The translations under genes were made by a program, and so were the position numbers. From contig JAILHQ010000030.1 of assembly GCA_024695725.1 (NCBI GenBank), positions 1 through 36,299 on the forward strand: a stretch of DNA of 36,299 nucleotides, written 5' to 3'. This DNA comes from Cyanobacteria bacterium RUI128. Its GTDB lineage: Bacteria > Cyanobacteriota > Vampirovibrionia > Gastranaerophilales > Gastranaerophilaceae. Under the pieces are notes generated by a model that had not been told where the DNA came from, did not search any database, and saw only the letters and a list, made by a program, of their open reading frames with translations. Positions 1-36,299 of this stretch are shown one piece after another. How positions within the stretch are numbered: the first letter of the stretch is position 1; every line of letters begins with the position of its first letter.

Positions 1-141
1 AAACCTTATGTAGAATATGGTATCGGTGTACAGAAACGCTGGGGTGAACGCTTCACAGGTTATGGTCAGGCTATGATGAGAAACGGCGGACGTAACGGTG
101 TAATGCTCTCTGTCGGCTTCCGCTGGGCTATCGGTAAATAG
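1..141 (+). CDS. C-terminal end of an autotransporter-type outer-membrane beta-barrel protein (partial)
   Basis: Only the last 46 codons are in the window; the frame is open from base 1 to a TAG stop. The visible tail alternates aromatic and polar residues (YVEYGIGVQKRWGER, then GYGQAMMRNGG) and ends in GVMLSVGFRWAIGK. This is the look of the final two strands of an autotransporter or similar beta-barrel, where the last strand carries the signal read by the outer-membrane insertion machinery. A barrel of this kind implies an outer membrane. The last residue is Lys rather than the more usual aromatic one. A plus-strand terminator at 216-244 fits this gene. Codons such as CGC, TTC and GGC are richer in C than in most neighbours, as in a well-expressed surface protein. 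The passenger domain lies outside the window, so its function cannot be told. Confidence 0.65.
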   Translation, partial: KPYVEYGIGVQKRWGERFTGYGQAMMRNGGRNGVMLSVGFRWAIGK

Positions 142-176
142 GGGTAAATAAAGGGGTAAATCTAGGGGCAAATTAT
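141..176. repeat. Three 12-bp tandem units at the end of the autotransporter gene
   Basis: GGGGTAAATAAA, GGGGTAAATCTA and GGGGCAAATTAT follow one another with an exact 12-base period at 141, 153 and 165. The first G belongs to the stop codon. A diverged copy of the core (TCGGTAAATA) lies just upstream inside the coding end. The three G4 runs are evenly spaced. No function can be assigned. Confidence 0.6.
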
Positions 177-211
177 TTATATATCCCCATAAAAAAGAAA
201 TAAACTGTATT

Positions 212-1183
212 TTATACTTCCTTCAAGCTAAGGAAGTTTTTTTTATCGTTTGTGCAAATTTCTTTGATGATTTCCTTGTTATAGTATGCCTTATATTCAT
301 TTGGAATTTGTTCAAGAAACTGTTCAAATCTTTGAATAGGGCATTTTGTCTCTGATAAGTATTTCCCGTAGTTTGGGTGGCATTTGTGCTTTGCCGTTAA
401 AAAGTAAGGCTTTTTATTGTAGTTTAAATATTGTGAAATGTGTTTAGTTGCGATATTGTTAAGCATTTCTATATTGTACTTTTTATTATAGTTTTTGTTT
501 AAATAATCGGCAATTATGTTTGTGGAAAGCATTCCGCCACCTCTTCCGATACCGAACAGGGATGAATCAAGAATAATAGTTCGGTCTATATTCATTGACA
601 ACAGCATAACAGAATTTTTGAGTGAAAGCCCAAGATTGTCGTGAGAGTGAAACCCGACACCGATTTCTTTGTCTAAGTGACTGTCAAATTCGCTGAAAAT
701 TCTTTCTGTATCAGCTTCTGTCATTATCCCCATTGTATCTACTGCCGTAACGCAAGTTGGGTTATATTTATTTGAAAGTTCAAAAAGTTGCTTTAGCTCG
801 TTTTCTTCATAGAGGCTTATATGCATAGGGTTAAGTGAAAAATTTACCTTCTTTTTGCTTAAAACTGAGAGCGCTTCTTCAAGCCGATTCAGTACATTTT
901 GTTTAAATGCCAGACGAACTTCAACACGGTTATCAATCTTTGACAAATCGTATTCCCCAAAGTTAACCATTACGATTTTATTTTTTAATGCACTTGTCGT
1001 GCCGTATAATGTGCTGCTTTCTTCTGAGTGTTCCCTGTCTGTCAGAAACCCTGACTCTACAAAATCTATCCCTGCCTCGGAAAGTGTGTTTTCGATAATC
1101 AGGTTAGTGTTGTCTTTAAAGCACCAATTATTTATGTAACCGCCGTCTCTTAGCGTACAGTCAAGAATTTTTATGTCTTGCAT
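212..1183 (-). CDS. DRE-TIM metallolyase / 4-hydroxy-2-oxovalerate aldolase-like enzyme
   Basis: A 323-residue TIM-barrel enzyme of the HMG-CoA lyase / aldolase superfamily. The N-terminus has LDCTLRDGGY (D8, R12, D13), the D-R-E metal and substrate signature. The second metal site is GFHSHDNLG with H179 and H181. The family cleaves or forms carbon-carbon bonds at a divalent metal. The TLRDGGY form is typical of stand-alone aldolase-domain proteins found in polysaccharide and other specialised clusters rather than of isopropylmalate synthase; the substrate cannot be named. A GGAGG ribosome site sits just before the ATG. It is divergent from the next gene (54 bases between starts), and its last codons double as a terminator for the opposite strand. 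The superfamily call is secure; the reaction is not. Confidence 0.75.
   Translation of the reverse strand: MQDIKILDCTLRDGGYINNWCFKDNTNLIIENTLSEAGIDFVESGFLTDREHSEESSTLYGTTSALKNKIVMVNFGEYDLSKIDNRVEVRLAFKQNVLNRLEEALSVLSKKKVNFSLNPMHISLYEENELKQLFELSNKYNPTCVTAVDTMGIMTEADTERIFSEFDSHLDKEIGVGFHSHDNLGLSLKNSVMLLSMNIDRTIILDSSLFGIGRGGGMLSTNIIADYLNKNYNKKYNIEMLNNIATKHISQYLNYNKKPYFLTAKHKCHPNYGKYLSETKCPIQRFEQFLEQIPNEYKAYYNKEIIKEICTNDKKNFLSLKEV
216..244 (+). terminator. Rho-independent terminator inside the 3' end of the opposing gene
   Basis: ACTTCCTT (216-223) pairs perfectly with AAGGAAGT (230-237) across the loop CAAGCT and is followed by a run of eight T (237-244). The T run is on the plus strand, so this should end the autotransporter transcript. 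The whole element lies within the last codons of the minus-strand gene that stops at 212. Confidence 0.85.
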
Positions 1184-1237
1184 AAATCCTCCGTATAAAT
1201 AATTATAAATCAGAAAATTTTATAATAAAATATATTT

Positions 1238-1603
1238 ATGACAGAAAGAGATGACAAAGAATTTGTATCAAGGCTTATCGTAGGTGTCCTTACGGAGAGA
1301 ATAACAGTTCGTGAGGCTATACTGAACTTCCCTAAAGATACCAATGATAAAAATTTAATGGCAGCTTATCACGCATTGATTCACTATGAGGCTGATGAGG
1401 ATATGCGCGCCGCTGATATTGCATTCAAAGAAGAGCAGGATGAATATTTGAATATGATTGCTGAACTTCTATTTGCAGGTAAAGATCTGCCCAAAAACAT
1501 TATTAAAAGTTATAATGAATATTATCCTGAAATTGAATTGCCAAAATCAAAAACGATTATTAATTTTTTGAAGTCCTTATGCAAATTTCTTAATGTGAAA
1601 TAG
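1238..1603 (+). CDS. Small helical protein of unknown function
   Basis: A 121-residue acidic protein, predicted mostly helical, with no signal peptide, membrane segment or motif that I recognise. A TATAAT at 1221-1226 lies only 11 bases before the ATG and no Shine-Dalgarno is visible, so the mRNA may have almost no leader. It is followed after 49 bases by the CooC-like ATPase gene, which has its own ribosome site and a TATAAT at 1625-1630, so co-transcription is possible but not required. The sequence has normal coding character and opens directly after a divergent gene, so I take it as real. Confidence 0.65.
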   Translation: MTERDDKEFVSRLIVGVLTERITVREAILNFPKDTNDKNLMAAYHALIHYEADEDMRAADIAFKEEQDEYLNMIAELLFAGKDLPKNIIKSYNEYYPEIELPKSKTIINFLKSLCKFLNVK

Positions 1604-1652
1604 CTATTTAGTGTTATTTTGTTGTATAATTTAGAAAAGGGAGAAAAATAAT

Positions 1653-2408
1653 TTGACTGTAAAAATAGCGGTAACGGGGAAGAGCGGAAGTGGCAAGACA
1701 ACTGTAACAAAATCAATGTTGCATATTTTGCGCGAATATTTTCCGGAAAAAAGTATTTTGGTATTAGATAACGATTTGTCATCCGAATTTGGGCACAGTT
1801 ACGGGCTTGATATCAGAAATACAATCTATGGTATAAGAAGCGGAAAACACGAATATAAGACTGGTATTCCGCAACATATGACAAAGTCCGAGTATGTTGA
1901 ATGGGCTATGGAAGACATTATTGTATCCTTAGATGATTATACAGATTTGATTGTTTCGTGGTTTACCGGCTCTAAGGATTGCAGATGTCCTATAACTCAA
2001 CAGATAAATGATGCGTTGTATAAGATTATAAACAGGTACGACTTTGTTATATTTGACTGTGAGTTTGATTTAAAATATCTGAATCAGTTGGTTGATACAG
2101 ATATTGATTTGACTTTAATTGTGGCACTCCCTTATGAAGAATCTGTTTTGCTTGCAAAGCGTATAGAGGAATTTTCTGCAAAATATGCAGCAGGCGGGCA
2201 AATGGGCGTTGTTATTAACCGTGTTAGAAATGAACGTATGAATAATGTGTTTAATATGCTCAAGTGTCACGAATTGGATGTGTTAGGTTGTATACCGTTT
2301 GATGAACAACTTTCTGAAAATCCTTTAGAAAGGAAGTCTGCAGTTGTGGTTGATTCTATTAAACAGTTTTATTCTCGTTTGAATTTACCGCAGGAGGGAT
2401 TGGTATAA
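1653..2408 (+). CDS. CooC-like deviant Walker A P-loop ATPase
   Basis: A 251-residue MinD/ParA-class ATPase. The P-loop TGKSGSGKTT (residues 8-17) has the extra signature lysine K10 of deviant Walker A proteins. C110-R-C112 followed by P matches in position the CxC that binds metal at the dimer interface of CooC, the nickel-insertion ATPase of carbon monoxide dehydrogenase. Also CooC-like are YDFVIFDCE (Walker B region), MGVVINRVRNE and the late LGCIPFDEQLSE. The TTG start at 1653 is chosen because AAAGGGAG sits about nine bases before it and the P-loop begins at once. It ends one base before folD and carries that gene's AGGAGGG ribosome site in its last codons. Fold and CooC resemblance are clear. 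Metal cargo and client enzyme are unknown; no CODH gene is in the window. Confidence 0.75.
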   Translation: MTVKIAVTGKSGSGKTTVTKSMLHILREYFPEKSILVLDNDLSSEFGHSYGLDIRNTIYGIRSGKHEYKTGIPQHMTKSEYVEWAMEDIIVSLDDYTDLIVSWFTGSKDCRCPITQQINDALYKIINRYDFVIFDCEFDLKYLNQLVDTDIDLTLIVALPYEESVLLAKRIEEFSAKYAAGGQMGVVINRVRNERMNNVFNMLKCHELDVLGCIPFDEQLSENPLERKSAVVVDSIKQFYSRLNLPQEGLV

Positions 2409-2409
2409 T

Positions 2410-3312
2410 ATGATATTAGATGGCAAGTTAGTTTCCGGAATTATATTAGATAAGATTAAGGAAGTCGTTGACAAGTTGGATAAAAAACCACATTTGGCTG
2501 TTATTCTTGTCGGTAACGATCCTCCAAGCCAGGTTTATGTAAGAAATAAGAAAAAAACTGCCGAAAAGATCGGGATAAAATCTACTGTAATTGAATTACC
2601 GGAAGATACGGAAGAACAAGTCGTAATTGATAATATTAAAGCTCTTAATGAGGATGAAGATGTTTCGGCTATACTCGTTCAGATGCCTCTGCCAAAGCAC
2701 ATTAACCAATACAATATAATTTCGGCAATTGACCCTAAAAAAGATGTTGATTGTTTTACTCCTGAAAATGTCGGCAGACTTGCTATCGGCATGAAACCGT
2801 ATTTTTACCCTGTTACACCGCACGGGGTAATAATGCTTCTTGATTATTATAAAGTCCCGATTGAAGGTAAACATGTGGTTGTAATAGGACGTTCTAATAT
2901 AGTCGGTAAACCAATGGCACAGATGCTATTAAAGCGGAATGCAACTGTAACTATATGCCATTCAAAAACGGTTGACCTTGAAGAAAAAATAAAAGCCGCA
3001 GACATAGTAATCTCTGCGGCAGGAAAAAAAATTGTAAGATGTAAGATGGTTAAATATAAATCTGTGTTCGTTGACGTCGGCATATCAAGAGATACCAACG
3101 GCAAATTAACCGGCGATCTTATCTGGATTCCTGAGTATAAGAATTTTAAAGAAGTATCAGAATTTTTTGAGTACGTCTCTCCTGTTCCGGGCGGTGTGGG
3201 CCCGATGACTATTGCCTCTCTTATGCTAAATACATTAGCTTCCTCCGAGGATGTGGGTGTCTTGCGCCTCTTCGGAGACTGTGGACTTGAGTCCTTCTTC
3301 TTGGGCTTTTAA
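2410..3312 (+). CDS. folD: Bifunctional methylenetetrahydrofolate dehydrogenase / cyclohydrolase
   Basis: Interconverts 5,10-methylene-, methenyl- and 10-formyl-tetrahydrofolate in cytosolic one-carbon metabolism. The catalytic Y43-x3-K47 is in SQVYVRNKKK. VQMPLPKH and DVDCFTPENVG line the folate site, GRSNIVGKPMA is the Rossmann-type dinucleotide loop, and PVPGGVGPMTIASLMLNT is the family's C-terminal block. The protein normally ends soon after that block; here about 23 more residues follow, read from DNA that on the other strand encodes the end of the helical protein at 3235-3729. The ATG has a strong AGGAGGG site and follows the CooC-like gene by one base, so the two are almost certainly co-translated. 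No good terminator is visible downstream. The gene assignment is secure. Confidence 0.95.
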   Translation: MILDGKLVSGIILDKIKEVVDKLDKKPHLAVILVGNDPPSQVYVRNKKKTAEKIGIKSTVIELPEDTEEQVVIDNIKALNEDEDVSAILVQMPLPKHINQYNIISAIDPKKDVDCFTPENVGRLAIGMKPYFYPVTPHGVIMLLDYYKVPIEGKHVVVIGRSNIVGKPMAQMLLKRNATVTICHSKTVDLEEKIKAADIVISAAGKKIVRCKMVKYKSVFVDVGISRDTNGKLTGDLIWIPEYKNFKEVSEFFEYVSPVPGGVGPMTIASLMLNTLASSEDVGVLRLFGDCGLESFFLGF

Positions 3313-3729
3313 GGCTTCCAGAAGCGCGTCGTATGTTGCAACCATTGTACCGTATTCCATATCAAGATCCGTGTATTCTTCTAATAATTTTGGATCATAC
3401 TTCGGTACCTTCCTACTTGCAAATTTTGATGCAAATTTGTCAACAGACATGCTCCATTCTGCGGACGCAGCACGCCCTTGGTTACCTTTTTTCCCGTCTT
3501 GTTTTGCAAGAATGACATTACCATTCAACTTCAGCTCTTTGCTTCCGTCGTTCCAAGCTTCCTCTGCTGAATCATACTGAGAACCCCATTTTTCTTCAGC
3601 CTTAGTCTGCTCGCCGAGTTTCTTTTCCATGGCCGTAGCAAGATTATTCCACCTAGTGTCCTGTTGTTCACAATAGGTGCGCTGTGCTTTTATGGACATG
3701 TATTGCGCCAATAAGCCTGCGACTGCCAT
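3235..3729 (-). CDS. Small helical, coiled-coil-like protein of unknown function
   Basis: A 164-residue protein rich in Glu, Lys and Ala. It has a short hydrophobic N-terminus (MAVAGLLAQYM), then long predicted helices around residues 18-60 and 115-155, with a Trp-containing linker. An AAAGAGG ribosome site precedes the ATG, and a fair promoter with an inverted repeat lies at 3765-3801. The start resembles that of the helical protein at 24039: a G-L/F-L stretch, a Tyr, then an Arg- and Gln-rich helix, so the two may be distant paralogs. Its last 25 codons overlap the end of folD on the opposite strand. No family or enzyme motif is recognised; a structural or secreted role is only a guess. Confidence 0.65.
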   Translation of the reverse strand: MAVAGLLAQYMSIKAQRTYCEQQDTRWNNLATAMEKKLGEQTKAEEKWGSQYDSAEEAWNDGSKELKLNGNVILAKQDGKKGNQGRAASAEWSMSVDKFASKFASRKVPKYDPKLLEEYTDLDMEYGTMVATYDALLEALKAQEEGLKSTVSEEAQDTHILGGS

Positions 3730-3764
3730 CTTACGATCCTCTTTAGGTTTTAGTACATCTTACA

Positions 3765-3801
3765 TATATATAAAGTATATACACATTGTGCAATTTCACA
3801 A
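3765..3801 (-). promoter_or_regulatory. Promoter with overlapping inverted repeat, helical protein gene
   Basis: TTGCAC (3788-3793, minus strand) and TATATA (3765-3770) are 17 bases apart and would start RNA about 30 bases before the ATG at 3729. The inverted repeat TTGTG-N6-CACAA (3786-3801) overlaps the -35 box and could be an operator. Its arm spacing differs from the CRP consensus, so no regulator is named. Confidence 0.4.
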
Positions 3802-3864
3802 AGCGTTTTATTTGTTACATAACTTAACATGATTCTCAAAACCCGCTCATATCAATACTTGTAA

Positions 3865-3905
3865 AAAAGAAAGCGGTAACAAATGTTACCGCAAATTATT
3901 TTTTT
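3865..3905. terminator. Bidirectional terminator hairpin
   Basis: GCGGTAAC (3873-3880) pairs with GTTACCGC (3885-3892) over the loop AAAT. On the minus strand it is followed by TTTCTTTTTT, on the plus strand by AAATTATTTTTTT. No protein gene ends here on either strand, so it most likely ends a small minus-strand RNA. Confidence 0.8.
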
Positions 3906-4120
3906 GAGTGAGTGTGGGGATATACTATCCAATTTATTGTTTTTGTTTTCAGAGTCGTTTCTGAATATTACTAGCAAGTATTATTGCTTTTATTCAGTTA
4001 CGAGCCCGGTTTTAAGACAAATCTTTTAATTCGTCTTTTAAATGTATCCCGTTCTTTATCTCAAAATTTATTCCCCGTATATATATAAAGTTATTTTATA
4101 TATATTAATTGCCCCACATT
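3893..4120 (-). ncRNA. Candidate structured RNA ending at the 3865-3892 terminator
   Basis: Seen pairings: a closing helix CCCCACA (4112-4118) with TGTGGGG (3913-3919); a hairpin with stems 4014-4018/4033-4037 and 4020-4022/4029-4031; and a long rod made of TCGT/ACGA (3955-3958/4000-4003), CTGAATA/TATTCAG (3961-3967/3991-3997) and AGCAA/TTGCT (3973-3977/3984-3988) around a six-base loop. A terminator with a good U tail follows on the minus strand. The rod-plus-closing-stem shape loosely recalls 6S RNA, but I recognise no conserved sequence. Strand and limits are inferred from the terminator; no clear promoter of its own was found, so it could be read-through from the promoter at 4239-4267. 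Confidence 0.4.
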
Positions 4121-4182
4121 AATACATATATTTACAAAACCTATAAATTTTGGCATGGATACGTAATTATTTATGGCGATAC

Positions 4183-4212
4183 AAAAAAGAAAGCCTTGCT
4201 TTAAGCAAGACT
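4183..4212 (-). terminator. Minus-strand terminator about 20 bases into a predicted transcript
   Basis: On the minus strand AGTCTTGCT and AGCAAGGCT pair over the loop TAA (hairpin 4192-4212, one G-U pair), followed by TTCTTTTTT. It lies about 20-50 bases after the start predicted from the promoter at 4239-4267, with no gene between them. It is either an attenuator or the end of a very short RNA. Confidence 0.7.
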
Positions 4213-4238
4213 CAAAAATATACATTTACCCCACAGAC

Positions 4239-4267
4239 ATACTAACATAATTATTATTTTTTGTCAA
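4239..4267 (-). promoter_or_regulatory. Near-consensus sigma-70-type promoter, no gene directly after it
   Basis: On the minus strand TTGACA (4262-4267), a 17-base spacer and TAGTAT (4239-4244). Transcription would begin near 4232 with GGGG and meet the terminator at 4183-4212 almost at once. It points away from glgC. Confidence 0.65.
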
Positions 4268-4364
4268 CACATAGGTTTCAATATAGTTTACAAAAAATAA
4301 TCAATATGAATTAGTGCAAAATTTTGTTGATTTAATATAATAATATTATATATAGGAGTGTATT

Positions 4365-5603
4365 ATGTCTGTAAATGATACTTTGGCCATGATTTTGGCA
4401 GGTGGTGAAGGTAAAAGATTATATCCGCTGACTAAAGACAGGGCAAAACCTGCTGTTCCTTTTGGCGGAAGATATCGTATTATTGATTTTGTTCTGAATA
4501 ACTTTATAAATTCAGGTATCTTTAAAGTAAAGGTAATTACGCAATATAAATCAGATTCCTTAAATAAACATATATCAAGAGGATGGCAATTGTCGCCCTT
4601 CCTTGACCAGTATATAGATCTTGTTCCGGCGCAGATGAGAACCGGGAATGACTGGTACAGAGGTACAGCTGATGCAGTTTATCAGAATAAACTGCATATT
4701 ATTGATGAAAATCCTGAATATGTATGTGTCTTTGGTGGAGACCATATTTATAAAATGGACGTATTCCCAATGATTAAATATCATAAGAAAAATCATGCAG
4801 CCCTGACTATATCGGCAATTCCTATTCCGATAGAAGAAGCTTCCGAGTTTGGTATTATGGAAGTTGATGATAACTGGAGATTGGTCAACTTTGTTGAAAA
4901 GCCACAATATTCACCAAGAACAATACCGGGTAATCCAAATATGTGTCTTGCATCTATGGGAAATTATGTTTTCGGTAAAGACATATTACTGACTGCTCTT
5001 GAAGAAGACCATAACAATATTGAGTCCAGTCACGATTTCGGCAAAGATGTTATTCCAATGTTGTTAAATCAGGGTAAGAAGGTTATGGTTTATAACTTCT
5101 CTGAAAACGAATTTAAGGGCATGTCCCAAAATGAAAAAGGATATTGGAGAGATGTCGGAAATATCGATGCTTATTGGCAGGCTAATATGGACTTGTTGGA
5201 CTATGAGCCTGAATTGAATTTATATTCAAAGGATTGGCCATTAAGAACATGTAATTATAACTATCCTCCTGCAAAGTTCATTTGGCAAGAGCAGGATCGT
5301 GTTGGTATGGCGACTAACTCAATGATTTCTGAAGGTTGTATTGTATCAGGCGGTACTTTGTCAAGATGTATATTAGCACCTGAAGTCAGAATTAACAGTT
5401 ATTCACAGGTTACCGAGTCAATTCTTATGGAAAATGTTAATATAGGGCGTCATGCAGAAATAAGACGCGCTATTATTGATAAATATGTTGATATTCCGCC
5501 GTATATGAAAATAGGCTTTAATCAGGATGAAGACAGAGCAAGAGGTTTTTATGTCTCTGCAGGTGGGATAACCGTTGTGCCAAAAGGTGCAATATTAAAG
5601 TAG
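4365..5603 (+). CDS. glgC: Glucose-1-phosphate adenylyltransferase (ADP-glucose pyrophosphorylase)
   Basis: Makes ADP-glucose from ATP and glucose-1-phosphate, the committed step of bacterial glycogen synthesis. The N-terminal nucleotidyltransferase domain has LAMILAGGEGKRLYPLT (about residues 7-23), AKPAVPFGG, WYRGTADAV and FGGDHIYKMD. VEKP lies further in and a left-handed beta-helix follows (ISEGCIVSGG, ILMENVNIG, RRAIIDKYVDIP). The 412-residue length is typical. The AGGAG ribosome site fits the ATG at 4365, and TATAAT at 4336-4341 is a likely -10 box. A sugar transporter gene follows by 27 bases, probably in the same operon, and a strong terminator ends the pair. No other glycogen gene is in the window. 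Confidence 0.95.
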   Translation: MSVNDTLAMILAGGEGKRLYPLTKDRAKPAVPFGGRYRIIDFVLNNFINSGIFKVKVITQYKSDSLNKHISRGWQLSPFLDQYIDLVPAQMRTGNDWYRGTADAVYQNKLHIIDENPEYVCVFGGDHIYKMDVFPMIKYHKKNHAALTISAIPIPIEEASEFGIMEVDDNWRLVNFVEKPQYSPRTIPGNPNMCLASMGNYVFGKDILLTALEEDHNNIESSHDFGKDVIPMLLNQGKKVMVYNFSENEFKGMSQNEKGYWRDVGNIDAYWQANMDLLDYEPELNLYSKDWPLRTCNYNYPPAKFIWQEQDRVGMATNSMISEGCIVSGGTLSRCILAPEVRINSYSQVTESILMENVNIGRHAEIRRAIIDKYVDIPPYMKIGFNQDEDRARGFYVSAGGITVVPKGAILK

Positions 5604-5630
5604 TTAAGTATATAGTTAGAGGGAGAAGAT

Positions 5631-7004
5631 ATGGAAAATGAAGGAATGAAAAGATTTACTACGGCAAATTTTCTTAATTTTGCCTTAGGTTTCTTGGGAT
5701 TACAATTCGCATGGCAAATGAGAATAATTTTGTCGGCACCTGTAACGGAAGGGCTTGGTGCATCACCGTTTATATATGGTTTGATATGGCTTGCAGGACC
5801 TTTTACCGGTATGGTTGTTCAGCCTTTAATAGGGGTGTTGAGTGATAATACTAAATCAAGATTTGGCAGAAGAAGACCATATCTTTTAGGCGGTGCGTTA
5901 ATCACGGCTCTTGCATTATGGGCTTTCCCAAACTCTGCGGGTATATCTGATTTTATCAGCAAGGTTTGTCATTTTGACATGCCAGCGTGGGGTGGTTTGC
6001 TTATTGCCGCAATAATGATTTGGGTTATTGATGCTTGTATTAACATTGCGCAGGGTCCGTACAGAGCTTTAGTACCTGACGTTGTACCACAAGAGCAGCA
6101 CTCTGTTGCAAACGCTTATATTAGTCTTTCTATCGGGCTTGGTTCTGTTATTGCTGCAGCAACAGCTCCCGTTTTGAAGTATGTGTTTGATATTCAGATG
6201 TCCATTCCTGCTCAGTTTGTTATGGCTGCACTGGCATTTTCGCTTGCAATGATTTGGACTTGTATGACAATAAAGGAAAAAAGTTCTTTGACTAATGATA
6301 CTAAGGCAGAAGAAACTGAAAAACAGTCATTTGCCCAGTCTTTAAAGGAATTTTTCCTGTTATCGCCTGAAGTTTCTAAAATATGTACAATGCAGTTCTT
6401 TACCTGGATTGGTATGATGTGTATGATGATTTTCTTTACTAACTTTGCTATTCATACCGTGTATGGTGTGCCTGATTTAACGAAATTAACATCTGATTTG
6501 CAGGCTGAGTATCTGCCTATTCAGACAACTGCAACTAATTTCTCTTCAATTTGTTTTGCTGTCTTTAACTTTATTTGCTTTGTTATTGCTATTCCAATCG
6601 GTGTTTTAGCAGGCAAATTTGGAAACAAAAAGGTACACATAATATCGTTATTATCTATGGTGGTTGCATATATCGGCATGGCTATCTTCAGAACAAATCC
6701 TGTTGTGGTTGCGTCGTTTATGGCGTTATCAGGTATTGGGTGGGCAAGTGTTTGTGCTTTGCCGTTTGCTATGCTCAGCAGATATATTAAACCGGGTACT
6801 GAAGGTTCTGTCATGGGTATCTTTAATATATTTATTGCAGGCCCGCAAGTGTTTGTTTGTACTTTGGTTGCCTGGATAATCAGTAATTCTGTTATTTATA
6901 ACGAAAGTCTAATTAATTATCATTATGAATATTCGTTCTATATTGGTGCGGCTTGTCTGCTTGCTGCTGCAATTGTTACAAATATTATCAAAGAAGATAA
7001 ATAA
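5631..7004 (+). CDS. GPH/SUT-type major facilitator sugar transporter
   Basis: A 457-residue inner-membrane protein with about 12 hydrophobic segments. The loop between helices 2 and 3 reads GVLSDNTKSRFGRRRPYLLGG, the R-x-G-R-R-R-P signature of the glycoside-pentoside-hexuronide / sucrose-maltose transporter group, and NIAQGPYRALVPDVVP is another mark of that group. Such carriers take up di- or monosaccharides with a cation; the exact sugar cannot be read. It has a GGGAGAAG ribosome site and starts 27 bases after glgC, suggesting that uptake and glycogen storage are expressed together. The charged segment around residues 218-235 (EKSSLTNDTKAEETEK) fits the central cytoplasmic loop. Confidence 0.85.
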   Translation: MENEGMKRFTTANFLNFALGFLGLQFAWQMRIILSAPVTEGLGASPFIYGLIWLAGPFTGMVVQPLIGVLSDNTKSRFGRRRPYLLGGALITALALWAFPNSAGISDFISKVCHFDMPAWGGLLIAAIMIWVIDACINIAQGPYRALVPDVVPQEQHSVANAYISLSIGLGSVIAAATAPVLKYVFDIQMSIPAQFVMAALAFSLAMIWTCMTIKEKSSLTNDTKAEETEKQSFAQSLKEFFLLSPEVSKICTMQFFTWIGMMCMMIFFTNFAIHTVYGVPDLTKLTSDLQAEYLPIQTTATNFSSICFAVFNFICFVIAIPIGVLAGKFGNKKVHIISLLSMVVAYIGMAIFRTNPVVVASFMALSGIGWASVCALPFAMLSRYIKPGTEGSVMGIFNIFIAGPQVFVCTLVAWIISNSVIYNESLINYHYEYSFYIGAACLLAAAIVTNIIKEDK

Positions 7005-7021
7005 TATATTGTATTAATATA

Positions 7022-7060
7022 CAAAGAGGACAGATAAAAATCTGTCCTCTTTGTTTTATT
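7022..7060 (+). terminator. Strong terminator after glgC-transporter operon
   Basis: CAAAGAGGACAGAT (7022-7035) and ATCTGTCCTCTTTG (7040-7053) pair perfectly over the loop AAAA and are followed by TTTTATTTTTATT. The T tail is on the plus strand. The minus-strand SIMPL gene ends at 7069, so its transcript also runs into this hairpin. Confidence 0.95.
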
Positions 7061-7068
7061 TTTATTAA

Positions 7069-7794
7069 CTATTTAATTTTAAAGATAACGTTTGCAACTG
7101 CTGTAACTTTTTTCTCAATAGATTCTGTGTTAAAAATACCGCTGTCGCTTACATCTGTTGAATCGGGTGATGTGATTTGAAATACCCCCATTTTTACCGA
7201 TTGAATCTTTCCTGTTCTGTTGTGTGTTGCTTTAAGCATAGCTGATGCTCTCTGCTTTGCATCTTTTGCCGCTTCGTTCAAGAGTTCAACCTTTAAGTCC
7301 GATATCTTTGAATAATAGTATTCAGGAGAGTTTACATCTAAATCAATTCCCTTATCCATAAGTGATGTTATATCGGTGGATAATTCTTTTATTAGTTCAA
7401 CATTATCAGATTTTATTTCGATAGGCTGCTGAACGTTGTAGTATTCAACGTCGTTTGATGTGTTCCCGTTCGGAAGCATTCTGTATGTGTTGTAATGATT
7501 TGTTGTTTTGATGTTAATATCTTCTTCCTTTATTCCTTTAGATATTAAATATGATTTTACAATCGGAAGTTGTTTTTTTATTACATCGTATGCTATTTTT
7601 CTGGTTTTTTGTCTTGTGATAATGTTAAAATATAGAGATCCTTTATCTGATTTAACCACTTTTGATGCAGAACCTGTAACTGATATCCCTTCGTTGGGTA
7701 AAGCACCTGACACGATTGTTGTTGCTATAACCAGTCCTAGTGCTAAAACCAGTGCCAGCAGTAATATTTGAAATCTTTCTATTTTTTCTAACAT
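7069..7794 (-). CDS. SIMPL-domain (DUF541) membrane-anchored protein
   Basis: A 241-residue protein with an N-terminal membrane anchor (about residues 8-30, LLLALVLALGLVIATTIVSG) and the rest presumably in the periplasm. ISVTGSASKVVKSD just after the anchor, the central region with YYNVQQPIEI, and LLNEAAKDAKQRASAML near residue 175 fit the SIMPL / YggE family. Members have been linked to oxidative stress and membrane-associated complexes, but no reaction is defined. The gene is divergent from the Cys-cluster protein and ends nine bases from the glgC-operon terminator. The family call is fairly safe; the role is unknown. Confidence 0.75.
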   Translation of the reverse strand: MLEKIERFQILLLALVLALGLVIATTIVSGALPNEGISVTGSASKVVKSDKGSLYFNIITRQKTRKIAYDVIKKQLPIVKSYLISKGIKEEDINIKTTNHYNTYRMLPNGNTSNDVEYYNVQQPIEIKSDNVELIKELSTDITSLMDKGIDLDVNSPEYYYSKISDLKVELLNEAAKDAKQRASAMLKATHNRTGKIQSVKMGVFQITSPDSTDVSDSGIFNTESIEKKVTAVANVIFKIK

Positions 7795-7893
7795 AGTTTG
7801 CCCTCCTATTTAAAAATATTATATAGCAAAATTTTTAAAGCAATACATATCTTAATTTATCGGCTCAATTATGTTACAATATTTATGTTTACT

Positions 7894-8493
7894 ATGGAAA
7901 ATTACATTAAATTCTTAGATTACCTTATGGGTAATATTAATAATTATTTTGAAGAGCAGGCACCATATATTAAATGTAAGATGGGGTGTGCTAAGTGCTG
8001 TTCTAACGGTGATTACCCCTTTTCTGAAATAGAGCTTGAATACCTGAAACAAGGCTTCAATAAACTTGATGAGGATACAAAGTACAGAATTAAAGAAAAC
8101 ATAAAACAAATTATTGCCGAAAAAAGTCAATGCAATGAGGGGACATATACATATAAATGTCCGTTTCTTATTGATAACATATGTTCAGTATATGAACAGC
8201 GCGGTATTATTTGCAGAACCTTTGGGCTGATTTATCTAAAAGAAGGCGCAAAAATGCAGATTCCTTTTTGTGCGTATGAAGGGTTAAATTATTCAAACAT
8301 TCTTGATCCGGAAAAAGATATGTTAATGGCTGATAAAATGCAGGACTTGGGGATAACAGTTGAACCAAAAGCCTACAACATTCACTATTCACTTCTCACA
8401 AGTGATAAAGTCGGACATGCATTCCAGTTTGAATACGGGAAAAAGTCCTCTCTGGTTGATTTATTAGCAAATGATAAAACTTTTACTCCGTAA
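7894..8493 (+). CDS. YkgJ-type cysteine-cluster (putative metal-binding) protein
   Basis: About 199 residues. Near the start is C-x3-C-x2-CC (KCKMGCAKCC); in the middle are CPFL, NICSVYEQRG and IICRTFG. This is the CxxCxxCC / CPFL / YExRG-x-CR pattern of the YkgJ family (UPF0153), thought to bind zinc or iron-sulfur; the function is unknown. The frame is open from 7798, but I take the ATG at 7894 (7885 is the alternative). TACAAT at 7875-7880 puts the likely transcription start close to 7887, there is no ribosome site, and the upstream residues are not typical of the family. The stop at 8491-8493 touches the stop of the opposing peptidase gene with no base between. Confidence 0.75.
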   Translation: MENYIKFLDYLMGNINNYFEEQAPYIKCKMGCAKCCSNGDYPFSEIELEYLKQGFNKLDEDTKYRIKENIKQIIAEKSQCNEGTYTYKCPFLIDNICSVYEQRGIICRTFGLIYLKEGAKMQIPFCAYEGLNYSNILDPEKDMLMADKMQDLGITVEPKAYNIHYSLLTSDKVGHAFQFEYGKKSSLVDLLANDKTFTP

Positions 8494-11340
8494 TTATTTT
8501 ATCAGGCCGTTTAAGTAGTTGTCATTAGCATCAATTGTTGCTTTTGATGCTCTTATTGAATACATTGGTTTCCCTGCAAAGATGTGTTTTGCCGCTTTTT
8601 CAAGGTCTTCTTTTGTAATTGTGTCAATAAGTTCATACTGTTTGTTAAAATGTTCTAATCCGTTTACTGAATTCAAACCGCCTGATATCATTGATACTTT
8701 ACTGAATTGGTTATCGAATTTATCCAGCAGCTCACGCTTATAAACAAGTTTTGCTGCACTCAGTTCGGCATCTGATATATCACCTGATTTGATTTTGTTT
8801 ATTTGTCTTGTAAAGCCATCAATTGATTTCTGAACGTTGTTATAACTTTTCAAATCAGGACTGTCCGTTGTCGTTAAAATATTGCAGACAAGTGTTCCTG
8901 TTCTTGCAGGCGACGGTATAAATTCTGAAAATACACTGTATGCTAATTTTTCTTTTTCTCTAAGGTTATTGAATAAGCCTGATTCTTCCCCTTTAGAAAG
9001 TATGCTATTAAGCAGTGAGTACGTTGTTAATGATTTTGTATCGTGCTCCATTGGGAAGGTGTATGCCTGAATGATGTCTGCTTGAGCAGTGTTTGCATTA
9101 TCTCTGACAACAACGCTCTTCTTTGCAGGCACAAAATCATTAAATATAGCTGGTTTTGTTTCGTGCATCGGTTGTATTTCAGATAATGCTCTGTCTACAA
9201 CGTTTTTAATATTCGGATACTTTTCCATAGGCAAACTTGCCGAGAAGGTTATACCGCCGTTATCAACAAGATATTTGTGTAAACCCTTTACATCCGCCAG
9301 GGTAATATTATCAAGGTTATTTAGTATATCTTTTGTAGAATAGCCCTGCGGTGAATTAGGATATAAATTATGTTTTAGGTTGTCAAACGCTGAAGGCTGT
9401 CTTGTAAGAAGTTCTGTTTTTAAATCTTTTTTTGCTTTTTCAAAGGTTTTTCCCGAAAAATCAGGGTTAAAAAGTGATTCCTTCATAACACTCATTGCTA
9501 CTGCGATATTTTTAGCAGGAACTTCAGCCTCATAATAGGTATAACTGTTTGTAGTTCCAGTGAATGCATTGATATTATTCTTATCTACAAGTGCAACTAT
9601 ATCGTCTGTTGATTTTGAGATGACGTCTTCTAACAGTTCCATAACTCCCGGTTTTGTATCTGCAGGGGTCTGTGCCGTGATATATGTTGAGAAGGAAGCA
9701 ATATTGTTGTTTGAATTTGTTATTGCTACTTCGCAATTATTAGGAAGCTTATATCTGTAAATACTATCAAGATTTAATGGCTCTATTTTCTTGTCAGTAG
9801 TGCTTGCTGAGTGCCCCGTAAAGCTTATTGCCTGAGCTTTTGTGTAATTCTTACCTATTGTATCAGCGTTTTCGCTGTCAGGGTGAATAACGGCTATTGA
9901 AGCTTTGTTTAAATCATAATATTTTTTTGCTGCATTAACTAAGTCTTCTGCAGTCATATTGTCTATTATTTTAATTGCATCAGTAGTTTGTGAAATTCCG
10001 CCGCAGAGTGATTCTGAGCCGATCATGTAGTTCAGCTTTTCTGTGTCTTCATAATTCTTTTCTATCTTCATCTTTAGCCCTGTTTTCAGAGTTTCCATTT
10101 CTTCATCAGTAGGGGCTTTAAAGTTCTTTACCTTATCAAAGATTGATTTCAACGCAATCTCAGAATTTTCTTCAGTTGTTGTATAAGTTAGAGTTGTAAC
10201 TGTGTTGTCACTCGGCTCTGTTCTGAATTTTTCGTTTCCAGCAAAAACATCTACGCCGTACGGTTCAAGCGCTTCTGATACAATTGAGTGTTTTTTATTG
10301 AACATAAGGTGATTAAGAGCCATAAGCTCTATATTTCCTCTTGCATCATTGTTTGCTGGCCCGCTAAAGCATATTACACCTGAAGTGGCAACGGCTTTTA
10401 GCGAAATAATATCTTTTCTCACAGTGTGGTCAATAAGGTTCAGAGGTTCAATCCTTCTTGCAGGATTTTGCGGATTTTCGCCCTTGAAGTTTTTTGCTAT
10501 TATTTCAATAGCCTTATCAGGTTCAATATCTCCCGTAACAACTGTTGTCATATTTGCAGGGAAATAGTTGTTTTTGTAGTAGTCTGTAACCTTTTTACTG
10601 TCAACGTTTAATATGTTATCAACCCTGCCTGCGACAAGGTCATCTGAAGTGGTATTTATTTGGTAAAGATTTTTTATTGCGGCATGTGTCGCAATTGAAT
10701 CCGGAATGTCACTATACATATTGATTTCAGATGTAACAGGGCCATGTTCCTTTTCTGTCATCTCCTGTGACAATTCAAGGTTATTCATCATGGATGACTG
10801 CATCTGAACAATATATTCAAAACTGTCTTTCTTAAACTGAGGAATAGATATTGTATAGTTTGTTTCTGCAAAATTAGTGGATGCATTTGTATAACCACCG
10901 AGATCTGCAACCAGCTTATGAACATCACTATTTCCAAGTTTCATGTAGCCGTTAGTACCTTTTGTCCCGTTGAAGGCCATATGCTCACAGAAGTGGCTAA
11001 TGCCGCGTTCATCGTCTTTTTCGTTTAATGCCCCCGTATTTACATAGGTGTTAAGAACGATTTTAGAACCTTCTTTTGGTGCAATATAAACTCTCTGACC
11101 ATTATTTAACTTGTAGCAATGAATTTCCTGCCCGTTAGATAACTTTTTAACTCCAATTTTTGAATAGGTCGCAGGGACAGAAACGCCATAATCAGGTGTA
11201 ACATTAGGCATTTCAGCAGGTTTTACTTCTTTGTTTGCTGTGTTAGTTTGTTCAGCAGAAACTTCAGGGTGTTCTTTTGCACCACCTATTTGTATCCTGT
11301 TTCTAAAATCATTAAAAAAAGAATTGTTATAGCTATACAT
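8494..11340 (-). CDS. Large M16 (pitrilysin/insulinase family) zinc metallopeptidase
   Basis: A 948-residue protein with two M16 halves. The inverted zinc motif is H116-F-C-E119-H120 in GISHFCEHMAFNG, and E198 and E205 seven residues apart supply the downstream glutamates, so the first half should be active. The second half (about residue 520 on) lacks the motif, as usual for the inactive half that closes the chamber. A linker carries AISFTGHS at about 503-511. The N-terminus has no signal peptide but a ~55-residue polar, Pro- and Glu-rich extension. The family degrades peptides or processes precursors. A possible promoter (TTGATA 11382-11387, 17-base spacer, TATAGA 11359-11364) lies just before the start; the ribosome site is weak. 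It ends against the Cys-cluster gene with no terminator between. Confidence 0.9.
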   Translation of the reverse strand: MYSYNNSFFNDFRNRIQIGGAKEHPEVSAEQTNTANKEVKPAEMPNVTPDYGVSVPATYSKIGVKKLSNGQEIHCYKLNNGQRVYIAPKEGSKIVLNTYVNTGALNEKDDERGISHFCEHMAFNGTKGTNGYMKLGNSDVHKLVADLGGYTNASTNFAETNYTISIPQFKKDSFEYIVQMQSSMMNNLELSQEMTEKEHGPVTSEINMYSDIPDSIATHAAIKNLYQINTTSDDLVAGRVDNILNVDSKKVTDYYKNNYFPANMTTVVTGDIEPDKAIEIIAKNFKGENPQNPARRIEPLNLIDHTVRKDIISLKAVATSGVICFSGPANNDARGNIELMALNHLMFNKKHSIVSEALEPYGVDVFAGNEKFRTEPSDNTVTTLTYTTTEENSEIALKSIFDKVKNFKAPTDEEMETLKTGLKMKIEKNYEDTEKLNYMIGSESLCGGISQTTDAIKIIDNMTAEDLVNAAKKYYDLNKASIAVIHPDSENADTIGKNYTKAQAISFTGHSASTTDKKIEPLNLDSIYRYKLPNNCEVAITNSNNNIASFSTYITAQTPADTKPGVMELLEDVISKSTDDIVALVDKNNINAFTGTTNSYTYYEAEVPAKNIAVAMSVMKESLFNPDFSGKTFEKAKKDLKTELLTRQPSAFDNLKHNLYPNSPQGYSTKDILNNLDNITLADVKGLHKYLVDNGGITFSASLPMEKYPNIKNVVDRALSEIQPMHETKPAIFNDFVPAKKSVVVRDNANTAQADIIQAYTFPMEHDTKSLTTYSLLNSILSKGEESGLFNNLREKEKLAYSVFSEFIPSPARTGTLVCNILTTTDSPDLKSYNNVQKSIDGFTRQINKIKSGDISDAELSAAKLVYKRELLDKFDNQFSKVSMISGGLNSVNGLEHFNKQYELIDTITKEDLEKAAKHIFAGKPMYSIRASKATIDANDNYLNGLIK

Positions 11341-11447
11341 AGAAAATCTTCACTTCAGTCTATATTATTATAAAACCATTTTATCAACTTTTTTGCTAGT
11401 GTTGAATAAATTGTTACAAACAGAGCAGTTCTGAAGAGATAAAGTTT

Positions 11448-12086
11448 TTATAAAATATTTCTTGTATGGCAGTCTGTGCCGCCTGTTTTGACGAGATTGT
11501 ATTTATCAGCTATTTCCATAACTTTTTCTGTTGTATGGAACTTAAATATTTTTCTGTGGCGTTGATATGGGTAATATACTTCAATTCCGTCAAGTCCGAT
11601 ATCGATAAGTTTTGCGACGAACTTATCAAGATTTATAGCCCAACAGCAAGCAGGGTGTGCTAATACAGCTATACCGCCTGCCTGGTGTATTGCATCAATA
11701 AGCTTTTTAACGTTCCTTCTTGCAAAGATTCTAACAATATCAGCTTCCGTTCCTTGTTTTGTCTTAGCCATAAACTTGGTAAGCTTAGGGTTTTCAACAT
11801 CTATACCGTATGCAAGCAAATGCATAAACACATAGCCATACCAGCAGTCAAACTCAACAGCAGGCAGCAATATTGAATCTCTGTACTGCTTATGACCTTC
11901 AACCGTGTTATGATCACATATTGCTATCTTTCTGAAACCTAAATCTCTTGCCTGGCGTATAATATCGTCAAATTCGGCATTCCCGTCCGAATATTTTGAA
12001 TGGATATGCAGGTTTACAAAATCAAAATACTCTTCTTCTTTAAAGCTGTTTATTAATTCTTTTACTTCTTCTCTATGCTGATTCAT
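11448..12086 (-). CDS. PHP-domain metal-dependent phosphoesterase
   Basis: A 212-residue PHP-family hydrolase with its metal ligands in order: H27-x-H29 and D34 in NLHIHSKYSDG, D58-H59 in ICDHNTVEGH, E78 in LPAVEFD, the His of LAHPACC, and D and H in GGTDCH near the end. Stand-alone PHP proteins of this size include 3',5'-nucleotide bisphosphate phosphatases / RNase AM-like enzymes and histidinol phosphatases. The TVEGH and LPAVEFD context is closer to the first group, but I would not fix the substrate. It lies just upstream of the large peptidase on the same strand, about 107 bases away, and is divergent from the membrane protein at 12185. No terminator is seen after it. Confidence 0.85.
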   Translation of the reverse strand: MNQHREEVKELINSFKEEEYFDFVNLHIHSKYSDGNAEFDDIIRQARDLGFRKIAICDHNTVEGHKQYRDSILLPAVEFDCWYGYVFMHLLAYGIDVENPKLTKFMAKTKQGTEADIVRIFARRNVKKLIDAIHQAGGIAVLAHPACCWAINLDKFVAKLIDIGLDGIEVYYPYQRHRKIFKFHTTEKVMEIADKYNLVKTGGTDCHTRNIL

Positions 12087-12184
12087 TGTTAAATATTCTC
12101 TGTTTACAATTAGATATTCTGGTAATAAAATTATACAATAAAGGGTAAATAAAAAAAATATATTTTTATAAAAATAAGTGAATT

Positions 12185-13141
12185 ATGGCAAAAAATACTA
12201 AAACAATATTTGAAATATTTTTACAGGGAGTCGGTTTGTATGCTACAAATATAGATAGATTTGTAAGATATATGTTATTCCCTGTGTTAGGTCAATTAGC
12301 AGGTTTAGTGCTTACGACGATAATAGTTTATTCTTTCTGTGAGTACAAAACTGTTATTTTATCGAACGTTCCGATACTGAAAAATCAGTTGTACATGAAC
12401 ATTGCACTTGGTGTTATACTCCTTCCGGTTATTGCACTATGGCTGAAATCTATATGGGACTATATCGTTGCATATGCGGCTGTTAATTCAATGACAGAAA
12501 ACATGCTGAAATCGCAAAGGGTTTATGACATTCCTGCCCATACAATGATGGTTACAAGACGCCCTATGTCATATATTGGGCTTTGGATACTTTATTCGGG
12601 GATAATTTTGCTGAGTTTTGTTCCTATCTTTACCGTTTTTTGTTGGATACTTCTGATATATTATGCCTTCGTATTTCAGATATTTATATTTGAGCCTGAA
12701 CTGACTCCGGTAGAGTGTTTTAAGAAAAGTTCTTATTATGTCAGGGGCAGTTTCGGACAAACTATGCTGATGATTGCATTAATTGGCGGTCTTACGTATA
12801 TTATTTTCCCTCAAATACTGTTAGCCTTTTTAGATACGGTTAAAGCAGTTGTTTCTTTAAGAGATCTTATTCTTCCATATATTTCAGTTCCTTCGTTGGA
12901 CTGGATAAATATGGTGCTTTCAGCAATGGGGCTTAAGCAGATTATGCCGCTTCAGGTTTCCTTGTTTATTGTTCAGTTTTTAATATGGATTGTAATAATA
13001 CAGATGTTGCTTCCTTTAAGGGTTATTTGTCTGTGTTTATGGTATAAAAATTTTCACAATGATGCCGGGGCTATGAAACAGATTGATGACAGAATTTTAG
13101 AGCGTGCCGGTGCAAAGAAAAGTCAAAGAAGAAAAAAATAG
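12185..13141 (+). CDS. Multi-pass membrane protein of unknown function
   Basis: A 318-residue protein with about six hydrophobic segments (near residues 28-50, 68-90, 128-150, 150-170, 190-215 and 255-285) and a basic C-terminus (AGAKKSQRRKK). No transporter or enzyme signature was recognised. The arrangement, with FEPELTPVECFKKSSYYVRG between helices, resembles DUF975/YciC-like integral membrane proteins, but this is only an impression. The ATG has no clear Shine-Dalgarno; TATACAAT lies about 45 bases upstream. It heads a plus-strand run: its stop codon is directly followed by the ATG of the zinc-ribbon protein, then by rph. Confidence 0.7.
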   Translation: MAKNTKTIFEIFLQGVGLYATNIDRFVRYMLFPVLGQLAGLVLTTIIVYSFCEYKTVILSNVPILKNQLYMNIALGVILLPVIALWLKSIWDYIVAYAAVNSMTENMLKSQRVYDIPAHTMMVTRRPMSYIGLWILYSGIILLSFVPIFTVFCWILLIYYAFVFQIFIFEPELTPVECFKKSSYYVRGSFGQTMLMIALIGGLTYIIFPQILLAFLDTVKAVVSLRDLILPYISVPSLDWINMVLSAMGLKQIMPLQVSLFIVQFLIWIVIIQMLLPLRVICLCLWYKNFHNDAGAMKQIDDRILERAGAKKSQRRKK

Positions 13142-13378
13142 ATGTTTGTTTGCAAAAATTGTAAATCCGTAGATAAGTTTGAATTGATGTTTTCACCTGA
13201 TTATAAGGGAAATAAATCATTTAAGCTGAAATATAATGAAAACAACGAGATAGAAATAACGGTTGATGGTTATACGTTTGTCCCTGATTTGACCTTTATG
13301 AACCAGTTTTCTGTTTGCAAATATTGCGGACAAATATATATGTGGGATTATGAGGATAATTATCAGAACAAAAAGTAA
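13142..13378 (+). CDS. Small zinc-ribbon-like protein
   Basis: A 78-residue protein with two CxxC knuckles, C4-x2-C7 and C59-x2-C62, around a charged middle with beta character (NNEIEITVDGYTF). The four cysteines are the usual ligand set of a zinc ribbon. No DNA-binding or enzyme domain is attached, so the role is unknown. The ATG follows the stop of the membrane protein gene with no gap, and rph follows after 23 bases, so translation is probably coupled within one operon. The size and clean frame support a real gene. Confidence 0.7.
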   Translation: MFVCKNCKSVDKFELMFSPDYKGNKSFKLKYNENNEIEITVDGYTFVPDLTFMNQFSVCKYCGQIYMWDYEDNYQNKK

Positions 13379-13401
13379 AAATAGTTTATAAGGAGAGTTT
13401 T

Positions 13402-14106
13402 ATGAGAAAAAATAACAGAGCTAATAATGAGCTGAGGCCGATAAAGTTTACAAATAATTTCACAAAGCACGCACTTGGTTCTGTTTTGGTAGAATTTGGC
13501 GATACTAAAGTTATTACAACAGCATCTGTTGATTATAAAAAACCAAAATGGATGGAGCCTGATGACAACAGGGGCTGGGTTACTGCAGAATATTCACTTC
13601 TTCCGTCTGCAACCAACACAAGATGCTCAAGAGAAAGAAGTAAAGTGTCTGGCAGAACTCATGAAATTCAGCGTTTAATTGGAAGAAGTCTCAGAGCATG
13701 TGTTGATTTATCAAAAATGTCTGATTTAACAATTACCATTGATGCTGATGTTATACAGGCAGACGGTGGTACTCGCACAGCTAGCATATGCGGTGGTTTT
13801 CTTGCGTTGAGAGAGGCAGTTAAAAAGCTTATAGCATCTGGTGAATTAAAGGAAAGTCCTATTATTGAACCTGTTGCGGCTATTTCTATTGGTTTACTTG
13901 ATAAAGATATTTTGCTTGATCTTGACTATGAGGAAGATTCTCATGCCAGAGTCGATTCAAATGTTGTTCTTACTCAAAGCGGTAAAATAGTTGATTTTCA
14001 GACAACAGCTGAAGGGGAACCGTATGAAAAGAAACAAATGGATGAATTATTTGATATAGCAGCAAATGGGATAGAGCAAATAATTAAAATGTATGATGAG
14101 GTGTAA
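13402..14106 (+). CDS. rph: Ribonuclease PH
   Basis: Phosphate-dependent 3'-to-5' exoribonuclease that trims tRNA 3' ends in the cytosol. The 234-residue protein starts with the family's RxNNELRPIKFTNNFTKHA region, has WVTAEYSLLPSAT, the Arg-rich SGRTHEIQRLIGRSLRA, and DADVIQADGGTRTASICGG, the phosphate/RNA site. DLDYEEDSHARVDSNVV and FQTTAEGEPYEK follow in the expected order. Length is normal. AAGGAGAG precedes the ATG. It is third in the plus-strand run from 12185; the metallophosphoesterase-like gene starts 43 bases on. Confidence 0.95.
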   Translation: MRKNNRANNELRPIKFTNNFTKHALGSVLVEFGDTKVITTASVDYKKPKWMEPDDNRGWVTAEYSLLPSATNTRCSRERSKVSGRTHEIQRLIGRSLRACVDLSKMSDLTITIDADVIQADGGTRTASICGGFLALREAVKKLIASGELKESPIIEPVAAISIGLLDKDILLDLDYEEDSHARVDSNVVLTQSGKIVDFQTTAEGEPYEKKQMDELFDIAANGIEQIIKMYDEV

Positions 14107-14149
14107 CACAGGTTCATTTGTGATATCTTATTATTGAGGAGTTTTTAGT

Positions 14150-14920
14150 ATGAAAAAGATATTTGTTTTAATAGTGGCTTTTATTCTGTGTACAGCATCA
14201 GTATTTGCCAAGGATATTAAATTCGCTCAGATTACTGATATCTATTATCGCGGCAGTTCTGATGTCATGGATAAAATCATAAGAGATATCAATAAGACAC
14301 CTGATATTGATTTTGTTGTCTTTACGGGTAATAACCTCGGCAGGCCTAGTGAGAATAATCTAAAGCGTTTTCTAATTGATGCAAAAAGACTTAATAAGCC
14401 GTTTTACGTTGTTTTAGGCAATAAAGACGTATCAAAAACACATAATTTAGACAAAAAAACTTATATGAGTATGGTAAAACGGTATAATAAACTCCATCCT
14501 AAAACTACTAACTATACCTTTAAGAAAGGCGACATTGTCTTTGTTGTGGTTGACGGCAGTAAAGAACTTATACCTAGTATGAACGGTTTTTATAACAAGG
14601 AAACAATTGACTGGGTTGATAAACAGCTTAATAAATACTCAAAGAACAAGATTGTCATATTACAGCATTTCCCGCTTGTTAACAAGCCTAATAATGAATT
14701 TTATTATACCTATAACATTCTTGAGTATATGCAGATGCTGAGTAAGCATAATAATGTCATAGCTGTTGTGACGGGGCACTATAACAAGAATGACGAGGTT
14801 ATGTATAACGGTGTATATCATATAACATCTCCACGTTCGGCTGAAGGAACCTACAAAATAATTGATATTGATGTATCAAACGGAAACAGTGTTTATACTG
14901 TTCTTAAGGATATAAAATAA
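14150..14920 (+). CDS. Exported metallophosphoesterase-like protein with degraded metal site
   Basis: A 256-residue protein with a clear signal peptide (residues 1-20, ending VFA before KD), so exported. The fold markers of calcineurin-type phosphoesterases are all in order but most ligands are changed: D-x-H is D30-I-Y32, G-D is G60-N61, G-N-H-D is G90-N91-K92-D93, and the final G-H-x-H is G209-H210-Y-N212. H173 in LQHFPL and N91 are kept. With this many ligands lost, a two-metal phosphatase reaction is unlikely; a binding role or a different chemistry is possible. A GAGGAG ribosome site precedes the ATG. The stop overlaps the gph start by one base (TAATG), so the two are co-translated. Confidence 0.75.
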   Translation: MKKIFVLIVAFILCTASVFAKDIKFAQITDIYYRGSSDVMDKIIRDINKTPDIDFVVFTGNNLGRPSENNLKRFLIDAKRLNKPFYVVLGNKDVSKTHNLDKKTYMSMVKRYNKLHPKTTNYTFKKGDIVFVVVDGSKELIPSMNGFYNKETIDWVDKQLNKYSKNKIVILQHFPLVNKPNNEFYYTYNILEYMQMLSKHNNVIAVVTGHYNKNDEVMYNGVYHITSPRSAEGTYKIIDIDVSNGNSVYTVLKDIK

Positions 14921-15573
14921 TGGTTTCCGGCTCAATTGATACGGTTATTTTTGACTTGGACGGTACTCTTCTTTATACTCTTGAAGACTTAACTGACAGT
15001 ACAAATTATGCTTTGGCGAAGTTTGATTTTCCTGACAGGACTCTTGATGAGATACGTCAATTTGTCGGAAATGGTGTATCTTTACTGATTGAACGTGCAA
15101 TTCCCGAGGGGAAAGATAATCCACATTTTACTGAATGCCTTGAACTGTTCAAAGAGCACTATTCTGCCAATATGTTTAATAAAACAAAGCCTTATGACGG
15201 TGTAATTGATATGCTTAAACGGCTAAAAGATGAAAAATACAATATTGCTGTTGTTTCAAACAAATTTGAGGATGCTGTAAAAGGTCTGGTTGATAAATAT
15301 TTCTACGGATTAGTTGATGTGGCCGAAGGACAGTGTGATTGCATATCAAAAAAACCTGCTCCTGATGCGGTTTATGATGTGATTTCTAAATTAGGTGTTG
15401 TTGCTGAAAACTGTATTATGATAGGGGATTCTGAAGTCGATATCGAAACCGCTAACAATGCAGGTATTCCTTGTATGAGTGTCGTTTGGGGATACAAGGA
15501 TATTGATTTTCTCTATGCACACGGGGCATCAACCCTCATCTATACTCCTGATGATATTCTTGAGTTGATCTAA
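14920..15573 (+). CDS. gph: HAD-family phosphatase, phosphoglycolate phosphatase type
   Basis: A 217-residue cytosolic haloacid dehalogenase-type hydrolase. Motif I is VIFDLDGTLLYTLEDL (about residues 9-24; the first Asp is the nucleophile), motif II is VVSNK, the motif III lysine is in KKPAPDAV, and motif IV is IGDSEVDIETANNAG. The cap domain lies between I and II. This layout, with CMSVVWGYKD near the end, fits phosphoglycolate phosphatase, although several HAD enzymes of this size act on other small phosphates. It is translationally coupled to the preceding gene. It ends one base from the stop of the opposing tgt gene with no terminator visible. Confidence 0.8.
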   Translation: MVSGSIDTVIFDLDGTLLYTLEDLTDSTNYALAKFDFPDRTLDEIRQFVGNGVSLLIERAIPEGKDNPHFTECLELFKEHYSANMFNKTKPYDGVIDMLKRLKDEKYNIAVVSNKFEDAVKGLVDKYFYGLVDVAEGQCDCISKKPAPDAVYDVISKLGVVAENCIMIGDSEVDIETANNAGIPCMSVVWGYKDIDFLYAHGASTLIYTPDDILELI

Positions 15574-15574
15574 A

Positions 15575-17168
<1,594 letters not shown>

Positions 17169-17204
17169 ATAAAACTCCCTATATTTTGTAACTGTATATC
17201 TTAT

Positions 17205-17233
17205 ATTAGACCATAAAATCTGAGTTATGACAA
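17205..17233 (-). promoter_or_regulatory. Candidate promoter for ndk-tgt
   Basis: On the minus strand TTGTCA (17228-17233), a 17-base spacer, TCTAAT (17205-17210). It lies in the 80 bases between ffh and ndk and would allow ndk-tgt to be expressed apart from ffh. Confidence 0.45.
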
Positions 17234-17248
17234 TTATTTAAGAATTAA

Positions 17249-18649
17249 TTACTTGAACTTGCGCATATTTTTCATCATTTGCTGCATCCCGAGTTTGCTG
17301 CCCATGACGTTACCTAAATTTCCCATTTTTGCGAATTTAGACAGGTTCTTTTTCATACCGTTCATTCCCTTCATCATTTCTCTCATTTGCTCAAACTGCT
17401 TAATATATATATTAATATCATGAAGCGGTATACCTGAACCCTGTGAGATTCTGCGTTTTCTGCTGGAATCAAGTAACTGCGGGTTATTTCGTTCTTCTTC
17501 TGTCATACTCTGTATGAAGACTTCAATTCTTTTAAACTGCTTTTCTCCTTCGTGTGTTATCTGTTCTCTCTGGTTTTTTGGAATATTAAAGCCTGGAATC
17601 ATACCCATAATTTGATCTAATGAGCCAAACATACTCATTTGTTTTTTCATTTTGAGAAAATCATTAAACGAAAATTCGGCTTTTTCCATTTTTCTCTGCA
17701 TTTCTAATGCGTCTTCTTCATCAATGACTTCCTTCGCTCGCTCAACAAAGGATACGATATCGCCCATTCCTAATATTCTTGTTGCTATTCTTTCTGGATA
17801 GAAGGTTTCAAGTGCATTTAGTTTTTCACCCGTACCTGTTAGTTTAATCGGTTTGCCTGTGCAATATGCGACACTAAGTGCAGCACCACCTCTTGAATCA
17901 CCATCAAGCTTTGTTAATACTATACCGGTAAGTCCAAGCTGTTCATCAAAGTTTTCTGCAACATTAACAGCCTCCTGACCGACCATAGAATCAATTACCA
18001 AAAGTTTTTCCTCAGGTTGGAACATCCTGTCTATTAGCATTAATTCTGCCATCATGTCAGTATCTATCTGAAGTCTTCCTGCCGTATCAAGTATTACAAC
18101 ATTAAAGTTATTCTCTTTTGCGTATTCAAGTGCGGAGCGAACAATTTGTGTGACATCAGTTGAACCGTCAATACTGAAACACTCTGTATTTATCTGACCA
18201 GCAAGTGTTTTTAACTGATTTATTGCGGCAGGTCTGTAAACGTCGCATGCTACCAATAATGGGTTTTTACCCTCATTTCTAAGTTTAACTGCAAGTTTTG
18301 CTGATGAAGTTGTTTTACCTGACCCCTGCAAACCTAGCATCATAATAGTTGAAGGTTTATTGTCAAGGTTAAGCGGTGCTTCATTTTTACCTAATATATT
18401 TACAAGTTCGTCATTAACAATCTTCACAAGCTGTTGTCCGGGGTTTACACCGCGAATTACATCTTCGCCCTCAGCCTTATCTTTAATATTTGAAATAAAT
18501 GATTTGACGACTCTCAGGTTTACATCTGCTTCAAGTAATGCACGTCTAATCTCTCTGAGTGCATCCTTCATATTTTCTTGTGTAAGCTCTTTTTGTCTTG
18601 CTGTATCCTGTATTATTTTTTGTAGTCTGTCTGCTAATGAATCAAACAT
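17249..18649 (-). CDS. ffh: Signal recognition particle protein Ffh
   Basis: The SRP GTPase that binds signal sequences and 4.5S RNA and delivers ribosomes to FtsY at the membrane. The 466-residue protein has the N domain (MFDSLADRLQKII onward, EADVNLRVVK), the G domain with GLQGSGKTTSSAKLA (about 106-120), DTAGRLQID and TKLDGDSRGG, and the methionine-rich M domain from about residue 320 on, with GSGIPLHDINIYIKQF and a Met-rich end. It has a GGAGG ribosome site. TTTACA-17-TATAAT upstream is a good promoter. It is divergent from murC. Confidence 0.97.
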   Translation of the reverse strand: MFDSLADRLQKIIQDTARQKELTQENMKDALREIRRALLEADVNLRVVKSFISNIKDKAEGEDVIRGVNPGQQLVKIVNDELVNILGKNEAPLNLDNKPSTIMMLGLQGSGKTTSSAKLAVKLRNEGKNPLLVACDVYRPAAINQLKTLAGQINTECFSIDGSTDVTQIVRSALEYAKENNFNVVILDTAGRLQIDTDMMAELMLIDRMFQPEEKLLVIDSMVGQEAVNVAENFDEQLGLTGIVLTKLDGDSRGGAALSVAYCTGKPIKLTGTGEKLNALETFYPERIATRILGMGDIVSFVERAKEVIDEEDALEMQRKMEKAEFSFNDFLKMKKQMSMFGSLDQIMGMIPGFNIPKNQREQITHEGEKQFKRIEVFIQSMTEEERNNPQLLDSSRKRRISQGSGIPLHDINIYIKQFEQMREMMKGMNGMKKNLSKFAKMGNLGNVMGSKLGMQQMMKNMRKFK

Positions 18650-18668
18650 GATTAACCTCCGCTTATTT

Positions 18669-18697
18669 ATTATAATCTGAATATATTTATGTGTAAA
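18669..18697 (-). promoter_or_regulatory. Promoter of ffh
   Basis: On the minus strand TTTACA (18692-18697), a 17-base spacer and TATAAT (18669-18674). RNA would start near 18662, giving a leader of about 13 bases that holds the GGAGG site. Confidence 0.65.
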
Positions 18698-18717
18698 TTA
18701 AACATAATTGTTATAAT

Positions 18718-18746
18718 TTAACAAATAGCGCATTTTGTAATATAAT
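18718..18746 (+). promoter_or_regulatory. Promoter of the murC-murB-ddl-ftsQ operon
   Basis: TTAACA (18718-18723), a 17-base spacer and TATAAT (18741-18746). Transcription would begin near 18753, only about 11 bases before the murC ATG at 18764. The AGGAG site would then be at the very 5' end. Confidence 0.6.
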
Positions 18747-18763
18747 TGTGTCAGGAGATAGAC

Positions 18764-20125
18764 ATGTCAGAAAAATATCATTTTATAGCTGTTGGCGGAG
18801 TGGGAATGAGTGGACTTGCGAAGTACCTTTTACAAAAAGGTTTTGAAGTTTCAGGCTCTGATATTAGCGACAGTAAGTATATTCAGCAATTAAGAGATTT
18901 GGGCGGCAAAATTTTTATAGGTCATGATGCCGATAATGTGCCTGATGGTGCAATTGTTGTTGTAAGTTCAGCAATACGTGAATCTAACCCTGAATTAAAG
19001 CGCGCAAGAGAAAAAGGTCTGACTGTATATCACAGATCAGATTTATTAGCAGAAATTTCAAGATCTGACAAATGTTTTATTGGATATTCAGGAACTCACG
19101 GTAAAACTACCACAAGCGGAATGGCGTCATATATTTTATCTATGGCGGGCGAAAATCCTTCTTATGTCGTCGGGGGAATTATACCTGATTTACACACAAA
19201 TGCTGATTATAACTCAAAAGGGAAACATTTTGTTGCCGAATTGGATGAAAGCGACGGTACAATTGTTAAGTATAGCCCAAATGTAATTGTTGTGAATAAT
19301 CTTGAAGCAGATCATTTGGATTTTTATAAAAACGGTCTTGAGTCTGTTCTTGATACCTTTAATGAGTTTTTGGATAAAAATTCAGGGGCTAAGGTGTTGA
19401 TTAATGTTGATAATTCCGGTGTCATACAATTAAAGAAGGCTTCATCTTATATCACATACGGTTTGAAAACAGCAGATTATACTGCTCAAAATATTGTGTA
19501 TAATCACGGTTTCACAACTTTTGATGTTTATCATAGAGGTGATATCCTTACAAGTGTTAAGATTATTCTTCCCGGTGAACACAATGTTTATAACGCACTT
19601 GCGGTTATTGCATCGATAAATGAAGCTGGCTGCGCTGATATTAAAGAGTGTGCAAAATATTTATCAAAATTTAGCGGAATGGGAAGACGTTTCCAAAAGG
19701 TTGGTGAAATAGGAAGTATTGATATCTATGATGATTATGCTCACCATCCTACTGAAATCAAATCAACCTTATCTGCAATGAAGTCTTTTACCGATAAAAA
19801 AATCATAGCAGTATTTCAGCCGCACAGATACACAAGATTGAAAAGTTTGTGGAACGATTTTATAGGTGCTTTGACTTCGGCCGACAGAATAATTGTAACT
19901 GATGTGTACGCCGCATCAGAAGACAGTATAGATGGTATTAACTCAGGCCGATTCGCATCTGAATCAGGTGCAGAGTATATCCCTGGCTCAATGGAAGATG
20001 TCGCGAGAAGTCTTCTTCCTACATTATCGGATAATTCGGTTGTTATAGGGCTAGGTGCAGGTACAATAACAAACCTGGGAAATGAATTGATAAAAATAAG
20101 TAAGAATCTTACAAAAGTAAATTAG
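18764..20125 (+). CDS. murC: UDP-N-acetylmuramate-L-alanine ligase
   Basis: ATP-dependent ligase adding the first amino acid of the peptidoglycan stem in the cytosol. The N-terminal Rossmann block is FIAVGGVGMSGLAKYLL and the Mur-ligase P-loop is GYSGTHGKTTTSGMAS. AELDESDGT, NNLEADHLDFY and DDYAHHPTEIKSTL follow, the last with the His-rich motif of MurC. The frame is open from a TTG at 18746, but the ATG at 18764 is preferred: AGGAG lies six bases before it and the homologous region starts there, giving 453 residues. It heads a compact operon; murB follows after 13 bases. Confidence 0.95.
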   Translation: MSEKYHFIAVGGVGMSGLAKYLLQKGFEVSGSDISDSKYIQQLRDLGGKIFIGHDADNVPDGAIVVVSSAIRESNPELKRAREKGLTVYHRSDLLAEISRSDKCFIGYSGTHGKTTTSGMASYILSMAGENPSYVVGGIIPDLHTNADYNSKGKHFVAELDESDGTIVKYSPNVIVVNNLEADHLDFYKNGLESVLDTFNEFLDKNSGAKVLINVDNSGVIQLKKASSYITYGLKTADYTAQNIVYNHGFTTFDVYHRGDILTSVKIILPGEHNVYNALAVIASINEAGCADIKECAKYLSKFSGMGRRFQKVGEIGSIDIYDDYAHHPTEIKSTLSAMKSFTDKKIIAVFQPHRYTRLKSLWNDFIGALTSADRIIVTDVYAASEDSIDGINSGRFASESGAEYIPGSMEDVARSLLPTLSDNSVVIGLGAGTITNLGNELIKISKNLTKVN

Positions 20126-20138
20126 TAAAGGAAAATAC

Positions 20139-21062
20139 GTGGAACTGACAGCAATAGAGTATAAAGAAAATTTCGATATTAAGGGAATGACAAGTTTTAA
20201 GGTTGGCGGCCCTGTAAAGAAGATATATTTCCCGCACAATCAGCAAGAATTTACATTGCTGTTAAAGTCTGTAAAGAACCCGATAATTCTCGGAGGATGT
20301 TCAAATATTATCTTTTCATCTCTTGGGTTTGATGGGACTGTTATTTCAACCCTTAAAATGGACTCGGTTGAAGTGAGAGGGACTCACATAATTGCAGAGT
20401 GTGGTGTGAAAGGCCCACACGCTTCTCAAATAGCATATAATAATGCTTTAAGCGGTTTTGAATTTATGATTGGCTTCCCCGGAACAATTGGTGGCAATGT
20501 TTATATGAACGCAGGTGCGCACGGGCAGAACATGGCTGATTCATTTGTTAAAGCTTGTTTATATGATTTGAAATCAAAAGAAGTTGTTTTCGTTGATAAG
20601 AATGAAATGGATTTTGGTTACAGACATTCACTTCTTCAGAACGGACGGTTTATCCTTTTAAGTGCTGAATTTGAACTTAAAAAGATAAACAAAGATGATG
20701 TTAAATTACTGATGGACAGAAATCTTGAGTTCAGAAAGAATATTCAGCCTTCACTGGCGACTCCTAATGCCGGTAGTGTTTTTAAAAATCCTGAAAATGA
20801 TTCGGCAGGCAGACTGCTTGATAAAGCTGGCGTTAAAGACTTATGTGCTGATAATGTTAAGGTGTGGGAAAAGCATGCGAATTTTATAGTTAATACGGGT
20901 AATGCTACATCAGAAAATATATTGGAACTTATTTACAAGATGTATACAACAGTAAAAGATACTTATACAATTGAACTTGAACCTGAAATAAGGTTTATAG
21001 GCAAGAAGAGCAGACGCGAGGAAGAAATATGCAAACAAATATACAAAAAGACGCAAAAATAG
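20139..21062 (+). CDS. murB: UDP-N-acetylenolpyruvoylglucosamine reductase
   Basis: FAD- and NADPH-dependent enzyme that makes UDP-MurNAc. The FAD-binding half has MTSFKVGGPVK, LGGCSNIIFS and GFEFMIGFPGTIGGNVYMNAGAHG. The substrate and catalytic half has GYRHSLLQNG, ATPNAGSVFKNP (proton-donor Ser) and LEPEIRFIG (Glu). The start is GTG at 20139 with AAAGGA before it. The protein is 307 residues and has a Lys- and Glu-rich tail beyond the last conserved block, encoded in the 34 bases that overlap the ddl start. In the pathway its product is the substrate of MurC, the preceding gene. Confidence 0.95.
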   Translation: MELTAIEYKENFDIKGMTSFKVGGPVKKIYFPHNQQEFTLLLKSVKNPIILGGCSNIIFSSLGFDGTVISTLKMDSVEVRGTHIIAECGVKGPHASQIAYNNALSGFEFMIGFPGTIGGNVYMNAGAHGQNMADSFVKACLYDLKSKEVVFVDKNEMDFGYRHSLLQNGRFILLSAEFELKKINKDDVKLLMDRNLEFRKNIQPSLATPNAGSVFKNPENDSAGRLLDKAGVKDLCADNVKVWEKHANFIVNTGNATSENILELIYKMYTTVKDTYTIELEPEIRFIGKKSRREEEICKQIYKKTQK

Positions 21063-21961
21063 CCGTACTGTGCGGCGGATTATCATCTGAAAGAGATGTT
21101 TCACTACGTTCAGGCAAAAATTGTTATGAAGCACTTATAAGGTTGGGCTATAAGAATGCAAAACTGATTGATGTTACAGAGAATATTGCTTCCGATTTAA
21201 AAGGTTTTGATTTTGCATACAATGCATTACACGGAAAGTATGGTGAAGACGGGTGTATTCAGGGTATTCTTGAAATAATGAAGATACCTTATACAGGCTG
21301 TGGAGTTATGTCCAGTGCTATTGCCATGAATAAAGAGTTTACAAAGAGAGTTCTCCGTGATGCGGGCCTGCCTCTGATTAAGTCTGTTTGTGTTTCAAAA
21401 GGCGATAATCTTTTTGCTAAGACAAAAGACCTTACTTATCCTCTTATGATAAAACCTGTTTGTGAAGGCTCAAGCTTCGGTATGAGTAAGGTAAATAATC
21501 AGGATGAGCTTGTGAAAGCGGTATTTGAGGCTTCAAAGTTTAAACAGGATATTTTAATTGAAGAATATAAGGTAGGTTCTGATGCAACAGTAGGTGTATT
21601 AGAGCGTGACGGTGAACCGTTTGCCACTGATGTTCTTGAAATGAGACCGCACAATGAGTGGTATGACTATGAGGCTAAATATACGAAAGGTTTGACAGAC
21701 TTTATTGTGCCGGGCGAATTTTCTGAAGAAATGACCAAAATGTTAAAAAAATATGCAATAGGCGCATTTAAGGCCTGCGGCTGTTCAGGTGTCAGCAGAG
21801 TTGACTTTGTTGTTACTAAAGATTTACCTTACATTCTCGAGGTCAATACATCTCCGGGGATGACTGATACAAGCGATTTGCCTGCTCAGTCAGCGTCAAT
21901 GGGGATATCTTATGATGAATTGGTAGAACTCATATTAAAAAGTGCAGGGTTAAATAAGTAA
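21029..21961 (+). CDS. ddl: D-alanine-D-alanine ligase
   Basis: ATP-grasp ligase supplying the D-Ala-D-Ala end of the peptidoglycan stem, 310 residues. Diagnostic blocks: VLCGGLSSERDVSLRSG at the start, ALHGKYGEDGCIQGILE, IPYTGCGVMSSAIAMNK, MIKPVCEGSSFGMSKV, and near the end SRVDFVV and LEVNTSPGMTDTSDLPAQS. The ATG overlaps the murB end by 34 bases and has GAGGAAG before it. The TAA stop shares one base with the ftsQ ATG. Translation of murB, ddl and ftsQ is therefore probably coupled. Confidence 0.97.
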   Translation: MQTNIQKDAKIAVLCGGLSSERDVSLRSGKNCYEALIRLGYKNAKLIDVTENIASDLKGFDFAYNALHGKYGEDGCIQGILEIMKIPYTGCGVMSSAIAMNKEFTKRVLRDAGLPLIKSVCVSKGDNLFAKTKDLTYPLMIKPVCEGSSFGMSKVNNQDELVKAVFEASKFKQDILIEEYKVGSDATVGVLERDGEPFATDVLEMRPHNEWYDYEAKYTKGLTDFIVPGEFSEEMTKMLKKYAIGAFKACGCSGVSRVDFVVTKDLPYILEVNTSPGMTDTSDLPAQSASMGISYDELVELILKSAGLNK

Positions 21962-22914
21962 TGTCGCATGATGATGATTTAAACGATATAAATAATAATA
22001 TTGATTCTGAGGAAATCCCTGCAGAAGTTGACGGCGATGAACGAAAAATTAGTCGTTATCAGCGGGAACACAGATTTAAAGAACGTCAGCTTGAGAGGCA
22101 AGTCAAAAAGTCTAACAGAAGAGTCAAACGCCTTCTCGGGCTATCTAAGTTAGCTTTATTAATTTTTCTTGCGTTTCTTTGCTATAAGATTGTGGGGCTT
22201 AAATACTGGTATCTTAATCCACATGCTTTTGACAGTCTAAATAATACATCTATTAAGATAGAAAACAATTATATTGCTTCTTCTGACAGGATTTTAAAGG
22301 CTGTTCAGGAAAATCCCGTTTATGACGGTCCGATTTTTCTTATGAATACGGATAATATTAAAGAAAGTATTCTAAAGATACCGCCTATTCAGAACGTTTA
22401 TATTAAACGTTTTTGGCTCCCTGCAAGGATTGAAATACTCGTTCAGGAAAGGGAACCTGCTATTACTATTGCACCAAACGAGAACGTTCCGCCTATTGCC
22501 TTCTACACAAAAGACGGTAAACTTATTGGCAGAGCATATATGCCGTTAAATCCGTCCTTTAAGACGGTAAAGGTACTTACATACGGTAATTATGTCGGAT
22601 CTGCAAATATGGATACAAACAAAATCAAGTTTATTACTAATATTGCAAGAGATATTGAGCAGGCATCTAATGAACCTGTTCAGTATATTGATATAAGAAA
22701 CCCTGACGATATTTATGTGCAAATACCAACAGTAAAGATAAAATTAGGTTCTGTAACACCTCAAACCTATCCTGATACCCTTAAAAAAATTAACGGATTG
22801 TCTTCTATCCTGCCAAAAATTAAGGTTTTGAATAAAAAGGTTAAATACCTTGATTTGAGATGGCAAAACAACTTGTTCTTTATTAAACTTGATGGGAATG
22901 ATAAGCCTGATTAG
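21961..22914 (+). CDS. ftsQ: FtsQ/DivIB-type cell division protein
   Basis: Bitopic divisome protein that links early and late division proteins. The 317 residues comprise an acidic then basic cytoplasmic tail (1-58), one membrane helix (about 60-80, LSKLALLIFLAFLCYKIVGL), a POTRA domain (about 97-168, with IPPIQNVYIKRFWLPARIEI and VQEREPA) and a C-terminal FtsQ-type beta domain, with YIDIRNPDDIYVQIP and the ending VKYLDLRW. The position after murC-murB-ddl is the classic one in the division and cell-wall cluster. FtsA and FtsZ are not next to it; a Xer gene with its own promoter follows after 54 bases. Confidence 0.85.
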   Translation: MSHDDDLNDINNNIDSEEIPAEVDGDERKISRYQREHRFKERQLERQVKKSNRRVKRLLGLSKLALLIFLAFLCYKIVGLKYWYLNPHAFDSLNNTSIKIENNYIASSDRILKAVQENPVYDGPIFLMNTDNIKESILKIPPIQNVYIKRFWLPARIEILVQEREPAITIAPNENVPPIAFYTKDGKLIGRAYMPLNPSFKTVKVLTYGNYVGSANMDTNKIKFITNIARDIEQASNEPVQYIDIRNPDDIYVQIPTVKIKLGSVTPQTYPDTLKKINGLSSILPKIKVLNKKVKYLDLRWQNNLFFIKLDGNDKPD

Positions 22915-22932
22915 GAAAAACAGATTTTTTAT

Positions 22933-22961
22933 TTGCTAATATATTATTAATAATCTAATAT
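22933..22961 (+). promoter_or_regulatory. Promoter predicting a leaderless xer mRNA
   Basis: TTGCTA (22933-22938), a 17-base spacer and TAATAT (22956-22961). The expected start, seven or eight bases on, falls on the A of the ATG at 22969. No Shine-Dalgarno is present. Confidence 0.5.
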
Positions 22962-22968
22962 ATATTAT

Positions 22969-23823
22969 ATGTACTCATTATTATCGGAATTTATAGAATA
23001 TACTGAAGTAGAAAAAGGTTTGTCGCAGAACACTATATTAGCATACAGACGCGATATATCTTCTTTTATTGATTTCTGTGAGGTCGACAATATCAATCAC
23101 ATTACAAGGCTCCATATAAGTTCATATATTATGGATCTTCGTGAACACAATATCGCCGCAACAAGTATATCCAGAAAGATATCAGCGCTGAAATCCTTTA
23201 TGAAGTGGGCAACTGCAAATGAATATTTATCTGATAACCCTGTATCATCAATCGAACCTGCTAAACTGCCTAAGCATTTGCCGAAGGTGTTGACTCTTAA
23301 TGAAATAAAAACGTTATTTGACTCACCTCTAAGCCTTCTTGAACGTGTTATAGTTGAACTTTTATACAGTTGCGGATTACGTGTATCTGAATTATGTAGT
23401 CTTAACTTATCTAATATTAATATGAATGCCCAAAATATTATATGTTATGGTAAGGGCTCTAAAGAACGTATAGTTCCATTTGGGGAGTGTGCGAAGCAAA
23501 TATTGTCGGAATATTTAAAAGAGCGTGAACTTATACATGCAAAATATTCCATTGAAGCTGATACTTTTCTTATTAATTATAATGGTAAGCCTATGTCAAG
23601 ACAGGATATATATAGAATCGTTCATAAACTGGGACTTATTATAAATAAAGAGATATCTCCACATACGCTTCGTCATACCTTTGCCACTCATTTACTTGAA
23701 AATGGTGCCGATTTAAGGGTTGTACAAGAATTGCTAGGCCATAGTGATGTTGCTACAACGCAATTATACACACATATAAGCAAAAAACGTTTAAAAGACA
23801 TATATTTTTCTGTAAATTCTTAA
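22969..23823 (+). CDS. xerD: Xer-type tyrosine site-specific recombinase
   Basis: A 284-residue tyrosine recombinase, the size of XerC and XerD, which resolve chromosome dimers at dif during division. The N-terminal SAM-like DNA-binding domain is residues 1-95. The catalytic residues are R138 (CGLRVSEL), the lysine in the GKGSKER hairpin (about 162-167), H232 and R235 (HTLRHTFATHLLENG), H258 (LGHSDVATTQ) and nucleophile Y267 (LYTH). All are intact. It is the last gene after the division cluster but probably has its own promoter, which gives a leaderless message. XerC and XerD cannot be separated by eye, so the symbol is tentative. No convincing dif site is in the window. Confidence 0.85.
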   Translation: MYSLLSEFIEYTEVEKGLSQNTILAYRRDISSFIDFCEVDNINHITRLHISSYIMDLREHNIAATSISRKISALKSFMKWATANEYLSDNPVSSIEPAKLPKHLPKVLTLNEIKTLFDSPLSLLERVIVELLYSCGLRVSELCSLNLSNINMNAQNIICYGKGSKERIVPFGECAKQILSEYLKERELIHAKYSIEADTFLINYNGKPMSRQDIYRIVHKLGLIINKEISPHTLRHTFATHLLENGADLRVVQELLGHSDVATTQLYTHISKKRLKDIYFSVNS

Positions 23824-23840
23824 AATTATTTGCCTTTTTC

Positions 23841-23862
23841 TTTCAAATTTTTGAAATTTTGC
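23841..23862 (+). terminator. Weak AT-rich terminator after xer
   Basis: TTTCAA (23841-23846) and TTGAAA (23851-23856) pair over ATTT and are followed by TTTT. The stem is short and AT-rich, so this is only a possible terminator. Confidence 0.3.
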
Positions 23863-24038
23863 TGTTTAATATCTATTTTTTGCTATTTTAAGTTGTTTCT
23901 GAAACCCTGTTATAGCTTGAAGTTTACAAATATGTTAAGAAATGTAACACTATATGCAACAAAAAAGGCAATTTTTAAAAACAAAAATACTTTATTATAG
24001 TACGAGGATACACAACAAGAGAAACGGAGATATTAAAA

Positions 24039-24629
24039 ATGGGATTTTTGCTTATGTCATATGAATATCAAAGAGCAACCCGTGAAACATCTCGTCATGA
24101 AGCTGAGCAGATCAGACTTGACAATCAGGTCGAACGCTTAACAAAGAGAATCGGTAAAATGGAATCAATTTTCTCTAAGGCTAAGAATCAAGTTAATTCC
24201 AATTACCAAATGCTTTCTCAAGCTGCTTCAGCTAACCTCACAACTGCTATTGCAGGCGGTACATTAGCTGGTTTAGCTAGACTTGTTAATTCAATGGTTA
24301 TCGGTAGCGATCGAATGAGTAACTATGTTACTGTTCCTACTATTCCACCTGATGGTGTTGATGAAGCTGCATACGTATCACAATTAGGCAGCTCAATCAG
24401 ATCATACCTGGATATGATGATTACCAGAGCAAAAGAAGCTGAAACTGAAGCTATTGAAGACCAGGAAGAAATGACTCTTGATCCAATCAATGAAAAGAGT
24501 GCAGACATGGAAGCTCAAGCAAACATCGAAAGACAGTTATTCGAATTGTGGAAAGCACGCAGAGACAAAGCAGAAAAACAAACTGGCGAAGATATCAAGA
24601 GCCAGATGGGCGGATACGGATTATCATAA
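24039..24629 (+). CDS. Helical protein with central hydrophobic segment, unknown function
   Basis: A 196-residue protein: a long Arg- and Glu-rich predicted coiled coil (about residues 10-60), a hydrophobic Ala- and Gly-rich stretch (about 64-92, with TTAIAGGTLAGLARL), a short Pro-rich linker, then two acidic helices to the end (SQMGGYGLS). The start resembles the protein at 3235-3729. There is no classic signal peptide. It has its own promoter region (ATACTTT then TATTATAG, about 46 bases before the ATG), a good ribosome site (CGGAGA) and its own strong terminator. Many codons end in C, unlike most neighbours, which suggests high expression. The layout of coiled coil, hydrophobic patch and helices would suit a membrane-inserting or surface component, but no family was recognised. 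Confidence 0.7.
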   Translation: MGFLLMSYEYQRATRETSRHEAEQIRLDNQVERLTKRIGKMESIFSKAKNQVNSNYQMLSQAASANLTTAIAGGTLAGLARLVNSMVIGSDRMSNYVTVPTIPPDGVDEAAYVSQLGSSIRSYLDMMITRAKEAETEAIEDQEEMTLDPINEKSADMEAQANIERQLFELWKARRDKAEKQTGEDIKSQMGGYGLS

Positions 24630-24650
24630 TAATAATCTATATAAAAAAAG

Positions 24651-24680
24651 TCGACCTCCAACCGGGGGTCGATTTTTTTT
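24651..24680. terminator. Bidirectional terminator between convergent genes
   Basis: TCGACCTCC (24651-24659) pairs with GGGGGTCGA (24664-24672, one G-U pair) over the loop AACC. T8 follows on the plus strand and A7 precedes it, giving a T run on the minus strand too. It serves the helical protein gene and the M16 peptidase gene that ends at 24697. Confidence 0.9.
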
Positions 24681-24696
24681 GCATTTATTTTATAGC

Positions 24697-26022
24697 TTAT
24701 GATTCTGGTAAAAGAACTGAGATAACAGCGTTATTAATGTTAAGATAATTATTTGCAGCTGTTTTTAAATCTTCTACCGTAATTTTATCGACTATATCAA
24801 GATAATCAGTAACCAGAGATAAATCATTACATACTGTCATGTAATAACCTATGTTTTCACCGATTTCAGAAACTGTTTCTGCATTTGATGCGAATCTTGA
24901 TTTGATTTTCTTTTTCGCTTTTATAAGCTCATCGTGGGAAATGTCCTCCTGAATAAGCTTAATTTGCTCTTTAATAAGAGATATTGCCTCATCATTCTTA
25001 TCTGGTGTAAAATTACCCTGAATAAAGAAGTTACTGCCATCTCTGAAGATATAGTGATCAGAATCTATCATGTTAAAAATTTGTTCTGACTGCTTTTCTA
25101 TCAAATTTTTATACAGTCTTGAACTTGCGCCTTCGCCTAATATAATTGAAAGCATATCAAGCAATATACTGTTTTTGATATCCTTTGCCGGAACACCGAG
25201 AAAACCGAACATTAAGAAGGCTGAATTTATGCACGCAGTGTTCTCAACATATTTTGTTTCATTTGTTGGCTTATCAATACTAAACTCAGGTGCTGCATCA
25301 TTTGCTCTGCCTTCAAAGTTGAACAGGCACTCTACTTTACTAAGTATTTCATCGTGGTTAAAGTCACCGACAACGATAGTTGTCATGTTATGCGGAGAAT
25401 AGAACGTTTTATAATAGTTCATTATTTCTTCCTGAGTAACCTGTGAAATGATTTGAGGAGTACCTATAACATCTCTTTTATAAGGATGGGATGTGTACAT
25501 TGCTCTGTTGCAAGCGTTATAAACCTTAGTCCAAGGCTGATCCTCTCTCATTCTTATTTCTTCAATAACAACGTGTCTTTCTCGTTTAGTTCCGATATTT
25601 TTATCGTTAATATCAAAAGGATCCCCAATCTCATGGTGCGGTAATACTGGATCAATCATCATATCAGCGTGCAGTTCAAGTGCAAGGTTAAAGTTTTCAT
25701 TATTTAACCCCTTTGGCAGAGTTACATAATAGAAAGTGTAGTCTTTCCAGGTTGCAGCATTAACTATACCACCTCTCGATTCCAGCATTACATCAAATTC
25801 GCCAGCAGGGTGCTTATGTGTACCCTTAAACATTAGGTGTTCAAGAAAGTGAGAAATTCCGTTATTTTTCTCATTTTCATTTATGGAGCCTGTGCGAACC
25901 CATGTGCTTATATTAACAAGTCCGCCTTCTTTATGTGCTAGTACTATTTTGTGACCGTTATCTCTCTCATATACTTCAACGTCTTTTGATAAAAACGGAT
26001 ATTTTACTGTTGTCTTCTTCAT
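24697..26022 (-). CDS. M16 zinc peptidase, mitochondrial-processing-peptidase-like
   Basis: A 441-residue single-unit M16B-type peptidase. The inverted zinc motif is H58-F-L-E61-H62 in GISHFLEHLMFKGT. E148 and E155, seven residues apart, are the downstream ligands in KRERHVVIEEIRMRED. LYKNLIEKQ (about residue 310) is the later conserved block. Between the motif and the glutamates there is an insertion of about 15 residues (LPHHEIGDPFDINDK) that I do not associate with the standard family. There is no signal peptide. A promoter lies at 26044-26073 and ATAGGAGA precedes the ATG. It is a second, shorter relative of the 948-residue peptidase in this window; substrates are unknown. Confidence 0.88.
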   Translation of the reverse strand: MKKTTVKYPFLSKDVEVYERDNGHKIVLAHKEGGLVNISTWVRTGSINENEKNNGISHFLEHLMFKGTHKHPAGEFDVMLESRGGIVNAATWKDYTFYYVTLPKGLNNENFNLALELHADMMIDPVLPHHEIGDPFDINDKNIGTKRERHVVIEEIRMREDQPWTKVYNACNRAMYTSHPYKRDVIGTPQIISQVTQEEIMNYYKTFYSPHNMTTIVVGDFNHDEILSKVECLFNFEGRANDAAPEFSIDKPTNETKYVENTACINSAFLMFGFLGVPAKDIKNSILLDMLSIILGEGASSRLYKNLIEKQSEQIFNMIDSDHYIFRDGSNFFIQGNFTPDKNDEAISLIKEQIKLIQEDISHDELIKAKKKIKSRFASNAETVSEIGENIGYYMTVCNDLSLVTDYLDIVDKITVEDLKTAANNYLNINNAVISVLLPES

Positions 26023-26043
26023 CTAAAAATCTCCTATGGGTCT

Positions 26044-26073
26044 ATTATATAATGGATATGGCTTAAATGTAAA
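26044..26073 (-). promoter_or_regulatory. Promoter of the M16 peptidase gene
   Basis: On the minus strand TTTACA (26068-26073), an 18-base spacer, TATAAT (26044-26049). Transcription would start just before the ribosome site of the gene whose ATG is at 26022. Confidence 0.5.
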
Positions 26074-26089
26074 TATAGGGCTATAATGA

Positions 26090-26206
26090 TTATTTAACGA
26101 ATATATTAACCTTGTAAATACAGAAATCGTATGGCTTAAAAGGCTTGATAAAACGACCCTCAACCTCGTGAAATTTTCAGAGTATATGCGTGAAATAGAT
26201 AAATAA
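26090..26206 (+). pseudogene. Possible gene remnant: 38 open codons without a start
   Basis: Between two in-frame stops (TAA TGA at 26084-26089) and TAA at 26204 is a frame encoding a plausible helical sequence (NEYINLVNTEIVWLKRLDK, then TTLNLVKFSEYMREIDK). It has no ATG or TTG, and the only GTG is late. A terminator follows five bases after the stop. It looks like the 3' end of a lost gene or a small ORF with an unusual start. Chance is possible in AT-rich DNA. Confidence 0.25.
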
Positions 26207-26238
26207 AAAAACGGGTATTTATTACCCGTTTTTTTTAA
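26203..26238. terminator. Bidirectional terminator after oadB
   Basis: ACGGGTA (26211-26217) pairs with TACCCGT (26223-26229) over TTTAT, flanked by A runs on the left and T8 on the right. On the minus strand it ends the birA-oadG-oadA-oadB transcript 15 bases after the oadB stop. Confidence 0.9.
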
Positions 26239-26252
26239 TATATAAATATGAA

Positions 26253-27419
26253 TTATTTACATAAAGCTAACAATACACCTGCGGCAACGGCAGAACCGAT
26301 TACCCCGGCAACATTTGGCCCCATAGCGTGCATTAAAAGGAAGTTTTGAGGGTTTTCCTCTAAACCGACCTTGTTAGATACACGTGCTGCCATCGGAACA
26401 GCAGAAACACCTGCAGAACCGATAAGGGGGTTGATTTTTTCTTTTGAACACAGATTCATAAGCTTTGCCATTATAATACCGCCTGCAGTTGCAAATGAGA
26501 ATGCTAATATGCCCAGAACAAGTATTTTAAGCGTTTCTAAGGTCAGGAAGTGGTCAGCTGAAAGCTTTGATCCGACTGCCAAACCAAGGAAAATTGTAAT
26601 AATATTAATCAAAGCATTCTGCATCGTGTCAGAAAGTCTGTCAACAACACCGCATTCTTTACAGAGGTTACCAAAGGTAAGCATACCAACCAACGGACAA
26701 GCGTCAGGAAGAAGGATTGCACACAAAAGTAATACAACCAGCGGGAAGACAATTTTCTCACGCTTTGTAACTTCTCTGAGCTGTTTCATTTGAATTGTAC
26801 GTTCTTCTTTTGTTGTTAATAATCTCATTATTGGCGGCTGAATAACAGGTACTAACGCCATATAAGAATATGCTGCAACTGCAATAGCCGGCAATAAATG
26901 CTCAGCAAGTCTTGACGTTACGAATATTGATGTCGGGCCGTCAGCACCGCCTATAATACCTATTGCACCTGCTTCAGGTAAACTAAATCCAAGGCAAAGT
27001 GCAAGAAGTAATGCGCCAAATATGCCAAATTGAGCAGCCCCCCCTAAGAGTGCTGTTTTAGGGTTAGCAATAAGTGGACCGAAGTCTGTCATTGCACCTA
27101 CTCCCATGAAAATAATCAGTGGGAAGATACCTATTGCAGGATCAATACCTACTTTATAAACAAAAGCCTGAAAACTGTGATCGCATGGAAAGTTTGCAAT
27201 CAAACCGCCAAATGCAATAGGAACAAGCAATAACGGTTCGAATTGCTTCTTAATACCTAGCCACAACAGGAACAAACATATACCTACCATAATTGGCATA
27301 CCGTATGCATGTAAAAAAGATTCTACACCGCTTGTTCCGGGCTCAGGCTGTTGTATGAAATTCATTATACCGGTTGAGTTCCAAAGAGAGCTTAAACCGC
27401 TTTGTATATCAATACTCAT
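26253..27419 (-). CDS. oadB: Sodium-translocating decarboxylase beta subunit
   Basis: The integral membrane subunit that decarboxylates carboxybiotin and exports Na+. The 388-residue, very hydrophobic protein has the family's [19 protein letters not shown] loop and [17 protein letters not shown], with the membrane Asp needed for Na+ transport. [20 protein letters not shown] and [19 protein letters not shown] follow near the end. The N-terminal ~35 residues form a short polar lead-in. It starts 12 bases after oadA and ends at a strong terminator, so it is last in the operon. The same family serves oxaloacetate, methylmalonyl-CoA and glutaconyl-CoA pumps; the substrate is set by the alpha subunit. 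Confidence 0.93.
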
Positions 27420-27431
27420 CTTTTACCCCCC

Positions 27432-29225
27432 TTAACTCAACAATACCAATTCTTGTTCATTAACGACCTTGTCCCCCTGAGAAACAAGTACAGATTGAAC
27501 AGTACCGGCTTTTGGAGATTTAACTTCAATTTCCATCTTCATAGCTTCAAGTACAAGAAGTACATCGCCTTCAGCAACTTCAGTTCCTTCAGATGCTTCA
27601 ATTCGGAGTACATTGCCGGGAACACCTGCCTTAACAGCCTCACCTTCTCCTGATGATGTTGTTTCAGATTTTTCAATGCCTTCCTTTACGTTTATGTCAT
27701 ATGTTTTGCCGTTAACTGTTGCTTTATCTCCGTCAAGTTTAACCGCATAATTCTTACCGTTAACCTTAACTGTATATTCATTCTTGCCTCCTGCAACTGT
27801 AGCCGCTTTAGCTTCAGTATTTCCGCCTTTTCTTACGCCGATAATGCCGTTGCCCTGTAAGTACATAATACCTTTTTCCTTACATGCTGCTGAAATAAAG
27901 ATATTTTCATCATTAACTTCAAGATTAGCATCAAGAAGTCTTTTTGTTGCAGCTTCAATACCTTTTGACGGATCCTTGTCATTAAGGTCTACAACCAGTT
28001 CTGTTGTAGGCTCAAGTTCAAGCTGTTCCTGAGCAATCTTGACAATTTCAGGATCAGGTTCGCAAGGTGTTTTACCAAAGTAACCGAGAACCATCTTGCC
28101 ATAGCCTTCAGCCATTTTATTCCAGTTCCCAAACATGACGTTATTAAATGCCTGTTGGAAATAGAATTGAGAAACAGGTGTTACAGATGTAGCGAAACCG
28201 CCTTTTTCAACAACTTCCTTCATTGCTGCTACGACTTCAGGAAATCTGTTCATAACTCCGTTATCTCTCATCATCTGAGTGTTTGCAGTCAAAGCCCCGC
28301 CAGGAAGCGGTGATGAAATAATCATCGGGTTAACTGCAAGAGCTTCAGGCGGCAGGAAGTAATCTTTCATACATTCTTTAAAGATTTCTTCTGTTTCTAA
28401 AATCTTGTTAATATCGATACCGAGATCGTATTCAGAGCCTTTAAGAGCGTGCCACATTGATACGATATCAGGTTGAGCAGTTCCGCCTGATACAGGTTTC
28501 ATTGATAAGTCGATACCGTCAGCACCGCCTCTGAGTGCCGCAAGATATGCAGCTAAACCTGTGCCTGCTGTTTCGTGTGAGTGGAAGCGAATGTGTGCTT
28601 CCGAACCTAATATTTCACGAGTTCTCTTAACTGTTTGATATACTTTTTCAGGAGCTGATGTACCTGATGCATCTTTGAACGCAAGACTGTCAAAAGGAAT
28701 ACCCGCATCTAATATTGAGCGAAGCACTATTTCGTAGAAGTCAACATCGTGAGCACCTTCACATCCGATAGGAAGCTCCATCATAGTGATTGTAACTTCA
28801 TGCTTCAGTCCGTTATCCTTGATACATTGTCCTGAATAGATTAAGTTATTTACGTCGTTCAGCGCATCAAAGTTTCTGATGGTTGTTACGCCGTGTTTTT
28901 TGAACATTTTTGCGTGAAGGTTAATTATATCTCTTGGTTGAGAATCTAACCCTACAACGTTAACCCCTCTTGAGAGAGATTGTAAATTTACATCAGGACC
29001 AACAGCGGCTCTGATTTTATCCATTGTTTCAAATGCATTTTCATTACAGTAGAAGATAGGTGACTGAAATCTTGCACCACCTGCTGTTTCGAAATGTTTT
29101 ATTCCTGCGTCTACAGCAGCCTGTAATGCAGGAATGAAATCGTCTACGAATACACGTGCACCGTATACGGACTGAAAACCATCACGGAAGGATGTATCCA
29201 TAACTTTAATTAATTTTTTACTCAT
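27432..29225 (-). CDS. oadA: Biotin-dependent decarboxylase alpha subunit (carboxyltransferase plus biotin carrier)
   Basis: Moves a carboxyl group from the keto-acid (most likely oxaloacetate) to its own biotin. The 597 residues comprise a DRE-TIM carboxyltransferase domain with DTSFRDGFQSVYGARV (residues 10-25), the active-site Lys in AFKDASGTSAP and metal ligands in RFHSHETAG. Then come a conserved carboxylase domain, a Lys- and Gly-rich linker, and a biotinyl domain with EAMKMEIEV, whose K563 is the biotin site. The first motif differs from the usual LRDAHQS form; SFRDGFQSVYGARV seems to be a recurring variant. The order oadG-oadA-oadB supports a complete Na+ pump. BirA, encoded upstream, is the expected modifying enzyme. 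Pyruvate carboxylase subunit B is the main alternative name. Confidence 0.9.
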   Translation of the reverse strand: MSKKLIKVMDTSFRDGFQSVYGARVFVDDFIPALQAAVDAGIKHFETAGGARFQSPIFYCNENAFETMDKIRAAVGPDVNLQSLSRGVNVVGLDSQPRDIINLHAKMFKKHGVTTIRNFDALNDVNNLIYSGQCIKDNGLKHEVTITMMELPIGCEGAHDVDFYEIVLRSILDAGIPFDSLAFKDASGTSAPEKVYQTVKRTREILGSEAHIRFHSHETAGTGLAAYLAALRGGADGIDLSMKPVSGGTAQPDIVSMWHALKGSEYDLGIDINKILETEEIFKECMKDYFLPPEALAVNPMIISSPLPGGALTANTQMMRDNGVMNRFPEVVAAMKEVVEKGGFATSVTPVSQFYFQQAFNNVMFGNWNKMAEGYGKMVLGYFGKTPCEPDPEIVKIAQEQLELEPTTELVVDLNDKDPSKGIEAATKRLLDANLEVNDENIFISAACKEKGIMYLQGNGIIGVRKGGNTEAKAATVAGGKNEYTVKVNGKNYAVKLDGDKATVNGKTYDINVKEGIEKSETTSSGEGEAVKAGVPGNVLRIEASEGTEVAEGDVLLVLEAMKMEIEVKSPKAGTVQSVLVSQGDKVVNEQELVLLS

Positions 29226-29252
29226 CTTTTTATCCTCATATTATTTATTATT

Positions 29253-29483
29253 TTAATTTTTTGATATAGCGACAGCTATTGCAACTGCAACCGCATCGTC
29301 GTTTGATGTGACGGCAGGTTTAGAACCTGGAACTGCCGGGGTTACTTCCGGGAAAATTTCATTTAATTTTGCGACACAAAATGACATTATGTTCATCGCA
29401 ATAATCAATGTACATAAAAACAGAAGAACGGTTCCCATCCCTATACACATCATAACCAAGCCTTCGCTAATTATTTCATTCAT
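29253..29483 (-). CDS. oadG: Decarboxylase gamma subunit (small membrane anchor)
   Basis: About 76 residues: one membrane helix (about 5-32, LVMMCIGMGTVLLFLCTLII), then a short linker and an Ala- and Val-rich tail. Small size, one helix and the place before oadA fit OadG, which holds the alpha and beta subunits together. An in-frame ATG at 29501 would add six residues, but the ribosome site (TAGGAGA) lies inside that stretch, so I take the ATG at 29483. That ATG overlaps the birA stop as ATGA, giving translational coupling. The sequence is poorly conserved in this family, so the call leans on context. Confidence 0.8.
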   Translation of the reverse strand: MNEIISEGLVMMCIGMGTVLLFLCTLIIAMNIMSFCVAKLNEIFPEVTPAVPGSKPAVTSNDDAVAVAIAVAISKN

Positions 29484-30202
29484 AAAATATCTCCTATGCA
29501 ATAAGTATTTATTATATTATGTTCTTTTAATAAAAGTGCTCCGTCGTCTGTAACCCCAAACGCTATGCCCTCGTGTATAACATCAAGCACATTTATTTTT
29601 ATTTGTTTTCCTATAAATGATGCTCTTTTTAGATACAAATCTTTAATAGATTTGAAGCCCTCATATACAAAATCATCATATAACAAACAAAAGTTTTCAT
29701 AAAGCATTTTTAAGAAATCTTCTTTGTTTTGTTTAGCCCCTGTTTCATTAAATATTGAGGTTGCAGGTTTATCGATTGTAATAAGGCTTTCTGCTTTTGA
29801 ATTAAGGTTTATACCAATACCGAGAGCCAATCCCTGTACTTTTCCTCCGCTTGTTACTCCTTCAGCCAGTATTCCGGCTATTTTTTTCCCGTTAATAAGA
29901 ACATCATTAGGCCATTTGATATTTGGGATAATATTATTTTGTTCGAGCACATCACACAGAACAACTGACAGATACTGGGTTAAATTAGGAAGATATGCGC
30001 TTATATTTGAAGTGGTATCCGGTTTAATAACAATAGTTAAAAACAGGTTATCTTCGCCTGTATCAAGCCATTTTCTGCTTAGCCTTCCGCGCCCGTTAGT
30101 CTGTCTGTCCGAGTACACAAATGTGAGATTATCAAGCTCTGCCATGTGTGTTTTGACATAACTATTTGTAGAATCAACAGTATCTAAATGAATTAGTTTC
30201 AT
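29480..30202 (-). CDS. birA: Biotin-protein ligase
   Basis: Activates biotin with ATP and attaches it to carrier lysines. The 240-residue protein has DSTNSYVK, the biotin/AMP loop GRGRLSRKW (about 37-45), IKWPNDVLINGKKIAGIL and LGIGINLN. The N-terminal helix-turn-helix found in repressor-type BirA is absent, so this is the enzyme-only form. Its stop overlaps the oadG start by four bases, and the biotin-carrying OadA is next, so the operon pairs the ligase with its substrate. A terminator upstream (30229-30260) separates it from the preceding gene; I see no clear promoter in the 26 bases left, so read-through may supply it. Confidence 0.93.
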   Translation of the reverse strand: MKLIHLDTVDSTNSYVKTHMAELDNLTFVYSDRQTNGRGRLSRKWLDTGEDNLFLTIVIKPDTTSNISAYLPNLTQYLSVVLCDVLEQNNIIPNIKWPNDVLINGKKIAGILAEGVTSGGKVQGLALGIGINLNSKAESLITIDKPATSIFNETGAKQNKEDFLKMLYENFCLLYDDFVYEGFKSIKDLYLKRASFIGKQIKINVLDVIHEGIAFGVTDDGALLLKEHNIINTYCIGDIL

Positions 30203-30228
30203 ATAGATATTTTATCAAAAATATTTCA

Positions 30229-30260
30229 CAAAAAAAAAGGCCGTAAAAACAGCCCTTTTT
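30229..30260 (-). terminator. Terminator between the small protein gene and birA
   Basis: On the minus strand GGCTGT and ACGGCC (30249-30254 and 30239-30244) pair over TTTT, extended by A/T pairs, and are followed by a run of T. It ends the transcript of the small protein at 30285. Some read-through into birA is possible. Confidence 0.8.
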
Positions 30261-30284
30261 ATGTATTTATTTAATGTTTACTAA

Positions 30285-30626
30285 TTAAGCGTTTATTCCG
30301 CCTGCTGATACGCTGCTAACAGCAGATACAGCTGATGTTGATGTTGATGAAGATGCCGGTAACGTAGCTTCCTGTGCAGCTTGTACATTAGGGAAACCGT
30401 ATGATTGAGCCATCTTCTCAGTAGATTGCTGAAGAGCAATTAAATCTTCTACAGTACCGTTTGTTCTTTCAATAGGATTTTCAACACCCGGTTCATTAAG
30501 AAGCGGCTTAGCCATACGTGTATCGTCATATTCATCAATAGATGTATTATTTGTCTCTTCTGCCTTAACATTCTCCGCAGGGGCTGGGGCAGTATATGCT
30601 CCAAAATTGATTGCATCAATTTTCAT
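30285..30626 (-). CDS. Small low-complexity protein with N-terminal INFGAY motif
   Basis: A 113-residue protein that starts MKIDAINFGAY, continues with an Ala-, Pro- and Glu-rich stretch, has a central acidic part with VEDLIALQQSTEKMAQ as the only clear helix, and ends in a Ser-, Thr-, Ala- and Val-rich tail. There is no signal peptide, membrane helix or known domain. The N-terminal I-x-F-G resembles F-x-G motifs in two other proteins of this window. An AAGGAG ribosome site, an ATACTTT/TATATAG promoter-like element about 30 bases upstream and its own terminator support expression as a single gene. Function is unknown. Confidence 0.65.
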   Translation of the reverse strand: MKIDAINFGAYTAPAPAENVKAEETNNTSIDEYDDTRMAKPLLNEPGVENPIERTNGTVEDLIALQQSTEKMAQSYGFPNVQAAQEATLPASSSTSTSAVSAVSSVSAGGINA

Positions 30627-30809
30627 TATATCAATCTCCTTAGTATTTCTATATAAAAAGTATTACATATTTTATAAAACATATCAAGATATTTTTTGCT
30701 AGTAATTGTAATAATTTGTAATAGCTGTTATCAGAGTTTTTTAACGTAAGTTCTGTCGAATTAAATCAGCACCAATATTACAAAATGTAAAAATTTTGAA
30801 TAACCATGC

Positions 30810-30837
30810 TTCATGATTTCAGAAATTGTAGTAGAAT
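30810..30837 (+). promoter_or_regulatory. Candidate promoter of the small RNA
   Basis: TTCATG (30810-30815), a 16-base spacer and TAGAAT (30832-30837). The -10 box is good and the -35 box partial. Transcription would start near 30844. Confidence 0.4.
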
Positions 30838-30843
30838 TATTGT

Positions 30844-30907
30844 ATCAACTATCCCAAATCTCCTCCCAAGATTATGAAATACTAGCTGCGACACGCAGCT
30901 TTTTTTC
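30844..30907 (+). ncRNA. Candidate small regulatory RNA with loop-exposed anti-Shine-Dalgarno
   Basis: Between the promoter-like pair and the terminator lie about 64 bases with no protein frame. AATC (30857-30860) can pair with GATT (30870-30873), leaving TCCTCCCAA in a nine-base loop. The CTCCTCCC core is complementary to ribosome-binding sites such as GGAGG. A second hairpin is the terminator. Size, CU-rich unpaired core and two-hairpin form recall cyanobacterial Yfr1, whose conserved core is ACUCCUCACAC. Homology is not shown; this is a resemblance in a group thought to be related to Cyanobacteria. Confidence 0.45.
30884..30907 (+). terminator. Plus-strand terminator with no protein gene before it
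   Basis: AGCTGCG (30884-30890) pairs perfectly with CGCAGCT (30894-30900) over ACA, followed by TTTTTTTC. The minus-strand side has no T run, so it does not serve nagZ, which stops at 30911. It implies a plus-strand transcript. Confidence 0.85.
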
Positions 30908-30910
30908 TTG

Positions 30911-31870
30911 CTATATTATACCGTACTTGGTTTTGAGGGATATGATTTTTGAATAAGATTCTTCGATTTTATTGCGAAGATTTAAATCATTTTGGGCAAG
31001 TTTTAAGACATCTTCTATTGTTTTGATTGTTTCATCTGATGCATCACGATAAATAAACATATTTACCCCTGCTTTTATGCCCATTACGCACGCTTCAGTC
31101 ATGCCAAATTTTTTGACTCCGTTCATGAACATGTCATCAGACATGACAATTCCTGAAAATTTCAAGGTATTTGTCAGGTAGTTTATACAATTATGGCTTA
31201 ATGATGTCGGAATGACATCTGTATCAAAACATTTACAGTGAAGGTGTGCCACCATAACAACATCAGCACCTGATAAAATTGCGTGTTTAAATGGATATAT
31301 ATGCATATTGACCAACTCTTCGAACGACATATCTATCTCAGGCAGCTCTTTATGTGAATCTTTGTCTGCATCCCCATGCCCCGGGAAATGCTTTATTACG
31401 GGTATTATTCCATGTTTTGTGAATTCGGCAGAAGTAATATCATACCCTTTACATACATCGTCAGGGGATGATGAAAAAGCACGTTCGCCAATAATAGGAT
31501 TATTCGGATTTGTATTAACATCCAAGCATGGCGCAAAGTTCATGTTCAGTCCAAAACTGTTTAGTTCTGTTGCGATTTTTGAAGTCTGTCTTTTTAGAAA
31601 TTCTTCGCCCTTTTGAAACGCAAACATTGGCGACATGTATCGTTCATGAAGATTTTCAGTTCTTTCAACCCTGCCACCTTCTTGATCAATTGATAAAAAA
31701 GGCGGAGTTTTTGATTTTGACTTTATGTCGTTAATCAAATCGGTAAACTGTTTTTCTGATTTTATATCTCTTGTAAAGAAAATTACGCCGCCAACCCCCT
31801 GATTAAGAGCATAATCAAGGTGTTTCCCCGTACCTGTTATAAACATTTGGAATAACTTCTCTTTAAGCAT
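30911..31870 (-). CDS. nagZ: Family 3 glycoside hydrolase, NagZ-type beta-N-acetylhexosaminidase
   Basis: Removes N-acetylglucosamine from peptidoglycan fragments. The 319-residue single-domain GH3 protein has IDQEGGRVER (D62 in the sugar site), the NagZ signature KHFPGHGDADKDSH (residues 160-173, with the catalytic Asp-His pair D171 and H173), and the nucleophile Asp in IVMSDDMFM (about 245). There is no signal peptide, so it acts in the cytosol, as in cell-wall recycling. It lies 52 bases after the 459-residue membrane protein gene on the same strand and may be transcribed with it. The family and signature are clear. Confidence 0.9.
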   Translation of the reverse strand: MLKEKLFQMFITGTGKHLDYALNQGVGGVIFFTRDIKSEKQFTDLINDIKSKSKTPPFLSIDQEGGRVERTENLHERYMSPMFAFQKGEEFLKRQTSKIATELNSFGLNMNFAPCLDVNTNPNNPIIGERAFSSSPDDVCKGYDITSAEFTKHGIIPVIKHFPGHGDADKDSHKELPEIDMSFEELVNMHIYPFKHAILSGADVVMVAHLHCKCFDTDVIPTSLSHNCINYLTNTLKFSGIVMSDDMFMNGVKKFGMTEACVMGIKAGVNMFIYRDASDETIKTIEDVLKLAQNDLNLRNKIEESYSKIISLKTKYGII

Positions 31871-31922
31871 AAAGAGATTATAGCCTGAATTTACGTTTAA
31901 GTTAATACATAAAATGCTTGAT

Positions 31923-33302
31923 TTATACTAAGCCCGGGTCTACATCAGAGTCAAAGAAGGTTCTTCTGATTGCGAATTGAAGCTGCGGCAAACCTATTGC
32001 CAGCAGAGAACTGCTTATTGCAATGTTAGCTAAAATACTTGCAGATTTTGCGCCAAGTGCTTTTCTTGCATATTTTTTTACATTTCCTGATTTTCTTGCG
32101 CTTTCGCCAAATTCTCGCATTTGTTCAGCAAGGTTGAACACTTTTTCTGTATCAACATAGCGTCTAGGGTCTCTTATTCCGCATTTCAGGAATTTAACCT
32201 CACCTTTTTTCTCTGCCATCTTTGAGAAGACTGATTTAGGGTTATTATCAATAAAATCTATGACTTCTTCCTGTGTTTTAGGCAATTCGAGTTTATCTGA
32301 ACGTACAAGTGCAAGGAATCGTTTGTTAGCCATGATTTTTGGATCAAGGCTTGGATTTATACCAAATATTTTTGTAATAGCCTTATCCATACCTTTATCA
32401 ATCTGTTTCGGGGCATAAAAGTTCAGGTACATCATGCCGCCTACACGTACACTGTTTTCAATAGCCTCGTTTTTACGTCTTGATGTACCGATACGTCCTG
32501 CTCCAAGCCCTCCGTCTGTCATTGCCATTTTTTGTTGTTGTGTTAGTCCTGTCATAAAAGATGCATAACCTTTGAAGGAAGGCGAATTAGACTTATTTTG
32601 CGCCTTAATTGAGTTTAAGGCACTGTATTTTGAATCTTTTGAGCTGTTATAAAGAGCTTTATAATCAACTTTAGAGTTGTCGTCTTTTGAAACAATATCT
32701 AAATTTTTCCCTTTAAATGACTTATCCTGCAAGTATTTGTCAGGGATAAGTCCCTTCTGAGCATCTTTTGCCATTAAAAAGTTAGTAAGTGCAAAGTTTG
32801 ACTTAGGGAGGACAAACCCCATAAGTGCAACAGGAATCGCTATTGCTGCAGTATACTTTGCAACTGTCATGTTCTTGAATATATTTTTGTTTAATTTAGC
32901 TTTCTTTAAATCTTCAACAGCCTCTTCAGCGCCTTTAATGTTTTTAAACTTCTCAATGTTAACATCAACACCTTGCTGAAGTTTGTCAATAGTACTCATT
33001 GCATTTGGCGCGTCGTCTAACAGTTTATAGTTGACAGCTGAGGATAAACCTTTTTTATCGATTATTTTATTGCAGATTGCTTCAACAGCAGGTACTCCGC
33101 CAAGCCAAATGGCAGACGAACCGTATTCGTCAATAAAACATTCACGGGTAGCGTGTTTTGCCATGATTTGTGATTCTTTGGCATTTTGATTATATCTCTG
33201 ATAAACCTTTGTAGGTGCCTCAATACCGCAATCACGCACAAGCAGGGGTGCAAAACTATTATTATTGCCTATAGCAGATATTGTATTTATTAACATTGAC
33301 AT
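31923..33302 (-). CDS. Membrane-associated protein with repeated SFKG motifs, unknown function
   Basis: A 459-residue protein of no recognised family. It has one likely membrane helix near residues 147-165 (VAKYTAAIAIPVALMGFVL), a second hydrophobic stretch near the C-terminus (ILANIAISSSLLAIGLPQL), and polar, Lys-rich regions between. SFKG occurs twice, at about 195-198 and in PSFKGYASFMTG at about 241-252, and an IGTSRR segment follows. No catalytic motif is seen. AAGGAG precedes the ATG at 33302; a second ATG two codons on is also possible. A near-consensus promoter about 165 bases upstream and a structured leader with a small ORF suggest post-transcriptional control. nagZ follows after 52 bases. 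Confidence 0.7.
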   Translation of the reverse strand: MSMLINTISAIGNNNSFAPLLVRDCGIEAPTKVYQRYNQNAKESQIMAKHATRECFIDEYGSSAIWLGGVPAVEAICNKIIDKKGLSSAVNYKLLDDAPNAMSTIDKLQQGVDVNIEKFKNIKGAEEAVEDLKKAKLNKNIFKNMTVAKYTAAIAIPVALMGFVLPKSNFALTNFLMAKDAQKGLIPDKYLQDKSFKGKNLDIVSKDDNSKVDYKALYNSSKDSKYSALNSIKAQNKSNSPSFKGYASFMTGLTQQQKMAMTDGGLGAGRIGTSRRKNEAIENSVRVGGMMYLNFYAPKQIDKGMDKAITKIFGINPSLDPKIMANKRFLALVRSDKLELPKTQEEVIDFIDNNPKSVFSKMAEKKGEVKFLKCGIRDPRRYVDTEKVFNLAEQMREFGESARKSGNVKKYARKALGAKSASILANIAISSSLLAIGLPQLQFAIRRTFFDSDVDPGLV

Positions 33303-33344
33303 TTAATGATTCTCCTTGTCTAACAGTTTCTAACACGCTTTGAA

Positions 33345-33411
33345 ATCCCGAAGAAACTATTAGAGGAAAACTGACTACTTCAAATTCCATAGCTTCTTCG
33401 GGAAGCTATGT
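33345..33411 (-). promoter_or_regulatory. Candidate switching RNA structure in a 5' leader
   Basis: On the minus strand CATAGCTTC and GAAGCTATG (33402-33410 and 33388-33396) form a perfect nine-pair hairpin with loop CCGAA. The same strand's TCCCGAAGAA, made from that hairpin's loop and inner stem, is complementary over ten bases to TTCTTCGGGA at about 33345-33356, further down the leader. The two pairings exclude each other, or form a pseudoknot through the loop. There is no T run, so a translation or stability switch is more likely than a terminator. Confidence 0.45.
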
Positions 33412-33449
33412 GTATGATGTAATTCAGTTGTTAGGTAAAATTTAATCAT
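33375..33449 (-). CDS. Possible 24-residue leader peptide
   Basis: ATG at 33449 with AGAAGGA seven bases before it opens a frame reading MIKFYLTTELHHTHS then FPKKLWNLK, with stop TAG at 33375-33377. It lies wholly in the leader of the 459-residue protein gene and runs through the hairpin at 33388-33410, so ribosomes on it would open that hairpin. Three His codons (CAT CAT ACA CAT) lie just before it. The good ribosome site and position suggest function. Such short frames also arise by chance. Confidence 0.4.
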   Translation of the reverse strand: MIKFYLTTELHHTHSFPKKLWNLK

Positions 33450-33472
33450 TAAAAAATCCTTCTATTTGTCTT

Positions 33473-33501
33473 ATACTAACACAACAAATCTGTTTTTTCA
33501 A
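33473..33501 (-). promoter_or_regulatory. Near-consensus promoter of the 459-residue protein gene
   Basis: On the minus strand TTGAAA (33496-33501), a 17-base spacer and TAGTAT (33473-33478). Transcription would start near 33466, leaving a leader of about 164 bases. Confidence 0.65.
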
Positions 33502-33570
33502 GATTAATGACATTATTACTAACTTTTATGTCAAAACTCGTGATTTTTTTTAATTGCTAATATTGTCCAA

Positions 33571-33603
33571 AATATTAAAATAACATTAACATTTTTTAAT
33601 ATT
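33571..33603. repeat. Inverted repeat upstream of clpB
   Basis: AATATTAAAA (33571-33580) and TTTTAATATT (33594-33603) are exact inverted copies with a 13-base spacer, 46 bases before the clpB ATG. It could be an operator. It is pure A/T, so chance is a real possibility. Confidence 0.3.
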
Positions 33604-33648
33604 AGAAAAAATAGTTTAAAATAAAAATAAGAAGATAGGAGTTGTTTA

Positions 33649-36252
33649 ATGGTTGATATTCAAAGACTAACTAATTATTCGCAGGAGATAATAGCATCAG
33701 CCTGTGCTTGTATGAATAAATACAAAAACGATCAGGTGCAACCTGAGCACGTTATGCTTGCTATGATTGAAGATAATGGCCCTATAAGGGGTTATTTAGA
33801 AGAACTTAAACTTTTAAATCAGGACTTTATAAAAGCAATAGTATATCAAATATCGCAATTCCCGACTCTATCAACTCCTCCGGCATCCGGTCAGATATAC
33901 CTTTCAGATGATACAAATAAAATTCTTGATATTGCTGACAATATCTCACAGGATCTTAAGGATGAGTTTATAAGCGTTGAAGTTATATTACTCGCAATGA
34001 CTCAAATCCCGGGAACTGAAATTCAAAAACTGCTTGCAGCTTATAATGTAACTGATAAGCAGGTATTAAATGTTATGAAAAAAATAAGAGGTAATAAAAA
34101 AGTGGATAATAAAAATGCTGAAGAAAATATGCAAGCTCTTGCAAAATATTCAACAGACTTAACAGAACTTGCAAAAAAAGGAAAACTAGATCCGGTAGTC
34201 GGTCGTGATGAAGAGATTAGAAGAATAATTCAAGTTCTCAACCGTCGTACTAAGAATAATCCTGTCCTTATCGGTGAACCGGGTGTTGGTAAAACCGCAG
34301 TTGTAGAAGGGCTTGCTCAGAGAATTATCAGAGGCGATGTTCCTGAAAGCCTTAAAGAGGTGAAATTGTGTGCTTTAGATATGGGCGGACTTGTTGCAGG
34401 CGCAAAATTCCGTGGGGAATTTGAGGAACGTCTGAAGGCTGTTTTAAAAGAGGTCGAAGACTCAGACGGTCAAATAGTCCTGTTTATTGATGAAATACAT
34501 ACAATTATAGGTGCAGGTGCAACTGAAGGCGCTATGGACGCAGGAAACCTATTAAAACCAATGCTTGCAAGAGGTGTCTTAAGAACGATTGGTGCTACCA
34601 CTATTAACGAATACAGAAAGTATATTGAAAAAGACCCTGCGTTTGAACGCAGATTTCAGCCAATATTATTGGATGAACCTTCTGTTGAAGATACTATCAG
34701 TATCTTGCGTGGGCTTAAAGAAAAATATGAAGTTCACCACGGGGTTCGTATATTAGACAGTGCTTTAATAGCAGCAGCAAAGATGTCCGACAGATATATT
34801 ACTGACAGATTTTTGCCGGATAAAGCAATTGATTTAATTGATGAAGCTGCTTCTTCGCTGCGTATTGAAATTGACTCAATGCCTGAAGAAATTGATAAAA
34901 TGCTTCGTCAAAAAATTCAGCTTGAGATTGAACGAGAAGCGCTAAAAAAAGAAACAAGCCCTGAATCAATTCAGAAGATAGACAAATTAACATCTGAAAT
35001 AAATACTCTTGATTCTGAAATAAGCAGGCTTAAAGCTCAATGGGAGAACGAAAAACAGTCTATTACAGGCGAAGCTGCCATAAAGGATGAAATAAACACT
35101 GTTAAAAACAAGATAGCTGAGGCAGAAAGAAATACTGATTTACAGACTGCTGCTGAGCTAAAATACGGTAAACTTCTCGAACTTGAAAAAGAATTGAAAT
35201 CAATGCAGGGCAAAGACAGGGCAAAAAATCAGCTTCTAAAAGAAGAAATTGATGAAGATGATATCGCTGAAATAGTCAGCAAATGGACAGGAATACCTGT
35301 CAGCAAGCTAATCGAAAGCGAAATGGATAAACTGCTTAAGATGGAAGACTATTTACATAATCGTCTAATAGGTCAGGATGAGGCTGTTGAAACTGTTTCT
35401 GATGCAATCAGAAGGGCTCGTTCTGGGCTTAAAGATCCTAACAGACCAATTGGTACGTTTATATTCCTTGGGCCTACAGGTGTTGGTAAAACCGAGTTGG
35501 CAAAGGCACTTGCAGAGTTTATGTTTAATGATGAAGATGCTCTTATTCGTATTGATATGAGTGAATATATGGAAAAGCATAATGTAGCGAGACTTGTTGG
35601 TGCTCCTCCGGGATACGTCGGATATGAAGAAGGTGGTCAACTGACTGAGGCTGTAAGACGTAAACCATATTCGGTCGTGCTTTTTGACGAAATTGAAAAA
35701 GCTCACCCGGATGTGTTTAATATAATGCTTCAGCTCTTTGATGATGGGCGTTTAACAGATTCTAAGGGCAGGACTATCGACTTTAAAAATACTGTAATAA
35801 TTATGACAAGTAATATCGGAAGCGATATAATCCTTGAAGATTCGCTCAATGCGGCACTTGCAGAGGGTGGGTTCCAGGATACAAAAGAAAAAGTAATGGC
35901 TATAATGAGGGAACGCTTTAAACCTGAGTTCCTGAACAGGGTTGACGAGACTATATTCTTTAAAGCCCTTAATCTGAGCCAGTTATCGGCTATTGTAGAT
36001 ATCCAGATATCGCACCTGAAGGGGCTTTTGAAGGAACAAGAACTTGATATTGAGATATCTGACGACGCTAAGGAATTCCTTGCTACGCGCGGCTTTAACC
36101 CTATATATGGTGCAAGACCGCTCAAACGTGTAATACGTCAGCTTGTAGAGAATCCTTTATCTAAAGAAATATTGTCGAGTAAGTTTATTCGCGGCGACAA
36201 AATTTTTGTTGACGTAAATAAAGATGATGAAATAACTTTTTCTAAAAAATAA
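33649..36252 (+). CDS. clpB: ATP-dependent disaggregase ClpB
   Basis: A hexameric AAA+ chaperone that pulls proteins out of aggregates together with DnaK. The 867 residues comprise the N domain (1-145); AAA-1 with GEPGVGKTA (about 209-217), [13 protein letters not shown] and [15 protein letters not shown]; the coiled-coil middle domain (about 405-535), which marks ClpB rather than ClpA or ClpC; and AAA-2 with [10 protein letters not shown] (about 607), [18 protein letters not shown] and GARPLKRVI at the end. Both ATPase sites look intact. ATAGGAG precedes the ATG. An A/T inverted repeat lies upstream; no CIRCE-type HrcA site is seen. Only A/T bases follow the stop to the window end, with no terminator visible. 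Confidence 0.97.
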
Positions 36253-36299
36253 AATTAATAAAAAAATAAAATAAAATTTAAAAATTATTTAAAAAAAAT

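Follow-up and report, generated by a model that had tools for sequence, protein, structure and literature searches.

A small RNA gene, here termed RNA A, which carries a near-invariant stretch complementary to Shine-Dalgarno (SD) ribosome-binding sites, is predicted to stand alone, to be new to Rfam and to be common to most sampled genomes of the bacterial order Gastranaerophilales. We describe it from a 36,299-nucleotide stretch of Cyanobacteria bacterium RUI128 (the window, i.e. the whole stretch analysed; GC content 0.36). We regard a conserved small RNA gene at this spot as nearly certain, because the core of the RNA recurs across the order without control matches and because a relative (locus L001) encodes a near-identical RNA. 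In one sub-clade a second RNA, RNA B, bears the complement of this core. The genes for both RNAs and their conservation are established at the level of genome sequence. As a broader reading we tentatively suggest that they could form a two-RNA switch of Gastranaerophilales, in which an order-wide anti-SD RNA faces a sub-clade antagonist acting by toehold displacement, in place of Yfr1 and Yfr2, and whose active RNA has been captured by at least one phage.

In the window, RNA A is predicted on the plus strand from 30844 to 30906 (63 nt), as judged from fold and conservation; its start near 30844 is placed through a -10-like site and the conserved spacing, and its end lies in a T-run. It is flanked by two minus-strand genes, one for a small protein (30285-30626) and nagZ, encoding NagZ (30911-31870). 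A first-pass annotation of this DNA had proposed a plus-strand small RNA gene with roughly these ends, and this is borne out both by the order-wide conservation and by the fold of positions 30843-30910 (-13.8 kcal/mol, z -4.6; none of 200 shuffles was equally good). It had also noted a terminator that no plus-strand gene precedes. We confirm the intrinsic terminator (30884-30906, plus), whose arms AGCTGCG (30884-30890) and CGCAGCT (30894-30900) enclose an ACA loop and are followed by T residues to 30906, and both neighbouring genes indeed run on the minus strand. No Rfam match was found for RNA A in the window. Scans of the window returned terminator-like sites at chance level (7 versus 6.5 expected) and 32 promoter-like sites versus 31.5 expected. 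The promoter-like pair TTCATG/TAGAAT (30810-30837), from which the annotation had the RNA start, is present in the DNA and its CATG recurs near -35 in relatives, but the pair is absent from the sites listed by this chance-level scan. Coding functions were considered and rejected on either strand: a 47-codon open reading frame overlapping RNA A (30813-30956) is disfavoured since the core is kept as nucleotides, and the string ATG AAA TAC TAG within RNA A is seen in the window and L001 alone among 33 aligned rows; a minus-strand gene using GGGAGGAG could start only at TTG and would meet a stop two codons later, and the orientation of the T-run is that of the plus strand.

Alignment and an order-wide pattern search define the near-invariant core as the 17-mer CCCAAATCTCCTCCCAA (30853-30869, plus), within which the anti-SD stretch CTCCTCCC can be read at 30860-30867 (plus). 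Allowing at most one mismatch, the 17-mer was recovered in 229 of 286 Gastranaerophilales genomes and its reversed pattern in none, showing that the CU-rich core, whose loss in relatives would have spoken against the RNA by the first-pass annotation, is indeed conserved; the terminator is kept as well (see below). About 70 loci from these 229 genomes were inspected, at least one of which (L096 in genome G257) is B-like and not RNA A. In alignment A1 the sequence AAATCTCCTCCCAA is identical in 33 of 33 rows, an invariance over 14 nt, and so is the core as found in the window, AUCUCCUCCCAA. Of the 57 genomes of the order without a pattern match, a profile built from 22 rows brought in 7 (E<=1.5e-6); six of these have variant loci (L276-L281) with the core shortened to CTCCTCC and then A, and the seventh is G263 (locus L282). 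Pattern and profile together place RNA A in approximately 235 of 286 genomes, and its absence from the remainder is indistinguishable from missing sequence because many assemblies are in many contigs. The RNA of L001 differs from that of the window at two terminator-loop bases only, while the NagZ proteins are 66% identical. Among the eight nearest NagZ loci, a word search found CTCCTCCC adjoining nagZ in L001 alone; a blast search of the corresponding eight genomes with a 73-base stretch located it in G002, G003, G005 and G006, in each case on another contig, a 20-base match in G008 proved to be RNA A on inspection, and G004 and G007 gave no match to the stretch.

To describe the anatomy of the RNA we collected 59 distinct RNAs, with the start set 14 nt before ATCTCC and identical RNAs counted once; the set omits L039 and L276 (near contig end) and the B-type loci L107, L108, L110 and L112, and the B-like L096 was retained both here and in a set of 76 slices, counting as a miss in each. 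With the start fixed by this rule the lengths range from 59 to 90 nt. Of the 59 RNAs, 58 have a 3' hairpin, and an exact stem of at least 5 bp precedes the T-run in 74 of the 76 slices. The arms of these stems begin at 15 different positions, and a few of the stems may be chance pairs near the T-run. The two slices without such a stem are L096, a locus other than RNA A, and L113, where GCTGC/GCAGC can be seen by eye one base farther from the T-run. The predicted terminator stem therefore drifts while staying paired, and its failure to be recovered by RNAalifold on alignment A3 is explained by MAFFT misaligning the drifting stems. The exposure of the anti-SD stretch that the annotation had envisaged holds up: CUCCUCC has a mean unpaired probability of 0.75 over the 59 RNAs. 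Upstream, the window has a -10-like TAGAAT (30832-30837, plus), corresponding to TAnnnT in 57 of 59 upstream sequences versus 44 in shuffles, a signal that is weak alone. In the -35 region lies TTCATGATTT (30810-30819, plus), which includes TTCATG (30810-30815); 43 of the 59 upstream sequences have CATG there, compared with a mean of 3.7 and a maximum of 9 in shuffles. Farther upstream, a TGTAA box within TTACAAAATGTAAAAATTTT (30786-30790, plus) is shared by relatives, being found in 58 of 59 sequences (shuffled mean 8.3, maximum 17).

The first-pass annotation had drawn most of the anti-SD stretch in a nine-base loop closed by AATC/GATT. Such a weak hairpin, AATC(TCCTCCCAA)GATT (30857-30873, plus; AATC at 30857-30860, GATT at 30870-30873), is a genuine minimum-free-energy prediction for the window, but it finds no support as a conserved element. 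Of its five pairs, three are constant over 33 rows and the other two change only by losing the pairing (in 2 and 4 rows), and compensatory changes are absent from the whole AAUCU/AGAUU helix around the core; the C-G pair is lost in the aligned loci L014, L058, L059 and L065, and also in L060, L061, L063 and L064. We accordingly rejected the loop as a defining element. A helix that lacks covariation and is broken in several lineages argues that what is conserved is a core, mostly single-stranded, set on a terminator, with no defined loop.

Examination of the genomic context of 14 loci and the window revealed no gene common to all of them. Of 30 flanking proteins, 17 could be named with Pfam and 13 gave no match; the families include dehydroquinase (at three loci), aspartokinase, RelA/SpoT, ABC transporter, radical SAM, S1, glycerol-phosphate acyltransferase, SRP54, TPR, histidine kinase, SecG, DUF2229, FtsZ, DnaK and NagZ. 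This lack of a shared neighbour suggests that RNA A, if it acts by pairing, acts in trans. As separate observations, boxes resembling TTTTGTAAANTTTT, as found upstream of RNA A, precede several small proteins with an N-terminal NFG/SFG-like motif in genome G051 (L196-L275; 15 sites, with 9 for the reversed control), and the small protein encoded at 30285-30626 beside RNA A looks like these NFG/SFG-motif proteins.

We envisage RNA A as a small RNA that stands alone and acts in trans in most of the order; its largely unpaired 5' half would expose CUCCUCC(C), and its 3' half is, by conservation, the intrinsic terminator. The exposed stretch could pair with AGGAG or GGAGGAG ribosome-binding sites and thereby make it harder for ribosomes to load onto a set of mRNAs. 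We lean towards such trans pairing at ribosome sites as the main action of RNA A. In 1.58 Mb of G051, AGGAG precedes 260 of 1541 open reading frames and the reversed word 97 (first ATG as start, no SD score), and of 79 eight-base complements of the core, 38 have their first base between -15 and -6 relative to the first-ATG start; RNA A can thus form 6-9 base pairs with common ribosome sites. A start choice that rewards SD sequences inflates these counts to 312 of 1567 and 49 of 80 respectively, and starts of this kind underlie the complement counts, RNAduplex ranking and AGGAGA-TTT count given below for G051. The target prediction against ribosome sites advocated by the first-pass annotation has a divided outcome: complements do cluster at SD positions, as is expected of any anti-SD sequence, but show no excess over shuffled controls. 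In G051, 47 genes are preceded by complements of at least 9 bases (reversed 22; shuffled mean 34, maximum 59) and 13 by complements of at least 10 bases (reversed 2; shuffled mean 9.4, maximum 18); those of 12 or more bases outside the RNA A gene are few. An RNAduplex ranking over 1567 open reading frames could not separate RNA A from its shuffled or reversed versions, TTT after AGGAGA is not enriched (10 versus 8.2 expected), and neither the small NFG-type protein genes nor pilin-like genes are enriched as targets.

The word GGGAGGAGA is rare before ATG (43 matches in 98 genomes; reversed control 18), and its matches led to two individual candidates, a ribbon-helix-helix gene and an aminotransferase. 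Complementarity at the former spans 7-13 bases in the eight orthologues nearest to it and 5-8 bases in a further 21 (29 loci read out of 30 fetched, from more than 150 matches listed); with ordinary SD length in most orthologues inspected it was rejected as a conserved target and is a lead, not proof. The aminotransferase, with 5-10 bases in 30 of 30 loci and at least 7 in 9 of them, does not go beyond SD strength and was rejected likewise. Hence, from the G051 complements set against shuffled controls, the gene classes and these two candidates, no gene-specific mRNA target emerged. The ribbon-helix-helix-like protein itself (61 aa; L336-L365) usually has two or three copies in a genome (range one to four), and a very constant GGAGGA/AGGAG ribosome site stands before the ATG of its gene in 29 loci.

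RNA B came to light through second 17-mer matches in the opposite sense in some genomes. It carries GGGAGGAGAUUUGG, the complement of the RNA A core, together with its own terminator, and is laid out as a free GGGAGGA toehold followed by a GAUUUGG-loop-CCAAAUC hairpin. A loose pattern matched 33 of 286 genomes (reversed control 6 matches), and 21 of them have the hairpin ending in CCAAATC, with an extra T in G223; these 21 are taken to encode RNA B. Among 20 inspected loci there are 11 core and loop versions and 7 terminator stem starts; the terminator folds below -10 kcal/mol in 19 of them, the remaining one (L150) being a shortened slice. Among the 17-mer matches listed, at least 20 of the 21 RNA B genomes also show the core elsewhere, on another contig (G219 falls beyond that listing), and the RNA A genes of three of them were inspected (L106, L109 and L111). 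For the two same-genome pairs computed, the predicted A:B duplexes reach -32.2 (G177) and -37.2 kcal/mol (G089), with an invented SD-like oligonucleotide at -12.0; L109 lies outside the non-redundant set. Five RNA B and four RNA A loci gave no Rfam match at E<=0.5, which for RNA B bears on kinship with Yfr2 only if the library includes a Yfr2 model. The next long open reading frame downstream of RNA B is convergent in L107, L108, L110 and L096, and in L112 a 159-codon frame follows in the same direction, where a leader role for RNA B is conceivable. On the strength of complementarity and predicted energy, RNA B would titrate RNA A in the sub-clade as a sponge, much as Yfr2 does with Yfr1, and we consider it likely that it antagonizes RNA A there. 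Separately, in L096 (G257; approximately 1690-1760, reverse strand) another complement of the RNA A core stands before a terminator-like hairpin, and a 17-mer search found no RNA A in that genome.

The core also has eight exact matches in viral contigs. One of these (L308) is a provirus in which the host RNA A gene is followed by a tRNA-Arg gene (2049-2124, ARAGORN) and then by an integrase gene on the minus strand (2212-3465; region 1803-3465). Another, the 57-kb phage contig L310 (IMGVR_UViG_3300005965_000006), has a core copy at 782-798 on the minus strand, with 31 bases identical to RNA A of G008 (L014) and its own hairpin and T-run, directly behind a 182-codon open reading frame that resembles phage families of unknown function. 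This putative phage-borne RNA A is one case only: no such hairpin could be seen by eye in the 70 bases inspected for each of the other six matches, a looser pattern found no further RNA A in viral contigs, blastn found none in plasmid or phage records, and a search for phage relatives of L310 returned only itself.

From shape and a shared CUCCUC, the first-pass annotation had likened the RNA to Yfr1, the family defined in passages of PMC2190773. The covariance-model search it proposed found no match to RF01116 in 30627-30930 even at E<=10. Across 194 genomes of the phylum, RF01116 (E<=0.1) is found in none of the 85 also in our order draw versus 87 of the 109 others (80 above the cut-off), the latter being the remaining genomes of this draw, a few of which may belong to the order. 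On the same genomes the exact RNA A 16-mer is found in 77 of 85 and 1 of 109, and the photosynthetic reaction centre family Photo_RC (PF00124) in 0 of 85 and 81 of 109. The lone 16-mer among the 109, in G310, which has psbA and Yfr1, is a probable chance match; apart from it no genome in this draw has both RNA A and Yfr1. In the 22 of 109 genomes negative for Yfr1, the RNA A profile gave weak, mostly partial matches (best E 0.013). Abundant expression is one of the marks of Yfr1. Further, Yfr1 has the ultraconserved ACUCCUCACAC, whereas RNA A has UCUCCUCCCAA and lacks ACUCCUCACAC; Yfr1 consists of two stem-loops with 16-20 unpaired nucleotides between them, whereas RNA A has no predicted 5' stem-loop, only about 9 nt preceding its core at the predicted start; and in most lineages Yfr1 lies between guaB upstream and trxA downstream, whereas the neighbours of RNA A vary and include no such family among the 30 flanking proteins, 17 of them named by Pfam. 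Of the marks tested only size and terminator agree, and we therefore rejected membership in Yfr1, the model being unmatched in the window and in the 85 order genomes and the core, the 5' hairpin and the guaB/trxA neighbours being absent. The two hairpins claimed in common with Yfr1 can be had only by counting the weak AATC/GATT helix, where there is no covariation.

A reading close to this one, that RNA A is a strongly diverged Yfr1 orthologue handed down from an ancestor that Gastranaerophilales shared with photosynthetic cyanobacteria, draws on the common phylum, the near-complementary occurrence of the two RNAs over the 194 genomes, the shared CUCCUC, size and terminator, and a sub-clade partner RNA that carries the complement as Yfr2 does. 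We nevertheless judge it quite unlikely, as there is no RF01116 match, no guaB or trxA adjoins the annotated loci, the core differs outside CUCCUC, the 5' stem-loop is lacking, and no convincing intermediate appeared in the other 22 genomes of the phylum without Yfr1 (partial matches, best E 0.013). Supposing instead that there is no functional RNA, and that a chance terminator adjoins a DNA-level element, would fit the chance-level counts of the window scans, but it is scarcely credible against the order-wide conservation, the stem that drifts with pairing kept, and the defined strand.

The near-invariance of the core over 14-18 nt exceeds what SD pairing needs, making a protein or other partner conceivable. 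The core might then be a protein binding site and RNA A a protein sponge, with SD complementarity incidental, as would suit the 14 nt invariant in all 33 rows, the want of a significant mRNA target set, and the failure to find Hfq in 20 genomes of the order (0 of 20; the control was positive in 5 of 14 named genomes). Against this, the complement of the core is retained in the RNA B of 21 genomes, a sign of base pairing, and known anti-SD small RNAs typically have single-stranded stretches rich in C and U; we hold the protein sponge to be unlikely. RNA B, for its part, might be a target, a leader or an unrelated antisense RNA, leaving the order-wide role of RNA A something else, a reading that accords with its occurrence in 21 of 286 genomes versus an order-wide RNA A and with the same-direction frame in L112. 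Since RNA B has its own terminator, faces convergent long frames in L107, L108, L110 and L096, and shows with RNA A the strongest predicted pairing seen, we think this very unlikely. The pairing of RNA A with ribosome sites, and its titration by RNA B in the sub-clade, is the reading we carry forward.

Searches with 13-base words of the core and with clade names found, among the matches listed, no earlier description of such an RNA, subscription literature being largely outside their reach, and the regulatory RNAs of this non-photosynthetic sister lineage of cyanobacteria appear little explored. RNA A, so conserved and having no Rfam match, can be annotated at once in a few hundred genomes and offers a test case for anti-SD regulation where Hfq was not found, while RNAs A and B would provide a natural pair of small RNA and antagonist whose presence differs between relatives.

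Among known systems Yfr1 remains the closest functional analogue, and in this sense the likeness first noted stands, strengthened by the partner RNA B, although family membership does not. According to passages of PMC6974561, Yfr1 acts as a repressor at the ribosome site of most mRNAs tested, and its pairing sites lie mainly at translation starts; it is bound by Yfr2 in the account given in parts of PMC6778093. Yfr1 and RNA A share the phylum, a near-invariant core with CUCCUC, a lineage-wide and mostly single-copy occurrence, and a comparable size (54-69 nt against a predicted 63 nt) with a terminator at the end; RNA A, however, occurs in Gastranaerophilales, where Yfr1 was not found. Each has a complementary partner, Yfr2 and, in one sub-clade, RNA B. 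Both partners carry a sequence nearly complementary to the core of the respective small RNA, but RNA B was seen only in that sub-clade and its complement is exact over approximately 14-16 nt in most cases. RNAs A and B would thus be a Yfr1/Yfr2-like arrangement by analogy, with no demonstrable kinship. The Yfr10/Syr5-type RNAs, as portrayed in sections of PMC6778093, resemble RNA A in that a hairpin loop can be drawn around their anti-SD core and in little conservation of synteny or structure outside this core; they carry the Yfr1 motif, unlike RNA A, and are set beside it by description alone. Beyond the phylum, passages of PMC10746234 describe the alpha-proteobacterial NfeR1 as an Hfq-independent RNA that silences ntrB through a CCUCCUCCC motif, and RNAs with CCUCCUCCC also figure in parts of PMC3927594. 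The anti-SD CUCCUCCC of RNA A is part of the CCUCCUCCC of these alpha-r14 or 'cuckoo' RNAs (NfeR1, SmelA075), and the Hfq independence of NfeR1 has a counterpart in the 20 Gastranaerophilales genomes in which Hfq was not found. Base pairing at translation initiation regions also marks this group; complements of RNA A cluster at SD positions, with no excess over shuffled controls. The cuckoo RNAs are alpha-proteobacterial and have three or four hairpins with the motif in each unpaired loop, whereas RNA A has one CUCCUCCC per RNA, preceded by U, with no supported hairpin around it. With a single motif and a surrounding helix without covariation, we do not place RNA A in the alpha-r14/cuckoo group.
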